A stretch of 64,000 nt of DNA from contig JADQCE010000001.1 of the NCBI GenBank assembly GCA_016278265.1, forward strand, positions 248,001-312,000, written 5' to 3'. The DNA is from Halothiobacillus sp. Its GTDB lineage: Bacteria; Pseudomonadota; Gammaproteobacteria; Halothiobacillales; Halothiobacillaceae. Below are positions 1 through 64,000 of this stretch, one piece after another. Made by a program: the position numbers and the translations under genes. How positions within the stretch are numbered: position 1 is the stretch's first letter; every line of letters begins with the position of its first letter. A model generated the notes under the pieces. The model searched no databases. It was not told the DNA's origin and worked only from the letters and a program-made list of their open reading frames with translations.

Positions 1-1
1 G

Positions 2-85
2 CACGTCGAGGCGCTGTTCGTCACCAACACGTACCCCGGCGGCTACTGGGAAGACCGTGGGTACAACTGGTTCGGCGGCAGCTGA
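2..85 (+). CDS. C-terminal fragment of an unidentified protein
   Basis: An open frame enters from the left edge and stops at TGA 83-85, leaving 27 codons. The tail is aromatic and glycine-rich (ends NWFGGS, with NTYPGGYW before it). The reading frame is the only one on this strand that ends cleanly before the next gene, but the fragment is too short to name a family. It could also be chance coding, so confidence is limited. Confidence 0.4.
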   Translation, partial: HVEALFVTNTYPGGYWEDRGYNWFGGS

Positions 86-159
86 GCATTGGGCTCGGCT
101 GCGCTGAGGCATGGCACTGCCGCCATGCACCATTAGCACGACGACAAGAGGGTATTCCC

Positions 160-483
160 ATGAAGACGATGACGGTATCGATGATCTGTGCCGGCCTGAT
201 GACCATGGGCACCGCCGCCATTGCGGCCGAGCCCATGCAGCAGGATGTTTACGCCACCCTGGCCATGTCTCACGAGGACGGCGAAAATGAGGCCATGGGC
301 CAGGACCAGATGGGCGGCGGCGAGATGTCCGGCGACGAAATGGGCCAGGACGCGATGGAAAAGGACGCGATGGAAAAGGACGAGATGGAAAAGGACGAGA
401 TGGGCCACGGCAGCATGGACCAGGACGGCATGGACAAGGATGGCGAGATGGATGACGAAATGGGCGGCGGCATGGGCGAGTAA
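160..483 (+). CDS. Secreted Met/Asp/Glu-rich pentapeptide (MxKDx-like) repeat protein
   Basis: The 107-residue product starts at ATG 160 behind an AAGAGGG ribosome site. Residues 1-22 form a Sec signal peptide ending AAIAA, so the mature chain should be periplasmic or secreted. From about residue 43 it is almost only Met, Asp, Glu, Gly, Gln and Lys, with perfect MEKDA/MEKDE pentads encoded by 15-nt repeats at 355-399. This matches the loosely defined pentapeptide MXKDX repeat proteins, which have no settled function. Methionine-rich acidic periplasmic proteins can bind copper or act as oxidant sinks, but that is inference here. A hairpin follows the stop and the gene is convergent with groEL. 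Confidence 0.75.
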   Translation: MKTMTVSMICAGLMTMGTAAIAAEPMQQDVYATLAMSHEDGENEAMGQDQMGGGEMSGDEMGQDAMEKDAMEKDEMEKDEMGHGSMDQDGMDKDGEMDDEMGGGMGE

Positions 484-504
484 GCTCGCCGCTGCGACCC
501 ATCA

Positions 505-540
505 AGCCCGCCGTGGTCCTGGCGACCCGGCGGGCTCTTT
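505..540 (+). terminator. Intrinsic terminator of the Met-rich repeat gene
   Basis: An 8-bp perfect stem (505-512 with 529-536, AGCCCGCC/GGCGGGCT) lies 22 bases after the stop codon and is followed by CTTT. The U-tract is short, so termination may be weak. Confidence 0.5.
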
Positions 541-564
541 CGTGCCGTGTCGGTGGCGCGGGCA

Positions 565-590
565 CAAAAAACCCCGCCGAAGCGGGGTTT
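565..590 (-). terminator. Intrinsic terminator of groES-groEL
   Basis: A 9-bp stem AAACCCCGC/GCGGGGTTT (569-577 with 582-590) has a four-base loop. Read on the minus strand it is followed by a run of six T (570-565). It lies 43 bases beyond the groEL stop, as expected for the end of that operon. Confidence 0.8.
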
Positions 591-632
591 CGTCGAAGCG
601 GTGTCCGGCCTTTGCGACCGGATCGTCCGTTC

Positions 633-2318
<1,686 letters not shown>

Positions 2319-2339
2319 TTAGCTCTTTCCGCGGGCAAT

Positions 2340-2630
2340 TCAGTCTTCGATGACGGCGAGGATGTCGTCTTCGCCCATCATCAGCAGTTCGTCGCCTTCG
2401 ACCTTCACCTTGGCGCCGGCGTACTGGCTGAACAGGACCTTGTCGCCGACCTTCACGCCCATGGCGCGGACTTCACCCTTGTCATTCGACTTGCCCGGGC
2501 CGGCAGCGATGATTTCGCCACGGTTGGGCTTCTCGGAAGCCGAGTCCGGCAGAACGATGCCAGAGGCGGTCTTGCGTTCTTCTTCTTCGCGCTTTACCAG
2601 CACACGATCGTGCAAAGGACGGATTTTCAT
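2340..2630 (-). CDS. groES: Co-chaperonin GroES (10 kDa)
   Basis: The 96-residue product starts [14 protein letters not shown], the standard GroES opening, and carries the mobile-loop segment ([14 protein letters not shown]) at about 17-30 that docks onto GroEL. ATG 2630 has GGAG seven bases upstream; a longer open frame to 2699 adds 23 residues foreign to the family and is rejected. It is the first gene of the groESL operon. The 5' leader is about 90 bases and begins at a CIRCE operator and a sigma70-like promoter. Confidence 0.98.
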
Positions 2631-2718
2631 GCGGTTACTCCATGCGTTGACATAGAAAAAGGATTTTCGTCGGTGTTTGTTCGCGTCGGGACGGGGCAAA
2701 TCGGCGGATCCGCCGTTG

Positions 2719-2745
2719 TTAGCACTCGCCCGACTCGAGTGCCAA
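2719..2745. promoter_or_regulatory. CIRCE operator upstream of groESL (HrcA site)
   Basis: TTAGCACTC, nine bases, then GAGTGCCAA. The published CIRCE consensus is TTAGCACTC-N9-GAGTGCTAA, so 17 of 18 arm bases match. It overlaps the expected start of the groES transcript. HrcA, the repressor that binds CIRCE, is encoded at 36853-37902 in this window. Confidence 0.93.
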
Positions 2746-2772
2746 TAGTAGGAACGGCCTCGGCGAATTCAA
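2745..2772 (-). promoter_or_regulatory. Sigma70-like promoter of groESL
   Basis: On the minus strand TTGAAT (2772-2767) and TACTAT (2750-2745) are 16 bases apart. Initiation would fall inside the CIRCE element, the geometry expected for HrcA repression. A sigma32 element is not evident here. Confidence 0.6.
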
Positions 2773-2929
2773 GAGGTGGGGAAGAAAAAAAGTTCCCGGG
2801 CTGCGCGGCGCGTGATGAGCGGGTTGGCGGCGTACCTCGGTGGGATCACGTGAATCGGTATAATGCCGACCAACTCGAGCGGGGCCGGTCGGCCGTCTGC
2901 CAAACACGCATCCAGCCAGGAGAGAACAC

Positions 2930-4186
2930 ATGGGCTTCGACAAGATCACCATTCCCGAAGGCGACAAGATCACCGTCACCGCCGACGGCACGCTGACCGT
3001 GCCGGATCGGCCGATCATCCCGTTCATCGAGGGTGACGGCATCGGCATCGATGTCACGCCGGTGATGAAAAAGGTCATCGACGCGGCCGTCGAGAAGGCC
3101 TACGGCGGCAAGCGCCAGATCGCCTGGATGGAGGTCTACGCCGGTGAGAAGTCGACCGAATTCTACCCTGACGGCAGCGGCTTGCCCGCCGAGACCATGG
3201 AAGCGATCCGCGACTACGTCGTCTCCATCAAGGGGCCGCTGACCACGCCGGTCGGCGGCGGTTTCCGCTCGCTGAACGTCGCCCTGCGCCAGAAGCTCGA
3301 CCTCTACGTCTGCCTGCGCCCCGTGCGCTACTTCACCGGCACGCCCAGCCCGGTCAAGCACCCGGAGAAGACCGACATGGTCATCTTCCGCGAGAACTCC
3401 GAGGACATCTACGCCGGCATCGAGTGGGCCGCGGGTACCCCGGAAGTGAAGAAGGTGATCGACTTCCTGCAGGGCGAGATGGGTGTCGAGAACATCCGTT
3501 TCCCGGAGAGTTCGGGCATCGGCATCAAGCCGGTCTCCGAGGACGGCACCAAGCGCCTGGTGCGCCGCGCGATCGAGTACGCGATCGCCAACGACCGCGA
3601 GTCGGTCACCCTGGTGCACAAGGGCAACATCATGAAATTCACGGAAGGGGCCTTCAAGAACTGGGGCTACGAGCTCGCCAAGGACGAGTTTGGCGCCGAG
3701 CCCCTCGACGGCGGCCCGTGGATGAAATTGAAGAACCCGAATACCGGTCGCGACATCGTCATCAAGGACTCGATCGCCGATGCCTTCCTGCAGCAGATCC
3801 TGCTGGTGCCGGAAGAGTACGACGTGGTCGCCACCCTGAACCTCAACGGTGACTACGTTTCCGACGCGCTGGCCGCGCAGGTCGGCGGCATCGGCATCGC
3901 GCCGGGCGCGAACCTCTCCGACACCGTCGCCATGTTCGAGGCCACCCACGGCACTGCGCCGGACATCGCCGGCAAGGATCTGGCGAACCCGTCGTCGGTC
4001 ATCCTGTCGGCCGAGATGATGCTGCGTCACCTCGGCTGGACCGAGGCGGCCGACGCGGTCATCAAGGCGATGGAAGGCGCGATCGCCAGCGGCAATGTCA
4101 CTGGCGATCTCGCCCGCCTGATGGACAAGCCCAACCAGGTCGGCTGCAAGGCCTTCGGCGAGGAGCTGATCCGCCAGATGGGCTGA
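2930..4186 (+). CDS. icd: Isocitrate dehydrogenase, probably NAD+-specific
   Basis: The 418-residue product aligns end to end with E. coli Icd (416 aa) with an offset of +1. Substrate residues are kept: Ser114, Asn116, Arg120, Arg130 and Arg154 (E. coli 113, 115, 119, 129, 153). It oxidatively decarboxylates isocitrate to 2-oxoglutarate. The cofactor positions differ: Asp345, Ile346 and Ala352 replace E. coli Lys344, Tyr345 and Val351, and Gly392 replaces Tyr391, while Arg396 (E. coli Arg395) is kept. Asp-Ile-Ala is the pattern of NAD+-dependent bacterial enzymes, so NAD+ use is inferred. AGGAGAG lies just upstream of ATG 2930. It is transcribed away from groES, with about 300 bases between the starts. 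Confidence 0.95.
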
Positions 4187-4222
4187 TCCGTTTCGCGGCA
4201 TCTCGCCGCCAGGTGAAAAACG

Positions 4223-4258
4223 AGCAGGCGCGTCCGGTTGATACCGGGCGCGCCTGCT
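4223..4258. terminator. Inverted repeat after icd, possible terminator
   Basis: Perfect 10-bp arms AGCAGGCGCG/CGCGCCTGCT (4223-4232 and 4249-4258) enclose a second small stem. No T-run follows on the plus strand; on the minus strand a short run of T follows. It may end or protect the icd transcript, or stop antisense transcription. Confidence 0.35.
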
Positions 4259-4308
4259 ACGCTTCTGGGGCAGGGAAATCGCCCTGTCTTGTTCCCGGGA
4301 GGCTCGCC

Positions 4309-4497
4309 ATGGAACCACTTATCGACGCCAGTGCCGTCTGCCCCTACTGCGGTGAGCCGGTCGACTTCTCGATCGATACCAGCGCCGGCGAGCAGACCTT
4401 CGTCGAAGACTGCAGCGTCTGCTGCCAGCCGATCGTGGTGACCATCAAGTGGACCGCCGAAGGCCCGACCTTGGAACTGCACCAGGAGAACGAGTGA
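4309..4497 (+). CDS. CPXCG-motif cysteine-rich small protein
   Basis: A 62-residue protein with two cysteine pairs, CPYCG at about residues 11-15 and CSVCC at about 36-40, spaced as in a zinc ribbon. This matches the CPXCG cysteine-rich family found widely in gammaproteobacteria, whose function is unknown; metal binding is inferred from the cysteines. ATG 4309 has GGGAGG six bases upstream and the family normally starts there. It lies between icd and tRNA-Arg(CCT) and may be cotranscribed with icd or have its own promoter. Confidence 0.8.
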   Translation: MEPLIDASAVCPYCGEPVDFSIDTSAGEQTFVEDCSVCCQPIVVTIKWTAEGPTLELHQENE

Positions 4498-4558
4498 TAC
4501 ACCAGCCCATCTGGAGGGCGGTTCGGCGCGCGTGTTACCATCTCGCCGCCTTCCGATT

Positions 4559-4635
4559 GCCCATGTAGCTCAGCTGGATAGAGCAACCGCCTCCTAAGCG
4601 GTAGGTCGCAGGTTCAAATCCTGCCTTGGGCGCCA
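4559..4635 (+). tRNA. tRNA-Arg (anticodon CCT)
   Basis: A 77-base cloverleaf with D stem GCTC/GAGC, anticodon stem ACCGC/GCGGT with loop CTCCTAA (anticodon CCT, reads AGG), T stem GCAGG/CCTGC with loop TTCAAAT, and encoded CCA. The acceptor stem GCCCATG/CTTGGGC has a T-T mismatch at pair 6-67, which is unusual. An AT-rich islet begins directly after it. Confidence 0.93.
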
Positions 4636-4725
4636 TTTTTACACCCTGTTGCTCGGCCAGATTGTAGATTCGATGCTTTGCCAGCGGTAGGGTGTGCTCG
4701 AGAGCCGTCCCTCTAAAGGAACTAG

Positions 4726-5703
4726 ATGAACGATCCAATCTCACAAGGTGGTATGGCAAGGCGCTCTTGCAGAAAGATCGTGGACCTTGTTCAAGGATTT
4801 CTTGTTAAGCACCTGCTGCGCCCGATTGTCTTTCTCATGCCTCCCGCGATTCTGACGTGGGTCGCGACGAGAGAGGGGTTGCAATCTGACCTTTCTACAT
4901 GGATTGGTCCCGGCGCAACAGAATTCGTTTCTGGTTCGGCTTTGTTAACAATTTTGGGTGCTTATCTATATATCGTTCTGCTTAAGGCTTTGTATGCCGG
5001 CATCGAGAGATGCGCGAGGCCTGAGAAAGAAATGAATGCCAATGATTTGGTTGCGGTTATTAAGTCTCTGGATTACGTGGTTGATGATAAAGCCCAGAGA
5101 ATAAGTCGGGCGGCGAAAGAAGCTGTCAAGAGGGGGAGCGTGTGCGGGGGTGATGTCTTTATGGATATTACGAAACCTGGTCAGCAACTACTGTTGTTGG
5201 TTAAGGGGATTCGCTCGGTATTTGAATACTTGGATGATACAAACGCTAATTTCCGCGTTGGGTTGCTCAAGGTTAGTAACCAGAAACCTGTCGAGTGGTA
5301 TGCGTTCGATCCTGCCTCGGAACCACCTCGCACCCCACCGGGGGTTTTATCGGCTCCATCGAGCACAGTTTCTCATAGCATAAAGTCGAAATCCTTGGTC
5401 GTTGTCGACGATATCCAGAAGGAGTTGGCGGCGAAGAAATCAAAGGGCGAACGGAGATTTTTGCGGGGGAATACTCAAGATGGCGATGATGGTTCGCAGT
5501 TGTGCTATCCAATAATTCATCCTGCCTCGGGTGAGGTTGAGTACGTGGTCACAATTGCTGGCGACAAAGCGAAATGCCTAAAGGGGGCTTATGGGGAAAT
5601 CTACTCTTGGGTAATTCGGCACTTCGCTGTTCGGATGATTCTAGAGCATAGTTTGCTCATGTTAAGGGAGAAGGCTAATGGGACAAACGAAAAAGCAGCG
5701 TGA
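4726..5703 (+). CDS. Unrecognised membrane protein with a GAF-like domain
   Basis: A 325-residue protein I cannot assign to a named family. Residues about 31-48 and 70-91 are hydrophobic, giving two likely membrane helices close together, then a cytoplasmic part from about 104. Residues about 165-315 read like a GAF sensor fold: a strand (RVGLLKV), the segment SKSLVVVDDI, the core GSQLCYPIIHPASGE, and a closing helix. No catalytic motif is visible. ATG 4726 has AAAGGA six bases upstream. Its codon use and low GC differ from its neighbours, suggesting transfer. It overlaps a small basic ORF by 26 bases, so the two are probably translated together. A sensor role is inference. Confidence 0.7.
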   Translation: MNDPISQGGMARRSCRKIVDLVQGFLVKHLLRPIVFLMPPAILTWVATREGLQSDLSTWIGPGATEFVSGSALLTILGAYLYIVLLKALYAGIERCARPEKEMNANDLVAVIKSLDYVVDDKAQRISRAAKEAVKRGSVCGGDVFMDITKPGQQLLLLVKGIRSVFEYLDDTNANFRVGLLKVSNQKPVEWYAFDPASEPPRTPPGVLSAPSSTVSHSIKSKSLVVVDDIQKELAAKKSKGERRFLRGNTQDGDDGSQLCYPIIHPASGEVEYVVTIAGDKAKCLKGAYGEIYSWVIRHFAVRMILEHSLLMLREKANGTNEKAA

Positions 5704-5845
5704 TACGCGTGTCCGTGTCAAGTTCTCTCTTGACTCTTCTTCGCGTTCGACGGCAGAAAAGCTAAAAAAGAAAGAGTTTGAAAGGTCTGTGAATCGTGAC
5801 TCAAAAATGGTCTTAAATCTGCGGAATAACCGGGAGCCATCTTGA
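5678..5845 (+). CDS. Small basic protein overlapping the GAF-like gene
   Basis: A 55-residue ORF starting at ATG 5678 inside the end of the preceding gene in another frame, with AAGGGAG seven bases upstream. It is rich in Lys and Arg, has no cysteine and no membrane segment, and contains a Ser-rich stretch (LDSSSRSTAEKLKKK). No family is recognised. The strong ribosome site and the overlap argue that it is real and coupled to the upstream gene. It could be a small regulatory or nucleic-acid-binding partner, but nothing in the sequence proves this. Confidence 0.5.
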   Translation: MGQTKKQRDTRVRVKFSLDSSSRSTAEKLKKKEFERSVNRDSKMVLNLRNNREPS

Positions 5846-5960
5846 CGTCTGTCGGAAGTTTTATGGGATGACAGACATCCGGTGTCGTATCCGCCGTAGC
5901 GCCGCTTCTCAGGGGGGCGGGGCCGCTTTCGCTTGGTGATTTTTCTCTCACTCCTTGTTG

Positions 5961-5985
5961 CCCCGCCTTGTGCGGGGTTTCTTTT
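5961..5985 (+). terminator. Intrinsic terminator closing the islet
   Basis: CCCCGC (5961-5966), five-base loop, GCGGGG (5972-5977), then TTTCTTTT. It is oriented for plus-strand transcripts and lies 115 bases after the small ORF. Confidence 0.75.
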
Positions 5986-6009
5986 GTCCGAAGGATGGGG
6001 TGAGGGGTG

Positions 6010-6450
6010 TCAGTCGCGCATGACGTGCTCGAGGATGCCGACGACCTGTTCTGGCGTGGTCGCCCAGGCCATGGCGGCGGCGTCGACTTCCTTGAGCGGG
6101 TGGATGATGTCCTCGTCGTGCAGGGTGATGTAGGGCGTGCCCAGTGCCGCGGTGTAGCCGGCGTCGAAGGCGGCGTTCCATTGCTTGTACTTGTCGCCGA
6201 AGCGCACCACGACCACGTCGGCCTGCTCGATCAGCGTCTTGATGCGGATGGCGTTGACCTTGGCGGACTTGTGGTCACGCCAGAATTGTTTCTCTTCCTC
6301 GCCGAGCAGGTCACCGGCGGTGTCGCTGGCAGCGTGATCGGTGACCGGGCGGGTGAAGGTGATATCCAGACCGGCATCGCGTGCGCCTTGCTCGATCTGT
6401 TCGCGCCAGTCGGTGTGGATTTCCCCTGACAGGTAAACGGTAAGGCTCAT
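6010..6450 (-). CDS. ytoQ: YtoQ family protein (nucleoside deoxyribosyltransferase-like)
   Basis: The 146-residue product opens MSLTVYLSGEIHTDWR and contains the WRDHKSAKVNAIR segment and DVVVVRFGDKYKQWNAAFDAG, all typical of YtoQ. The fold is related to nucleoside 2-deoxyribosyltransferases, but the activity of this family has not been settled. ATG 6450 has AAGGAG six bases upstream. It follows ilvD by 19 bases on the same strand, so the two are probably cotranscribed. Confidence 0.85.
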   Translation of the reverse strand: MSLTVYLSGEIHTDWREQIEQGARDAGLDITFTRPVTDHAASDTAGDLLGEEEKQFWRDHKSAKVNAIRIKTLIEQADVVVVRFGDKYKQWNAAFDAGYTAALGTPYITLHDEDIIHPLKEVDAAAMAWATTPEQVVGILEHVMRD

Positions 6451-6469
6451 CGTTATCTCCTTGATCGAT

Positions 6470-8158
<1,689 letters not shown>

Positions 8159-8360
8159 GCGGTTGCTCCTCAAGGTTGCTGGGCACACCTTAGCAAGGAC
8201 TGTTGCGACGGGTATGGCGGCGCGTCACGCAGCAGATGCTATAACAGGGCTGTCGGCGCGCGATCAAGCGCCATGGATGCCTGAAGCGAACGGCCGACTG
8301 CCCCGGCTTGCTGACTGGGCGCTCCGAGAATGAACCGGCAAAGGCTGAGGTGCCGTCATC

Positions 8361-9704
8361 GTGAAAGTGCAGTTGTTCAAGTACTGGGAGACCGTGCGCA
8401 CCAGTTTCTGGTTCATTCCGGCGGTCATGGTGTTCATGGCCGTGGTCCTGGCGGCAGCGGCCATTCAGTTGGACCGTCTCACAATGGCCCGGGGCTGGCT
8501 GTTCTGGGTCTGGGTTTTCACCGGGGAGGCGGAAGGCGCCAGTGCGGTACTGAGCATTATCGCCGGATCGATGACCACGATTGCCGGGGTCGTGTTCTCC
8601 ATGACCCTGGTGGCCCTTTCCCTGGCCTCGTCGCAACTGGGCCCGCGTCTGCTGCAAAATTTCATGCGCGACACGATCACCCAGATCGTGCTCGGCACAT
8701 TCGTGGCCACGTTTCTCTATTGCGTGATGGTGGTGCTTGCCATTCGCCGTGGCGAGGCAGACCCCTTCGTACCGCATCTGTCGGTCACCCTCGGGGTGAT
8801 TCTCGCCGTGATCAGCTTGGGGGTGCTGATCTATTTCATCCATCACGTCGCCCGTTCCATCCAGGCGAATCAGGTCGTCGCGCAGGTGGGCCGGGACCTG
8901 GTCGATGTGCTGGAGCGCCTGTTTCCAGAACACATCAGTCAGGGGGCGAACGACGCGTTGGCGGCGTCTCCCCATGCGGACTTCTTGCGTCGATTCGAGC
9001 GCGAGGCCGAGCCGGTTTGCGCCTCAGCCGACGGCTACCTGCAGTTCATCGATGCGAACGCCCTGATCTCCCTCGCCGTGCGCGAGGATCTGGTCATTCA
9101 TCTCGATTGCCATCCCGGCCATTACATGGTCGCCGGCCGACCCTTGCTTCGGGTTTGGCCCGCTGGCCAACGGGGCGACGAGTTCGCCCAGGAGGTCAAC
9201 GCGGCCTTTGCCCTGGGCAATCAGCGCACCCCGAATCAGGACATCGAGTTTGCCTTCTATCAGTTAGTCGAAATGGCCGTTCGGGCCCTGTCGCCGGGAA
9301 TCAACGACCCGTTCACCGCCATTGCCTGCGTCGATCGCATCAGTTCGGCGCTATGTCGGCTGGCCACACGTGAAATGCCGTCCCCGTATCGCCATGACGA
9401 CGACGGGCAGTTGCGAGTGATTGCCCAATCGCCGAGTTTCCCGGCCATGCTCGACGCCGGGTTTGACCAGATCCGGCAACACGGGCGATCGAACGTGGCG
9501 GTGAGCATTCGCCTGATGGAAACGCTCGCGGTAATCACGACGTTCGCCCATCGACCGGCCGACCGGGCAGCGCTGTTGCGGCAAGCCGAGATGATCCGGC
9601 GGGGGGCGTGGCAGAGCGTCCCCGAGCAAGAAGATCGCGAGGCATTGGAACAGAGCTATCGGGCGGTCAAGCAGGTGCTTGAGGCCTCGGTGCAGGAAAA
9701 CTGA
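8361..9704 (+). CDS. DUF2254 family membrane protein
   Basis: The 447-residue product has four hydrophobic segments in its first half (about 17-36, 62-90, 108-128 and 143-166) and a soluble C-terminal half. The segment TTIAGVVFSMTLVALSLASSQLGPR is diagnostic of DUF2254, a broadly distributed family without a defined role. A second conserved block reads ALSPGINDPFTAIACVD near residue 310. The start is GTG 8361 with GAGG about ten bases upstream. The gene is divergent from ilvD, and the 202 bases between them must hold both promoters; I see no clear hexamers there. Confidence 0.85.
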   Translation: MKVQLFKYWETVRTSFWFIPAVMVFMAVVLAAAAIQLDRLTMARGWLFWVWVFTGEAEGASAVLSIIAGSMTTIAGVVFSMTLVALSLASSQLGPRLLQNFMRDTITQIVLGTFVATFLYCVMVVLAIRRGEADPFVPHLSVTLGVILAVISLGVLIYFIHHVARSIQANQVVAQVGRDLVDVLERLFPEHISQGANDALAASPHADFLRRFEREAEPVCASADGYLQFIDANALISLAVREDLVIHLDCHPGHYMVAGRPLLRVWPAGQRGDEFAQEVNAAFALGNQRTPNQDIEFAFYQLVEMAVRALSPGINDPFTAIACVDRISSALCRLATREMPSPYRHDDDGQLRVIAQSPSFPAMLDAGFDQIRQHGRSNVAVSIRLMETLAVITTFAHRPADRAALLRQAEMIRRGAWQSVPEQEDREALEQSYRAVKQVLEASVQEN

Positions 9705-9722
9705 TTGCCCGGACGCACGAAA

Positions 9723-9741
9723 GCCCGGCGAACTACCGGGC
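9723..9741 (-). terminator. Small hairpin between convergent genes
   Basis: GCCCGG (9723-9728), seven-base loop, CCGGGC (9736-9741). On the minus strand it is followed by TTTCGT. It lies between the ends of the DUF2254 gene and the PfpI-like gene and most likely serves the latter. Confidence 0.45.
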
Positions 9742-9776
9742 CTGATACTGGGTCCTGCTCGTGGATCGGAAGGCGT

Positions 9777-10325
9777 TCAGTGCCGGCCTTCGGCCACCTC
9801 TTCGATCAATTTCGCATTGAATGCCGGCAAGTCGTTGGGGTTGCGGCTGGTGACCAGGCCGTTGTCGACCACCACTTCCTCGTCGACCCAGACGGCGCCA
9901 GCGTTTTTCATGTCGGTCCGGATGCTGGGGTAGGACGTCACGCGCCGGCCCTGCAGCACGTCGGCCTCGACCAGCGTCCAGCCGCCATGGCAGATCGCGG
10001 CCACCGGCTTGCGCTGATCGAAGAAGCTCCGCACGAAGCTGACGGCCTTCTGGTTCTGCCGTAGGGCATCGGGGTTCATTACCCCGCCGGGCAGCACCAG
10101 GGCGTCGAAGTCCGACTCGCTGGCCGAATCCAGCGGCACGTCGACATCGAAAGTGTCGCCCCAGTCGGTGTGCTGCCAGCCTTTTACCCGGCCGTCGGCC
10201 GGCGAGACGATCTGGGCAGTCGCGCCGGCTTCTTCCAATGCGCGCTTGGGTTCGGTCAATTCAACCTGCTCAAAACCGTCGGCCACGAGTAACGCGACGC
10301 GTTTTCCTGTCAGTGTTTCTGCCAT
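9777..10325 (-). CDS. DJ-1/PfpI family protein (protease/glyoxalase-like)
   Basis: The 182-residue product has the DJ-1/PfpI fold signature: LVADGFEQVEL near residues 13-23, LVLPGG at about 76-81 and the nucleophile elbow AAICHGGW with Cys112-His113. The full-length order is that of the PfpI/YhbO group, which is variously described as protease, glyoxalase III or protein deglycase; the precise reaction cannot be told from sequence. ATG 10325 has AGGAGG seven bases upstream. It is a single-gene unit. Its macrodomain neighbour is on the same strand but 209 bases upstream, and that gap holds nothing I can identify. Confidence 0.88.
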   Translation of the reverse strand: MAETLTGKRVALLVADGFEQVELTEPKRALEEAGATAQIVSPADGRVKGWQHTDWGDTFDVDVPLDSASESDFDALVLPGGVMNPDALRQNQKAVSFVRSFFDQRKPVAAICHGGWTLVEADVLQGRRVTSYPSIRTDMKNAGAVWVDEEVVVDNGLVTSRNPNDLPAFNAKLIEEVAEGRH

Positions 10326-10534
10326 GGGTTGCCTCCTCGACAATGGTTGGATTACTGGTTTAACGGGGGCATGGAGCAGGAGAGTAGAAGACACGAGGCG
10401 GCTACTCAGTTTGTCTTTGCGACCCTGGTGCGCTGTTCACGCAATTCGATTACCAGCAGCCCCGCTTACCTCCGATCACTTTCACGGGCAATCAGGTGGA
10501 GCTGTCCAGCAGCCGTTTTGATGCGTGGACCGAA

Positions 10535-11074
10535 TCAACGGCTTGTTAGCCGTTCCAGGGCGCCAAGGTAGACACCGAGGTCGGCCTTGCTATGCAGCAC
10601 GAAGCGCAGGCGCTGTACCGTTTTCAGCGACGGCGCGGCGTCGACCACCGTGTCGATCGCGATGTTTGCGGCCGGTTCCACCGGGTAGCCAAAGGCGCCG
10701 GTGGAAATGGAGGGAAAGGCCACGCTCTCCAGCCCCGTCTCCTCGGCCCGGGCCAGCGCATTGCGATAGCAGGCGGCCAGCAGTTCGTCGGCCGGTTCGT
10801 CCATGCCGTAGACCGGCCCGAGACAGTGGATTACGTGCGGATTGGGCAGGTCGTGGCCGCCGCTGATCACCGCCTCCCCGGGGCGGATGGGCGCGAGTGG
10901 GGCGCATTCGCGGGCCAGCCCTGGTCCGGCGACCCGGTGGATGGCCCCGGCCACGCCACCGCCAGGCGCGAGTTGCGCGTTGGCCGCGTTGACCACCGCG
11001 TCCATGTCCGGCTGGTCGACGATATCGCCCTGGATGCACTCGATGGTGACACCTGCGATGGTTCGTGATGTCAT
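10535..11074 (-). CDS. Macrodomain O-acetyl-ADP-ribose deacetylase (YmdB-like)
   Basis: The 179-residue product is a stand-alone macrodomain. QGDIVDQPDMDAVVNAANAQ (about 15-34), the glycine loop LAPGGGVAGAIHRVAG and SISTGAFGYPV match the ADP-ribose pocket of the MacroD/YmdB class, with the Asn and Asp used in hydrolysis present. Members remove ADP-ribose esters or O-acetyl groups from ADP-ribose. ATG 11074 has GAGG seven bases upstream. The gene is divergent from the exported hydrolase at 11218. Confidence 0.92.
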   Translation of the reverse strand: MTSRTIAGVTIECIQGDIVDQPDMDAVVNAANAQLAPGGGVAGAIHRVAGPGLARECAPLAPIRPGEAVISGGHDLPNPHVIHCLGPVYGMDEPADELLAACYRNALARAEETGLESVAFPSISTGAFGYPVEPAANIAIDTVVDAAPSLKTVQRLRFVLHSKADLGVYLGALERLTSR

Positions 11075-11153
11075 CGGGATGCCTCGATTGATCGTTGCTC
11101 GGGTCTACTCCAAGTCGACATCGAAAGTGTAGGCAACGCTCGGACAACCTTCA

Positions 11154-11163
11154 GGGGGGGGGG
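11154..11163. repeat. Ten-G homopolymer in a divergent promoter region
   Basis: Ten consecutive G lie 80 bases upstream of the macrodomain start and 54 bases upstream of the alpha/beta hydrolase start. Such tracts slip during replication and in some bacteria change promoter spacing. Here the length could equally be a sequencing uncertainty. Confidence 0.7.
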
Positions 11164-11217
11164 CAGTTGACCGGGATTGCACTACGCTTGAGCCGGACCC
11201 CGCGAAGGAATCACACG

Positions 11218-12198
11218 ATGCGACGTCTGTTGGCGCTCTGTCCGATCGTCTGCTGCCTGCTCCTGTCGCCGCTTGCCGCTCGGGCCGAATTCACCACGTC
11301 GGCGCAGACCTTTGTGCTGGATGAACGGAAAATCCGTTACCACGCGCTCGGCGATGCGCGGGCGTCGGTGGTGATCGTGCTGGGTGGTGGGCCGGGCTTT
11401 TCCAGTTGGAATCTCGAACCGGTCCAGCGGCGACTGGTCGAATTGGGCTACCGGACGGCGATCATGGACATGCTCGGAGTGGGGGAGAATGCGGCCAGCG
11501 GCGACGCGCTGACGGGGCAGGCCCTGCTGGATGCCTGGGTGGCCCAGATCGAAGGCTTGCGCCAGTCGTTGGTCGACGAGGGTCCGGTGGTACTGCTGGG
11601 TCATTCCTGGGGTGCGCTGATGGCGCTGCTCTACACACGCGCTCATCCTGACGCGGTTAAACATCTGGTGCTGCTCAATCCCGTCGACCCGGAACGCCGC
11701 GCGATGCGTGATGTGGTCGAGCAAATCGATCGGCGCCGGGCCAGGGAATTGGGCGAGGCCTGGGATGACGAGCGGGCCTGGGAGCAGCAAATGGGCGCAA
11801 GCGACGACACGGCAACGAGGGCGCGTCACCAGATAGAACGCGCGTTACCCAGCTACTTCCACGATTACGCGCGGGGCCAGCGGTATGCCGAGCAGTTCGA
11901 TGCCTCGGATTTCTCCGCAACGTTGAACATCGAGGGCTGGCGGGCTTACCGGGCGAACCCGGTCGACTACGCTACGATCCGGGAATGGGACATCCCGATT
12001 GATTTTATCGGCTGTCGAAATGACCTGTTGATGCCCGAAAGCCTGGACTCCCTGCAGGCGAACCTGTCGTTGGCGCGGGTCGAGGTGTTAACGGGATGCG
12101 TACACTTTCCGTGGGAGGAAGTGCCAGGGCACTTCACCGAGGCGTTGACACGGATCGTGTCGCGGCCCGCCGGTCAGGAGGCCGGCGACGCCCCCTGA
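11218..12198 (+). CDS. Exported alpha/beta hydrolase
   Basis: The 326-residue product has a Sec signal peptide (residues 1-23, ending LAARA), so it should act in the periplasm. The hydrolase fold is clear: oxyanion loop GGGPG at 56-60, nucleophile elbow GHSWG with Ser130, a candidate acid in GCRNDLL and a candidate His in GCVHFPW near the C-terminus. GGGPG resembles the HGGPG motif of prolyl iminopeptidases, but the substrate is unknown. ATG 11218 has AAGGAA eight bases upstream; more distant in-frame starts would bury the signal peptide. Confidence 0.85.
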   Translation: MRRLLALCPIVCCLLLSPLAARAEFTTSAQTFVLDERKIRYHALGDARASVVIVLGGGPGFSSWNLEPVQRRLVELGYRTAIMDMLGVGENAASGDALTGQALLDAWVAQIEGLRQSLVDEGPVVLLGHSWGALMALLYTRAHPDAVKHLVLLNPVDPERRAMRDVVEQIDRRRARELGEAWDDERAWEQQMGASDDTATRARHQIERALPSYFHDYARGQRYAEQFDASDFSATLNIEGWRAYRANPVDYATIREWDIPIDFIGCRNDLLMPESLDSLQANLSLARVEVLTGCVHFPWEEVPGHFTEALTRIVSRPAGQEAGDAP

Positions 12199-12201
12199 CG
12201 A

Positions 12202-12351
12202 TCAGTCTTCGTTCTTGTTTTCGTTGGCCGAGCCTTCGATAGCGTTGCCAAGGCTTCTGATGTCTTCGCCGAGGCCTTCCATGGTGTTGCAACCAGCGGT
12301 CAGGGCCACCAGGCCGGCGAGGAAGCCGATGCTGAGGAGTTGTTTGATCAT
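12202..12351 (-). CDS. Entericidin-like small lipoprotein (copy 2)
   Basis: A 49-residue lipoprotein: MIKQLLSIGF start, lipobox LTAGC with Cys21, then NTMEGLGEDI and a charged tail ending KNED. The Cys-Asn-Thr-Met-Glu-Gly-Leu-Gly core is typical of the entericidin A/B family, small envelope lipoproteins linked in E. coli to stress-induced lysis. GGAG lies eight bases before ATG 12351. A terminator at 12447-12476 separates it from its paralogue upstream. Confidence 0.85.
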   Translation of the reverse strand: MIKQLLSIGFLAGLVALTAGCNTMEGLGEDIRSLGNAIEGSANENKNED

Positions 12352-12446
12352 GGCTGAGTCTCCGTGTGCGTTATGTGGGGCATCGTCGGCACGTGTGCGA
12401 TCGATACCGCCTCGTTCTGTAATGCCGCGCCGGGGTCAGTGCGATC

Positions 12447-12476
12447 AAAAAGGCCACACCGTGTCGGGCATGGCCT
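12447..12476 (-). terminator. Terminator between the two entericidin genes
   Basis: On the minus strand AGGCCA (12476-12471) pairs with TGGCCT (12456-12451) and is followed by a T-run to 12447. It lies just past the stop of the upstream entericidin copy, so the two copies are probably separate transcription units. Confidence 0.6.
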
Positions 12477-12501
12477 CGATTCGCCCGGGTGGCAGAGGGC
12501 G

Positions 12502-12654
12502 TCAATCGTGCTCGGCGGCTTCGCCTTCGATTGATTCGCCCAGTTCCTGGGTATCCTGGCCCAAGCCTTCCATCGTGTTGCAGCCGGCCAGCAGGGTAAG
12601 CGAGCCTGCCATGGCAATCAGCATCGCAAGCCGTTTGAGAAATGTTTGAATCAT
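12502..12654 (-). CDS. Entericidin-like small lipoprotein (copy 1)
   Basis: A 50-residue lipoprotein with signal peptide and lipobox LLAGC (Cys25), followed by NTMEGLGQDTQELGESIEGE. It is a clear paralogue of the 12202-12351 product, sharing CNTMEGLG and the SIEG/AIEG segment. Entericidins come as toxin-antidote pairs in enterics; which copy would play which part, or whether the pair works that way here, cannot be told. ATG 12654 has GAGG nine bases upstream. Confidence 0.87.
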   Translation of the reverse strand: MIQTFLKRLAMLIAMAGSLTLLAGCNTMEGLGQDTQELGESIEGEAAEHD

Positions 12655-12832
12655 TATCCGGTACCTCTTCCATTGTTCCCTACGGACACTCCGAGCGAAC
12701 CGGCAAGGTTTCGGAGGTTTGAGCCGAAGATCACATCGTTGCCGATTCATTCGGGTAGTACCTAGGATAGTCCAATGGCAACAAGGTTCCCGATCGGATC
12801 CGTCGGTTCGGGTGAATGGATAAGGAGATGGC

Positions 12833-14035
12833 GTGGAAATACTGCTGATCGGTGTCCTGCTGCTGGCCGGTTTGGCCTTCGGCACATTGGGAAGCCATTA
12901 CTTCGGTGTCCCAAGGGTGGTCGGCTACATCCTGATCGGGATGCTGTTCGCGCCGGCTCTCCTCGGCGGGCAGCTGGGCATGACGGATACCGAATGGACC
13001 CAACCGCTCGTATCGGTGGCCCTCGGCATCATTGCCTACGTGATTGGCGGGGCCATCTCTCTGGGACAGTTGCGTCGTCTCGGCTGGAGCATTGTCGGGG
13101 CGACGCTGGGCGAGGTTTCGGGTGCCTTCCTGGCGGTGTTTGGCGCCGTCCTGCTGCTGGGGCTGACGGTGGCCGACCTGCCGCTGTGGTCGTTCGCACT
13201 GGTGCTGGCTGCGGTCGCTCCTGCCACCGCTCCCGCGGCCATCGTGGCGGTGGTTCACCAATATCGGGCCCGCGGGAAATTGACCACCACGCTGCTCGGC
13301 ATGGTGGCGATCGATGATGCGTTGGGAATCCTTATTTTCGCGCTGGTGATGGCCGCCGTGAGTAGCGGCTCACTCGGCGGTGCGCTGGGTATGGCCTTCT
13401 GGGAAATCGGCGCGGCCCTGATCGCCGGCGGTCTTGGCGGCTTTCTGATCGAGCGCCTGTCGCGCCGGTTTCATGAGCAGAGCATGCTGGTGCCGTTGCT
13501 GCTGGGAGGGATTCTCCTGATCGTCGGGCTGGCCGAATGGGCCGAGTTCTCGGCGCTGCTGGCGGCGATGGTGCTCGGCGTGTCGGTGCGCTGGTTTTGC
13601 GGCTCGCACGCCGAGCGACTGCTCGAACCGATCGAGGATCTGGAAGAAGCGGTCTTCGTCTTGTTCTTCACCTTCGCCGGCATGCACTTTGACCCGATGG
13701 GGGTGGTCGACTTTTGGCCGCTGATGCTGGCCTATTTCGTTGCCCGGGCGGTTGGCCTGTTCCTCGGTGGCGGCAGCGGCGCTCGATTGGCCGGGGCGCC
13801 CAGGGAGGTCTGGTCCAACGTCGGTTTCGGCCTGTTCCCTCAGGGGGGTGTCGCCATCGGGCTCGCGCTGCTGCTGACCCACCGCCCCGGGTTCTCGCAG
13901 GCCGGCGAAATTATCGTCAACCTGATCACGGCCACGACACTGCTGACCGAGTCGGTGGGGGCGATCTCGGTGCGTTATGGTCTGAGTCGGGCGGGTGAAA
14001 TCGGTCTTGAACAGGCCGGAGGGAAGGCGAAATGA
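12833..14035 (+). CDS. CPA2-type cation/proton antiporter
   Basis: The 400-residue product is almost entirely hydrophobic with roughly 11-13 membrane helices. Features of the CPA2 (Kef/NhaS-like) group are the first helix pair with FGVPRVVGYILIGML, the helix-breaking APATAPAAIVAVV and the ion-binding MVAIDDALGIL carrying the paired Asp. It probably exchanges Na+ or K+ for H+ at the inner membrane. There is no C-terminal TrkA-N domain, unlike KefB/KefC. The start is GTG 12833 with AAGGAG five bases upstream. Its last four bases overlap the start of a CBS-domain gene, indicating translational coupling. Confidence 0.88.
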   Translation: MEILLIGVLLLAGLAFGTLGSHYFGVPRVVGYILIGMLFAPALLGGQLGMTDTEWTQPLVSVALGIIAYVIGGAISLGQLRRLGWSIVGATLGEVSGAFLAVFGAVLLLGLTVADLPLWSFALVLAAVAPATAPAAIVAVVHQYRARGKLTTTLLGMVAIDDALGILIFALVMAAVSSGSLGGALGMAFWEIGAALIAGGLGGFLIERLSRRFHEQSMLVPLLLGGILLIVGLAEWAEFSALLAAMVLGVSVRWFCGSHAERLLEPIEDLEEAVFVLFFTFAGMHFDPMGVVDFWPLMLAYFVARAVGLFLGGGSGARLAGAPREVWSNVGFGLFPQGGVAIGLALLLTHRPGFSQAGEIIVNLITATTLLTESVGAISVRYGLSRAGEIGLEQAGGKAK

Positions 14036-14472
14036 AGATCACCGACTGGTTGAAACGCCATCCTGTGAGCGGGGTGACGGTCGAGCGTGATGCCTCGCTC
14101 GAGGAAGCGGCGCAGGCCTTGCTCGAGGAACCCGAATGTCGGGATATCTACGTTATCGATGCCGATAGGCGTGTTGTCGGGCACTTGGGATTCCGGCACC
14201 TGGCCGGGGTGTTGCTGTCAGCGCACCGGCCGACACACAGCCGGCGCCAGATGCTCAATCGGGTTGCTCGTGGCCCGGTGCATGAATTCATGGATCAGCG
14301 GTTCATTGCCGCCCGTCTGGATGAGAGCGTCCACCACGTGCTGCATGCTCACATGGAGCGGCGGATCGAGGACATCCCGGTGTTGGACGAAGAGGGGCGC
14401 CTTGAAGGCGTGATCCGGCTGGTGGACCTGGTCCGTGCGGCTATCGAGCCGTCGGATGACAGTATCGGCTGA
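14032..14472 (+). CDS. CBS-domain pair protein coupled to the antiporter
   Basis: The 146-residue product consists of two CBS motifs (about 8-65 and 80-140): HPVSGVTVERDASLEEAAQAL with DIYVIDADRRVVGHLGF, and a second with DIPVLDEEGRLEGVIRLVDLV. CBS pairs bind adenosine nucleotides and regulate attached transporters or enzymes. The ATGA overlap with the antiporter gene suggests it is a separate regulatory subunit of that antiporter. That is inference from context. Confidence 0.88.
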   Translation: MKITDWLKRHPVSGVTVERDASLEEAAQALLEEPECRDIYVIDADRRVVGHLGFRHLAGVLLSAHRPTHSRRQMLNRVARGPVHEFMDQRFIAARLDESVHHVLHAHMERRIEDIPVLDEEGRLEGVIRLVDLVRAAIEPSDDSIG

Positions 14473-14475
14473 GCG

Positions 14476-14934
14476 TCAGACTCGAGGTTTGCCGGAGAGG
14501 TAGGAGGCCGAGGGGTCCACCAGAAAACGCCCCTCCATCGCCTTGCGCCCCAGCAGCATGCGAAAGCGCATGGTGTCGCGGTCCGTCAGCGTCAGCTCTA
14601 TCGACTGCTCGATTTTGCCGATTACCAGCCGTGTGGCAATCACGTAGCGGTTTTCCCGGTGCCCACCGGAGTCCGAGACCTGGCGGCGGTCGAGCAGCTC
14701 TGCCTCGCAACGCACGCTGGTGTCGCTGTCGCCCTGAATGGGATGGACGCCGATGCGAACCCAGTCGCGCCCGTCACGACGGAAGGGTTCGACGGCAAAC
14801 GCATGTAGCGCCGAGGTGCGCGCGCCGGTATCCACCTTCACCTTGATCCTCGCAATACCCAGATCGGGCAATCCTACCCATTCGCGCCAGCCCAAGTGGG
14901 TCAGTCGCTCGGTCGTGTCTGCGTCACTGGTCAT
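14476..14934 (-). CDS. rimB: RimB-like retropepsin-type protease (ATP-dependent zinc protease family)
   Basis: The 152-residue product has a [12 protein letters not shown] motif with Asp35-Thr36-Gly37, the active-site triad start of retropepsin-like aspartic proteases, and LLGRKAM near the end. It belongs to the family annotated as putative ATP-dependent zinc protease, called RimB in Pseudomonas, where it works with RimK on the C-terminal glutamate tail of ribosomal protein S6. It is the last gene of a three-gene unit with an aspartoacylase-like gene and rimK. It converges with the CBS gene, only three bases apart. Confidence 0.82.
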
Positions 14935-14956
14935 GCCCTGCGATCCATCATGTCGG

Positions 14957-15988
14957 TCATTCCTCGGAGGCGTCCTCGTCGTCGGTGTGGTTGGCGTGGA
15001 AATCCTCGACCTTGCCGGCGACCTCGCTGACGTCCCCCTTGAAGCGGGCGATGTGATAAGCGGCGTCGCCTTCGTGGACCAACGGGCGTTCCAGCCGCCC
15101 GATCACCACGCCGTCGCTGGGGGAGACGATCGACTCGCGCCGACCGCTGTAGGCGTCATCGACGTATCCCAGCGTGGCGCCGCGGGCGACCTGCGCGCCC
15201 AGTCGTACCACGGTGCTGAGCATGCCGCTTTCCGGCGCGCGTACCCAGAGGCTGCGCCGCGAGACGAAAGGCTCCGGCCGGGGAGTCTTGCGCCGGGTTG
15301 GCGGTAGCATGTCCAGCGCGCGCATCACGTTGAGCACGCCCTGGGCGCCGGCCCGGATGGAGACCTCGTCGAAGCGCAGCGCCTCGCCCGCCTCGTAGAG
15401 CAGGGTGGGGATGCCCAGTTCACCGGCAGCTGCCCGCAGCGAGCCGTCACGCAGCGAGGCATTGAGCAGCACGGGGACATCGAAGACCCGCGCCAGCCGC
15501 AGGGTCTCGGGGTCGTCGAGGTCGCCGCGGATCTGCGGCAGGTTGGTGCGGTGGATCGCGCCGGTGTGCAGGTCGATGCCGTGACTGCAACGGCTCACGA
15601 TCTCCTCGAGGAACAGGTTGGCCAGGCGAGCGGCCAGCGAGCCCTCGTCCGAGCCGGGAAAGGAGCGGTTGAGATCGCGCCGGTCGGGCAGGTAGCGGCT
15701 TTCGTGGATCAAGCCGTAGGCGTTGACCACCGGCACGGCGATCAGCGTGCCGCGCAGGCGTTGCAACGTCCGGGTCTTGAGCACGCGCCGGATGATCTCC
15801 ACGCCGTTGAGCTCGTCGCCGTGGATGGCAGCGCAGACGAACAACGTCGGGCCGTCACGGCGGCCGTGGATCACGTGCACCGGCATGGACAGGGCGGTGT
15901 GTGAGCTCAGGCGCGGCATTTCCAGGTCGACCAGGGCGCGACGCCCCGGTTCGATGCGCCGCCCGGCGATTTCGAAGGCCTCGCGCAT
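14957..15988 (-). CDS. Succinylglutamate desuccinylase/aspartoacylase family protein
   Basis: The 343-residue product is an M14-like zinc hydrolase. The zinc ligands are His56 and Glu59 in [11 protein letters not shown] and His141 in GIDLHTG, and the Arg/Asn of RRDLNRSF are in place. From about 225 a beta-rich C-terminal domain follows ([23 protein letters not shown]), as in other aspartoacylase-like proteins. The physiological substrate is unknown; N-acyl amino acids or peptide tails are possible. It lies four bases after rimK and 22 before the rimB-like gene, so the three form one operon. Confidence 0.85.
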
Positions 15989-15992
15989 GCAA

Positions 15993-16913
15993 TCAGCCCC
16001 GCCCGCGGGTACGGGTCAGGCTGCTCCCCGAGCGCCGCTCGGCCAGCTTTTTCTCGATGAACTGGATCTGTGTGCCGGCAATGTCCTTGCCGGTGGCCGC
16101 CTCGATGCCCTCCAGCCCCGGCGAGGAGTTGACCTCCATGACCACCGGGCCGTGGTTCGAGCGCAGCAGGTCGACACCGGCGACGTTCAGCCCCATGGTC
16201 TTGGCGGCCCGCACGGCCGTGGAGCGCTCCTCCGGGGTAATGCGGACAAGGCTGGCCGACCCGCCACGGTGCAGGTTGGAGCGGAACTCGCCTTCCTTGC
16301 CCTGGCGCTTCATCGCGGCCACGACCTTGTCGCCGATGACGAAGCAGCGGATGTCCGCGCCACCGGCCTCTTTGATGTACTCCTGCACCAAGATGTTCGC
16401 CTTCAGGCCCATGAAGGCCTCGATGACGCTCTCGGCGGCCTGGTTCGTTTCGGCCAGCACCACGCCAATGCCCTGCGTGCCCTCAAGGAGCTTGATCACC
16501 AGTGGCGCACCGCCGACCATCTTGATCAGGTCCTCGACGTCGTCCGGCCGGTGGGCGAACCCGGTGACCGGCAGGCCAATGCCCTTGCGCGACAACAGTT
16601 GCAGCGAGCGCAGCTTGTCGCGCGAGCGACTGATCGCGACCGACTCGTTGAGCGGGAAGGTGCCCAGCATTTCGAACTGGCGCAGCACCGAGGCGCCGTA
16701 GAAGGTTACTGATGCCCCAATGCGCGGGATGACCGCGTCGAAGTTGTCGAGCGTCTCGCCCTTGTAGTGCACCTTGGGCTTGTTCGAGGTGATGTTCATG
16801 TAACAGCGCAGCACGTCGAGTACCCGCACCTCGTGGCCACGGTCGGTGGCGGCCTCGACCAGGCGTTGCGTCGAATACAGCTTGGGATTGCGCGAGAGAA
16901 TGGCGATTTTCAT
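15993..16913 (-). CDS. rimK: RimK-type alpha-L-glutamate ligase (ATP-grasp)
   Basis: The 306-residue product (E. coli RimK is 300) begins [21 protein letters not shown] and contains ATP-grasp landmarks: [38 protein letters not shown] and [15 protein letters not shown] with the metal-binding Glu and Asn. RimK adds glutamates to the C-terminus of ribosomal protein S6 and can make poly-glutamate. ATG 16913 is chosen from homology; the upstream ribosome site is weak. It heads a unit with an aspartoacylase-like hydrolase and a RimB-like protease, suggesting balanced addition and removal of acidic tails. Confidence 0.93.
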
Positions 16914-17132
16914 GCAGGCATCCGGTTGTATCGTTTTGGAAGGGCTCGGTGGCGAGCGATAACCCAACTGTAGGAGAAAACCCGCGTGGTTGGCAGCGGA
17001 AATCGGCCGGGGGTCGGGATGTCGGGGATTCGCAAGCGAAGGGCAGAAGGTGCGCCGAGTCTGGCCTGAACCCATCTCTCGGTCCAGGCGTTTTCCCGCC
17101 GGGGCATCCGGGCGGCGTGTCTGGGCCTTTAC

Positions 17133-18011
17133 CTATTTCAGGGCCTCGAAGCTCGCGATCAGGTCAAACAGCTCGGCATCGATGCCGCTCTGGCGTTGCC
17201 GATGGAATGAGGTGTTCAGCCGCTCCAACAATTCCTCGATATTCTTGTCTGCGCGCTGCATGGCCGCCAGACGGCTGGCGTTCTCGCTGGCGAGGGATTC
17301 GGCACAGGCACGAAACAGCGAGACGAACAGGTATTCCCTCACCAGGGCCTGCAGCGCCACGCGGCTGTCGCCCACCACTTCCGGCAGGTTGTCGGTGGGC
17401 CACGGGGTCTCGATTAGGGACACGATCCAGAAGCGATCCAGGGGCAGTAGGCGCTGACGGACCGGCTCGAACACGGCGCCTGAGGCGGGTTGATTGTAGA
17501 AGAGCTGCATGTCGGCATGCTCGGCCTGTGCCAACAGGTTTTCGTTGGCCATTAGTATCCGCCCCACCAGGGGAGGAATGGCCTTGACGGCATTGGGCAC
17601 GTCGAAGCGCCCGCTGATCGCCAGACCGGCATCCGTCAATCGACTCTCTACCCGCTCGCCAACGGCCCACAGGTGCAGGGAAGCCTCCCGGCCGCGCAGA
17701 TGCTCCAGTGTGAAGTCGGCGATATTCTCGTTGAACTGCCCGGCCAGCCCCTGATCGGAGCCGAAGACGACCGCGATCAGTGGGCGCTGTTCGTCCCGGC
17801 GTTCCGCGGGCGGGGAGATCATGGCGTTTTGCTGGCGCAGACAGGCCGTCAACCCCAGTGAGACGGTGCGGTAGTAATCGCCCACCGACTCAACGGACTG
17901 CTCGAATTGCCCGATGCTGGATGCCGCCATGGCCTTCATGGTCTGGACCACCGAATGCAGGTCCTTGGCGTTGTCGATCTTGCGGCGCAGATCCACGGCA
18001 TGGCCGGTCAT
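17133..18011 (-). CDS. atpG: N-ATPase gamma subunit
   Basis: The 292-residue product has the gamma-subunit N-terminal helix ([24 protein letters not shown]) and a long C-terminal helix with [33 protein letters not shown]. It forms the rotating shaft between F1 and the c ring. Sequence identity to ordinary F-type gamma is low, as is usual for N-ATPases. It is the last gene of the atpDCQRBEFAG operon and overlaps atpA by four bases. Confidence 0.93.
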
Positions 18012-19582
18012 AGCCGCGACTCCGACTGGTCGTCGCCTGGGTCCTCGTCTGTTTCGCCGAGGAATGGCTGCAATGCCTCACGCGCGGTCTCGATGATCGA
18101 TGTCCGCTGCGCCTCGGAGAGGGAGGTGCCAGCGGCCAGGGATTTCCTGAGGGATTCGTCCAGGTCGGCCACAATGGATCGGACCCGTCCTTCCGCTTCG
18201 GGCATCTTGGCCAGCGGGATTTCGTCGAACAACTGCTCACTCAGGGCCACCATGAGCACGATCTGTTCGGCGAGTGACACGGGTTGCGCCTCGGGCTGTT
18301 TGAGGCAGGCGCGGATGCGTCGTCCATGCTCGATCACCCGGCGCGTTTCCTCGTCCAGGCGGGCGCCGAAACGGGCGAAGCTCTCCAGTTCCTCGAACTG
18401 GGCATAGGCCAGCTTGAGGTCGCCCGCCACTTCCCGCAATGCCTTGCGTTGCGCCTTGCCGCCTACGCGGGACACCGACTTGCCGACATCGACGGCCGGC
18501 AGCATGCCCAGTTCGAACAGGGAGGGCGAGAGGAAGATCTGGCCGTCGGTGATCGATATGAGATTGGTGGGGATGTAGGCGGAAATGTCCTGGGCCTCGG
18601 TTTCGATGATCGGCAAGGCGGTCAGGGAGCCGCCCCCTTTCTCCGGACGCAGGTGCGTGGCCCGTTCCAACAGACGCGAATGGATGTAGAAGATATCCCC
18701 CGGGAAGGCCTCGCGTCCCGGCGGCCGGCGCAGCAGCAGCGACAGCTCGCGGTAAGCGCGTGCGTGCTGGGTCAGGTCGTCGTAGACGATCAGCACGTCT
18801 TGGCCATCGCTCATCAGATATTCGGCGATGGTGGTCGCCGCGTAGGGCGCGATGTAGGCCAGACCGGGTGCCTCGTTGCCCTCGGTTACCACCACAGTCG
18901 TGTATTCCATCGCCCCGTGGGCCTGCAATGTGGCCACGGCCTTGGCCACCGAGGCGGTGCGCTGCCCGATCGCGCAATAAACGCAAAAGACGTTCTTGCC
19001 GCGCTGGTTAAGGATGGTGTCGATCGCGATGCTGGTCTTGCCGGTCTGACGGTCGCCGAGAATCAGTTCACGCTGCCCTCGGCCGATGGGAATCAGGGCG
19101 TCGATCACCTTGAGCCCCGTCTGTAGCGGGATCGAGACCGGGGCGCGATCCATGATCGCCGGTGCAGTTCGCTCGATCGGCATGCGTCGGCTGGCCTGCG
19201 GGGGGTGCCCCTCGTCGAGCGGCCGACCGAGTGGGTCGACCACCCGTCCGATCATGGTCTCGCCCACCGGCACGTCCATGACCCGGCCCGTGCGTTGGAC
19301 TTCGTCGCCTGCCTGCAGGTGGCGGTACTCTCCCAGGAGCACCACGCCGATTTCCTGCTCGTCGAGATTGAAGGCGATGCCGAAGATCCCTCCCGGGAAC
19401 AGTAGCAACTCCTCGTAGCCCACATTGGGCAGACCGCTGACTCGCGCGATGCCGGTGGAAACGCTGATGACCTGGCCGACTTCGCGCACGGCCATCCGCG
19501 GCTCGAAGGATTCCCGTGCCTGCTCCAGGGCGTCGAACCCCTGGTTCAAGGCATGTCGCAGGTCGTCGCCGGCAATGGTCAT
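18008..19582 (-). CDS. atpA: N-ATPase alpha subunit
   Basis: The 524-residue product has the Walker A segment GDRQTGKTS at 186-194, the ADP-binding and interface blocks ([34 protein letters not shown]) and the C-terminal helical domain. It is the non-catalytic nucleotide-binding subunit of the F1 hexamer. It starts at ATG 19582, overlapping atpF by four bases, and ends overlapping atpG by four. A charged C-terminal extension ends the protein. Confidence 0.96.
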
Positions 19583-20409
19583 CCGGACGTCTCCTCTGAC
19601 GCGTCCGACTGGCGATCACTGGGTTTTCTCGACGAGTTGCCCGCCTCGCGGACATGCGCCTCAATGCGTTCGACCAGGTGGTGCTCCAGGGCGTGCAAGT
19701 ATTCCTCGATGCTCCAGCCGAGCTTGTGTCCGCTGCCGACCAGTTCGATCCCGCCGATGATCTCGGGGGCTGTCTCGAAGCGGATGGAGATCGGCGTGTC
19801 CATGGCCTCGGTGAGCGCCTCACGCAATCGCGTCTGCTGTGCCTCGGGCAAGGGGAAAGCGCTTCGCAGCCTGATCGCCTCGCTGGAGCCGGCCAAGTCG
19901 TCGGCCAATTCCTGTCGGTTCGATTCGTCAAGGCCTTGCAGGCGGTCGAGGAACACGTCGGTCATGGCCGATTCCAGGCTTTGATTGGCCAGGTCCTCCA
20001 GCGCCTGTCGACTGATGGCCAGCACCTCGGCACGCGCCTTGCGCACGATGTCCTGGCTCAGGCTGTCCTGCTCGCGGCGCAATGCCTCGATCTGCTTGGC
20101 GCGCAATTGCTCGGCGGCCCGTCGCGCGGCATCCATCAAGCGGTGGCGCTTCTGACTCGCTTCCCTGGCTACCTGCTCGAGCCGTTCATCGCGTTGGCGC
20201 TCCAGGTCCGCATTTTTTTCTTCGAACCTCTCGCGCTCGCGTTCGGCCTCGGCGCGGGTCTCTTTCGCCTCGGACAGGTTCGCGGCAATGCGCTCCTCGC
20301 GGGCATCGATGGCACGCAGTATCGGTCGATACAAAAAGCGCTTGAGTAGCCAGACCAGGATCACGAAGTTGATTATCTGGGCCCCGATCGTGTACCAGTC
20401 AATCAACAT
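19579..20409 (-). CDS. atpF: N-ATPase b subunit
   Basis: The 276-residue product has one N-terminal membrane helix (about 5-27) followed by a long charged coiled coil (about 33-160) rich in Glu, Arg and Gln, then a globular C-terminal part. At 276 residues it is much longer than the usual b subunit (about 156). N-ATPase operons lack a delta gene, and none is present here, so the extended C-terminus may take over part of that stator role; this is inference. It sits between atpE and atpA. Confidence 0.92.
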
Positions 20410-20412
20410 GGA

Positions 20413-20691
20413 TCAGCCGCCGCTCGCCGCGAGGAAATGGTTCCAGAAGGGGTTGGCGAAGATCAGGATCATCGAGACCACGAAGCAGTAGATCGCGGTG
20501 GACTCGATCATCGCCAGCCCCACGAACAGCGTCCGGGTGATCGCCTGGGCGGAGTCCGGCTGTTGCGCGAGCGAGGTCAGGGCATTGGCAACCGCTCGCC
20601 CCTCGCCGAGAGAGGGTCCCAACACGCCGATACCCAGCGTGAGGCCGGCGGTGACGATGGAAGCCACCGCGATAATCGTCATGCTGTCCAT
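20413..20691 (-). CDS. atpE: N-ATPase c subunit (rotor ring)
   Basis: A 92-residue hairpin of two membrane helices. The second helix has Glu63-Ser64-Thr65 and Tyr68, the ligand set of Na+-binding c subunits such as that of Ilyobacter. The first helix has Glu30 where the Ilyobacter protein has Gln32, so there are two carboxylates per site. Na+ coupling is the classical view of N-ATPases, but the double carboxylate may favour protons, so specificity stays open. ATG 20691 is in the expected family position. Confidence 0.96.
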   Translation of the reverse strand: MDSMTIIAVASIVTAGLTLGIGVLGPSLGEGRAVANALTSLAQQPDSAQAITRTLFVGLAMIESTAIYCFVVSMILIFANPFWNHFLAASGG

Positions 20692-20716
20692 GGGGTCTTT
20701 GCTCCTGCGGTGATGG

Positions 20717-21412
20717 TCATTGGCTGGACTGCTCGGCGGTTTCCACTCGACGTACCCGCGTGGCGGCGGCGATGTAGACGGTGGCCAAGATAAAGAAGAT
20801 ATAGGCCTGGACCATTCCCGTTAGCAAGCCGAGCGCGGCCATCACGATCGGAAACAGAAACGGGGTGATGGTCAGGAGGATGCCGATGATCATGGCTCCG
20901 CTCATCATGTTGCCGAACAGTCGCACCGCCAGTGCCAGCGTTCGAGAGAGCTCGCCGATGACGTTGAATGGCAGCATGATGGGCGTGGGGCGGGCGTAGG
21001 AACGCAGGTAGCTCGCCAGCCCCCGTTCCGAAATGCCGTAAAAGGGCACGGCCACGAACACGCTCAGGGCGAGCGCCACGGTGGTCGACAGCGATGCGGT
21101 GGGCGACTGGTAGCCGGGGATCATTGTCAACAAGGCGCAGATTGCGATGAAAAGAAACAGCGTGCCGAGAAATCCCAGGTACTGGCGTGGCTCGTCGAGG
21201 CCGACGTCCTTGACCTGTGTCTCGATCTGGATCACTACCACCTCGAGCAGGTTCTGCCAACGTGAGCGCGTTTCGCCGGTCGACAGTCGAGAAGTGATCA
21301 GCCAGCTCCCCGCCACCAGCAGGAGCATGGTGGCCCAGGTGAATGCGATCGTGGCGTTGAGCTTGAGCCAGCCGTATTCCCAGAACAGGATCCCGTCAGG
21401 ACTCAGAAGCAT
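20717..21412 (-). CDS. atpB: N-ATPase a subunit
   Basis: The 231-residue product has five to six membrane helices and the stator arginine in ALAVRLFGNMMSG, which faces the c-ring carboxylates. It forms the ion half-channels. The start at ATG 21412 gives the normal MLLSPDGILFWEYG opening and falls two bases after the atpR stop; longer in-frame starts overlap atpR and are rejected. atpE follows after 25 bases. Confidence 0.94.
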   Translation of the reverse strand: MLLSPDGILFWEYGWLKLNATIAFTWATMLLLVAGSWLITSRLSTGETRSRWQNLLEVVVIQIETQVKDVGLDEPRQYLGFLGTLFLFIAICALLTMIPGYQSPTASLSTTVALALSVFVAVPFYGISERGLASYLRSYARPTPIMLPFNVIGELSRTLALAVRLFGNMMSGAMIIGILLTITPFLFPIVMAALGLLTGMVQAYIFFILATVYIAAATRVRRVETAEQSSQ

Positions 21413-21414
21413 CC

Positions 21415-21729
21415 TCAGCCCCCCTGTCTGGGTTGGGTTGCCGGTGATTCGGCGGCGCTGCCGGGTCGTGTCCACCGGAGTATCAGCCAACGCGCGATCA
21501 AGAACCCCAGCAGCGAGGCAATAACCCGGGGCCAGTCACCGTCTGCCGCTATCAAATAGAAGCCGCCCACCGCCCCCGCCATGCGAACCAGAAAGCTGGA
21601 AACGAACAGGCGGGCGGGGTGCCGCGACGAGGCGCTCCGGCGCACCGTCCACCAGAGACCGCCGAAGAAGAATAGACCCAGCGCGATGCCGGCGAGGCAT
21701 GCCAGTAGCCATATCAGGATGTCATTCAT
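21415..21729 (-). CDS. atpR: N-ATPase accessory membrane protein AtpR
   Basis: A 104-residue protein with three hydrophobic segments (about 3-25, 40-60 and 62-80). It occupies the position of AtpR, a small membrane protein found only in N-ATPase operons between atpQ and atpB. Its role is unknown; it is thought to help c-ring assembly or carry its own ion-related residues. ATG 21729 overlaps the atpQ stop by eight bases. Confidence 0.88.
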   Translation of the reverse strand: MNDILIWLLACLAGIALGLFFFGGLWWTVRRSASSRHPARLFVSSFLVRMAGAVGGFYLIAADGDWPRVIASLLGFLIARWLILRWTRPGSAAESPATQPRQGG

Positions 21730-22076
21730 CGCCGTCTCCCCCATCGCCTTCACCCCGTGTCTGCTGAATGGCCTTGTCTTCCTTGGCCACCCAGCGCCAG
21801 GCATTCAGGCAGCCGAGCGTTAGTCCGGCTACCAGCAGCGCCAGCGTCCAGGAAAACGGCGCGGGATGGTGTTCGTCCAGCCACAGGCCCAGCATTGCCC
21901 CCAGCAGGGTGGGCACGGCCACCGACCAGCCGACCAGGCCCATCATGCCCAGACCGAACCAGACGCCGTGGGTGGTGTCCCGCTGGGCGGTCAGCTTGCG
22001 AGCCGCCTTGGCACCGACCGTTCGGCTGAACGCATCGCCCTGATTGCGTTTCTGCTGGTCGTCCGGATCCCGCTTG

Positions 22077-22084
<8 letters not shown>
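21722..22084 (-). CDS. atpQ: N-ATPase AtpI-like protein AtpQ
   Basis: A 120-residue protein with a charged N-terminus and two membrane helices (about 41-66 and 75-96), the layout of AtpI/AtpQ. AtpI proteins assist c-ring assembly in other bacteria. Its stop overlaps atpR and its start overlaps atpC by eight bases, so the whole block is translationally linked. Confidence 0.88.
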
Positions 22085-24048
<1,964 letters not shown>

Positions 24049-24193
24049 TCATCAGGAGGGGAACTGCATAGGTGAGGGCGGAGCGAGAGGGGTGGCCAGA
24101 CTGACCTTTGGCCCGCTTGGTGGCGCGGCCGGGTACGCATTGACGAGGCGGTTTCCGCGGGGCGTGTGCGGAGACATGCCGGCGTCATCTGAT

Positions 24194-24280
24194 TGGTGCG
24201 GGTGGCCGGACTCGAACCGGCACGGCCTTTCGGCCTGCAGATTTTAAGTCTGCTGTGTCTACCAATTCCACCACACCCGC
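24194..24280 (-). tRNA. tRNA-Leu (anticodon TAA)
   Basis: An 87-base class II tRNA on the minus strand, with acceptor GCGGGTG, anticodon stem GCAGA/TCTGC and loop CTTAAAA (anticodon TAA, reads TTA), a long variable arm GGCCGAAAGGCC, T arm GGTTCGAGTCC and encoded CCA. A -10 like TAGAAT lies at 24323-24318. It sits alone between the N-ATPase operon and the divergent M16C gene. Confidence 0.95.
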
Positions 24281-24423
24281 GATGGGAGTCGGCCGAACAA
24301 GGTGCCCGGCGGCGGGCATTCTATCGCCTTTTCCACTACCCAGCGAACGCCATGCATGCGAGGGCAGGTGCGTTACACTCACGCGTTCGATTCATTCAGT
24401 ACTGCCCGGAGTCACCCGCGATC

Positions 24424-27354
24424 ATGTCAGAAGCCAACGGTCCCAATGCCAATGGTCACCATCCCGCGTTCAGTCTGGTGCGCTCGGTTCCCATCAAGGC
24501 GCTCAACCTGACCGTCGACGAGTACCGGCACGACAAGACCGGCGCCCGGCACTATCACCTGGCCACCGACGACGATCAGAACGTGTTCCTGGTCGGTCTG
24601 CGCACGGTCCCGGAGGATTCCACCGGCGTGGCGCACATCCTCGAGCACACCGCGCTGTGCGGCTCGGAGCGATTCCCGGTGCGCGACCCGTTCTTCATGA
24701 TGATCCGCCGGTCGCTCAACACCTTCATGAACGCCTTTACCTCGAGCGACTGGACGGCCTACCCGTTCGCCTCCTGCAACGAGAAGGACTTCTACAACCT
24801 GCTCGACATCTATCTGGACGCGACGTTCTTCTCGCGTATCGACGAGCTCGATTTTCGCCAGGAGGGCCACCGGGTCGAATTCAAGCAGTGGGATGATCCG
24901 AGCACGCCGCTGACCTTCAAGGGCGTGGTGTTCAACGAGATGAAGGGCGCGATGAGCGACTCGACCTCTGTGCTCTGGCAGACGCTCTCGCGTGAACTGT
25001 TCCCGGACACCACCTATCACCACAATTCGGGTGGTGATCCGGAGCGGATTCCGGATCTGACCTACGAGCAGATGGTGGCGTTCTACAAGCGCTTCTATCA
25101 CCCGTCGAACGCCGTGTTCATGACCTATGGCAACCAGCCGGTCGAGCGGCTGCAACGCGAGTTCCAGGAGCGGGCGCTGGCGCGCTTCGAGCAGATCGAT
25201 CCCGATTCGGCCGTGCCGCTCCAGCCGATCTTCGCCGGCCCGAAACAGGTCGAGGACGTCTATCCGTTCGACGAAGACGACACCGCCGAGAAGACCCACG
25301 TCAACGTCGGCTGGATGCTCGACGAGAGCGCTGATCTCGACGCGCGTCTCGAGGCGCAACTGCTCGAAGGCGTGCTGCTGGAAAACAGCGCCTCGCCGCT
25401 TCTGCGCGCGCTGGAGACCACCGATCTGGGCGCTGCGCCGTCACCGGTGCTGGGGCTGGAGGATTCGCAACGGCAGATGGTGTTCGTCGCCGGGCTCGAG
25501 GGCAGCGAGGCCGACCGCGCCGAGGCCGTGGAAAAGCTGATCCTCGACACGCTCGCCGAGGTGGTGGAAAAGGGCGTCGACCCCGACATGGTCGAGTCGG
25601 TGCTCCATCAGCTCGAGCTCGAGCAGCGCGAGATCACCGGCGATGGTTTCCCCTACGGCCTGCACCTGATCGTCCAGGCGTTGCCGGCGGCGATCCACGA
25701 CAGTGATCCGATCAACCTGCTCGATCTCGAGCCGGCCCTCGAGCGCCTGCGTGCCAAGGCCGCCGATCCGCAGTTCATCCCCAATCTGGTCCGTCGCCTG
25801 CTGCTGGACAACCCACACCGCGTGCGGCTGGTATTGAAGCCGGACATCGAGCTGTCCGCGCGCCAACTGGCCGCGGAGAAGGCGCGGCTGGCGGCGATGC
25901 AGGACACGCTCTCCGACGACGACAAGCACCACATCATCGATCAGGCCAAGGCCCTGGCCGACCGCCAGGCCGAGGAGGGCGACCTGTCGCTGCTGCCGAC
26001 GGTGACCCGCGAGGATATCCCCGAGGACATCGACATCCCGCAACCCGAGCAGTTCGTTCACCAGCCGTCGAGCCAGCGCTGGTACAACCGCAGCACCAAC
26101 GGCCTGTGCTACCTGCAGCTGGCGATCGACCTGCCGCACCTGGATCACGACGAGCTTGAATTGATGCCGGTCTACACCGGCCTGCTCACCGAGATGGGGG
26201 CGGGCGATCGCGACTACATCGCCATGGCCGAGGCGGTGACCGCCAAGACCGGCGGCTTCTCATCGAACGCCTCGGTGCGCGCCGGTATCGATGATGTCCA
26301 CCGGACCAGCGGCTTCTGGCTGCTGTCGGGCAAGGCGCTGGTGCGCCACGCCAATCCGATGGTCGACCTGTTCCACCAGCATCTTGATGCCGCGCGCTTC
26401 GACGAGATCGACCGCATCCGTGATCTGGTCAGTCAGATGCGCTTCGGCACCGAGCAGGGTGTCTCCGGCCGCGGTCACGTGCATGCCATGCTGCTCGCCA
26501 CCTCGGGCATGTCGGCCCGCGCGGCCATGCGACACCACACCGCCGGGGTCTCGGCCGTGCGGCGCATCAAGTCGATGGACGATGGGCTCGAGCAGGCGGC
26601 TTCCCGTTACGATCTGGCCGAGCGACTGGCGCGGCTGCACGAGAAGCTCAAGGGCGGGCTGCGTCACTACAACGTGGTCACCGAGCGGCGTCACTTTGCC
26701 GAGATGGCCCAGGCCCTGCGCCCGCACATGCGCCAGGGGCAGACGGACCAGCCGTTTTCACTCGGTCATCACGAGGCGCAGGTGCGTGAGGCCTGGATCG
26801 GCAACCTCGCGGTCAACTACTGCGCCAAGGCGCATGCCTGTGTGCCGCCCAAGCACCCGGACGCGGCTGCATTGGCCGTACTGGGTGGCTTCATGCGCAA
26901 CGGTTTTCTGCACACGGCCATCCGCGAGAAGGGCGGGGCCTACGGTGGTGGCGCCGGTTATGATGCCGAATCCGGCAGCTTCCGCTTCTTCTCCTACCGC
27001 GATCCGCGTCTGGCCGAGACGCTCGACGATTTTGATCGCGCGGTCGACTGGGTGGTGGACAATACTCACGAGGACCGCACCGTCGAGGAGGCGATCTTTG
27101 GCGTGATCGCCTCGATCGACAAGCCGGGTTCCCCGGCCGGCGAGGCGAAGAAGGCGTTCATGGACACGCTGCACGGGCGCACGGAGGATGACCTGCGCGA
27201 GATTCGGGCCCGGGTGCTCGATGTCACCCAGGACGATCTCAAGCGGGTGGCGGAAACCTACCTCAGGCCCGAAACGGCGTCGGTCGGCGTGCTGGCCGGT
27301 CCGTCGCGCGAAGAGGACCTCAAGGCGCTGGATCTGCGGATCGAGCGCATCTGA
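24424..27354 (+). CDS. M16C zinc metalloprotease (presequence protease-like)
   Basis: The 976-residue product is a four-domain insulinase-family protease. The inverted zinc motif HILEH (His71, Glu74, His75) is intact, with the distal Glu in VFNEMKGAMSD. Order and length fit the PreP/Cym1 class, which degrades short peptides inside a closed chamber; C-terminal landmarks include KGGAYGGGAGYD. No signal peptide is seen, so it is probably cytoplasmic. ATG 24424 is chosen by homology; an upstream extension would run back into the tRNA-Leu gene. Confidence 0.93.
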   Translation: MSEANGPNANGHHPAFSLVRSVPIKALNLTVDEYRHDKTGARHYHLATDDDQNVFLVGLRTVPEDSTGVAHILEHTALCGSERFPVRDPFFMMIRRSLNTFMNAFTSSDWTAYPFASCNEKDFYNLLDIYLDATFFSRIDELDFRQEGHRVEFKQWDDPSTPLTFKGVVFNEMKGAMSDSTSVLWQTLSRELFPDTTYHHNSGGDPERIPDLTYEQMVAFYKRFYHPSNAVFMTYGNQPVERLQREFQERALARFEQIDPDSAVPLQPIFAGPKQVEDVYPFDEDDTAEKTHVNVGWMLDESADLDARLEAQLLEGVLLENSASPLLRALETTDLGAAPSPVLGLEDSQRQMVFVAGLEGSEADRAEAVEKLILDTLAEVVEKGVDPDMVESVLHQLELEQREITGDGFPYGLHLIVQALPAAIHDSDPINLLDLEPALERLRAKAADPQFIPNLVRRLLLDNPHRVRLVLKPDIELSARQLAAEKARLAAMQDTLSDDDKHHIIDQAKALADRQAEEGDLSLLPTVTREDIPEDIDIPQPEQFVHQPSSQRWYNRSTNGLCYLQLAIDLPHLDHDELELMPVYTGLLTEMGAGDRDYIAMAEAVTAKTGGFSSNASVRAGIDDVHRTSGFWLLSGKALVRHANPMVDLFHQHLDAARFDEIDRIRDLVSQMRFGTEQGVSGRGHVHAMLLATSGMSARAAMRHHTAGVSAVRRIKSMDDGLEQAASRYDLAERLARLHEKLKGGLRHYNVVTERRHFAEMAQALRPHMRQGQTDQPFSLGHHEAQVREAWIGNLAVNYCAKAHACVPPKHPDAAALAVLGGFMRNGFLHTAIREKGGAYGGGAGYDAESGSFRFFSYRDPRLAETLDDFDRAVDWVVDNTHEDRTVEEAIFGVIASIDKPGSPAGEAKKAFMDTLHGRTEDDLREIRARVLDVTQDDLKRVAETYLRPETASVGVLAGPSREEDLKALDLRIERI

Positions 27355-27421
27355 GCCGAGTCATTCCCTAGGGCGGGTGCTAGTGGTGAATCGAAACGAA
27401 TCAGGGCAGGGGGATGCAACG

Positions 27422-28498
27422 ATGCGCTGGATGATCTGGATCGGGGTGGCGGCGAGTCTGCTGGTCGCCTATTTCCTGTTGCCCATCCTCAGCCCCTTTG
27501 TGGTGGGTTTCATCATCGCCTATCTCTTCAATCCGCTGGTGACGCGACTGGATCGACAAGGCGTTTCACGCATGCTGGGGGCTTCGGCGGTTTTCGCCGT
27601 CGCCGGGTTGTTGCTGGTGCTTGCCCTGATCGTCATCGTGCCGGTGCTTATCGAGCAGAGCGGCCGCTTGGTGCGCGTTTTCCCCGAGTTTCTGGAGATG
27701 CTGCAGACGCGGATCATTCCCTGGTTCAACGAGAGGCTGGGGCTTGCGCTGGATCTGGGGCAGCTGCGCGAGATGCTCACGACCCACAAGGAGAGTGTAG
27801 GCAAGGCGACCGCCGAGGGGCTGGGGGCCGTCTTCGGCACGGGCTCGGCGTTGATGCTCTCGGTGATGAATTTCCTGCTGATTCCGGTGGTCGGCTTTTA
27901 CCTTCTGCGTGACTGGCCGTTGGTGGTCGATCGGATCGAGCGCCTGTTGCCACGGACCTGGAGTACCACGGTGGTGCGCCTGACGCGCGAATCGGACCAA
28001 ATGCTGGGCAATTTCCTGCGCGGTCAGCTGGCCGTGATGATCGCCAATGGGGTGACCTACTCGATTGGCCTGACCCTAATCGGGCTGAGTACCGGCATCG
28101 CGATTGGCATGTTTGCCGGGCTGGTGAGTTTCGTCCCGTATCTGGGCACCATCATCGGCGTGGCGCTGGCCCTGATTGCGATGTACATCCAGGCCGACAG
28201 CCTCTGGCCGCTGTTGCTGGTGCTGGGCGTGTTCGGTGTCGGGCAGGTGCTGGAGACAGTTGCCTGGCAGCCGCGTTTTGTCGGCAACGAGATCGGGATG
28301 CACCCGGTGGCGGTGATCTTTGCCGTGATGGCCGGTGGCCAGCTGTTCGGGTTTTTCGGCATCCTGCTCGCGTTGCCGGTCTCGGCGGTGTTGATCGTGC
28401 TGGGTAGGCACGCGCTGGAGTCCTATCAGCAAAGCCGCTACTACAGCGGAAGCAACGATCGGGCCTTGCCTCCCGGCGAAGATCGGGCCGAGGACTGA
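27422..28498 (+). CDS. AI-2E family permease
   Basis: The 358-residue product has seven to eight membrane helices and the AI-2E signature blocks: an N-terminal pair with LLPILSPFVVGFIIAYLFNPLV, MNFLLIPVVGFYLLRDW and GLVSFVPYLGTIIGV. The family includes the proposed autoinducer-2 exporter TqsA and Na+/H+ antiporters; substrate cannot be told here. ATG 27422 has AGGGGG eight bases upstream. hda follows after five bases, a frequent pairing in gammaproteobacteria, so they are likely one unit. Confidence 0.88.
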   Translation: MRWMIWIGVAASLLVAYFLLPILSPFVVGFIIAYLFNPLVTRLDRQGVSRMLGASAVFAVAGLLLVLALIVIVPVLIEQSGRLVRVFPEFLEMLQTRIIPWFNERLGLALDLGQLREMLTTHKESVGKATAEGLGAVFGTGSALMLSVMNFLLIPVVGFYLLRDWPLVVDRIERLLPRTWSTTVVRLTRESDQMLGNFLRGQLAVMIANGVTYSIGLTLIGLSTGIAIGMFAGLVSFVPYLGTIIGVALALIAMYIQADSLWPLLLVLGVFGVGQVLETVAWQPRFVGNEIGMHPVAVIFAVMAGGQLFGFFGILLALPVSAVLIVLGRHALESYQQSRYYSGSNDRALPPGEDRAED

Positions 28499-28503
28499 GC
28501 CGA

Positions 28504-29202
28504 ATGCAGCAGATCCCGCTGGCGCTCGATCTGGTCACCCCGACGAGTTTCGAGGGTTTCATTGGCAACGAGAACCTGCTGCTCAAGGCGACCTTGGCCG
28601 AGCAGGCAACGGGTGCCGGCGAGGCGCAGGTGCTGATCCACGGGCCGGCCGGCGCGGGCAAGTCGCACCTGGCGCAGGCGGCCTGCTACCACGCCGGCTC
28701 GATGGGGAGGCCGGCCGCCTACTGGCCGTTGCGCCAACTGGGTGGTCAACTGGCCGCGGCCAGCGAGCAGATCGAGGCATTCGCCCTGGCGGTCGTCGAC
28801 GATGTCGATGCCGTTATCGGTCAGGCCGAGGGGGAGTTCATGCTGTTCGACCTGATCAACCGGGCGCGCGAGGCCGGCGTGCCGCTGCTATTGACCGCCT
28901 CCCACCCGCCAACCGAGTTGCCGGTGAACCTGGCGGATCTCGCTTCGCGGCTTGCCTGGGGCGCGGTGATGGCCGTCCACCTGCCGGGTGACGGCGAAAA
29001 GATCGAATTGCTTCGGGCTCGCGCGCAGGCGCGAGGTCTGGAAATGCCGCATGGCACCGCGCAATGGATGCTGGGTCACCTGCCACGTGATGTTGGCGGG
29101 TTGCTGGAGGCGCTTGATCGGCTGGATCGCGAGTCGATGATCGCCAAGCGCCGGCTGACCATCCCGTTTGTGCGCGAGGTGCTGGTCGAAGGGGAGGGGT
29201 GA
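28504..29202 (+). CDS. hda: DnaA regulatory inactivator Hda
   Basis: The 232-residue product carries the beta-clamp-binding motif QIPLAL at residues 3-8, matching QxxLxL, then a Walker A GPAGAGKS at 47-54, a Walker B-like LAVVDDVD and a C-terminal AAA+ lid with LPRDVGGLLEALDRLD. Hda binds the clamp after replication starts and stimulates ATP hydrolysis by DnaA, limiting re-initiation. It has no DNA-binding domain IV, which separates it from DnaA. It lies five bases after the AI-2E permease. Confidence 0.95.
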   Translation: MQQIPLALDLVTPTSFEGFIGNENLLLKATLAEQATGAGEAQVLIHGPAGAGKSHLAQAACYHAGSMGRPAAYWPLRQLGGQLAAASEQIEAFALAVVDDVDAVIGQAEGEFMLFDLINRAREAGVPLLLTASHPPTELPVNLADLASRLAWGAVMAVHLPGDGEKIELLRARAQARGLEMPHGTAQWMLGHLPRDVGGLLEALDRLDRESMIAKRRLTIPFVREVLVEGEG

Positions 29203-29242
29203 CCTGAGAGGTCACCTGAGCAGAGGCGGGCTCGCGATCCGC

Positions 29243-29722
29243 TCAGAGGCTGTGGCGGACGATGCGCTGCTTGTCACGCTGCCAGTCGCGGTCCTTGAGG
29301 GTTGCGCGCTTGTCGTGGGCCTTCTTGCCTTCGCCGAGGGCGATCTCGAGCTTGACCCGGCCGCGCTTGAAGTACATCGCAGTCGGCACGATCGTGAACC
29401 CCTTGCGCTCGACCTGACCGGTCAGCCGGGCGAGTTCCTGCTCGTGCAACAGCAGCTTGCGGGTGCGGGTCGGGTCGGGTTGGACGTGGCTGGAGGCCTG
29501 CAGCAGCGGGGTGATCACCGCCCCAAGCAGCCAGGCCTCGCCATCCTTGATGATGACGTGGGCGTCGGCAATCTGGGCCTTGCCGGCGCGCAGTGCCTTG
29601 ACTTCCCAGCCCTCGAGTACCAACCCGGCCTCGATGCGATCGCCGAGGAAGAAGTCGAACTTCGCCTTCTTGTTTAGCGCGATGGTGGACTGGCCGGTGG
29701 TGGGCTTGTTGCTCTTGCTCAT
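29243..29722 (-). CDS. smpB: SsrA-binding protein SmpB
   Basis: The 159-residue product has the SmpB fold segments [39 protein letters not shown] and the basic C-terminal tail [14 protein letters not shown]. It delivers tmRNA to stalled ribosomes. It is convergent with hda and divergent from the NSS transporter, with ratA-rnfH beyond that, the usual gammaproteobacterial neighbourhood. No ssrA gene was found in this window. Confidence 0.97.
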
Positions 29723-29886
29723 GCTCGCATTCTAGCAGGATCTGTGTGGCTTCCCGCTGTCCGTGGACGGTTACGCGGTACCTGCCGGAGCTGCTTGGCC
29801 GCAGGGGCGCCATGGTGGTAGTTTTCAGCGGTTCGCCCGGTTCCTGGGAAAGGAACCCTGTCCGCCCAAACCGAAGAGGAAGCCCG

Positions 29887-31248
29887 GTGTCCGCACAACA
29901 TCTCGAGAACCATCCGGAATGGAGTGGCCGGTTGGCCTTCATCCTCGCCTCAGCGGGCTCGGCCGTCGGTCTGGGCAATATCTGGAAGTTTCCCTACATC
30001 ATGGGCGACAACGGCGGCGGGGCGTTCGTGATGATCTATCTGGCCTGCCTGCTGATCGTCGCCACGCCCATCCTGATCAGTGAAGTGATGCTCGGGCGTC
30101 GCGCCCGGTCCAACCCGATCATCGGCATGGGCAAGCTCGCCGACCAGGCCGGCGTGAGCCGCGGTTGGCAGGTGATCGGCTGGATGGGCGTACTCACCGG
30201 CTTTCTCATCCTGAGTTTCTACTCCGTGGTCATGGGCTGGGCGCTCTCCTACATCGAGAAGGCGGCCACCGGCGCCTTTATCGGCGCGTCCTCGGAAACC
30301 ATCAAGGGGCTGTTCGACGGCCTGGTCGGCAATCCAGGGACTTTGCTGTTTTGGCACACGGTCGCCATGGTGATGACCGTGGCGGTGGTGGCTCGTGGCG
30401 TGCGTGGTGGGCTGGAACTGGCGACGCGGATCATGATGCCGTTGCTGATCGTGATCCTGGTGCTGCTGTTCGGCTACAATATCGGCACCCCGGGGTTCGC
30501 GCCCGCCATGGAGTTCATGTTCGCGCCGGACTTCTCGCGGGTGAACGCCGAGACCTTTCTGGTCGCGCTCGGGCACGCCTTCTTCACGCTGAGTCTCGGC
30601 ATGGGCGCGATCATGGTGTACGGCTCGTACATGCCGCGGGGCACCTCGATCGTGCGCGCCGGTATCTGGATCATCGTGCTCGACACCGGCATCGCTTTGC
30701 TGGCCGGCATGGTGATCTTCCCGATCGTGTTCTCCAACGGCATGAGTCCGCAGCAGGGGGCCGGGCTGATCTTCCAGACGTTGCCGCTGGCACTCGGGCA
30801 GATGGAGTGGGGCTACTGGCTCGCCATCGTGCTGTTCGTGCTGGTGTCGATCGCCGCCTGGACCTCGGCCATCTCGCTGGTCGAGCCGGCGGTGTCCTAT
30901 CTCTGGGAGCGCTTCGGCATACGTCGGCTGCATTCGGCGATCGCCGTGGGCGTGGGGACCTGGTCGCTGGGCGTGCTGGCGGCCCTGTCGTTCAACCTGC
31001 TCGGAGATTTCACCCTGTTCGGCAAAAACGTCTTCGGACTGCTGGAGTTCACCACCGCCAATATCCTGCTGCCGGCTGGCGGCATGCTGATCGCGATCTT
31101 CGCTGCCTGGCGGATGCCGCGCGCCGATTCGGCCGAGGAGCTGGGTCTAACCGGTTGGCGGTATCGGTTGTGGTGGTGGCTGGCGGCCGTCGTCGCCCCG
31201 CTGGGCGTGGCGCTGGTGTTTCTCAACGGGCTGGGGCTGTTCGGCTGA
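29887..31248 (+). CDS. Sodium-dependent NSS (SNF) family transporter
   Basis: The 453-residue product has about 11-12 membrane helices. Helix 1 carries AGSAVGLGNIWKFPY, the signature and Na+/substrate site of the neurotransmitter:sodium symporter family (LeuT type). It should import an amino acid or amine with Na+; substrate unknown. I choose GTG 29887 because AGAGGA lies six bases upstream and the product then begins at the family position; an ATG at 29812 adds 25 unrelated residues. It separates smpB from ratA-rnfH. Confidence 0.9.
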   Translation: MSAQHLENHPEWSGRLAFILASAGSAVGLGNIWKFPYIMGDNGGGAFVMIYLACLLIVATPILISEVMLGRRARSNPIIGMGKLADQAGVSRGWQVIGWMGVLTGFLILSFYSVVMGWALSYIEKAATGAFIGASSETIKGLFDGLVGNPGTLLFWHTVAMVMTVAVVARGVRGGLELATRIMMPLLIVILVLLFGYNIGTPGFAPAMEFMFAPDFSRVNAETFLVALGHAFFTLSLGMGAIMVYGSYMPRGTSIVRAGIWIIVLDTGIALLAGMVIFPIVFSNGMSPQQGAGLIFQTLPLALGQMEWGYWLAIVLFVLVSIAAWTSAISLVEPAVSYLWERFGIRRLHSAIAVGVGTWSLGVLAALSFNLLGDFTLFGKNVFGLLEFTTANILLPAGGMLIAIFAAWRMPRADSAEELGLTGWRYRLWWWLAAVVAPLGVALVFLNGLGLFG

Positions 31249-31326
31249 TATCGCTGGGGTCCGTGAGGGGGCGGCGACTTTGCTAGAATGCGTTCCCGAC
31301 CACAATAAAGGGCGGCCCTTCCCGGT

Positions 31327-31791
31327 ATGAGCACCACCATCGAGCGACAGGTCGATGTGCCGTTTTCCGCGCTGCAGATGTACGCGCTGGTCAATGACAT
31401 CGACGCCTATCCCGACTTTCTTCCCTGGTGCGAGCAGACGCGCATCCTGCAGGCAACAGGTGACGAGGTCGAGGCGAGCATCACCCTGAGGAAGGGCGCG
31501 ATCCACAAGACCTTCGTCACCCGCAATCACAACGAGCCGGGCTCGCGCATCGTGGTCACCCTGGTCGACGGGCCGTTCCGTCATCTGGATGGGTTCTGGG
31601 GCTTCGAGGATCTGCCCGATGGCGGCTCGCGGGTGACCCTCGACATGCGCTTCGAGTTTTCCAACTGGTTGCTCGAACGGGCGATCGGGCCGGTGTTCCG
31701 CGAGATCGTCAAGAATCTCGTCGGCTCCTTCCGCAAGCGGGCATTCGAGGTCTACCCACGCGATTCGTCGGGCGGGGAAGACGGGGCGTGA
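31327..31791 (+). CDS. ratA: RatA / COQ10-like START-domain protein
   Basis: The 154-residue product is a single START-like lipid-binding domain, with [22 protein letters not shown] and [16 protein letters not shown] as family landmarks. In E. coli RatA was described as a toxin blocking 70S ribosome association, while close relatives bind coenzyme Q; either role is possible. It overlaps the start of rnfH by four bases (GTGA) and forms the conserved ratA-rnfH pair. Confidence 0.92.
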
Positions 31792-32189
31792 AGGTAGAAG
31801 TGGCCTACGCCCGCCCGGACATTCAGATGCTGCTGGAGGTGGATGTCGCCGAGGGGGCAACCGTCGAAGAGGCGATCCGTCGCAGTGGGATTCTGGAACG
31901 CTTTCCCGAGATCGACCTGTCGCAGCAGAAGGTCGGCGTGTTCGCCAAGGTCGTGCCGCTCTCGCAGGCGTTGCGCGAGTGGGATCGCGTCGAGATCTAT
32001 CGCCCGCTGATTGCCGACCCCAAGGCGGCCCGTCGCCAGCGTGCCCAAAACGACGGGGCCAGGAAAGTAGAGGCCAAGAAAGACGAGGCCAAGAAAGACG
32101 AGGCTCGGCCCGGCCGGAAACGGGCACCTTCTGACGCTGATGACCGGGAGGATGAAACGGCACCCGACACGAAAAAACCGGCGGAGTAG
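31788..32189 (+). CDS. rnfH: RnfH family ubiquitin-like protein
   Basis: The 133-residue product has a beta-grasp core (residues 1-85) with [28 protein letters not shown] and [15 protein letters not shown]. From about 88 a charged low-complexity tail follows, with two KKDEA repeats; it is longer than in most homologues (about 95-105 residues). Start GTG 31788 lies in the last codons of ratA. Function is unknown despite the name. Confidence 0.9.
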
Positions 32190-32264
32190 GCCTCTCGCCG
32201 GTTCAATCGTTTTATCGCTGTCACCGATGGGTCGGCGTGCAGCGGCGGGCCTTCGCACCTGTCC

Positions 32265-32786
32265 TTAGAGCGGATCCTGCGTCGGCGGGGTCGTTGGCAA
32301 GGGCTGACCGTCGTCCTGCGTTTCCAGGTCATAGGGGCTGTCGCCACTCTCCGAGCCGGGTCCCGGGCTCGTCGGGGCGTTGCTCGGAGAGGCGGCCTCG
32401 GCCTCGTCGGGCAACTCGGCACTGTTCATCGACGGCGCCTCGGCCAGATCCATGCCGTCACGGCGGATGGCATCCACGCGGCCAGTCGAGTCGTATTCGA
32501 TTACCAGCGTGTGGCGGAAGGCTTCCTTCTTGCCGCGCTTGTCGTAGTAGATGTAGGTGTCGCGCTGGCCCTGATGGAAGATGTCGTTGAGGCTGGGTGT
32601 GCCGAGGATCGCGCGCACCTGGGACTGGGGCATGCCCTCGCGCAGCCGCTCGATTTGCCCCTCCTCGTAGATATTGCCCTGCTGGATATCCGGCTGGTAG
32701 ACCTGGATGAAGCTGGGGACGTAGACCGACGAACAGCCGGCTAGCAGGGTGGCGACGAGCGGTAGCGTAAGGAGTGAGCGCTGCAT
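32265..32786 (-). CDS. bamE: Outer membrane assembly lipoprotein BamE (OmlA)
   Basis: The 173-residue product has a lipoprotein signal (MQRSLLTLPLVATLLAGC) and the SmpA/OmlA domain with IQQGNIYEEGQIERLREGMPQSQVRAILGTP. BamE is a subunit of the beta-barrel assembly machine. A Pro/Ser/Asp-rich tail of about 70 residues extends it beyond the E. coli protein (113 aa). Start choice: ATG 32786 fits the signal peptide and the promoter at 32840-32868; ATG 32825 is an alternative. The gene is divergent from fur, a classic arrangement. Confidence 0.92.
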   Translation of the reverse strand: MQRSLLTLPLVATLLAGCSSVYVPSFIQVYQPDIQQGNIYEEGQIERLREGMPQSQVRAILGTPSLNDIFHQGQRDTYIYYDKRGKKEAFRHTLVIEYDSTGRVDAIRRDGMDLAEAPSMNSAELPDEAEAASPSNAPTSPGPGSESGDSPYDLETQDDGQPLPTTPPTQDPL

Positions 32787-32839
32787 GATCCTGGAAAACC
32801 TGTTCCTGATGGTCTGGATGGGCATTCGAATGCGCCCCA

Positions 32840-32868
32840 ATGATACGCCGTCTGACGGGTGATGCCAG
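32840..32868 (-). promoter_or_regulatory. Predicted bamE promoter
   Basis: On the minus strand CTGGCA (32868-32863) and TATCAT (32845-32840) are 17 bases apart. Initiation near 32833 gives a leader of about 50 bases to ATG 32786. Confidence 0.45.
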
Positions 32869-32968
32869 TCTACCGGTCCATGCGCCTCTCATTATCCGCG
32901 TGGTGCTCCGGTTCGCACGGTGTCTTCGGTTACAATCTCACGAGTACACGCAATCGAGGGTAGAAGTT

Positions 32969-33385
32969 TTGGATTCCAGCGAACTCAAGAAGGCCGGCCT
33001 GAAGGTCACCTTGCCACGGGTGAAGATCCTCGAAATCATCGAGTCCAACCCGGATTGGCACATGAGTGCGGAGGACGTCTACAAGGAACTGCTCGCGCGC
33101 GGCGAGGAGATTGGTCTGGCGACCGTCTACCGCGTGCTGACCCAGTTCGAGACGGCCGACATTCTCAAGCGCCACCAGTTCGAGGGCGCCAAGGCCGTTT
33201 TCGAGCTGATCTCCAAGGGGGATCACGATCACTTGGTGTGCGTGAAGACCGGCCAGGTCGAGGAATTCCACGATCCGATCATCCAGGAGCGGATCGCCAT
33301 GATCGCCGATCAGCTCGATTTCGATCTGACCGACTACTCGCTGGTGATCTACGGCATCAGCCGCAAGGCGACCGGCAAGAAGTAA
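32969..33385 (+). CDS. fur: Ferric uptake regulator Fur
   Basis: The 138-residue product has the Fur N-terminus (SSELKKAGLKVTLPRVKILEII), the winged-helix VYRVLTQFETADILKRH and the metal site GDHDHLVC. It represses iron uptake genes when iron is bound. The structural zinc pair is incomplete: Cys91-x-x-Thr94 instead of CxxC, as also seen in Pseudomonas-type Fur. The start is TTG 32969, with GAGGG eight bases upstream; no ATG or GTG lies at the family start. It is divergent from bamE and convergent with recN, with a strong hairpin after the stop. Confidence 0.95.
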   Translation: MDSSELKKAGLKVTLPRVKILEIIESNPDWHMSAEDVYKELLARGEEIGLATVYRVLTQFETADILKRHQFEGAKAVFELISKGDHDHLVCVKTGQVEEFHDPIIQERIAMIADQLDFDLTDYSLVIYGISRKATGKK

Positions 33386-33407
33386 GCACCTCGCGATCGC
33401 GACACGA

Positions 33408-33443
33408 CGATGCCCGCCCGGGCCTCCCCCCGGGCGGGCATCG
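33408..33443. terminator. Strong hairpin between fur and recN
   Basis: A perfect 15-bp stem (33408-33422 with 33429-33443) with a six-base loop CCTCCC; on the plus strand a short T-run (GCGTTTT) follows. It can end fur transcripts and perhaps recN transcripts from the other side. Confidence 0.8.
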
Positions 33444-33480
33444 TGCGTTTTGAGCCTTGCGTTCTGGTCTGGGGGCTCGG

Positions 33481-35169
33481 TCAGGCGGAACTTGCCAACA
33501 ACTCGCGCGCATGTGCCCGTGTCTGTTCGGTGACCTCACGGCCGCCGAGCATGCGCGCGAGTTCCTCGACGCGCTCGTCGGCACCCAGGCCGCGCACCCA
33601 GGTGCGGGTCGAGTCGGCCTGTTCGTCCTTCTCGATCCGTGCCTGGTGGTGTCCGTGCGCGGCGACCTGCGGCAGGTGGGTGACGCACAGCACCTGGCGC
33701 GAATTACCCAGCGCACGCAAGTGGGCGCCCACGATCGCCGCGGTGGCCCCGCCGATGCCGGTGTCGACCTCGTCGAATATAAAAGTGCCCACCGGGTCAT
33801 CGCCGGCGGTCAGTGTTTTTAGCGCCAGGCTCACGCGCGCCAGTTCGCCGCCGGAGGCGATCTGGTCGAGCGGGGCGACCGGCTGGCCGCGGTTGGCGCT
33901 GATCAGGAAGACCACCTCGTCGATACCGCGCTCGCCGCGGCGTTCGGCCAGTATCTCCGGCTGGGTCAGCTGCACCTCGAATTCGCCGTTGGGCATCCCC
34001 AGTTCGCGGATCGAGGTCTTGAGGCGCTCGGCCAGCTTGCGTGCGCCGGCCCGACGTTTCTCACTGACTTCGGCGGCAAGCCGGTCGTAGGCGGCGCGGT
34101 TCTCGGCCAGGCGGTCCTCGACCTCGCCCAGCGTGCTGCCGGCCTGCTCGAGTTGCTCGTATTCCTCGCGCAGATCCGCCACGTGTTGCTCGAACATCTC
34201 CGGGGCGACGCGATGCTTGCGCGCCAGGTCGTGTAGGGCATCGAGCCGAGCCTCGACGGTGGCCAGGCGTTCCGGGTCGGCATCCGAGGATTCCAGCCGG
34301 TCGCGCAGGCTGTCGACCGCCTCGGCGATCTGGATTTCGGCGGACTGCAGCGTCTCGATGACCGGGCCGAGCGCCTCGTCGAGGTCGGCGATCCGCGAGA
34401 GGGCCTGTTCGGCAGCGCCGATGCGGTCGTGGGCGTTGCCGTCGTCGTCGAACAGCGCGGCCATCTGCTCGGCCAAGACGTGGCGCCATTCGTCGAGTCT
34501 CGAGAGGCGCTTGAGCTCGGCATGCAGCTGGTTGAACTCGTCGGGTTGCGGGTCGACCCGCTCGATTTCCTCGAGCTGAAATTCCAGGAAGGCGAGCCGG
34601 TCGGCCCGCGAGGCCTGTTCGGCCTGGTGATTGGCGAGTTGGGCCTCATCGGCGTGGATCTGCCGGCTCAGGCGGCCGAGTGCATCGACCGATCCCTTGA
34701 TGTTGCAGAAATGATCGAGCAGGGCGAGCTGGGTCTTCGGCTGCATCAACCGCTGGTTCTGGTGCTGGCCGTGGATGTCGATCAGGTGCCGGCCGATGCC
34801 CTTGAGGGTCTGCCCGGGCACCGGGCGGCCGTTGATCCAGGCCTTGGAGCGCCCGTCACGGGACAGGACCCGGCGCACGATCAGCGGCAGCATCTCGCCT
34901 TCCGGTTCCTCGCCCAGTTCTTGATCGTCGAGCCAGCGGGCCGCCGGGCTGTCCACCGGTAGCAGGAACTCGCCGGTGACCTCGCCCTGATCGCAGCCGG
35001 CGCGCAGCAGGTTCATGTTGGCCCGATCTCCCAGCAGCAGCCCGATCGCGTCGATCAGGATCGACTTGCCCGCGCCGGTTTCGCCGGTGAGCGCGGTCAT
35101 GCCGGCGGCGAAATCGAGCTCGAGCTGGTCGATCAGGGCGATCTGGCGGATCGAGAGGGTGGTCAGCAT
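33481..35169 (-). CDS. recN: DNA repair protein RecN (SMC-like)
   Basis: The 562-residue product has Walker A GETGAGKS at 29-36, a long coiled-coil middle interrupted by a hinge, the signature IASGGELARVSLALK and Walker B FIFDEVDTGIGG. RecN is an SMC-like cohesin that acts in double-strand break repair. Usually it is SOS-induced; I looked for a CTGT-N8-ACAG LexA box in the 187-base gap upstream and saw none that was clear. It lies between fur and nadK, the conserved order. Confidence 0.96.
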   Translation of the reverse strand: MLTTLSIRQIALIDQLELDFAAGMTALTGETGAGKSILIDAIGLLLGDRANMNLLRAGCDQGEVTGEFLLPVDSPAARWLDDQELGEEPEGEMLPLIVRRVLSRDGRSKAWINGRPVPGQTLKGIGRHLIDIHGQHQNQRLMQPKTQLALLDHFCNIKGSVDALGRLSRQIHADEAQLANHQAEQASRADRLAFLEFQLEEIERVDPQPDEFNQLHAELKRLSRLDEWRHVLAEQMAALFDDDGNAHDRIGAAEQALSRIADLDEALGPVIETLQSAEIQIAEAVDSLRDRLESSDADPERLATVEARLDALHDLARKHRVAPEMFEQHVADLREEYEQLEQAGSTLGEVEDRLAENRAAYDRLAAEVSEKRRAGARKLAERLKTSIRELGMPNGEFEVQLTQPEILAERRGERGIDEVVFLISANRGQPVAPLDQIASGGELARVSLALKTLTAGDDPVGTFIFDEVDTGIGGATAAIVGAHLRALGNSRQVLCVTHLPQVAAHGHHQARIEKDEQADSTRTWVRGLGADERVEELARMLGGREVTEQTRAHARELLASSA

Positions 35170-35356
35170 GTCAGGCGGATTCCTTTGCCCGGTTAGCCCG
35201 GATGTTTCATGAAGCCGCGCGATGATCGCGCAGTATATTGATCGTACAAGGGATTTTCCGAAAGAGCGGCGTATCGGTGATTACGGCCGACTGAGGAAAA
35301 TTCTTTGCACGGACAAGAGACAAGCGAGGGCGTGTGGATTTCATGAAATATCCGGG

Positions 35357-36274
35357 CTAGAACTTCTGCTCGCTCCAGCAGAGCTTGTCACGCAACAGGG
35401 AGTAATGGTCGTGACCGGCCGGGTGGATCAGGCGGATGTCGTGTTCGTATTTCGAGATCGCGAGCACGTCGCCATGCTCCAGCGGCTGGTTAAGTTGGCC
35501 GTCGAAACTGACCACGCCGCCGCCGCGCGAACCTTCCACCGGGCGGATCTCGATCAGGTGACGGGCATCGACCACGATCGGCCGGTAACTGAGCGTGTGC
35601 GGGCAGATCGAGACGATCCCGACCGCGTGCAGGTCGGGCGCAATCAGCGGGCCGCCGGCCGACAGGGCGTAGGCGGTCGATCCGGTCGGCGTGCAGACCA
35701 CCACGCCGTCGGAGCGTTGCTGGTTGACCAGTGTGCCGTCGATGCACATCTCGAATTCGACCATTCGGGCCGGGTCGCGCATCTTGAAGGTGATGTCGTT
35801 GAGCGCGACCGACTCCATGATGCGCGTGTCGTTGCGCATCAGGCTGCCCTGCAGAAGAAAGCGGCGCTCGTCGCTGTAGCGACCCTCGAGAATGGCCGAC
35901 AGATGATCTTGCACCTCGATTGGGCTGACGTCGGCGAGAAAGCCGAGCCGGCCTAGATTAACGCCCAGGATCGGCACGTCGTGCAGGCACAGTGAGCGCG
36001 CGGCGTTGAGCATGGTGCCGTCGCCGCCGATCACCACGATCAGGTCGCGATCGATCCGATCACGCGAGAAGCGGGGCGCCTTGATCGACGGGGCCGGGTT
36101 CTCGGCGTCTTCCTCCAGTGCCCACTCGACGCCGTGTGCCTCGGCCACCGCCACCAGGTTGCGGTACACCTCGGCCATCGCCTCGCCGCCGTCGGGCTTG
36201 AGGATGATGCCAAGACGCGAGAAGGCGGGGGCGCTGTCCGACGGTTGGCGGGTTGTCGGCGAAGAAGGTTTCAT
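35357..36274 (-). CDS. nadK: NAD kinase
   Basis: The 305-residue product has GGDGT at 83-87, the NDI segment (VALNDITFKM) and TPTGSTAYALSAGGPL, all hallmark motifs of NAD/ATP binding. It phosphorylates NAD+ to NADP+. The first 18 or so residues are a low-complexity Ser/Pro extension before the conserved RLGIILKPDG. It is upstream of recN on the same strand, with a 187-base gap. Confidence 0.97.
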   Translation of the reverse strand: MKPSSPTTRQPSDSAPAFSRLGIILKPDGGEAMAEVYRNLVAVAEAHGVEWALEEDAENPAPSIKAPRFSRDRIDRDLIVVIGGDGTMLNAARSLCLHDVPILGVNLGRLGFLADVSPIEVQDHLSAILEGRYSDERRFLLQGSLMRNDTRIMESVALNDITFKMRDPARMVEFEMCIDGTLVNQQRSDGVVVCTPTGSTAYALSAGGPLIAPDLHAVGIVSICPHTLSYRPIVVDARHLIEIRPVEGSRGGGVVSFDGQLNQPLEHGDVLAISKYEHDIRLIHPAGHDHYSLLRDKLCWSEQKF

Positions 36275-36302
36275 GACGTGTGCGCTCTTTTTGCCTGACG
36301 AC

Positions 36303-36629
36303 TCAATGATTGCCGGAGGACCACTTCAGCCCGATGATGCCCACCACGATCATGGCGATAAAACCCAGTCGCGCGAGCGAGGCCGGTTCCTTGAACCAGA
36401 GGATGCCGAGGATCGCCACGCCGGTCGCGCCAATGCCCGTCCAGATCGCATAGGCGGTGCCCATGGGAATCTCGCGCATGGCCAGGGCGAGCAGATAGAA
36501 GCTGGCCCAGGCGATGATCAGCACCACAACCGACGGCACCAAGCGGGAGAAGCCGTCGGTGAAGCGCAACCCGGTTGCCCAGACGATTTCCAACAGGCCA
36601 GCGGCCAACAAGATGAGCCAGGGGTTCAT
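36303..36629 (-). CDS. sugE: SugE/Gdx-type SMR exporter
   Basis: The 108-residue product has four membrane helices and the SugE/Gdx sequence pattern: LLEIVWATGLRFTDGFSRL with the essential Glu in helix 1, and GTAYAIWTGIGATG. This subgroup of the small multidrug resistance family exports guanidinium with protons rather than broad drugs. ATG 36629 is the family start. I looked for guanidine riboswitch features in the upstream region and found none. It lies 28 bases before nadK on the same strand. Confidence 0.9.
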   Translation of the reverse strand: MNPWLILLAAGLLEIVWATGLRFTDGFSRLVPSVVVLIIAWASFYLLALAMREIPMGTAYAIWTGIGATGVAILGILWFKEPASLARLGFIAMIVVGIIGLKWSSGNH

Positions 36630-36757
36630 GCCGTGGAGTGATCCTCGAATCCGATAGGTCGCGTCCGTCGTGAACCGGTGATCGGCCGGTGGGATGCGAA
36701 AGTCGGCCCAGTCTAGCAAAGGAACCCGCGTTTGAATCCGACTGCCGCGCGGCGCGC

Positions 36758-36784
36758 TTGGCACTCTCGCGGGGCGAGTGCTAG
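36758..36784. promoter_or_regulatory. CIRCE operator upstream of hrcA
   Basis: TTGGCACTC, nine bases, GAGTGCTAG: 16 of 18 arm bases match the CIRCE consensus. It also covers a possible promoter, TTGGCA (36758-36763) and TAGTTT (36782-36787) with 18 bases between, so HrcA binding should block its own transcription. Confidence 0.9.
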
Positions 36785-36852
36785 TTTAGAAACCCATTAT
36801 GAGCGGGCCCGCGCGATTGCCGCCAACAAGCCAGAGGTTTCCAAATTCGCGT

Positions 36853-37902
36853 ATGACTGATGCCTGGAGTGCACTGCCCGAGCGGGCACAGACCCTGCTG
36901 CGGGTGCTGATCGATCGCTACACCGACGAGGGCGCGCCGATCGGGTCGCGCGCACTGGCGCGCATGTCCGACCTGAATCTCAGTCCCGCGACGGTGCGCA
37001 ACGTGATGGCCGATCTTGAGGATCTCGGGTTGGTGCGTGCGCCGCATACTTCCTCCGGACGTGTGCCGACCGAGCTGGCGTATCGCCTGTTCGTCGATTC
37101 GTTGCTGACCGCGCCCGGCAAGGCGCCGGTCGATGCCCGTCGCCTGGAGCGCATCCTGCGCGAGGCGGCAGAGGATGATCCGCAGCAGATGGCGGATACC
37201 GCCTCCAACCTGCTTTCGAGCCTGACGCAGTTCGCCGGGGTGGTGACCATCCCGTCGCGGGCCCGTGCCCTGTTCCGCCAGATCGACTTCGTCTCGCTGT
37301 CGCCCGGCCGGGTGCTGATGGTGCTGGTCACCAATGACGGTGGGGTGCAGAACCGCATCATCCACCCCGAGAAGCCCTACAGCCAGGACGAACTGACGCG
37401 CTTTGCCAATTTCCTCAACGAGCGGCTTAACGGACAATCCATCCAGGGTCTGCGCGAGACGCTGGTCGCTGAGCTCAAGAGCACGCGCGAGCAGATCGAG
37501 GGCAATCTCTCCGAGGCGATCACCCTGGCCGAATCGGCCGTCGAGGCCGTCGAGGACGAGGCCGGCGTGGCCGTGGCCGGCCAGGTCAACCTGATGGGCA
37601 TCGACGAGTTGGGGGATGTCGATCGCATGCGGCGGTTGTTCAATGCCTTTGCCGAGAAACGCGAATTGGTCTCCCTGCTCGATCAGTGCGAACGCGCCCA
37701 GGGCGTGAAGATCTTCATCGGCCGCGAGTCCGGCTCGCCCACCTTCGACGAATGCGGCGTGGTAGGCGCCTCCTATGGCGTCGGCGACGAGGTGGTCGGC
37801 GTGCTGGGCGTGATCGGTCCCAAGCGTATGCCCTACGACCGCGTGATCTCCATTGTCGATGTCACCTCGCGGCTGCTCTCGAGCGCCTTGTCCCGCCAGT
37901 AA
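36853..37902 (+). CDS. hrcA: Heat-inducible transcription repressor HrcA
   Basis: The 349-residue product has an N-terminal winged helix (about 1-75; GAPIGSRALARMSDLNLSPATVRNVMADLEDLGL and SSGRVPTELAYRLFV) and a GAF-like dimer domain. It binds CIRCE to repress chaperone genes and needs GroEL for activity. An ATG at 36799 is also in frame but lies only a few bases beyond the likely transcript start, so 36853 is preferred. It begins the hrcA-grpE-dnaK-dnaJ cluster. Confidence 0.95.
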   Translation: MTDAWSALPERAQTLLRVLIDRYTDEGAPIGSRALARMSDLNLSPATVRNVMADLEDLGLVRAPHTSSGRVPTELAYRLFVDSLLTAPGKAPVDARRLERILREAAEDDPQQMADTASNLLSSLTQFAGVVTIPSRARALFRQIDFVSLSPGRVLMVLVTNDGGVQNRIIHPEKPYSQDELTRFANFLNERLNGQSIQGLRETLVAELKSTREQIEGNLSEAITLAESAVEAVEDEAGVAVAGQVNLMGIDELGDVDRMRRLFNAFAEKRELVSLLDQCERAQGVKIFIGRESGSPTFDECGVVGASYGVGDEVVGVLGVIGPKRMPYDRVISIVDVTSRLLSSALSRQ

Positions 37903-38090
37903 GCCTCGCCAGACCGATCGCTGTTTCCCAGGTCGGAGTCCTTCCCCTTGAAAAGATCGTGGATGCCCCAAGAGTCGGGTCATCAAACGAATTCATTGGT
38001 TTGGAGCCGCGCCCCGGCGGGGTCGGGGCGTTGCCGTCTCCAGCCAATCGTTTCAGCGCCAATTTCCATCCGCTTTTCAGGAGAGTTTCG

Positions 38091-38645
38091 ATGACGGACA
38101 AGCCGGTCGATCAAGACGACATGAACCAGGAACCGCCCGAGCAGCCCGTCGAGGGTGGCGCACAGGCTCAGGCCGGTGATGCCAGTGAGCAGAGCGAGGT
38201 CGAGCGACTCAAGGCGCAGCTTGCCGAGAAGGACGAGGAAGTGCTGCGCATCGCCGCGGAGATGCAGAACGTGCGTCACCGTGCCGAGCGCGATATCGAG
38301 TCGGCCCGCAAGTTCGCCCTGGAGCGCTTCGTCGAGGGGCTCCTGCCGGTTGTCGATTCGCTGGAACTGGGTATTCAGGCGGCCGACAAGGAAAACGCCA
38401 CACTGGAGAAGATCAAGGAGGGGGACGAAATGACCCTCAAGATGCTGATCCAGACCCTGGAGAAATTCGGCGTCCAGGCCGTCCATCCGATCGGCGAGCG
38501 ATTCAACCCGGATCACCATCAGGCGATGAGCCTCCAACCGCACGACGGCGAGCCGGACAAGGTCGTCGACGTGATGCAGAAGGGCTATCTGCTCAAGGAT
38601 CGCGTCGTGCGTCCGGCGCTGGTGGTGGTCTCGAAGCCCAAGTAA
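38091..38645 (+). CDS. grpE: DnaK nucleotide exchange factor GrpE
   Basis: The 184-residue product has an acidic, Gln-rich N-terminus, a long helix (residues about 30-85, VERLKAQLAEKDEEVLRIAAEMQNV) and the C-terminal beta domain with FNPDHHQAM and GYLLKDRVVRPALVVV. It releases ADP from DnaK. ATG 38091 has AGGAGAG six bases upstream. The gap of 188 bases after hrcA may hold its own promoter; none is evident. Confidence 0.96.
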   Translation: MTDKPVDQDDMNQEPPEQPVEGGAQAQAGDASEQSEVERLKAQLAEKDEEVLRIAAEMQNVRHRAERDIESARKFALERFVEGLLPVVDSLELGIQAADKENATLEKIKEGDEMTLKMLIQTLEKFGVQAVHPIGERFNPDHHQAMSLQPHDGEPDKVVDVMQKGYLLKDRVVRPALVVVSKPK

Positions 38646-38675
38646 GGATTTCGAGGGCGGATTTCCTACGGGTGC

Positions 38676-38702
38676 CTTGAAAAATCACGGCGCGCCCGCA
38701 AG
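38676..38702 (+). promoter_or_regulatory. Sigma32-like promoter upstream of dnaK
   Basis: CTTGAAA (38676-38682), 12 bases, CCCGCAAG (38695-38702). The -35 matches the sigma32 consensus fully; the -10 has only the leading C's of CCCCATnT. It lies about 90 bases before dnaK. Confidence 0.45.
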
Positions 38703-38794
38703 TCCAAGCACAAGAGCGGGTCCGGTGGCCATCGAGGCCGCGGGCCACGCCAACCGAATTTCGCATTCACGACAGAACTCTGGAGACATGATTT

Positions 38795-40720
<1,926 letters not shown>

Positions 40721-40743
40721 GTCGTCGACATCCTGACCAACGG

Positions 40744-40774
40744 ATCATCCGCCCTTCGGGGTGGATGATTTTTT
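40744..40774 (+). terminator. Intrinsic terminator between dnaK and dnaJ
   Basis: ATCATCC-G-CCC pairs with GGG-T-GGATGAT around a TTCG loop, 11 bp including one G-T, followed by TTTTTT. This is a textbook terminator. dnaJ must depend on read-through or its own promoter in the 135 bases that follow. Confidence 0.93.
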
Positions 40775-40909
40775 GTGCCTCGCGACCCGCTCGCGCGGCA
40801 CACATTTTCCAAGACGGGTCGGCCCTTTTGTGGTGCGGCCTGTCACCGTATTCAGTCCCGCGCGGCGTTGTCGGGCGGGCGAAAACGAAGACATCCCTAG
40901 AGATCGACC

Positions 40910-42055
40910 ATGGCAAAACGTGACTACTACGAGGTGCTGGGGGTCAGCAAGAATGCCTCGGCCGACGAACTGAAGAAGGCCTACCGCCGTCTGGCGATGA
41001 AGCATCATCCGGACCGCAATCCGGGTGATGAGCAGGCCGAGACCCTGTTCAAGGAGGCCAAGGAGGCCTACGAGGTGCTCGCCGACCCGCAGAAGCGCTC
41101 GGCCTACGATCAGTTCGGTCATGCCGGGGTCGATGGCCAGGGTGCCGGTGGCTTTGGTGGCGGCTTCGGCGGTGGTGCCGGCTTTGCCGATATCTTCGGT
41201 GACGTCTTCGGCGACATCTTCGGTGGCGGCCGCGCCCGTGGCGGTGCCTCGCGCGGCGCCGACCTGCAGTACAACCTCAAGCTCTCGCTCGAGGAGGCCG
41301 TACGCGGCACCACCGTCGAGATTCGCATCCCGACCACCGAGCCCTGCGAGACCTGTGACGGCAGCGGCGCCAAGCCCGGCACCGGCAAGACTACCTGCTC
41401 GACCTGTGGCGGCCAGGGCGCGGTGCGCATCCAGCAGGGTTTCTTCTCGATCCAGCAGCCCTGCCCGGACTGTGGGGGCGAGGGCCAGAAGATCGAGGAC
41501 CCGTGCACCGACTGTGGTGGCACCGGGCGGATCGAGACGCAGAAGACGCTATCGGTCAAGATCCCGGCCGGGGTCGACAGCGGCGATCGCATCCGCCATT
41601 CGGGCGAGGGTGCGCCGGGTGAGAAGGGTGGTCCGTCGGGCGACCTGTACATCCTGATCGACATCAAACCGCATCCGCTTTTCCGCCGCGACGATGCCGA
41701 CCTGCTCTGCGACATGCCGATCAGCTTCACTACCGCCGCCCTGGGTGGCGAGATCGAGGTGCCGACGCTCGATGGCAAGGTCAGCCTCAAGATCCCCGCG
41801 GAGACGCAGACCGGCAAGGTGTTTCGCCTGCGCGGCAAGGGTGTGCGTCCGGTGCGCGGCGGTACCCAGGGCGACCTGCTGGTGACCGTCCACGTCGAAA
41901 CGCCCGTCAAACTCAACGACGAGCAGCGCGAACTCCTCGAGGCCTTCGAACGGTCGCTCGGCAGCGGCGAAGGCGTGGCCAAGAAGCATCGGCCGCGACA
42001 GCACTCGTTCCTCGATTCGGTCAAGCATTTCTTCGACGATCTGCGTGGTGACTGA
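40910..42055 (+). CDS. dnaJ: Chaperone DnaJ (Hsp40)
   Basis: The 381-residue product has a J domain with the HPD motif ([11 protein letters not shown]), a Gly/Phe-rich linker (residues about 78-112), four CxxCxGxG zinc repeats (about 144-212) and the client-binding C-terminal domains. It stimulates the DnaK ATPase. It follows the dnaK terminator by 135 bases and starts at ATG 40910; the ribosome site is modest. Confidence 0.98.
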
Positions 42056-42259
42056 GCGTGGTGGCGTGCCGTCCGGTGTATGCCTGCCGGCAACGGTTCG
42101 CGCCCACTGCTGTAAAGCCACTCGCGTTCAGGGCTAAGGCCTGTCTTCGAGCCGGGTCTCGGCCGAGGGTTGCCGGCCCATGTCCGGGCTCTGCCGCAAA
42201 AGCGGCGTGACCGGTGATGGTGGTCGGTCTCCCGTCCCCCGGAGCATCCCGGTGCCGGA
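42056..42259. other. Intergenic stretch after dnaJ without an identified gene
   Basis: No convincing ORF, tRNA or recognised RNA motif is seen in these 204 bases. It is GC-rich, contains several small inverted repeats (for example around 42155-42200), and ends at the promoter at 42260. It might encode a small RNA, but nothing supports that directly. Confidence 0.4.
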
Positions 42260-42288
42260 TTGACTTTGATGGTCGTTGTCTTTATATT
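42260..42288 (+). promoter_or_regulatory. Strong sigma70 promoter of the rimP-nusA-infB operon
   Basis: TTGACT (42260-42265), 17 bases, TATATT (42283-42288). This is the best sigma70 match in the window. Transcription should begin near 42295. Confidence 0.8.
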
Positions 42289-42327
42289 CCGGTTCCCGCG
42301 AACATTGGCTTTAAGTAGTGATGCCGG

Positions 42328-42353
42328 GCCCCATATGGGGCTTTTTTATTTTT
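42328..42353 (+). terminator. Leader terminator (attenuator candidate) before rimP
   Basis: GCCCC (42328-42332), ATAT loop, GGGGC (42337-42341), then TTTTTTATTTTT. It lies about 35 bases after the predicted start and 57 bases before rimP, so most transcripts would stop unless termination is regulated. Confidence 0.85.
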
Positions 42354-42409
42354 CCGGCTCCCGGTCTTGTGAAAAGGGCGGGCGTAACCAGCATAGGGTG
42401 CAGGCAGAC

Positions 42410-42922
42410 GTGCAGAGAATCCCGGCGGCGATCGAGGACATGCTCAAACCGGTGGTCGAGGACCTCGGTTTCGAGTGGGTCGGCGGCGAGTTTCGCGGCG
42501 GCCCGGCTGGCCTGCTGCGCGTCTACATCGACCACGCGGATGGTTTGACGCTCGAACACTGTGCCGAGGTCAGCCACGCTCTGGCGGGCGTGCTCGACGT
42601 CGAGGACCCTTTCCAGAGCGCTTACCGGCTAGAGGTTTCCTCGCCGGGCGTCGAGCGGCCGATGTTTCGCACCGAGGATTTTGCCCGTTTCGTCGGGCAC
42701 CGTGTGCGCCTGCGGCTGTACAAGCCGGTAGCGCAGCAGAAGAAGTTCGAAGGCGTCATTCAGGGCGTCGATGGCGAGGACATTTCCGTCCTCGTCGATG
42801 GGGTGGGCGATCTGGTCTTCCGTTTTGAGGAGGCCGAAAAGGCCCACCTGGTCTACGAGTTTGCCGACAACACCAAGCGTGGCCGCAACAAGCGTCAGAA
42901 GCGGCGCACGGCGCGGAAATAG
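42410..42922 (+). CDS. rimP: Ribosome maturation factor RimP
   Basis: The 170-residue product has the RimP core: VVEDLGFEWVGGEF, LRVYIDHADGLTLEHCAEVSHALAGVLDVEDP and YRLEVSSPGVERPM. It assists 30S maturation. GTG 42410 gives the same spacing to the first conserved block as E. coli RimP; GTG 42398 is also possible. The C-terminus is a Lys/Arg-rich extension. It begins the operon with nusA 18 bases downstream. Confidence 0.94.
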   Translation: MQRIPAAIEDMLKPVVEDLGFEWVGGEFRGGPAGLLRVYIDHADGLTLEHCAEVSHALAGVLDVEDPFQSAYRLEVSSPGVERPMFRTEDFARFVGHRVRLRLYKPVAQQKKFEGVIQGVDGEDISVLVDGVGDLVFRFEEAEKAHLVYEFADNTKRGRNKRQKRRTARK

Positions 42923-42940
42923 AGCGATCTGGCTAGCAAC

Positions 42941-44434
42941 ATGAACAAAGAAATCCTTTTTGTCGTCGATTCGGTGTCCAACGAAAAGGGCGTCGACCGC
43001 GACGTCATCTTTGAGGCGATCGAGGCGGCGCTTGCCCAGGCAGCGCGCAAGCGTCACGGCGGTGACATCGAGACGCGCGTCGAAATCGACCGCGAAGACG
43101 GTAGTTACCGCACCTTCCGGCGCTGGATGGTGGTCGAGGGTGAAACCTCCGAACACCCGGAGCGCGAGATCATTCTCGAGGCCGCCCAGATGGACGAGCC
43201 CGACGTGCAGGTCGGTGACCACATCGAGGAAGAGATCGAATCGGCCGAGTTCGGCCGGATCGCCGCCCAGGCCGCCAAGCAGGTGATCGTGCAGAAGGTG
43301 CGCGAGGCCGAGCGCCGCCAGGTGGTCGAAGCCTACGAAGATCGCAAGGGCACCCTGATCATGGGGTTGGTCAAGCGGATCGATCGCGGCAACGTCATTC
43401 TCGATCTGGGTGGCAACGCCGAGGCGATGATCCCGCGCGACGAGATGATCGGCCGCGAGGCCGTTCGTCCCGGCGATCGCCTGCGGGGTTACGTCACCGA
43501 CGTGCGTCATGAGCCACGCGGTCCGCAGATTTTCGTGTCTCGCACCGCACCGGAATTCCTGATCGAGCTGTTCAAGCTCGAGGTGCCGGAGATATCCCAA
43601 GGGCTGATCGAGATCGTCAACGCCGCCCGCGACCCGGGCCTGCGCGCCAAGATCGCGGTGCTGTCCAACGATCCCCGCATCGACCCGGTAGGTACCTGCG
43701 TTGGCATGCGTGGCTCGCGGGTCCAGTCGGTGACCAACGAGCTCTCCGGTGAGCGGATTGATATCATTGTCTGGGACGAGAACCCGGCCCAGTTCGTCAT
43801 CAATGCGATGTCGCCGGCCGAGGTCGTTTCGATCGTCGTCGACGAGGACACCGGCAGCATGGACGTGGCGGTCAGCGAGGAGAACCTCTCCAAGGCGATC
43901 GGTCGCGGTGGCCAGAACGTCCGCCTCGCGAGCCAACTGACGCGCTGGCAGATCAATGTCATGAGCGAAGAGCAGGCGATCGAGAAAGGCGAGACCGAGA
44001 CGCGCCGCATCGTGGAACAGTTCATGGAGGCGCTCGACGTCGATCAGGAGGTCGGCGAGGTGCTGGTCGAGGCTGGTTTCACTACCATCGAGGAAATCGC
44101 CTATGTGCCCACCGAGGAGCTGCTCGAGGTCGAGGGCTTCGACGAGGGCATCGTCGACGAGCTGCGCAACCGGGCTCGGGATGCGTTGCTGACCATGGCG
44201 ATTGCCGGTGGCGGCGAGGCCGAGGAAGAAACCGAATCCTCCGGCGAGGCATTGGGCCTCGAGGAGCTCGACGGGATGACGGCCGAACTGGCTGCCAACC
44301 TGCGCGAGAACAACATCAAGGACTCGGAAGACGTTGCCGAGCTTTCCATTGATGAGTTGACGGAATACGAAGGCGTGGACGAGGAGCTTGCCGGGCGGCT
44401 GATCATGGCCGCACGCGCACCCTGGTTCGCCTAA
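42941..44434 (+). CDS. nusA: Transcription termination/antitermination factor NusA
   Basis: The 497-residue product has the RNA polymerase-binding N-terminal domain (1-125), S1 domain (about 135-200, GLVKRIDRGNVILDLGGNAEAMIP), two KH domains (about 230-345, including GRGGQNVRLAS) and two C-terminal acidic repeats typical of gammaproteobacteria. It binds elongating polymerase and affects pausing and termination, and in E. coli feeds back on its own operon, which makes the leader terminator upstream notable. Confidence 0.98.
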   Translation: MNKEILFVVDSVSNEKGVDRDVIFEAIEAALAQAARKRHGGDIETRVEIDREDGSYRTFRRWMVVEGETSEHPEREIILEAAQMDEPDVQVGDHIEEEIESAEFGRIAAQAAKQVIVQKVREAERRQVVEAYEDRKGTLIMGLVKRIDRGNVILDLGGNAEAMIPRDEMIGREAVRPGDRLRGYVTDVRHEPRGPQIFVSRTAPEFLIELFKLEVPEISQGLIEIVNAARDPGLRAKIAVLSNDPRIDPVGTCVGMRGSRVQSVTNELSGERIDIIVWDENPAQFVINAMSPAEVVSIVVDEDTGSMDVAVSEENLSKAIGRGGQNVRLASQLTRWQINVMSEEQAIEKGETETRRIVEQFMEALDVDQEVGEVLVEAGFTTIEEIAYVPTEELLEVEGFDEGIVDELRNRARDALLTMAIAGGGEAEEETESSGEALGLEELDGMTAELAANLRENNIKDSEDVAELSIDELTEYEGVDEELAGRLIMAARAPWFA

Positions 44435-44523
44435 TTGGTCGGCGAAGACCGACCCGTCGCCATCGGCAGGTGCCGAGGCGTGAAATCTCTATTTGATAGT
44501 TTGCAGGACCACAGGAGTCGTTA

Positions 44524-47145
44524 ATGTCCGAGGTCACGGTTAAAGATTTGGCAAAAGTGGTAGGCGCCACCCCCGAACGGCTGCTTGAGCAACTGGCTGA
44601 AGCGGGCGTCACGGTCGCCTCCGTGGATGCCAGTGTCAGTGACGACGACAAGATGAAGCTGCTGGCCCATCTGCGTAAGTCGCGCTCATCGGGTGAAGGG
44701 GAGGCGAAGTCGCCTTCCTCGCGCATCACGCTCAAGCGTCGCTCTCAGCAGGAGATCAAGGTCGGTGGCGGTGGCCGTGGCGGCAAGACCGTCGCGGTCG
44801 AATATCGTCGCCGCAAGACCTATGTCTCACGTGACGAGGTCGAGCCGACCGAAGAGACCGAGCAAGCCGAGCAGCCGGCCGAGGAAGTGACCCAGGCGGC
44901 ACCGGTGGAAGAACAGCCGGCCGCCGAGGCCGCGCCGCCGGTCGAAGAGGCGGTGAAGACCACCGCCGACGCCGAGCCGGTCGAGCAGGAAGAGTCGCCC
45001 GTCGAGCCGGAGCCCGAGCAGGCTCCTGTTGAACCCGCCGAACCGGTGGCCGAGCCCGTGACCGAGGAAAAGCCGGTCGAAGAGCCGGCTGTCGAGGAGA
45101 CCGCTCCCGCCGAGGAAGCTGTCAGTGGCGAAGACAAGGACGACGGCAAGAAGAAGTCCCGTCTGCGCATTGTGGCCATGCCGGAAGAGGCGCCGGGTAT
45201 CCCGGTCTCGACCGACGAGGCCCGTCCCAAGCGCGGCAAGCATGGCGGCAAGGGCCGGCATGCCCGTGAAACCGCCCGGGAAGAACTGCACCTGGGTGCC
45301 GGTGCCGGTCGTCGCCGCAAGAAAGGCAAGAAGGGCGCGGCGTCGAAGACGGCCGTGGCCACCCGTCACACCTTCGAGAAGCCGACTGCCCCGGTTGTCC
45401 GTGACGTCAATGTTCCCGAGTCGATCTCGGTAGAGGAACTGGCGCAGCGCATGGCCGTAAAGGGCGTCGACGTGGTCAAGGTCCTGTTCAACATGGGCGT
45501 GATGGCCACCATCAACCAGGTGCTCGACCAGGACACCGCGATCCTCGTGGTCGAGGAGATGGGGCATACGCCGCACGCCGAGTCCGAGACCGCGATCGAG
45601 GACGAGGCGCTTGAGCAGGTTGAGCAGGGCGAGGCCATGCCGCGTCCGCCGGTCGTGACCGTCATGGGTCACGTCGACCACGGCAAGACCTCGCTGCTCG
45701 ACTACATCCGCCGTGCCAAGGTGACCGCCGGCGAAGCCGGTGGCATTACCCAGCACGTCGGCGCCTATCACGTCGACACGCCGCGTGGCACCGTCACCTT
45801 CCTCGATACCCCGGGTCACGAGGCGTTCACCGCCATGCGTGCCCGTGGGGCGAGTGCCACCGACGTGGTCGTGCTGGTCGTGGCGGCGGATGACGGCGTC
45901 ATGCCGCAGACGAAAGAGGCGATCCACCATGCCCGCGCCGGTAACGTGCCGATGGTGGTGGCCGTCAACAAGATCGACAAGGAAGGCGCCGACCCGGAGC
46001 GGGTGCGCGCCGAGCTGTCGCAGGAAGAGGTGATCTCCGAGGAGTGGGGTGGCGACACGCAGTTTGTGCATGTCTCCGCGCACACCGGTGAAGGGATCGA
46101 CCAGCTGCTCGAGGCGATTCTTCTGCAGGCCGAGCTCCAGGAGCTCAAGTCCCCGGTCGAGGGCCATGCCATCGGTACCGTGGTCGAGTCCTCGCTCGAG
46201 AAGGGCCGTGGACCGGTCGCGACTATCCTGGTTCAGAGTGGCACCCTCAAGAAGGGCGATACCGTGGTCGTGGGCAAGGAGTACGGCCGAGTCCGTGCCC
46301 TGCTCGATGAGACGGGGCAGCAGGTCAAGTCGGCCGGCCCGTCCATCCCGGTGGTCGTGCTGGGTCTGTCCGGCACGCCCGAAGCCGGTGACGAGCTGGT
46401 CGTCATCGAGGACGAGAAGAAGGCGCGTGAAATCGCCGAGTTCCGCGAGGCCAAGCAGCGTGATTCACGTCTGGCGGCCCAGCAGGCTGCGAAGCTGGAG
46501 AACCTGTTCGACCAGATGAAGGAGGGCGAGGTCGAGTCGCTGAACGTGCTGGTCAAGGCCGACGTGCAGGGTTCCGCCGAGGCCATCCGCGACAGCCTGC
46601 AGAAGCTCTCGACCGATGACGTCAAGGTCAACGTCCTGATGAGCGGCGTGGGCGGGATCAACGAGTCGGACATCAACCTCGCGGCCACCTCGAGCGCGAT
46701 CGTCATCGGCTTCAACGTCCGTGCCGACGCCGCCGCTCGCAAGACGGCCGGCGAGCAGGACGTCGAGATCCGCTACTACTCGGTCATCTACGAGATGCTT
46801 GACGATGTCAGGGCAGCCATGACCGGCCTGCTGGGTACTGAAACCCAGGAGAAGTTCGTCGGTCTGGCCGAGGTGCGCGACGTGTTCCGCTCGCCGAAGC
46901 TGGGCGCGATTGCCGGCTGCATGGTCACCGAGGGCGTGGTCAAGCGGAACAACCCGATTCGCGTCCTGCGCGACAACGTCGTCATCTACGAGGGCGAGCT
47001 CGAGTCGCTGCGCCGCTTCAAGGACGATGCCCAGGAAGTGCGCGCCGGCATGGAGTGTGGCATCGGCGTAAAGAACTACAACGACGTCAAGGTCGGCGAC
47101 CAGATCGAGGTCTTCGAGCGCTTCGAGGTCCAGCGGACCCTCTGA
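44524..47145 (+). CDS. infB: Translation initiation factor IF-2
   Basis: The 873-residue product has the IF2 N-terminal subdomain (1-52), a long Pro/Glu/Val-rich acidic linker (about 105-230), a Lys/Arg-rich hinge, a second N domain (about 300-350) and the GTPase domain with GHVDHGKTS at 382-390, DTPGHEAF and NKIDK. It brings fMet-tRNA to the 30S subunit. The start at ATG 44524 has AGGAG upstream (8 bases). nusA ends 90 bases earlier. Confidence 0.98.
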
Positions 47146-47155
47146 GGCGAACGTT

Positions 47156-47590
47156 ATGGCACAGGGTTTTCAGCGCCACAAGCGAGTGGCCGGCCAGATC
47201 AAGCGCGAGATCGCCGAGCTGATCCGTGATTCCGGCGTGGACGGCGGGGCGAACGCGCCGTTGACCATGCTGACGGTCACGGACTGCGAGGTCTCTCGCG
47301 ATCTCGCCCACGCGCGCATCTTCTACAGCGTACTCAATGCCGATGAGCAGCCGATCGCCGAGCAATGGCTCAACGAGGCGGCCGGGTTCCTGCGTGGCGA
47401 ACTGGGCCATCGGATGCGCTTGCGCATCGTCCCGCAGCTGACCTTCATCTTCGACAACTCGATCGAGCAGGGCATGCAGATGGATGCCCTGATTCGCGCC
47501 GTGCGTGACAAGGATGGCGACGCCGGGGACGATGCGGCCGACGAGCGTGGTGCCGACCGGGACGACTCCGAGGAAGACGGCCGGCGCTAA
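47156..47590 (+). CDS. rbfA: Ribosome-binding factor A
   Basis: The 144-residue product has the KH-type RbfA core (1-115; QRHKRVAGQIKREIAELI, LTVTDCEVSRDLAHARIFYSVL) and an Asp-rich tail of about 30 residues. It acts in 16S rRNA 5'-end processing and cold adaptation. It lies 10 bases after infB and 18 before truB. Confidence 0.96.
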   Translation: MAQGFQRHKRVAGQIKREIAELIRDSGVDGGANAPLTMLTVTDCEVSRDLAHARIFYSVLNADEQPIAEQWLNEAAGFLRGELGHRMRLRIVPQLTFIFDNSIEQGMQMDALIRAVRDKDGDAGDDAADERGADRDDSEEDGRR

Positions 47591-47608
47591 GCCGGTATCG
47601 TCCGTCGT

Positions 47609-48532
47609 ATGGCACGCAAGCGTCGCGGTCGCGAGATCAATGGCATCGTCCTGTTCGACAAGCCCCTGGGCTTGAGCTCGAACCAGGCGCTGCAACGCGT
47701 CCGGCGGCTGTTCGATGCCGCCAAGGCCGGTCACACCGGCAGTCTCGATCCGGCGGCCTCCGGCCTTCTGCCGGTATGCTTCGGTCAGGCGACTCGCATC
47801 TCCGGATTGCTGCTCGATGCCGACAAGACCTACCGGGTGACCGGTCGGTTGGGCACGCTGACGGACAGTGGCGATCTCGAGGGCGAAGTCATCGAAACCC
47901 GCGAGGTGCCGCCCATCGACACTGGCGCGATGGAGGCGGTACTGGCGCGCTTTCGTGGCCGGGTCGAGCAGGTGCCGCCGATGCACTCGGCGCTCAAGCA
48001 CGAGGGCCGGCGGCTGTACGAACTGGCGCGCGAGGGCAAGACGGTCGAGCGCAAGGCGCGCCCGATCGACTTTCACGAGATCACGTTGGAAGCCCTGTCT
48101 GCCACCGAATTCACGCTGCGAGTGCATTCGAGCAAGGGTGCCTATATCCGCACCCTGATCGAGGATATCGGCGAGGCGATCGGCTGCGGCGCGGTGGTGA
48201 TCGAACTGCGCCGTATCGGCCTCGGTCCGTGGTCGATGGACGAGCAGCCGACCTACCGTCTAGAGGACCTCGAGGCGATCGCCGCCGAGGGCGGGATCGA
48301 TTCCCTCGATCATGTTATCCTCCCGATCGATTCGGCGCTCGGTGCCTATCCGGCCGTCGTGCTGGACGCCTCGAGCGTCGACCCAATTCGCCATGGTCAT
48401 CCGGTGTTTGTGCCCAATGCGCCACAAACCGGGTGGTTTCGACTCTACGCACCTGACAACCTCTTCCTGGGTATGGGGGAAGTGCTGGATGACGGGCGAA
48501 CCGCGCCGCGACGATTGTTCGCGGCGTTGTAA
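47609..48532 (+). CDS. truB: tRNA pseudouridine-55 synthase
   Basis: The 307-residue product contains the catalytic Asp47 in GHTGSLDPAASGLLPVC and the later RVHSSKGAYIRTLIEDIG motif. It makes pseudouridine 55 in the T loop of tRNAs. A PUA-like C-terminal domain follows from about 250. A short hairpin with no T-run (48534-48549) comes directly after the stop, and rpsO follows. Confidence 0.97.
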   Translation: MARKRRGREINGIVLFDKPLGLSSNQALQRVRRLFDAAKAGHTGSLDPAASGLLPVCFGQATRISGLLLDADKTYRVTGRLGTLTDSGDLEGEVIETREVPPIDTGAMEAVLARFRGRVEQVPPMHSALKHEGRRLYELAREGKTVERKARPIDFHEITLEALSATEFTLRVHSSKGAYIRTLIEDIGEAIGCGAVVIELRRIGLGPWSMDEQPTYRLEDLEAIAAEGGIDSLDHVILPIDSALGAYPAVVLDASSVDPIRHGHPVFVPNAPQTGWFRLYAPDNLFLGMGEVLDDGRTAPRRLFAAL

Positions 48533-48572
48533 GGGGCGCAAAAGCGCCCAAATGCATTGCGGGACGGTGGCA

Positions 48573-48591
48573 TTCAGGCGGCAAGCCTGAA
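48573..48591 (+). promoter_or_regulatory. Hairpin in the rpsO leader
   Basis: TTCAGGC, GGCAA loop, GCCTGAA lies 56 bases before rpsO. Ribosomal protein S15 represses its own mRNA through leader structures in several bacteria, so this is a candidate site; the loop alone does not prove it. Confidence 0.3.
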
Positions 48592-48646
48592 CGACTGACC
48601 CACGATGGACTTTTAAAGATTCACCCAGGCAGATAGGAGAATTCCC

Positions 48647-48916
48647 ATGTCCCTGAACGAAAAGACTACCGCCGATGTCGTTGCCGAGTTCGGCAAAGAC
48701 GCGAATGACACCGGTTCCCCGGAAGTCCAGGTCGCGCTGCTGACCCAGCGGATCACGCACCTGACCGAGCACTTCGCGACCCACAAGCAGGATCACCATT
48801 CCCGCCGTGGCCTGCTCAAGCTGGTCAACCAGCGTCGCAAGATGCTCGACTACCTCAAGTCCAAGAGCCTCACCCGCTACCAGGACTTGATCAAGAAGCT
48901 GGGCCTGCGCAAGTAA
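48647..48916 (+). CDS. rpsO: 30S ribosomal protein S15
   Basis: The 89-residue product has the S15 signature ([39 protein letters not shown]) and normal length. It binds the central domain of 16S rRNA. AGGAG lies seven bases before ATG 48647. A terminator with a long T-run follows, and pnp lies beyond it, as in E. coli. Confidence 0.99.
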
Positions 48917-48936
48917 GCGCATCCCGGTTACACTTG

Positions 48937-48964
48937 AAACCCGTCGCATTGCGGCGGGTTTTTT
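48937..48964 (+). terminator. Intrinsic terminator after rpsO
   Basis: A stem of about 11 bp (AAACCCGTCGC with GCGGCGGGTTT, one T-G pair) with a three-base loop, continuing into six T. Read-through would supply pnp. Confidence 0.88.
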
Positions 48965-49031
48965 GTTTGCGAGGTGGTCAGTCGATCGTCTCGCCGCCCA
49001 TCGAACACATTTGATACGTCAGGAGCCAAGC

Positions 49032-51116
49032 GTGGCAGTGAGCAAGCAATCCTTCGAGTACGGTCAACACACCGTCACCCTGGAGACCGGCGAAATCGCC
49101 CGGCAGGCCAGCGGGGCGGTCATGGTCACCATGGGCGAGACGGTGGTGCTGGTCACCGCCGTGGTCGCGCCGACCGCGGATCCGTCCAAGGATTTCCTGC
49201 CCCTGACGATCGAGTACCAGGAAAAGTTCTACGCCGCCGGGCGGGTGCCGGGCAGCTTCTTCCGTCGCGAGGGACGCTCGACCGAGGGGGAGACCTTGGT
49301 CGCGCGCCTGATCGATCGGCCGGTGCGCCCGCTGTTTGCCAAGGGCTTCACCCATGAGACACAGGTCATCGCCCAGGTGCTCTCGCTCGATCCCGAGGTC
49401 GACTCCGAGATCCCGGCACTGATCGGCGCCTCGGCCGCGCTGTCACTCTCGGGCGCGCCGTTTTCCGGTCCGATCGGTGCCGCGCGAGTCGGGCATATCG
49501 GTGGCGAGTTCGTGCTCAACCCGAGTCCGGCGCAACTGACCGAATCACGCCTGGACCTGGTGGTGGCCGGCACGGACAAGGCCGTACTGATGGTCGAGTC
49601 CGAGGCCGACCAGCTGCCGGAAGACGTCATGCTCGATGCGGTCATGTTCGGCCACGAGCAGATGCACGCAGCCATCCAGGCGATCGAGGCCCTGGCCGCC
49701 GAAGCCGGTCGGCCGACGATCGAGTGGACCCCGCCGGCCGACAACTCGGCCCTGGCCGCCGAGATCGAGGCGGCCTTCCGCGCCGAGATCGAAGCCGCTT
49801 ACCAGATCGCCGACAAGGCCGAGCGCGGTGGGCGTCTGGGGCAGTTGCGCGGCCAGATCCGAGACCGCTTCGTCGACGAGTCGGCCGAGCCGCCGGTCAG
49901 CGAGAAGACGGTCGATGGCCTGGTCAAGGGCATCGAGTCCGACGTGGTCCGAGGCGATATCCTCGCAGGCAAGCCGCGCATCGACGGGCGTGATACCCGC
50001 ACCGTCCGTCCGATCAGCATCCGCACCGGCTTTCTGCCGCGTGCCCACGGCTCGGCACTGTTCACCCGCGGCGAGACCCAAGCGATGGTGGTGACCACCC
50101 TAGGTACCGCCCGCGACGCGCAGATGATCGATGCCGTGGGTGGCGAGCGCAAGGAACCGTTCCTGTTCCATTACAACTTCCCGCCGTTCTGCGTGGGGGA
50201 GACCGGCCGTTTCGGCATGCCCAAGCGCCGCGAAATCGGTCACGGCAACCTCGCGCGTCGTGGCGTGATGGCTGCCCTACCGCCGGCCGAGGAGTTCCCG
50301 TACACCATCCGGGTCGTCTCCGAGATCACCGAGTCCAATGGCTCGTCCTCGATGGCCTCCGTCTGTGGCGCCTCGCTCGCCATGATGGATGCCGGCGTAC
50401 CGGTGAAGGCGCCGGTAGCCGGGATCGCCATGGGCCTGATCAAGGAAGGCGAGCAGTTCGTCGTGCTCACCGACATCCTCGGTGACGAGGATCACCTCGG
50501 CGACATGGACTTCAAGGTGGCGGGCACCGCCGATGGGGTGAATGCCCTGCAGATGGACATCAAGATCGAGGGCATCAACCGCGAGATCATGGAAGAGGCG
50601 CTGCGTGAGGCACGCGCCGGGCGCAGCCATATACTCGGCTGCATGAACGAGGCGCTGGCCGAGGCCCGCACGGATCTGTCTTCGCACGCGCCCCGCTTCA
50701 TCACCGTGCGCATCAACCCCGAGCGCAAGGGCGACCTGATCGGCAAGGGCGGCTCGACCATCCAGGCGCTGACGAAGGAGACCGAAACCCAGATCGACAT
50801 CAGCGAGGACGGGCTGGTCACCATTGCCGCGCCCAACGGCGAGGCCGCCGAGGAGGCCCGTCGTCGCGTCGAGGAGCTGACCGCGGAGCTTGAGGTGGGC
50901 AAGGTCTACCACGGCAAGGTCGTCGGCATTAAGGATTTTGGCGCCTTCGTCAACATCGCCCCTGGCAAGGATGGACTGCTGCACATCTCGGAGATGGCGG
51001 ATGCCCGGGTCGAGAAGGTCACCGACGTGGTCAACGAGGGTGACGAAGTTGACGTCAAGCTGCTCGAGGTCGACCGGCAGGGGCGCCTGCGCCTGTCCAT
51101 GCGATTCCCCCGATAG
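49032..51116 (+). CDS. pnp: Polynucleotide phosphorylase
   Basis: The 694-residue product has two RNase PH-like domains (about 1-215 and 305-535), a KH domain ([19 protein letters not shown]) and an S1 domain ([25 protein letters not shown]). It degrades RNA 3' to 5' using phosphate. The start is GTG 49032 with AGGAG six bases upstream; the open frame extends further but without a ribosome site. In E. coli pnp is processed and autoregulated through its leader. Confidence 0.97.
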
Positions 51117-51194
51117 AACGAAGGCGGTTTGCTGGGTCGGTCACTACCCGACCCCTAATGCGTCGGATGATCATCCAGTGAGCTACTACAAGCC

Positions 51195-52466
51195 ATGACA
51201 AAGGCCGAACATTACCCACCCAATGACGAGGCGGCCCAGCGGATCGTCCAGTCGGTGCGCCTCGCGCGCCAGCCGATCGTCGATGCCGATCTCAATACGA
51301 TCGGGTACGAACTACTCTATCGGGCGGCGGATGCCGACCAGGTGGCTCGAATCGGCAATTCCAATCAGGCGACGGCATCGACCGTGCTCAACGCCCTGAG
51401 CGAGATCGGTCTCGATAGCCTGGTTGGGGGCAAGCAGGCGTTCATCAACGTGCCGGGGAAGATGCTCTTCAGTGACGTGCTGGAGGGCATCGTGGCCCCG
51501 TCGGTGGTCCTGGAAATACTCGAGACGGTCGAATGTGATGAACGGACCGCCGAGGCCATCAAGCGCCTGAAGAAGGCCGGTTACCGCGTCGCGCTGGATG
51601 ACTTCCCGCCCGAATCGATCGACAAGCCCTGCGCCGCCGAGTGCCATTACGTCAAGTTCGACGTGCTGGAGGTAGGGCTGGATCGAATCATCGCGGCGCT
51701 GCCTGCGGCACGCAAGGCGGGTCTCAAGGTCATCGCCGAGAAGGTTGAGGAGTGGGACGTCTACGATCGTCTGCGCGATGCCGGGGTGGATTACTTCCAG
51801 GGGCATTTCGTCTCCCGTCCGGAGATGGTGGTGCGCCCGACCGTGCGCGCTTCCAAGGCGAACCTGATGGGGCTCTTGATTCTGCTGCAGGATGACGACG
51901 CCTCGTTGGGAGAGATCGTCGAGCGCATCAACACCGATCTTGCCTTGAGTTATCGCTTGTTGCGGCTGGTCAACTCGGCCGCCATCGGCCTGCGTCGCGA
52001 GGTCGACTCGGTCGAGGAGGCGGTGCGCTTGTTGGGGCTCAATGCCGTTCGGAGCCTGGTCTACCTGTCCGCGCTGACGGGTGTGGACGGCAAGCCGCCG
52101 GCCCTGATCCACAACACCATGATCCGGGCGCGGTTTGCCGAATTGCTGGCGGCGCAGAGTCGCATGGCCAACCCGCCGACTGCCTTTTTGGTCGGGCTGT
52201 TCTCCAATCTTGATGCCTTTTACAACCAGCCGCTCGCCCAGTTGATCGATGAGTTGCCGCTGACCGACGATATTGCCAGTGCGCTCTTGGAAGGGCAGGG
52301 CAGTCTCGGCGAGCTGCTTGAGTACGTTCGCTTCTATGAAAAGGGCCAGTGGCTCGAGGCCGACGGCGAGACCGCGGTTTCGTCGCTCAACGAGGTGGCA
52401 CCGAATTGCTATCTCGATGCCGTGCGTTGGGATGAGGCGTTGAGGGAGTCGTTGGGCGGTCCCTGA
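51195..52466 (+). CDS. EAL-HDOD domain signalling protein, EAL degenerate
   Basis: The 423-residue product has an EAL-like barrel (about 18-215) followed by an HDOD domain (about 220-400). The catalytic signature is lost: YELLYR replaces the EAL motif, FINVP the metal-binding N motif and DDFPPE the DDFGTG loop, so it should not cleave c-di-GMP but could bind a ligand or partner. This fits the YuxH/CdgJ group that regulates motility or surface behaviour. It follows pnp by 78 bases and has its own strong terminator. Confidence 0.85.
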   Translation: MTKAEHYPPNDEAAQRIVQSVRLARQPIVDADLNTIGYELLYRAADADQVARIGNSNQATASTVLNALSEIGLDSLVGGKQAFINVPGKMLFSDVLEGIVAPSVVLEILETVECDERTAEAIKRLKKAGYRVALDDFPPESIDKPCAAECHYVKFDVLEVGLDRIIAALPAARKAGLKVIAEKVEEWDVYDRLRDAGVDYFQGHFVSRPEMVVRPTVRASKANLMGLLILLQDDDASLGEIVERINTDLALSYRLLRLVNSAAIGLRREVDSVEEAVRLLGLNAVRSLVYLSALTGVDGKPPALIHNTMIRARFAELLAAQSRMANPPTAFLVGLFSNLDAFYNQPLAQLIDELPLTDDIASALLEGQGSLGELLEYVRFYEKGQWLEADGETAVSSLNEVAPNCYLDAVRWDEALRESLGGP

Positions 52467-52505
52467 ACCCTGACGCCCAGCCGCGCTTCTCCCTCTGGAA
52501 AATGA

Positions 52506-52538
52506 AAGGGCCGTGATCGATGATCACGGCCCTTCTTT
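52506..52538. terminator. Terminator between EAL-HDOD and cNMP-binding genes
   Basis: A perfect 13-bp stem AAGGGCCGTGATC/GATCACGGCCCTT (52506-52518 and 52522-52534) with a three-base loop, followed by CTTTG. It lies between convergent genes and may serve both. Confidence 0.8.
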
Positions 52539-52569
52539 GTATCGGAGGTCGGCTGGTGTCGAGGCCGTC

Positions 52570-53058
52570 TCAGAACCGGCCGATGCTCGGGTTGATGTAG
52601 CTCAACAGCTCGCTGTGCTGACGGTTCATGCGCCGAATGATCTCGCGCACGCTGTGCACGATGGCGCGCATCACCTTGTAGACGAGGATCGGGTGGTCGA
52701 CCAGCAACGACTCGAGATGGGCCCGGTCGAGCATCACCACGTGCGCGTCGCCGACGGCACGCAGGGTTGCGCTGTGCGGCGTGCCGTCGAGAAAGCCCGA
52801 CTCGCCGGCCAGTTGCCCGGTTTCGAGCAGGTGCAGCGTGTCGGAGAATCCGCGGCCGGTGTCGCGGCTGACCGCGAACCGCCCCTGGACGACGACGAAT
52901 AGCGTGTCGCTGCTATGGCCTTCCTCGAACAGGATCTCGCCGTTTTTTATCGCGCGCCGCGTGCACACGTTGGCGAGCAGGCGGCATTGATCGTCGTTGA
53001 GTTCCTGTCCCAGCGCAGTTTGCTTGAGCTCCTCGCCGTTTACGACTTGTTTCGTCAT
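52570..53058 (-). CDS. Cyclic nucleotide-binding-fold protein without HTH
   Basis: The 162-residue product is essentially one cNMP-binding domain (about 25-135): NGEILFEEGHSSDTLFVVVQGRFAV, GQLAGESGFLDGTPHSATLRA (the phosphate-binding cassette region). There is no C-terminal helix-turn-helix, so it is not a Crp/Fnr regulator on its own; it may report on a ligand or partner. ATG 53058 has AGGA about seven bases upstream. Confidence 0.82.
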   Translation of the reverse strand: MTKQVVNGEELKQTALGQELNDDQCRLLANVCTRRAIKNGEILFEEGHSSDTLFVVVQGRFAVSRDTGRGFSDTLHLLETGQLAGESGFLDGTPHSATLRAVGDAHVVMLDRAHLESLLVDHPILVYKVMRAIVHSVREIIRRMNRQHSELLSYINPSIGRF

Positions 53059-53099
53059 GGTCTTTCCTGTTGCCGTTTGACGGATGGGCATAGCCCGGT

Positions 53100-54152
53100 T
53101 CAGGGCATGGCCTTGAGCGGCTCGGCCGGGAGATTGCCCATGTCGGCGTCATCCTCGGCATTCCCGGCGCCGTCTGCGTCCTCTTCGCCCGCGTCGGTCT
53201 CATCATCCGCTTGGGTCTGATTGTCATCGCGCTCGACCATCGACCGGACATCGCTGGTGAGAATCTCGACATTGGCCGATTCACGCAGCTCGGCGATCAT
53301 GTCGTTGATGGCATCACGCCGGGCCTGATCTTCCAGCTCCGGGCGCATCTGCTCGAGCGTCGGCTTGGGCATCGGGCGGGTTTCCTCGAGCTGCACGATG
53401 TGCCAGCCGAACCGCGTCTTGACCGGATTCTCTGCGCGCTGACCCGGCTCCAGGGCGCCGACGGCGTCGGCGAAGGGTTCAACCATCTGGTCGAGGGAGA
53501 ACCAGCCCAGATCGCCGCCAGCTTCACCCGAACCGGTGTCTTTGGAGTGTTCTTGGGCAAGTTCACCGAAGTCCGCGCCCTCGTCGAGCTCCGCGATCAG
53601 CTCGCGGGCGGTCTCCTCGTCCTCGACCAGGATGTGCATGGCGCGGTACTGGGTCTCTTCGCCCAGGGCCTCCATTTCGCGCTCATAGGCGGCATCGACA
53701 TCTGCCTCGCTCACTTCCATCTCGGTCATGAAGTTCATGAGATAGGCATTGGCGAGCTGGTTGTCGATCGCGTTCTGCACACGCGCCTGGGTGCGCGGGT
53801 CGCTGTCCAGACCCTGTTCACGGGCGCGGTTGGCCAGCAATCGCAATTCGACCATGCGGCTGACCAGGCGTTCCTCGGGCACCTCGGCGCCCAGGTTTTC
53901 CTTCACTACCTCGAGGTTCTCGCGGTAGAGCGGGGAGCCATTGATGCGCGCGATCACTTCACCGCCTTCAATGGTGGCGAACGAGCCCGACGGAGCGCTC
54001 TGCTGGCCCAGCGGGGTCTTCTCGGCAGACTGCGGGCGGTCGTCGCTGCAACCGGTCATTGCGCCGGCGCTGATGAGCAGGCCCGCGCTCAGCGCGATCG
54101 CCAGCCGATGGCGACGGTGGGGGAATCGGTTGGAGGTCAGTTTGCTATCCAT
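53100..54152 (-). CDS. Lipoprotein parvulin-type peptidyl-prolyl isomerase
   Basis: The 350-residue product has a lipoprotein signal with lipobox MTGC, an N-terminal SurA-like helical part and a parvulin (PpiC) domain near residues 190-290 (YRAMHILVEDEETARELIAELDEGADF, GGDLGWFSLDQMV, GWHIVQLEE). It should assist folding of envelope proteins, anchored in a membrane. The last 50 residues are acidic and repetitive (DDETDAGEEDADGAG). ATG 54152 has AAGGA eight bases upstream. Confidence 0.9.
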   Translation of the reverse strand: MDSKLTSNRFPHRRHRLAIALSAGLLISAGAMTGCSDDRPQSAEKTPLGQQSAPSGSFATIEGGEVIARINGSPLYRENLEVVKENLGAEVPEERLVSRMVELRLLANRAREQGLDSDPRTQARVQNAIDNQLANAYLMNFMTEMEVSEADVDAAYEREMEALGEETQYRAMHILVEDEETARELIAELDEGADFGELAQEHSKDTGSGEAGGDLGWFSLDQMVEPFADAVGALEPGQRAENPVKTRFGWHIVQLEETRPMPKPTLEQMRPELEDQARRDAINDMIAELRESANVEILTSDVRSMVERDDNQTQADDETDAGEEDADGAGNAEDDADMGNLPAEPLKAMP

Positions 54153-54216
54153 GTATGAGTCCTTTGATTTTTGGTGTGGTTCGTTTTTCGTTCTGATGGG
54201 GAGGCGCCGTCGGGTA

Positions 54217-54522
54217 CTAACCGGTGGCACCGAAAATGGGCTTGTAGGGGCGCACGTCGACCGAGGCGTATACGCCGCCGGCCTGAAACGGGTCGGCCTC
54301 GGCCCAGGCGCGGGCCGCATCCAGGCTCTCGAAGGCCGCGACAATCAGGCTGCCGGACAGTCCCCGGTCCGGGTCTGCCGGGTCGATCGGCAGGGGGCCA
54401 GCAGTGAGGATCCGGCCCTCGTCGGTCATCCGCTCGATGCGCGCACGGTGGGCGTCGCGGTGCTTGGCCCGCAGCGGGGCGCTGTCGGCCACGTCTTTGG
54501 CCATGATCATAAACCATTGCAT
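54217..54522 (-). CDS. yciI: YciI family protein
   Basis: The 101-residue product matches YCII: RAKHRDAHRARIERMTDEGRILTAGPLP and FESLDAARAWAEADPFQAGGVY. The fold is a ferredoxin-like dimer with a conserved His and Asp pocket, reaction unknown. ATG 54522 is the family start. It lies 34 bases after yciB, as in many gammaproteobacteria. Confidence 0.92.
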   Translation of the reverse strand: MQWFMIMAKDVADSAPLRAKHRDAHRARIERMTDEGRILTAGPLPIDPADPDRGLSGSLIVAAFESLDAARAWAEADPFQAGGVYASVDVRPYKPIFGATG

Positions 54523-54556
54523 TGGCGGTGCGTCCTCCGTCGCTATCAGGGGGCGA

Positions 54557-55135
54557 TCAGGGGCGTTCGTCGCCATCCTGCGGGCCGGTCTCCGCCTCGA
54601 CCTCGGCCGGCCGTTCGGCGTACAGGCCAAGATAGAGCCCCTGTAGGATCATGAACACGAAGGTCATGCCCATCAAGCCGAACAGCTTGAAGTTGACCCA
54701 GAATGCCTCGGAAAACTGGTAGGCGACCAGGATGTTGGCCACGCCCGAAATCAGGAAAAAGGCAACCCAGGCCCAGTTGACGCGGTGCCAGACGGCCTTG
54801 GGGACCTGGATGATGTGCTCCATCATTCGCTGGACCAGCGGCTTCTTGCCGATGAATGCGCTGCCGAGGAACACCAGCGCGAACAGCCAGTTGAGGATGG
54901 TGGGCTTCCACATGATGAACAGCGGGTTGTGCAGTATCAGCGTCATGCCGCCGAACAGGATGATCAGTCCGGCCGACACCCAGTGCATCCGCTCGACCTT
55001 GCGCCACATCAGCCAGCCGGCGGCGATCTGCGCCACCGAGGCCACCATGGCCACCGCGGTGGCGACATAGATGCCCTCCAGGTGATAGGCAGCGAAGAAC
55101 AGCAGAATGGGGAAGAAGTCGAACAGGAATTTCAT
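54557..55135 (-). CDS. yciB: Inner membrane-spanning protein YciB
   Basis: The 192-residue product has five membrane helices and begins MKFLFDFFPILLFFAAYHLEGIY. VFLGSAFIGKKPLVQRMM is a strong family marker. YciB (septation protein A) affects cell envelope synthesis. The start at ATG 55135 is the family position. It is upstream of yciI in an operon, and divergent from yciO. Confidence 0.95.
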   Translation of the reverse strand: MKFLFDFFPILLFFAAYHLEGIYVATAVAMVASVAQIAAGWLMWRKVERMHWVSAGLIILFGGMTLILHNPLFIMWKPTILNWLFALVFLGSAFIGKKPLVQRMMEHIIQVPKAVWHRVNWAWVAFFLISGVANILVAYQFSEAFWVNFKLFGLMGMTFVFMILQGLYLGLYAERPAEVEAETGPQDGDERP

Positions 55136-55313
55136 CGTGTCTCGCGTAATGGTAAGGAACCTGGAACCGAGGCTGGCAGGACGTGCCCGCTGCCGCTTGC
55201 AGTACACTAACATGGGCCTGAGGGCGCGGGGAGCGAGCCGTTTGGCCGTCCGCTCCCTCACCCCGTTAACCGGGGCCCGCCATCACAGCCATCCGACGCC
55301 ACGAGGGTCATGC

Positions 55314-55940
55314 ATGACCAGAATGCTCGACATCCATCCCGAGACCCCCCAGCCACGCCTCGTCAAGCAGGCCGCCGACGCGATTGCCCGCGGGAAGATC
55401 GTGGTCGTACCGACCGACTCGGGCTACGCGCTTGCCTGCCGCCTGGAGGACAAGAACGCGATCGAGCGCATCGGGCAGATCCGTCGTGACGATGGCATCC
55501 ACCATATGACCCTGTCGGTGCGCGATCTATCCGAGCTGGGGGTCTATGCCAAGGTGGATAATGTCCAGTTTCGTTTTCTCAAGACCCACATCCCCGGCCC
55601 CTACACCTTCATTCTGCCGGCGACGCGCGAGGTCCCCAGGCGATTGCAGCACGAGAAGAAGCGCTCGATCGGCCTGCGGGTGCCTTCGCACGTGGTCTTG
55701 CGCGCCATTCTCGAGGCCCTCGACACGCCGATCCTGAGCGCCTCCTTGGTGATCCCGGACCTCGATGAACCACTGGACGATCCGGAGCTGTTCCCGACCG
55801 CGGTCACCAACCAGGTCGACCTGATCGCCGGCGCGGGCTTTCTCGAGCAGATCCCGGGCACGGTGCTCGATCTGACCGGCGACGATTTCGAGGTCCAGCG
55901 CGAAGGGCTCGGCGGCGTGCCGCCCGAACTGGCGGACTGA
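55314..55940 (+). CDS. yciO: YciO family (YrdC/Sua5-like) protein
   Basis: The 208-residue product aligns with E. coli YciO (206 aa): IHPETPQPRLVKQAADAI, VVPTDSGYALACRLEDKNAIERI and IPGPYTFILPATREVPRR. It has the YrdC fold that in TsaC makes threonylcarbamoyl-AMP, but YciO's own role is less certain. ATG 55314 has GAGGG seven bases upstream. The M50 protease gene starts eight bases after its stop. Confidence 0.93.
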   Translation: MTRMLDIHPETPQPRLVKQAADAIARGKIVVVPTDSGYALACRLEDKNAIERIGQIRRDDGIHHMTLSVRDLSELGVYAKVDNVQFRFLKTHIPGPYTFILPATREVPRRLQHEKKRSIGLRVPSHVVLRAILEALDTPILSASLVIPDLDEPLDDPELFPTAVTNQVDLIAGAGFLEQIPGTVLDLTGDDFEVQREGLGGVPPELAD

Positions 55941-55947
55941 CCCGGAC

Positions 55948-56604
55948 GTGCTGGAGCTCTCGTTGTTGCAGAAGATCGCGATCGGCATCCTGCCGATCCT
56001 GTTGGCCGTGACCGTGCACGAAGCGGCGCACGGCTATGTCGCCAACGCGCTGGGCGATCCCACCGCCAAGCGGGCCGGGCGACTGACACTCAACCCGATC
56101 CCCCACATCGACTGGCTGGGCACGCTCGTCGTGCCGCTGCTGATGTACCTGTTCACGCCGTTCGTCTTCGGATGGGCCAAGCCGGTGCCGATCAATGCCG
56201 CCCGTCTGCGCGACCCGCGTCGCGGCATGTTCCTGGTCGCGGCGGCCGGCCCCGGGGTCAATATCCTGATGGCGCTCGGCTGGGCATTGGTCACCGGGCT
56301 GGCGTTGAAGGGTCTCGACGGCGGCATGCGCTTTGCCGAAGCATTGGCCTTGATGGGGCAGGTGGGGATCTTCATCAACCTAATACTTGCCGTGTTCAAT
56401 CTGCTGCCCATTCTGCCGCTCGACGGTGGGCGGATGCTGGTGGCCGTGCTACCGGCGAGCTGGGGCGACCGGTTGTCACGGTTCGAGTCGTGGGGGCTGC
56501 CGATCGTGGTGGTGCTCCTGGTCAGCGGCGTGCTCTCGGCAATCCTGTTGCCGATCATGGGCACGCTGCTCGGCTGGTTCAACGCGTTGATCCATGTCTT
56601 CTGA
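55948..56604 (+). CDS. Site-2 protease-like M50 membrane metalloprotease
   Basis: The 218-residue product has several membrane helices, the zinc motif HEAAH (His24, Glu25, His28) and the third ligand Asp159 in LLPILPLDGGRM, with the family NPIPHID. No PDZ domain is present, so it belongs to the small Rv2625c/YdiL-like group of uncertain substrate rather than RseP. The start is GTG 55948. scpA follows immediately, a conserved context. Confidence 0.9.
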   Translation: MLELSLLQKIAIGILPILLAVTVHEAAHGYVANALGDPTAKRAGRLTLNPIPHIDWLGTLVVPLLMYLFTPFVFGWAKPVPINAARLRDPRRGMFLVAAAGPGVNILMALGWALVTGLALKGLDGGMRFAEALALMGQVGIFINLILAVFNLLPILPLDGGRMLVAVLPASWGDRLSRFESWGLPIVVVLLVSGVLSAILLPIMGTLLGWFNALIHVF

Positions 56605-56611
56605 GGGTCAG

Positions 56612-57463
56612 ATGCAACAAACGGATTCGCGTCGCTGGCCGGATGCCACGCCGCGCGTATCCGGCCAGCCACTCGAGCAGCTGCCGCTGGATCTTTACAT
56701 CCCGGCGGATGCGCTGGCGATCTGGCTCGAGCAGTTCGAGGGGCCGCTGGATCTCTTGCTCTACCTGATCCGCAAGCACAACATCGACATCCTCGAGATC
56801 CCCGTCGCGCGGGTCACCGAGCAGTACCTCGACTACCTCGCCCTGATGAAATCGATGGCGATCGAACTGGCGGCCGAGTACTTGCTGATGGCCGCCTGGC
56901 TGACCGAGATCAAGTCGCGCATGCTTCTGCCGCCCGAGCCGCGCGAGGACGACGAGGAGGAGCCGCTCGACCCGCGCGCCGAACTGGTCGAGCGGCTGCT
57001 CGAGTACGAGCGCACCACCCGGGCGGCCGGTCTCCTCGATGAGCAATCGCGGCGCGGGCGCGACTGGTTCGACCTGTCGATCGAGCCGCCCGGGTCACCT
57101 GGGCGCCTGCCCGTCCCGGCGGTGCCGGCCGATCTCGCCGGGTTGATTGCAGCGATGCAGGGGCTGCTGCGCGAAGGCAGCGTGCGGCGCGCCCACCACG
57201 TGCGTGCCGAGGCCTTGAGCATCCGCCAACGGATGACCGAGATTCTCGATGCCCTGGCGGGCCGGACGAGTTGCGAGCTGACCGAGGTCTTTCACCCCGG
57301 GGAGGGGCGCATGGGGGTCGCGGTGACCACCGTGGCGGTGCTGGAACTCGCACGCACCCATGCGCTGGACTGGTCGCAGGAAAGCCCCTTTGGGCCCGTG
57401 ACCCTATTTCGCCTGACCGGCAAGACCCCCGAGCCGGCCGTTGAAGAGGAGATGCCCCGATGA
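56612..57463 (+). CDS. scpA: Segregation and condensation protein A
   Basis: The 283-residue product is an ScpA kleisin: FEGPLDLLLYLIRKHNIDILEIPVARVTEQYLDYL in the N-terminal part, an acidic linker, and a C-terminal winged helix region. It links the two heads of the SMC dimer in chromosome condensation. I choose ATG 56612 because GAGGG precedes it; ATG 56594 overlaps the M50 gene. Its stop overlaps scpB by four bases. Confidence 0.94.
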   Translation: MQQTDSRRWPDATPRVSGQPLEQLPLDLYIPADALAIWLEQFEGPLDLLLYLIRKHNIDILEIPVARVTEQYLDYLALMKSMAIELAAEYLLMAAWLTEIKSRMLLPPEPREDDEEEPLDPRAELVERLLEYERTTRAAGLLDEQSRRGRDWFDLSIEPPGSPGRLPVPAVPADLAGLIAAMQGLLREGSVRRAHHVRAEALSIRQRMTEILDALAGRTSCELTEVFHPGEGRMGVAVTTVAVLELARTHALDWSQESPFGPVTLFRLTGKTPEPAVEEEMPR

Positions 57464-58068
57464 CCGACATGCTGCCTCCTTCGGACGACGCCGACCCCCG
57501 TATGCCCCCGGGCAGTGAGCCGCCGGAGGGCCTGGTCGAACTGGTCGAGGCCTTGTTGCTTACCGTCGACGAATCCCTCTCGCTGGAGGCACTGGGTGCC
57601 ATGGTGGGCCAGGAGACGGCGCCCGAGTTGCTCGAGGCGGCGCTGGCACGCGTGGCAAAGCGTTGGCAATCGCATCGTTTCGTCGAGCTGACCAGCCGGG
57701 AGATCGGCGGGCGTCGCGTCTGGCAGCTGGTGGCCACCGCCGCCGTCGCCCCATATCTCAAGGCGGGCGACCCCGGACGGGTGCCGAAGCTCAGCCGCGC
57801 GGCACTGGAAACGCTGGCGTTGATCGCCTGGCGCCAACCGATCACGCGTGGCGAGATCGAGGCGGCGCGTGGGGTGGCGGTCAATCCCCAGATCCTCAAG
57901 CAACTGGCCGAACGGGGCTGGGTGCGGAGTCTCGGCGTCAAGGACAGCCCGGGACGGCCGGAGATGCTGGGCACCACGCGTGAGTTTCTGGGCGACTTCG
58001 GCCTGGATTCGCTCGCGGAGCTGCCGGATTTCGAACGTTTTGCTGGCCAGGACGATATCGATGTGTGA
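57460..58068 (+). CDS. scpB: Segregation and condensation protein B
   Basis: The 202-residue product has the two winged-helix ScpB domains (LVEALLLTVDESLSLEALGAMVG, LSRAALETLALIAWRQPITRGEIEAARGVAV, GRPEMLGTTREFLGDFGL). It binds ScpA and stabilises SMC-kleisin complexes. The ATGA overlap with scpA shows translational coupling. Confidence 0.96.
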   Translation: MTDMLPPSDDADPRMPPGSEPPEGLVELVEALLLTVDESLSLEALGAMVGQETAPELLEAALARVAKRWQSHRFVELTSREIGGRRVWQLVATAAVAPYLKAGDPGRVPKLSRAALETLALIAWRQPITRGEIEAARGVAVNPQILKQLAERGWVRSLGVKDSPGRPEMLGTTREFLGDFGLDSLAELPDFERFAGQDDIDV

Positions 58069-58122
58069 ACAGGTATGCCGCCCGCTTGAATGCGGGTCCG
58101 ACAACCGCGACAGGGAGAGGTC

Positions 58123-59088
58123 ATGACCCAGCATTCCGCCGATGAGATCCGCAGTCTCGATCAGCTGATCGAGCAGGCGCGCGCCCTGCCACCGGCCCCG
58201 ACGGCGGTGGTCGGTGCCGACGAGGCCCATATTGTCGAGGCCGCGCATCACGCGGCCGAGGCCGGCCTGATCGAACCGGTACTGATCGGTCGGGGCGCGC
58301 GCATCGAGGCGCTCATGGCCGAGCAAGGCGTGAGCTTCCCGGTCATCGATGCGCCCGGTCCGGAACAGGCGGCGCGACCGGCGGTCGACGCGGTCGAGTC
58401 CGGCCGGGTGGGGCTGTTGATGAAGGGGGCGATCCACAGCGACGTGTTCCTGCGGCCGATCATCCGCGAATTGCGAAGCGGCCCGCGTATCTCGCATGTG
58501 TTCATGGCGGAGATGGCCAGCTACCACAAGCTGCTGTTCATCACGGATGCGGCGATCAATATCGAGCCGGACGTGCGCGCCAAGGCCGAGATCCTGCAGA
58601 ATGCAGTCAACCTGACCTGGTGGCTGGGCAACCAACGGGCCCGGGTGGCGGCCCTCTCGGCCATCGAAATGGTCAATCCGGCCATCCCCTCGACCCTGGA
58701 CGCCGCCTGCCTGGCCAAGATGGGGGAGCGGGGCCAGATCGCGCATGCGCAGATCGACGGGCCGTTGGCCTTTGACACGGCGATCTCGGCCGAATCGGCG
58801 CGCATCAAGGGCCTGACCAGCCCGGTGGCGGGCCACGCCGATATCCTGTTGGTTCCGGATCTGGTCTCAGGCAATATCCTCTACAAGGATCTCGAGTATC
58901 TGGCCGGGGCGCGCTTTGCCGGCATCGTGCTGGGCGCCTGCGTGCCGGTGGTGCTGACCTCGCGGGCCGATCCCGAGGATGTGCGGATCGCCTCGCTGGC
59001 CCTGGCCCGCGTGGCGGCCCATCGTCAGGCGCGGGTCGACCCGCTGCCGCCGTTCGAGGTCGGCGGTTGTGGCCACCTGCCGCATTGA
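58123..59088 (+). CDS. Phosphate acetyl/butyryltransferase family protein
   Basis: The 321-residue product is a PTA/PTB fold enzyme: VVGADEAHIVEAAHHAAEAG, GLLMKGAIHSDVFLRP and the late GHADILLVPDLVSGNILYKDLEYLAGARFAGIVLG. These enzymes transfer acyl groups between CoA and phosphate. Whether the substrate is acetyl- or butyryl-CoA cannot be told, and no acetate or butyrate kinase gene lies in this window. ATG 58123 has AGGGAGAGG upstream. Confidence 0.88.
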   Translation: MTQHSADEIRSLDQLIEQARALPPAPTAVVGADEAHIVEAAHHAAEAGLIEPVLIGRGARIEALMAEQGVSFPVIDAPGPEQAARPAVDAVESGRVGLLMKGAIHSDVFLRPIIRELRSGPRISHVFMAEMASYHKLLFITDAAINIEPDVRAKAEILQNAVNLTWWLGNQRARVAALSAIEMVNPAIPSTLDAACLAKMGERGQIAHAQIDGPLAFDTAISAESARIKGLTSPVAGHADILLVPDLVSGNILYKDLEYLAGARFAGIVLGACVPVVLTSRADPEDVRIASLALARVAAHRQARVDPLPPFEVGGCGHLPH

Positions 59089-59197
59089 CGCCTGGCCGGA
59101 TTCGAGCCTGGCCCGCCTCAAGGCCAGCCGTTTTGACCGCTTCAACGTTTAACGTTTCACGACCTCAAAGACCGTTCAGCCGAAGGACTTTCTACTC

Positions 59198-60844
59198 ATG
59201 CCATTGCACGAACTTGCCGGCCAGACGCCGCCCCGTGACTTTCTCGTCGACGTGCCGCGACTGATCAGTGCCTACTACCAAGGCGAACCGCTGGTGGAGG
59301 ACCCGTCGCAACGCATTTCCTTTGGCACCTCGGGGCATCGCGGCTCAAGTCTTACCGGTTCGTTCAACGAGGCCCACATTGCCGCGGTGACCGCCGCACT
59401 GGTCGAGTATCGCCGCCGTCAGGGGATCGACGGGCCGATCCTGATCGGGTTCGACACACACGCGCTGGCCTGGCCGGCCTTCATGACGTGCGTCGAGGTG
59501 CTGGCGGCCGCCGGTGTGTCGTTCCGCTATCAGCACGACAATGCCCCCACTCCCACACCGGTGATTTCCCAGGCGATCATCGCGGCCAACCGGCAACGTA
59601 GCCAGGGCGCGGCACGTTGTGACGGCGTCATCCTGACCCCGTCGCACAACCCACCGGGTGACGGTGGCTTCAAGTACAACCCGCCTCACGGTGGCCCAGC
59701 AGATACCGAGGCCACCGGCTGGATCGAGCGTCGCGCCAACGAATTGCTGGCGGACTGGCAGACCATCTCCCGCCAGCCGTTCGACCGCGCCATCAAGGGT
59801 AATGCCGCCCAGGCCGCGGATTTCATTCGCCCCTACGTCGAGGCACTCGACACGGTCGTGGACATGCAGGCAATTGCCCATGCCGGTGTCTCGATCGGGG
59901 TCGACCCGATGGGCGGGGCGGGGCTGCCGTACTGGGAGCCGATCGCCGAGCATTACGGTCTCGACCTGACCGTGGTCAATCGCCAGATCGAGCCGGATTT
60001 TCGCTTCATCCCGCTGGATCATGACGGCAAGATCCGCATGGACTGCTCCTCGCCCTACGCGATGGCGGACTTGCTCAAGATCAAGGATCGCTTCGATGTG
60101 GCCTTCGGCAACGACACCGATGCCGACCGCCATGGCATCGTCAGTCCCGAGGGCGGGTTGATCAATCCCAACCATTTCCTGTCGGTGGCGATCGATTACC
60201 TGTTCGGCCATCGGCCCGACTGGCGCGACGATCTCAAGGTGGGCAAGACCATCGTGTCGAGTTCGATGATCGATCGTGTCGCCGGTGGACTGGGACGCGA
60301 GGTCTACGAGACGCCGGTGGGCATCAAGTGGTTCCAGCCGGGGCTGACCGACGGCTGGTTGGGTTTTGGTGGCGAGGAATCCGCCGGGGCGACCTTCCTG
60401 GCCCGCAACGGCGAGGTCTGGAACACCGACAAGGACGGGTTGACCATGGGGCTGCTGGCCGCCGAGATCCTTGCGGTGACCGGGGAGGACGTCTGGGCCC
60501 GCTTCAATCGCCTGATCGACCGCTTTGGGCAGCCGTTCTACGCCCGTCGCGATGCCGAGCTGAGCGCCGAGCAGAAGGAGCGCTTCAAGGCACTCGACCC
60601 GAACACGCTTGCGATCGACACCCTGGCCGGCGAGTCGGTCACCGGTATCCGCACCCAGGCCCCCGGTAATGACGCGCCGATTGGCGGGCTCAAGGTGGAG
60701 ACGGCCAATGGCTGGTTTGCCGCCCGCCCGTCCGGGACCGAGCCCATCTACAAGATCTACGCCGAGAGCTTCCGGGACCCCGGTCACCTTGAGGAAATCT
60801 TCGCCCAGGCCGAACAGGTTGTGGGCGATGCGTTAAACGGCTAG
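59198..60844 (+). CDS. pgm: Phosphoglucomutase (alpha-D-glucose phosphate-specific)
   Basis: The 548-residue product is close in length to E. coli Pgm (546). It has the phosphoserine loop TPSHNPP, the magnesium loop DTDADRHGIV and the substrate loop GGEESAGATF, with phosphate-binding RPSGTEPIYKIY at the end. It interconverts glucose-1-P and glucose-6-P. The gap upstream holds no recognised feature. Confidence 0.96.
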   Translation: MPLHELAGQTPPRDFLVDVPRLISAYYQGEPLVEDPSQRISFGTSGHRGSSLTGSFNEAHIAAVTAALVEYRRRQGIDGPILIGFDTHALAWPAFMTCVEVLAAAGVSFRYQHDNAPTPTPVISQAIIAANRQRSQGAARCDGVILTPSHNPPGDGGFKYNPPHGGPADTEATGWIERRANELLADWQTISRQPFDRAIKGNAAQAADFIRPYVEALDTVVDMQAIAHAGVSIGVDPMGGAGLPYWEPIAEHYGLDLTVVNRQIEPDFRFIPLDHDGKIRMDCSSPYAMADLLKIKDRFDVAFGNDTDADRHGIVSPEGGLINPNHFLSVAIDYLFGHRPDWRDDLKVGKTIVSSSMIDRVAGGLGREVYETPVGIKWFQPGLTDGWLGFGGEESAGATFLARNGEVWNTDKDGLTMGLLAAEILAVTGEDVWARFNRLIDRFGQPFYARRDAELSAEQKERFKALDPNTLAIDTLAGESVTGIRTQAPGNDAPIGGLKVETANGWFAARPSGTEPIYKIYAESFRDPGHLEEIFAQAEQVVGDALNG

Positions 60845-60868
60845 CTTGGCCCCGCGTCCGGGCAACCA

Positions 60869-60897
60869 TGGACGTGACGCGGCCAAGCCGCTATCAT
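60869..60897 (+). promoter_or_regulatory. Predicted promoter of tRNA-Arg(CCG)
   Basis: TGGACG (60869-60874), 17 bases, TATCAT (60892-60897). Initiation would be near 60904, about 32 bases before the tRNA. Confidence 0.5.
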
Positions 60898-60935
60898 GCC
60901 GCCCTTGCTTGGTGAGGCTGCCCTCACCGACAAAC

Positions 60936-61012
60936 GCGCCCGTAGCTCAGCTGGATAGAGTGTCGGCCTCCGAAGCCGAAGGTCACAGGTTCGAATCCTG
61001 TCGGGCGCACCA
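60936..61012 (+). tRNA. tRNA-Arg (anticodon CCG)
   Basis: A 77-base cloverleaf: acceptor GCGCCCG/CGGGCGC, D arm GCTC/GAGT, anticodon stem TCGGC/GCCGA with loop CTCCGAA (anticodon CCG, reads CGG), T stem ACAGG/CCTGT and encoded CCA. It is a single gene with a strong terminator 19 bases later. Confidence 0.95.
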
Positions 61013-61030
61013 GATACGGCGACTGCCTGT

Positions 61031-61082
61031 CGCCACGAAAAACGCCCCTGCGAGCGCTGCTCCGGGGGCGTTTTTCGTGGCG
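61031..61082. terminator. Bidirectional terminator with 18-bp arms
   Basis: CGCCACGAAAAACGCCCC (61031-61048) is perfectly complementary to 61065-61082, with a 16-base loop. Each strand has five T within its downstream arm. It separates tRNA-Arg(CCG) from the end of the convergent GGDEF-EAL gene. Confidence 0.88.
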
Positions 61083-61100
61083 GTCCAGACGTGCCGCCGT

Positions 61101-64000
61101 TTACGATTCTGGCGTGTCGAGGTGCTCGCAGATCTGACGGTTGTTGATCAGGCAGTGGGTGAGTTCTTCGAGCGGCATGGGCTTGGCGAACAGGTAGCCC
61201 TGCAGGATGTCGCAACCCCAGCCGACCAGGATGTCGCGCTGGGCCTCGGTCTCGATGCCCTCGGCGACCACCTTGATGCCCAGGTGGTGGGCCATCGAGA
61301 TCACCCCTTGCACGATCGCCGCGTCGTCGGCGCTGTGCTCCACGCCGCTGATGAAACTGCGATCGATCTTGAGCTTGTCGATCGGCAGGTGCTTGAGATA
61401 GCTCAGGCTGGAAAAGCCGGTGCCGAAATCGTCGATCGAGATGCTGATGGTGCTGTCGCGCAGCTGGTGCAGGGTCTCGATGGCCGTTTCGGTCTCGTTC
61501 ATCAGGATGCCTTCGGTCAGTTCGAGTTCCAGACGATTGGCCGGCAAACCACTGAGCTCGAGCATCCGTCGAATGGTGGCCAGGAAGTTGGGGCGATTGA
61601 ACTGGATCGGCGAGAGATTGATCGCCATCCGGCCTTCGGCCATGCCAAGGTCGACCAGCGTCTTCATGTCCCGACAGGCGCGTTCCAGGACCCACTCGCT
61701 CAGGGGGATGATCTGGCCGGTTTCCTCCGCAAGCGGAATGAAGGTGGCCGGCGAGATCCAGCCGTGGCTGGGGTGATGCCAGCGCAATAGCGCCTCGAAC
61801 CCGGCGATTAAGCGCTCCTTGCCCAGCACCAGCGGTTGATAGAACACCTGGAAGTCACCGCGTTCCAGTGCCTCCTGCATGTCATTGCGCAGACCCACCC
61901 GCTGACGCACTTGAGTGTTGATCTCCTCGTTGAAGATCTGGCAGGTGTCATGCCCCTGTTGCTTGGCCCGGTACATGGCCATGTCGGCCTGCTGGATCAG
62001 GGTGCCGGGGTTCTCCATGTTCGGCTCGCTGATGCCGATGCCGATGCTCGCGCTCAAGTACAACTCGTGACCGTCGATGCGATAGGGCCGGCTGATCTCC
62101 GGCAGCAGTCGCTCGGCGACCAGCATTGCCTCTTCCTCGCCGTCGATGTCGGCGAGCAGGGTGACGAACTCGTCGCCACCGAACCGGGCCAGCGTGTCTT
62201 CTGCCCGCATCTGGCCTTCGAGCCGGCGAGCCACTTCGATCAGGATCTTGTCGCCCACGGCGTGACCGAGGCTGTCGTTGATCGGCTTGAATTCGTCGAG
62301 ATCGATGAAAAGCACCGCCGCGCGGGTGCCGCGGCGCCGGGTCAGTTCGATGGTGTGTCTCAGACGATCTTCGAACAGGCTGCGATTGCCCAGTCCCGTG
62401 AGGGCATCGTGGGTGGCATTGAAGGCCAGTTGCGCCTCATAGGACTTGTGTGCCGATACGTCGTTCTGCAGGCCGACGAAGTGGGTGATCTCGCCGTGCT
62501 CGTCCTCGACCGGGGCGATATGCAACTCGTTCCAGAACTGGCTGCCGTCCTTGCGGTAGTTGCGCAGCAGCACGCGCACCGGTTGGCGGGCGGCCAGTCC
62601 GTCGTGGATCTCTGCGATCGCGGTGGGATCCGTCTGCTCGCCCTGCAAGAAGCGACAGTTGCGCCCCAGTACCTCGTCGGCACGATAGCCGGTGATCTGG
62701 CTGAAGGCAGCATTGGTGTAGACGATCGGCAGGTCGGGTTTCTTCGCGTCCGCGATCACCACGCCGTGCATGCTGGCCTCGACACTGCGCTCGAGCGTGC
62801 GCAGGCGTCGTTCCTGGCGCTTGCGCAGCGTCACGTCCTTGGCAATGCCGTAGGCCGCCTCGATCCGGCCGTTGATCACCATCGGCAGGAAGGTGACGTC
62901 GAATTCGTGTCGACTGGCGTCGTCGTGCGTGACGGTCAGTTCCGCAACCTGGGTCCGGCCACGAAGGGTGCGCTCGATTGCCTGCTGTACCGCCTCCCGC
63001 TCGGAGGAGTCGATCAATTCGATCAGCGACTGATCCGCAATCTCGTCGGAGGAGCGATTGAGCATGGTTTCGGTGGTGTGATTGAACGTCCGCAGCCGTC
63101 CCTGGTTGTCCAACGAGAAGACCGCGTCGGGGTTGTAGGTGAACAGCGAGCGATAGCGTTGCTCGTTCTCTTCGAGGGCGATGCGATCGCGGTGACGCTC
63201 GATGGCCAGTGAGACCAAGTCCGCCGCGCGCGCAATCTGGCGGCGATGAGTCTGAGAGGGCCTGCCGGAAGTATTGCGGTAGCTGGCAAAGGTGCCGAGC
63301 ACCTCGCCGTTGGAGGCCAGCAGCGGGTAAGACCAGCAAGATCGCAGACCATCCTCGGTTGCCAGTTCGGCGAAACCGGACCAGCGTTCGTCCTGTGCGA
63401 TGTCTTCGGTGAACACCGGCTCCCGGCGGTGTGCCGCCGTGCCGCAGGTGCCGATGTCGGTGATCGGGATCATGGTCATGGCCGCGCGGTACGCGCCATT
63501 TAAGCTGGGCGCGGCGGCCAGGTGCAGGTTCTCGCCGGTCGCGTCGCTGAGCATGATCGAACAGCGCGAGTCGGGATCGTGCTCCTCCATGAGCTCGCAC
63601 ACCGAGACCAGCGTGTGCTCAAGCGAATCCGAGTGCAGAATCATCTGCTGAATGATCTGTTGTGATTCGAGTTCGCGTCGGGCGCCTGACAATCGGCGGG
63701 TCTGCTTGAGTCGGCTGCGTCCCAGTGCCAGCAGCAGGACAACCAAATGGGTGATCGCGAGACCGACCAGGGCAACAGCCGATGGCAGCACGGCGGCGAG
63801 GGCCGGTTGTTGCCCTTCCTCGAGGTAACTTGTGGCGGTCACGTTCGGCCCGAAGGGCAGTGTCAATTCCCTTTGGGCCAGCGCCACCTGATGATCATGG
63901 TGCGCCGGGTCGCTGCGGAGCTCGATGTGGGCGCCTTCGGCAAAATCGAGATGCACGGACAGCGGCCGGGTGGTCGGTCGCATCGCCCTTTCGATTAGGC
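61101..64000 (-). CDS. GAF-PAS-LOV-GGDEF-EAL signalling protein (5' end cut by window)
   Basis: The frame is open to the window edge, so the N-terminus is missing; numbering here is from ATG 63983, which may not be the start. Residues 1-64 look extracytoplasmic, 65-88 form a membrane helix, then GAF (about 105-262), PAS (265-385), a second PAS with all LOV flavin residues (GRNCRFLQ with Cys443, Asn475, Asn485, Gln506), GGDEF (602-606, with RAED product-inhibition site) and EAL (730-732 in EALLRW, with DDFGTG and AEGIET). It can plausibly both make and break c-di-GMP, with blue-light sensing inferred. The EAL end precedes a strong shared terminator. Confidence 0.93.
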   Translation of the reverse strand, partial: LIERAMRPTTRPLSVHLDFAEGAHIELRSDPAHHDHQVALAQRELTLPFGPNVTATSYLEEGQQPALAAVLPSAVALVGLAITHLVVLLLALGRSRLKQTRRLSGARRELESQQIIQQMILHSDSLEHTLVSVCELMEEHDPDSRCSIMLSDATGENLHLAAAPSLNGAYRAAMTMIPITDIGTCGTAAHRREPVFTEDIAQDERWSGFAELATEDGLRSCWSYPLLASNGEVLGTFASYRNTSGRPSQTHRRQIARAADLVSLAIERHRDRIALEENEQRYRSLFTYNPDAVFSLDNQGRLRTFNHTTETMLNRSSDEIADQSLIELIDSSEREAVQQAIERTLRGRTQVAELTVTHDDASRHEFDVTFLPMVINGRIEAAYGIAKDVTLRKRQERRLRTLERSVEASMHGVVIADAKKPDLPIVYTNAAFSQITGYRADEVLGRNCRFLQGEQTDPTAIAEIHDGLAARQPVRVLLRNYRKDGSQFWNELHIAPVEDEHGEITHFVGLQNDVSAHKSYEAQLAFNATHDALTGLGNRSLFEDRLRHTIELTRRRGTRAAVLFIDLDEFKPINDSLGHAVGDKILIEVARRLEGQMRAEDTLARFGGDEFVTLLADIDGEEEAMLVAERLLPEISRPYRIDGHELYLSASIGIGISEPNMENPGTLIQQADMAMYRAKQQGHDTCQIFNEEINTQVRQRVGLRNDMQEALERGDFQVFYQPLVLGKERLIAGFEALLRWHHPSHGWISPATFIPLAEETGQIIPLSEWVLERACRDMKTLVDLGMAEGRMAINLSPIQFNRPNFLATIRRMLELSGLPANRLELELTEGILMNETETAIETLHQLRDSTISISIDDFGTGFSSLSYLKHLPIDKLKIDRSFISGVEHSADDAAIVQGVISMAHHLGIKVVAEGIETEAQRDILVGWGCDILQGYLFAKPMPLEELTHCLINNRQICEHLDTPES

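What the first reader, a model, noticed from the sequence alone, without database searches (positions are those of the whole stretch)
4726..5845. Unrecognised two-TM GAF-like protein overlapping a small basic ORF
A membrane-tethered GAF-like protein (two close helices, then a sensor-like domain) is followed in another frame by a 55-residue Lys/Arg-rich ORF with its own strong ribosome site. The pair has foreign composition and no known family. Small two-gene cassettes in such sites can be defence, toxin-antitoxin or signalling systems.
Basis: partly seen in the sequence, partly recalled or inferred. Interest (0 to 1): 0.55.

Follow-up and report, generated by a model that had tools for sequence, protein, structure and literature searches.

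The report
Membrane GAF toxin-like two-gene cassette
A rare, mobile pair of genes, a membrane-anchored sensor-domain protein and a tiny partner overlapping its end, is built like a known bacterial self-poison and antidote but unrelated to it in sequence, and probably helps bacteria or mobile elements fight phages; this has not been tested.

Summary
ORF A (4726-5703, 325 aa) and ORF B (5678-5845, 55 aa, net +9) overlap by 26 nt and form AT-richer cargo directly behind a tRNA-Arg(CCT) gene, at a site where congeners carry other cargo. A is a two-helix membrane hairpin plus a GAF domain (VIA Z 13.2 to a solved GAF domain). No library names either protein. I found nine loci in all (A relatives 23-52% identical to the window's): a conjugative plasmid, a plasmid-like contig, a Mu-like prophage, a second tRNA site and others. 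All nine have a 50-64 codon ORF overlapping A's stop by 4-26 nt; seven of nine small proteins are demonstrably homologous. Neighbours include BstA-like, HyoA (NACHT) and TcmP/PDC-M41A proteins. The best analogue is Bacillus SpoIISAB: a membrane GAF-fold toxin with a 56-aa antitoxin encoded behind it. Sequence membership in SpoIIS was tested and not met. Best reading: an unnamed, SpoIISAB-like, mobile toxin-antitoxin module of Gram-negative bacteria, plausibly an abortive-infection effector. Toxicity, neutralisation and defence are inferred; the neighbour evidence is small and was partly selected. Closest to a new variant of a known kind.

The parts
4726..5703 (+). Gene A: 325-aa protein, N-terminal two-helix membrane hairpin plus C-terminal GAF domain; proposed toxin/effector
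   Evidence: relatives
4813..4869 (+). codons of hydrophobic segment 1 of A (residues 30-48)
   Evidence: hydropathy, (8 of 9 loci have this segment above the 1.2 cut; L009 does not reach it)
4927..4983 (+). codons of hydrophobic segment 2 of A (residues 68-86)
   Evidence: hydropathy, (9 of 9 loci)
5029..5679 (+). codons of the GAF domain of A (about residues 102-318)
   Evidence: model; Foldseek; VIA-align; Pfam GAF_2 in 5 of 9 members at E<=1, best 9.2e-4
5664..5674 (+). AAGGGAGAAGG, likely ribosome-binding site of B, inside the end of A
   Evidence: sequence
5678..5845 (+). Gene B: 55-aa basic protein, proposed antitoxin/partner of A
   Evidence: long helix 20-51 predicted
4636..5917 (.). 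foreign insert between tRNA-Arg and the conserved downstream flank; variable cargo site in the genus
4559..4635 (+). tRNA-Arg(CCT), the 5' border of the insert
   Evidence: homology to congeners ends at 4635
5960..5978 (+). terminator-like hairpin in the conserved flank behind the insert, in DNA shared with congeners; probably serves the cassette

Best explanation
A-B is a two-gene toxin-antitoxin module that works like Bacillus SpoIISAB. A is a membrane toxin: its N-terminal hairpin sits in the inner membrane and its GAF domain lies in the cytoplasm and mediates oligomerisation or ligand sensing. B, translated by its own ribosome site from the overlapping end of A's message, is a small basic partner that binds A's GAF or membrane-proximal helices and keeps it inactive. 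When B is lost, or the GAF domain meets an infection-linked ligand, A assembles and damages the membrane, stopping the infected cell. The cassette travels as cargo of tRNA sites, plasmids and a prophage. Shown by computation: gene structure, domain architecture, conserved pairing, mobility. Inferred: toxicity, neutralisation, topology, trigger and role in defence.
For: Nine loci, each with A followed by a 50-64 codon ORF overlapping by 4-26 nt. Membrane segments plus GAF domain. SpoIISA is described as N-terminal TM helices plus a cytoplasmic GAF-fold domain that dimerises, with the 56-aa SpoIISB encoded next to it and binding that domain (PMC6562991 passages; PMC4926146 first part). Another membrane GAF toxin with an antitoxin, toxFtsLD9:PanA, is validated (PMC10440598 section 11 part 1). 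Purifying selection on A between the two Shewanella copies: dN 0.062, dS 0.432. Mobile carriers: conjugative plasmid, plasmid-like contig with Rep3, ParA and an integrase, Mu-like prophage beside its S24/HTH repressor, tRNA-Arg site, tRNA-Met site. Defence-type neighbours: BstA-like protein directly upstream in L013 and PDC-M41A (TcmP) next door in L023, HyoA NACHT antiphage protein 2.7 kb from B in L016, HSDR_N protein directly upstream in L017. At the window's own site G269 carries PDC-M66A/B and G370 an HNH/SRA-like protein.
Against: No sequence relation to SpoIISA or SpoIISB. B of L010 and L011 cannot be shown to be homologous to the rest. B's dN/dS in the Shewanella pair is weakly informative (0.070/0.144). 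Four of the nine loci (window, L014, L009, L015) show no defence gene as immediate neighbour; PADLOC hit 4 of 17 neighbours tested, two of them generic cross-hits in my judgement, against 1 of 10 ordinary window genes, so the defence link is suggestive only. The membrane part of the model is poor (pLDDT about 60). SpoIISA has three TM helices; here usually two.
Confidence: 0.45

Rival explanations
1. Ligand-gated membrane effector of phage defence: A is held inactive or active by a small molecule bound to GAF (compare 2TM-beta of Panoptes or Cap1 of type III CRISPR); B is a sensor or adaptor that detects the phage, not a classical antitoxin.
For: Same type of layout (TM pair plus ligand-binding domain) as Cap1 and 2TM-beta (abstracts); GAF is listed among nucleotide-binding domains of conflict systems (PMC7159879 passage); defence-type neighbours.
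Against: No cyclase or nucleotide-making enzyme was identified beside A among the neighbours searched; ligand pocket not tested.
Confidence: 0.25
2. Roles reversed: B is a small basic toxin (nucleic-acid or membrane binding) and A is the membrane-anchored neutraliser or immunity protein.
For: B is basic (net +1 to +12 across nine loci) and diverges faster than A (window vs L012: dN 0.837 against 0.427).
Against: B has no toxin family match; fast divergence is equally typical of antitoxins (general knowledge).
Confidence: 0.1
3. Regulatory or signalling pair of mobile elements (for example exclusion of related elements or control of lysogeny), with A as membrane sensor and B as its regulator; no killing.
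For: Carriers include plasmids and a Mu-like prophage next to its repressor; GAF is a sensor fold.
Against: Also found in chromosomes directly behind tRNA genes, without other element genes beside it (window, L015).
Confidence: 0.15
4. B is a chance or non-coding overlap ORF and A acts alone.
For: Two of nine B are not recognisable by profile; B is short and diverges fast.
Against: 9 of 9 loci have it, with ribosome-site-like sequence in most; 7 of 9 beat all 1139 decoys and all 500 shuffles each.
Confidence: 0.05

Closest known systems
SpoIISA-SpoIISB(-SpoIISC) of Bacillus
   Same: Membrane helices at the N-terminus, GAF-fold soluble domain at the C-terminus, small antitoxin-sized ORF (56 aa in B. 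subtilis) directly downstream; occasionally on plasmids
   Different: No detectable sequence similarity of either protein; three TM helices in SpoIISA, two here (three in L011); 248 against 325 aa; SpoIIS is mostly core genome of Bacillus, this is rare, often mobile cargo in Gram-negatives; ORFs overlap here
toxFtsLD9:PanA (Gelidibacter mesophilus, NetFlax network)
   Same: Toxin with predicted TM region and a GAF domain (281 aa), paired with an antitoxin
   Different: Antitoxin is a Panacea domain protein, not a 55-aa peptide; reported toxin blocks division and has an FtsL-like coil; no direct sequence comparison made here
2TM-beta of Panoptes / Cap1 of type III CRISPR
   Same: TM helices joined to a further domain that responds to a nucleotide; membrane damage as defence
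   Different: Not described as GAF, and there is a nucleotide-making partner; here none was seen among the neighbours searched
GAF domain proteins in general (1f5m, free methionine sulfoxide reductases, PDE GAF)
   Same: Fold of the soluble domain (VIA Z 10-13)
   Different: No shared catalytic or chromophore function established; sequence identity 6-17% in the rows shown

Membership tests
GAF domain superfamily | GAF fold | tested here: met
   Model residues 102-318; VIA Z 13.2 (3.7 A over 160 residues) to 1f5m_B and nearly all of the 50 rows GAF or GAF-like; Foldseek top rows GAF proteins though no E below 0.001; Pfam GAF_2 in 5 of 9 members, best E 9.2e-4, but not in the window protein itself
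SpoIISAB toxin-antitoxin | sequence match to SpoIISA_toxin (PF14171) | tested here: not met
   Own genome 0 of 1 at E<=10 while the B. subtilis control rings; PF14171 not among the Pfam matches of the 9 A proteins at E<=1; hhalign to pSC2 SpoIISA probability 0.2%
SpoIISAB toxin-antitoxin | sequence match to SpoIISB_antitox (PF14185) | tested here: not met
   0 of 9 genomes/records have a match over the cut-off, and none of the listed weak matches lies at a B position; the B. subtilis control rings; B profile scores the pSC2 SpoIISB-type ORF no better than 163 of 1000 of its shuffles
SpoIISAB toxin-antitoxin | N-terminal TM helices plus cytoplasmic GAF-fold domain | tested here: met
   Hydropathy, model; the cytoplasmic side is inferred, not tested
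SpoIISAB toxin-antitoxin | small antitoxin gene directly downstream of the toxin gene | tested here: met
   9 of 9 loci have a small ORF there; antitoxin activity not tested
SpoIISAB toxin-antitoxin | toxicity of A, neutralisation by B, A2B2 complex | not testable with these tools
   needs expression and binding assays
Type II toxin-antitoxin systems | two adjacent co-directional genes with conserved linkage | tested here: met
Type II toxin-antitoxin systems | DNA-binding (for example ribbon-helix-helix) domain in the small protein | tested here: inconclusive
   No Pfam hit in any of 9 B; model is one long helix behind a possible strand
Known anti-phage defence systems (PADLOC-DB) | match to a listed defence protein | tested here: not met
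   A: only REase_II at E 0.02 over residues 101-132, judged chance; B: none
Panoptes / CBASS / Pycsar | nucleotide-making enzyme beside the TM effector | tested here: inconclusive
   none seen among the neighbours searched; not all neighbours were searched

The most novel reading that the evidence does not exclude
A previously unnamed, mobile family of Gram-negative anti-phage systems in which a membrane GAF protein is a pore-forming suicide effector held in check by a dedicated peptide of about 55 aa; the GAF domain reads an infection-dependent metabolite or phage product. It would show that the SpoIISAB architecture arose or survived outside Bacillus as defence cargo and would suggest a role for SpoIISAB, whose physiological role is described as unknown.
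Probability: 0.27. Interest if true: 0.68.

Novelty: new variant of a known kind. Interest (0 to 1): 0.5.

Why it matters
SpoIISAB was found in 2001 and its physiological role is described as unknown (PMC6562991). A sequence-unrelated pair with the same architecture on plasmids, in a prophage and in tRNA cargo sites, some copies beside antiphage genes, suggests what such membrane GAF toxins could be for, and provides compact natural pairs that can be tested in a laboratory E. coli strain. Neither window protein has a name in Pfam, NCBIfam, PADLOC or PHROGs.

Tried and rejected
Restriction-enzyme reading: HindIII-like (Pfam E 0.21) and REase_II (PADLOC E 0.02) matches cover about 30 residues of A only; rejected. 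Ribbon-helix-helix reading of B (from the look of its VxVKxxLD motif, recalled): no Pfam match and the model is a single long helix; not supported, not excluded. Descent of B from SpoIISB, suggested by a similar look of the C-terminal ends: no support at this sensitivity. T4-type holin resemblance in the viral fold search (ranks 7, 22 and 23, E 0.02-0.5): not followed. Separate promoter for B: the scan found no sigma-70-like site on the + strand in 4500-6000. Attachment-site repeats: no exact direct repeat of 8 or more bases between the tRNA-Arg end and the far end of the insert, one 8-base match in L015; the integration mechanism is unknown. Known E. coli or phage homes: no match. More viral relatives: searches gave only the same IMG/VR contig, none. 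A relatives are rare: 4 of 369 class genomes, 1 of 398 phylum genomes, 1 of 27 family/order genomes, the window's own genome counted in each. The absence of a SpoIISA structure from the 50 rows shown in the fold searches says nothing.

Literature: searches listed no paper that I recognised as being on this pair; only 40 of 503 papers were listed, all with zero SpoIISA mentions. Most subscription papers are not held; the SpoIISA structure paper itself is not held.

Full report
What is there. Gene A (4726-5703) encodes 325 aa and gene B (5678-5845) encodes 55 aa in another frame. B starts 26 nt before the end of A and is preceded by AAGGGAGAAGG; it has 16 K/R and 7 D/E. A starts 91 bases behind tRNA-Arg(CCT) 4559-4635. 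G+C falls to 46-52% in 300-base windows across the pair against 59-70% outside.

It is an insert. A DNA search of 11 genus genomes with the downstream flank found it in 8 (one is the window's own genome; one, G374, has only a 28-base match). Of the six congener loci aligned, homology begins again at window 5918 in three, 5923 in two and 6006 in one; upstream homology ends at 4635, the last base of the tRNA, in the three loci that reach it (L026, L029, L030). I fetched six congener regions; four have tRNA-Arg(CCT) in the stretch (G269, G370, G372, G369) and two (G158, G363) do not. The cargo differs: G269 has HipA_2 plus DUF3037, which PADLOC names PDC-M66A/B; G370 has an HNH protein with an SRA match below Pfam's cut-off; G372 has a DsrE-type protein; in G369 only 164 bases separate the tRNA from the flank. 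No direct repeat of 8 or more bases joins the two ends and the insert holds no integrase, so the way it came in is unknown. In Salinisphaera (L015) the A gene also lies just behind a tRNA gene, tRNA-Met 7625-7701 with A at 7809.

Gene A. No family in Pfam, PADLOC, NCBIfam or PHROGs; the weak restriction-enzyme matches cover about 30 residues. Of nine family members, five match Pfam GAF_2 at E<=1, best 9.2e-4; the window protein does not. A six-sequence AlphaFold2 model has mean pLDDT 69 and pTM 0.54, most of the C-terminal domain between about 70 and 88 and the membrane part near 60. VIA-align gives Z 13.2, 3.7 A over 160 residues, to the GAF protein 1f5m, and the rows shown are almost all GAF or GAF-like; Foldseek agrees but with no E below 0.001. 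Hydropathy gives two segments, residues 30-48 and 68-86; 8 of 9 members show both at the cut used (L009 shows only the second), and L011 has an extra one at its N-terminus. The positive charges before the first segment suggest that both ends lie in the cytoplasm; that is inference.

Relatives. Class search: 4 of 369 genomes, the window's own included. Phylum: 1 of 398, own only. Family and order are the same 27 genomes: 1 of 27, own only. Genus of G249: 1 of 6. Plasmid collection: one record, Shewanella baltica OS223 pS22303, 51%, a conjugative plasmid. IMG/VR: one contig. Phage records: none with the three queries tried. E. coli genomes: none. That makes nine distinct loci with the window's; the eight others are 23-52% identical to the window protein.

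Gene B. At 9 of 9 loci a 50-64 codon ORF overlaps A's stop by 4 to 26 nt, with net charge +1 to +12. In the window only 2 of 36 ORFs of 200 aa or more have such an ORF behind them, A being one. With each B left out in turn (for the two Shewanella copies both were left out), the profile of the others puts 7 of 9 above all 1139 decoy ORFs and above 500 of 500 shuffles; L010 and L011 fail. A profile of all nine finds in 369 class genomes only the four known B at E below 1e-11, all of them members of the profile, and eleven weak matches at E 0.01-0.1 that I did not follow. Between the two Shewanella copies A is under clear purifying selection (dN 0.062, dS 0.432); B is too short to say (0.070, 0.144). 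AlphaFold2 gives B one long helix, residues 20-51, mean pLDDT 80, and Foldseek found no chain like it.

Carriers and neighbours. L012: conjugative plasmid, with an upstream protein weakly like Mrr (E 0.0094, below cut-off). L014: contig with Rep3 initiator, ParA and a phage-type integrase. L017: Mu-like prophage with Mu-type transposase, an S24/HTH repressor, an HSDR_N protein and then A and B, close to the contig end. L013: a KilA-N protein matching BstA (E 1.6e-20) directly upstream, and a group II intron reverse transcriptase fragment downstream. L016 (G361): HyoA, a NACHT antiphage protein, 1602 bits against a cut-off of 1200, about 2.7 kb from B. L011/L023: TcmP, named PDC-M41A by PADLOC, just downstream. 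PADLOC was run on 17 neighbours of the nine loci chosen by me and hit 4 (BstA, TcmP, a group II RT and an HTH protein; I judge the last two generic), and on 10 ordinary window genes and hit 1. The sample is small, and the window, L014, L009 and L015 have no such neighbour. So the defence link is suggestive.

How it most likely works. The architecture is that of SpoIISAB. In B. [quoted passage not shown] the 56-aa SpoIISB is disordered alone and wraps around the SpoIISA dimer; SpoIISA disrupts the cytoplasmic membrane, with a similar phenotype in E. coli (PMC6562991, passages; PMC4926146, first part, which gives SpoIISB as 65 residues). I therefore propose that A is the membrane toxin and B its small partner. 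A second precedent is toxFtsLD9, a 281-aa TM plus GAF toxin with a PanA antitoxin, which blocks division without depolarisation (PMC10440598 section 11 part 1). In both precedents toxicity was measured; here nothing was.

Is it a SpoIIS member? Tested and not met by sequence. PF14171 finds nothing in the window's genome while it rings in B. subtilis. PF14185 has no match over cut-off in 9 genomes or records and none at a B position. hhalign of the A profile to a SpoIISA from Paenibacillus polymyxa pSC2 gives probability 0.2%. The B profile scores that plasmid's SpoIISB-type ORF no better than 163 of 1000 of its shuffles. So: works like SpoIISAB (inferred), not shown to be SpoIISAB. Common descent of two GAF proteins with TM helices cannot be excluded at this distance.

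Verdict. The finding is real. It is a rare, unnamed, mobile two-gene family with a GAF-domain membrane protein and a conserved overlapping small protein. The most likely role is a SpoIISAB-like toxin-antitoxin module, plausibly for abortive infection; the experiments to prove it are simple.

Noticed in passing
L035 6309-8209 (G269): At the same tRNA-Arg(CCT) site a congener carries HipA_2 kinase plus DUF3037 (PDC-M66A/B), so the site looks like a defence cargo hot spot of the genus
   Followed up: partly
L036 2653-3357 (G370): Same site in another congener: HNH endonuclease with an SRA-domain match below the cut-off
   Followed up: partly
L016 5054-9346: HyoA, NACHT antiphage protein (NF058534, 1602 bits), near the A-B pair
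   Followed up: partly
L016 2492-3140: HTH protein overlapping a 94-aa protein on the - strand; looks like a TumA/TumE-type toxin-antitoxin pair (recalled; the 94-aa protein matched no NCBIfam or PADLOC model)
   Followed up: partly
L017 2967-8951: Mu-like prophage whose region beside the repressor holds an HSDR_N-domain protein and then A-B: a likely prophage defence segment
   Followed up: partly
L023 12501-13072: MazE/MazF-like pair (by eye, not searched) about 2.3 kb from the A-B pair of G249
   Followed up: no
L012 3876-5504: Protein on the Shewanella plasmid just upstream of A with a sub-threshold Mrr_cat match (E 0.0094)
   Followed up: no
L011 1417-1473: The G249 relative of A has an additional N-terminal hydrophobic segment, giving three as in SpoIISA
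   Followed up: no

Follow-up and report, generated by a model that had tools for sequence, protein, structure and literature searches.

A Guyparkeria membrane protein that very probably links a blue-light LOV domain to c-di-GMP-making and -breaking domains

The long open frame at the end of the DNA analysed here (a stretch of 64,000 nucleotides, the window) raises two questions: whether it encodes a true blue-light receptor fused to the domains that make and break c-di-GMP and, if so, which of these two activities light would favour. The frame, on the minus strand at 61101-63998, is real and extends past the window end. Read on the same contig, the full gene occupies G000:C10:309101-313135 (L011:1102-5136) and encodes 1344 amino acids from a GTG start; about 72% of this protein falls within the window, which leaves out the N-terminal membrane sensor. 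The host, whose genome measures 2.73 Mb, is a species of Guyparkeria, of the Halothiobacillaceae, sulfur oxidisers. The closest named relatives of the part of the protein within the window belong to Guyparkeria species (77-89% identity), and in the tree it groups beside Guyparkeria sp. SCN-R1.

Immediately downstream of the gene, on the opposite strand, lies a tRNA-Arg (CCG) at 60936-61012. Upstream, a small ICMT/PEMT-like methyltransferase gene stands between it and a divergent set of ovothiol genes just beyond the window end; within L011:5924-9378 (+) are the biosynthesis gene ovoA, both of whose NCBIfam halves score far over cut-off, and a gene for a PatB-family C-S lyase (ovoB-like). This methyltransferase/ovothiol gene order is syntenic in five other Halothiobacillaceae loci; since nothing beyond synteny links these neighbours to the LOV protein, we rejected them as its partners. 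A scan for promoters and terminators gave no usable result.

From its N terminus the protein runs through seven predicted transmembrane helices, a periplasmic Cache-like domain, a further transmembrane helix and then GAF, PAS, LOV, GGDEF and EAL domains, of which the window contains the following:

61101-63998, minus strand: C-terminal 965 residues (380-1344) of the 1344-residue GAF-PAS-LOV-GGDEF-EAL membrane protein; the gene runs on to G000:C10:313135
63780-63998, minus strand: end of the predicted periplasmic Cache-like domain, residues 380-452 (whole domain about 226-452); AlphaFold2 model of an orthologue and VIA-align against the PDB
63723-63779, minus strand: transmembrane helix that follows the periplasmic domain, residues 453-471; hydropathy 2.67 across 19 residues, helix in the AlphaFold2 model
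63198-63629, minus strand: GAF domain, residues 503-646; Pfam GAF_2, E 8e-17
62811-63161, minus strand: first cytoplasmic PAS domain, not LOV, residues 659-775; best stretch for Pfam PAS_4
62436-62786, minus strand: LOV domain, residues 784-900; NCBIfam YtvA_fam, 157 bits; PDB sequence and fold matches are LOV
62400-62462, minus strand: LOV-to-GGDEF linker, 21 residues (892-912), from the Asp of DVS to the Leu of DALT; definition of PMC10396304
61947-62417, minus strand: GGDEF domain, residues 907-1063; Pfam E 3.1e-48
62196-62207, minus strand: inhibitory-site RAED, intact; motif reading
62166-62180, minus strand: GGDEF motif, intact; motif reading
61176-61886, minus strand: EAL domain, residues about 1084-1320; Pfam E 5.7e-75
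61782-61796, minus strand: EALLR motif of the EAL domain; motif reading

The N-terminal 480 residues gave no Pfam match, and in a search for a Pfam name for the seven-helix part every family matched at most one of 35 members. In an AlphaFold2 model of the N-terminal region of the SCN-R1 orthologue (pLDDT 80) there are seven membrane-type helices; the seventh is prolonged as a long helix that leads into a domain of mixed alpha/beta structure, and a second long helix comes after it. Model residues about 214-442 match double-Cache and CHASE-type sensors (2p7j, 3lid; Z 15.5, rmsd 3.3, 204-207 residues aligned), and within the N-terminal region a fold match was obtained for this periplasmic part alone. 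Neither HAMP nor SBP_bac_3, the periplasmic-binding-protein sensor, has a Pfam match in the full protein, and the periplasmic part models as Cache-like. The domain set, including this fold match, thus makes the protein a predicted membrane receptor that has one sensory domain in the periplasm and three in the cytoplasm.

Is the last of these sensory domains truly of the LOV type? Pfam matches the region (residues 792-894) to PAS_9, in which LOV domains are included (PMC8846402); when models and structures able to tell LOV and plain PAS apart were consulted, a check proposed by the sequence-only reading, they chose LOV. The NCBIfam YtvA model scores 157 bits (E 6.5e-46), which is under its full-length cut-off of 250 because the match covers the LOV half of the model only. 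All the best PDB sequence matches are LOV proteins (MrLOV, CagFbFP, YtvA, PpSB1, the Brucella LOV-HK and phototropins), the top one at 139.6 bits (E 3.6e-40), and all 50 fold matches listed for a structure model of the domain (pLDDT 87) are LOV, several of them with 0.5-0.8 A rmsd over the core. The residues concerned are these:

62655-62657, minus strand: photoactive Cys827 in GRNCRFLQ; kept in all Guyparkeria orthologues
62604-62606, minus strand: His844 (+17), where other LOV domains have the second FMN-phosphate Arg; residue reading, PMC4335406
62559-62561, minus strand: Asn859 (+32), of the flavin-contacting Asn pair; residue reading
62529-62531, minus strand: Asn869 (+42), of the same pair; residue reading
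62466-62468, minus strand: Gln890 (+63), the signalling Gln; residue reading

The sequence-only reading had placed the Cys codon correctly, and the two Asn and the Gln stand at the distances that it gave; Asn826, Arg828 (+1), Leu830 and Gln831, further LOV residues, are also in place. In AsLOV2 of phototropin the pair is C450 and Q513, which puts the Gln at +63. The spacing of Cys, Asn, Asn and Gln here (0/+32/+42/+63) is that of AsLOV2, so the difference of two residues from YtvA (+61) needs no explanation.

These residues do not all weigh the same. We compared the domain with the ten other PAS/LOV stretches of the host genome that matched it; the Cys is present only in a short LOV protein of 162 amino acids, Pro takes its place in the nearest other stretch, and plain PAS domains of the genome score much lower. 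Asn at +32 recurs in five of the nine Cys-less stretches, and three Marinobacter relatives that lack the Cys have Asn at +42; hence neither is diagnostic alone. The Asn pair that had been offered as evidence for LOV is therefore present yet insufficient by itself; the Cys, the Arg at +1 and the Gln at +63 weigh more. That the domain is LOV, and that it is fused to GGDEF and EAL domains as first proposed, is strongly supported by the agreement of family models, PDB sequence matches, fold comparison, orthologue conservation and residues.

Two related sets of sequences may be recorded here. The nearest other stretch of the host genome is the first PAS domain of a PAS-PAS-GGDEF protein at L013:1269-2531 (-); it is LOV-like (75 bits to the LOV domain of the window) and keeps the Gln. 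LOV sequences with the Cys, the Asn pair and mostly the Gln occur on IMG/VR viral-class contigs (L135-L150), including L136 and L144 on contigs of 416,714 and 499,572 bases.

One position, absent from the sequence-only reading, departs from the pattern. Two conserved arginines, at +1 and +17, touch the FMN phosphate in LOV domains (PMC4335406); here the former is present as Arg828 and the latter is His844. In the seven other Guyparkeria orthologues the +17 residue is Arg in six and His in one (G003); His is also found there in one Pseudomonas and two Halomonadaceae relatives and in three of the viral-contig LOV sequences. The His may weaken FMN binding or alter the choice of cofactor, and we count it against the explanation that we favour. 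When R61 and R66 of PpSB1-LOV, further arginines of a four-arginine cluster and different positions from this one, were mutated, dark recovery became 280-fold faster (PMC5314338); by this analogy a changed photocycle lifetime is a fair guess for the His844 domain. A literature search on the second Arg by its phototropin number returned nothing relevant.

The full protein occurs in all seven of the Guyparkeria genomes that are at least 90% complete. Across seven orthologues of the genus, identity to the window protein is 80-90% in the LOV domain, 80-90% in GGDEF and 84-97% in EAL; it is 66-87% in the first PAS, 62-88% in GAF and 44-87% in the periplasmic part. By this measure LOV is the best-conserved sensory domain across the genus, and its Cys, both Asn and the Gln are invariant in all seven other orthologues. 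Elsewhere in the Halothiobacillaceae, in the sister genera, the LOV matches sit in short frames, one per genome.

The wider family (88 rows, 82 of them different, mostly from Halomonadaceae) is less uniform. The Cys is kept in 79 of the 88 rows and is replaced by Ala in three (L022, L025, L058), Gly in three (L035, L044, L086) and Val in three (L089, L092, L096), Cys-less orthologues being found in Halomonas and Billgrantia; the Gln gives way to Leu, Ile or Met in L021, L049, L050, L056, L057, L067, L068 and others. On a family tree built from GGDEF-EAL only, the state of the Cys changes at least four times and that of the Gln at least five, so the architecture does not everywhere depend on light sensing; this too we count against our favoured explanation. 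LOV proteins that lack the Gln are still able to signal (PMC9098866). The literature on LOV photoreceptors in Halomonas yielded passing mentions only.

What, then, would the domain control? LOV directly precedes GGDEF and EAL, as in SL2-type enzymes, and the catalytic motifs are intact, as the sequence-only reading had stated; EAL retains all of EALLR, NLS, ELTE, DDFGTG, KID, AEGIE and QGY. The nearest solved GGDEF-EAL unit is 5m3c (E 6.8e-122), which we take to be RmcA, and the nearest solved LOV-GGDEF pair is 8c05 (E 3.1e-53). Counted from D(I/V)(T/S) to DxLT (PMC10396304), the linker between LOV and GGDEF has 21 residues in every one of the 88 family rows, which places it in the short class. 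LOV-GGDEF constructs with this linker length, taken from LOV-GGDEF-EAL proteins, showed no light-regulated synthesis, and in such proteins light may act on the EAL domain (PMC10396304). Under blue light SL2, a LOV-GGDEF-EAL protein, breaks down c-di-GMP by hydrolysis; in vivo, RmcA works chiefly as a phosphodiesterase (PMC8846402). From the linker and the behaviour of these two proteins we infer that light would stimulate c-di-GMP breakdown by the Guyparkeria protein. Four PilZ proteins in the host genome are possible receivers of the signal.

Comparison with known systems sets the protein among several published relatives. SL2 of Synechococcus elongatus, a blue-light-activated c-di-GMP phosphodiesterase, likewise has a canonical Cys-bearing LOV before GGDEF and EAL, and the LadC paper assigns 21 residues to the LOV-GGDEF constructs of SL2's study (PMC10396304); the Guyparkeria protein differs in its added seven transmembrane helices, periplasmic Cache-like domain, GAF and PAS, and in the His that replaces the second of SL2's two phosphate arginines (PMC8846402). 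RmcA (PA0575) of Pseudomonas aeruginosa is also a membrane protein with a periplasmic sensor and PAS domains, the last of them LOV-like, ahead of GGDEF and EAL, but its periplasmic sensor is SBP_bac_3, its PAS domains number four and the Cys is missing from the LOV-like one, PASd (PMC8846402). RprR (Rsp0254) of Ralstonia pseudosolanacearum shares a periplasmic Cache, several PAS domains, of which one carries the LOV motif GRNCRFLH, GGDEF and EAL (PMC12802281); it has HAMP and three PAS domains, whereas the Guyparkeria protein has a seven-helix N terminus, GAF, PAS and LOV and no HAMP match in Pfam. For RprR, whose layout is similar, little blue-light-dependent transcription was seen (PMC12802281), which we again set against our explanation. 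LadC, the LOV-activated diguanylate cyclase of 8c05, resembles it in the coiled-coil linker that couples LOV to GGDEF; it differs in having no EAL (a domain present here, E 5.7e-75) and, in its crystallised long-linker form, a linker of 35 residues, 14 (two heptads) more. Light control of c-di-GMP had been called an unusual input, a view that finds no support: GGDEF, with or without EAL, is present in about 18% of bacterial LOV proteins (PMC4844311). LOV-GGDEF-EAL fusions are already well known, with SL2, RmcA, RprR and LadC published, and it is well supported that the Guyparkeria protein is a good new example.

The host genome holds a further sign of light sensing. The gene for the 162-residue short LOV protein (DCRFLQ, with both Asn and the Gln) adjoins a MerR-family gene; the pair lies at L012:1939-2427 (-) and L012:2462-3478 (-), about 12438-13977 on G000:C10. 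The best NCBIfam match of the MerR-family product is CarH, far under cut-off, and a B12-binding domain had no Pfam match in it. Judged by sequence, the arrangement looks like the class II LitR/short-LOV pair by which Pseudomonas mendocina controls light-induced genes (PMC9758184), and it makes real blue-light sensing in the lineage more likely. Short LOV frames occur in most genomes of the Halothiobacillaceae.

To the domain identity, residues, linker length, intact catalytic motifs and conservation observed here, the explanation that we consider probable adds a mechanism: a membrane-anchored, multi-input c-di-GMP enzyme whose Cys-bearing blue-light LOV, directly before the GGDEF-EAL tandem, would favour the EAL output in the light. 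The LOV domain would bind flavin, and blue light would form an adduct between Cys827 and flavin C4a. Gln890 would read the protonation of flavin N5, with a resulting change in the LOV dimer and in the helix leaving it that may travel through the 21-residue coiled-coil linker to a dimeric GGDEF-EAL unit. The likeliest net output would be stimulation of the EAL phosphodiesterase, and GGDEF would serve chiefly in relay or regulation; light would then lower local c-di-GMP and favour a less attached state. Upstream, the periplasmic Cache-like domain, GAF and first PAS would supply chemical inputs.

The domain might instead be photoactive and yet stimulate mainly the diguanylate cyclase, so that light raised c-di-GMP as in LadC. 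The GGDEF motif and inhibitory site are intact, the best structural relative of the LOV and GGDEF together is the light-activated cyclase 8c05, and short-linker LadC proteins keep moderate light activation (PMC10396304); set against the constructs of the same linker length that lacked light-regulated synthesis (PMC10396304), and against the phosphodiesterase behaviour of SL2 and RmcA in light, this leaves a rise in c-di-GMP unlikely. A flavin-binding domain used chiefly to sense redox, or some other input than light, with the Cys photochemistry vestigial or secondary, strikes us as still more doubtful. Such a role would accord with the Cys-less, LOV-like PASd of RmcA, tied to effects of both light and phenazine redox (PMC8846402), with the dark phenotypes of RprR (PMC12802281) and with the Cys-less orthologues of Halomonas and Billgrantia; it fits poorly with a Cys, Asn, Asn and Gln retained in every Guyparkeria orthologue examined, in the best-conserved sensory domain, and with the presence in the same genome of another LOV protein, a short one, whose gene neighbours a class II LitR-like gene, an arrangement that suggests functional blue-light sensing in the lineage.

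A chance resemblance of a plain PAS domain to LOV is scarcely credible. The bare Pfam name PAS_9 and His844 would suit it, but the specific models, the PDB matches and the fold matches are LOV, the residue pattern is fixed across the genus and within the host genome plain PAS domains have much lower scores. We rejected this reading on the models, the structures and the residues, and regard it as largely refuted.

The Guyparkeria protein, then, very probably senses blue light through its LOV domain and signals to the domains that make and break c-di-GMP. We found no report of light sensing for Guyparkeria, and in a pangenome paper on the genus (PMC9032823) the words "light" and "c-di-GMP" are absent. 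In Erythrobacter flavus a separate LOV kinase-cyclase pathway acts via c-di-GMP on thiosulfate oxidation (PMC12172448). It is conceivable, if rather doubtful, that a non-phototrophic sulfur-oxidising chemolithoautotroph here sets c-di-GMP by blue light by means of the Guyparkeria protein, with effects on attachment and possibly on sulfur metabolism, and that the intact, Gln-less and Cys-less series of the Halomonadaceae records repeated switching between light and another, perhaps redox, input. The orthologues with a natural replacement of Cys or Gln in a similar architecture form a ready set for asking when a LOV domain signals light and when something else. For Guyparkeria itself, studied for sulfur oxidation and bioleaching, the prediction is that blue light is sensed and that this sensing is linked to c-di-GMP.
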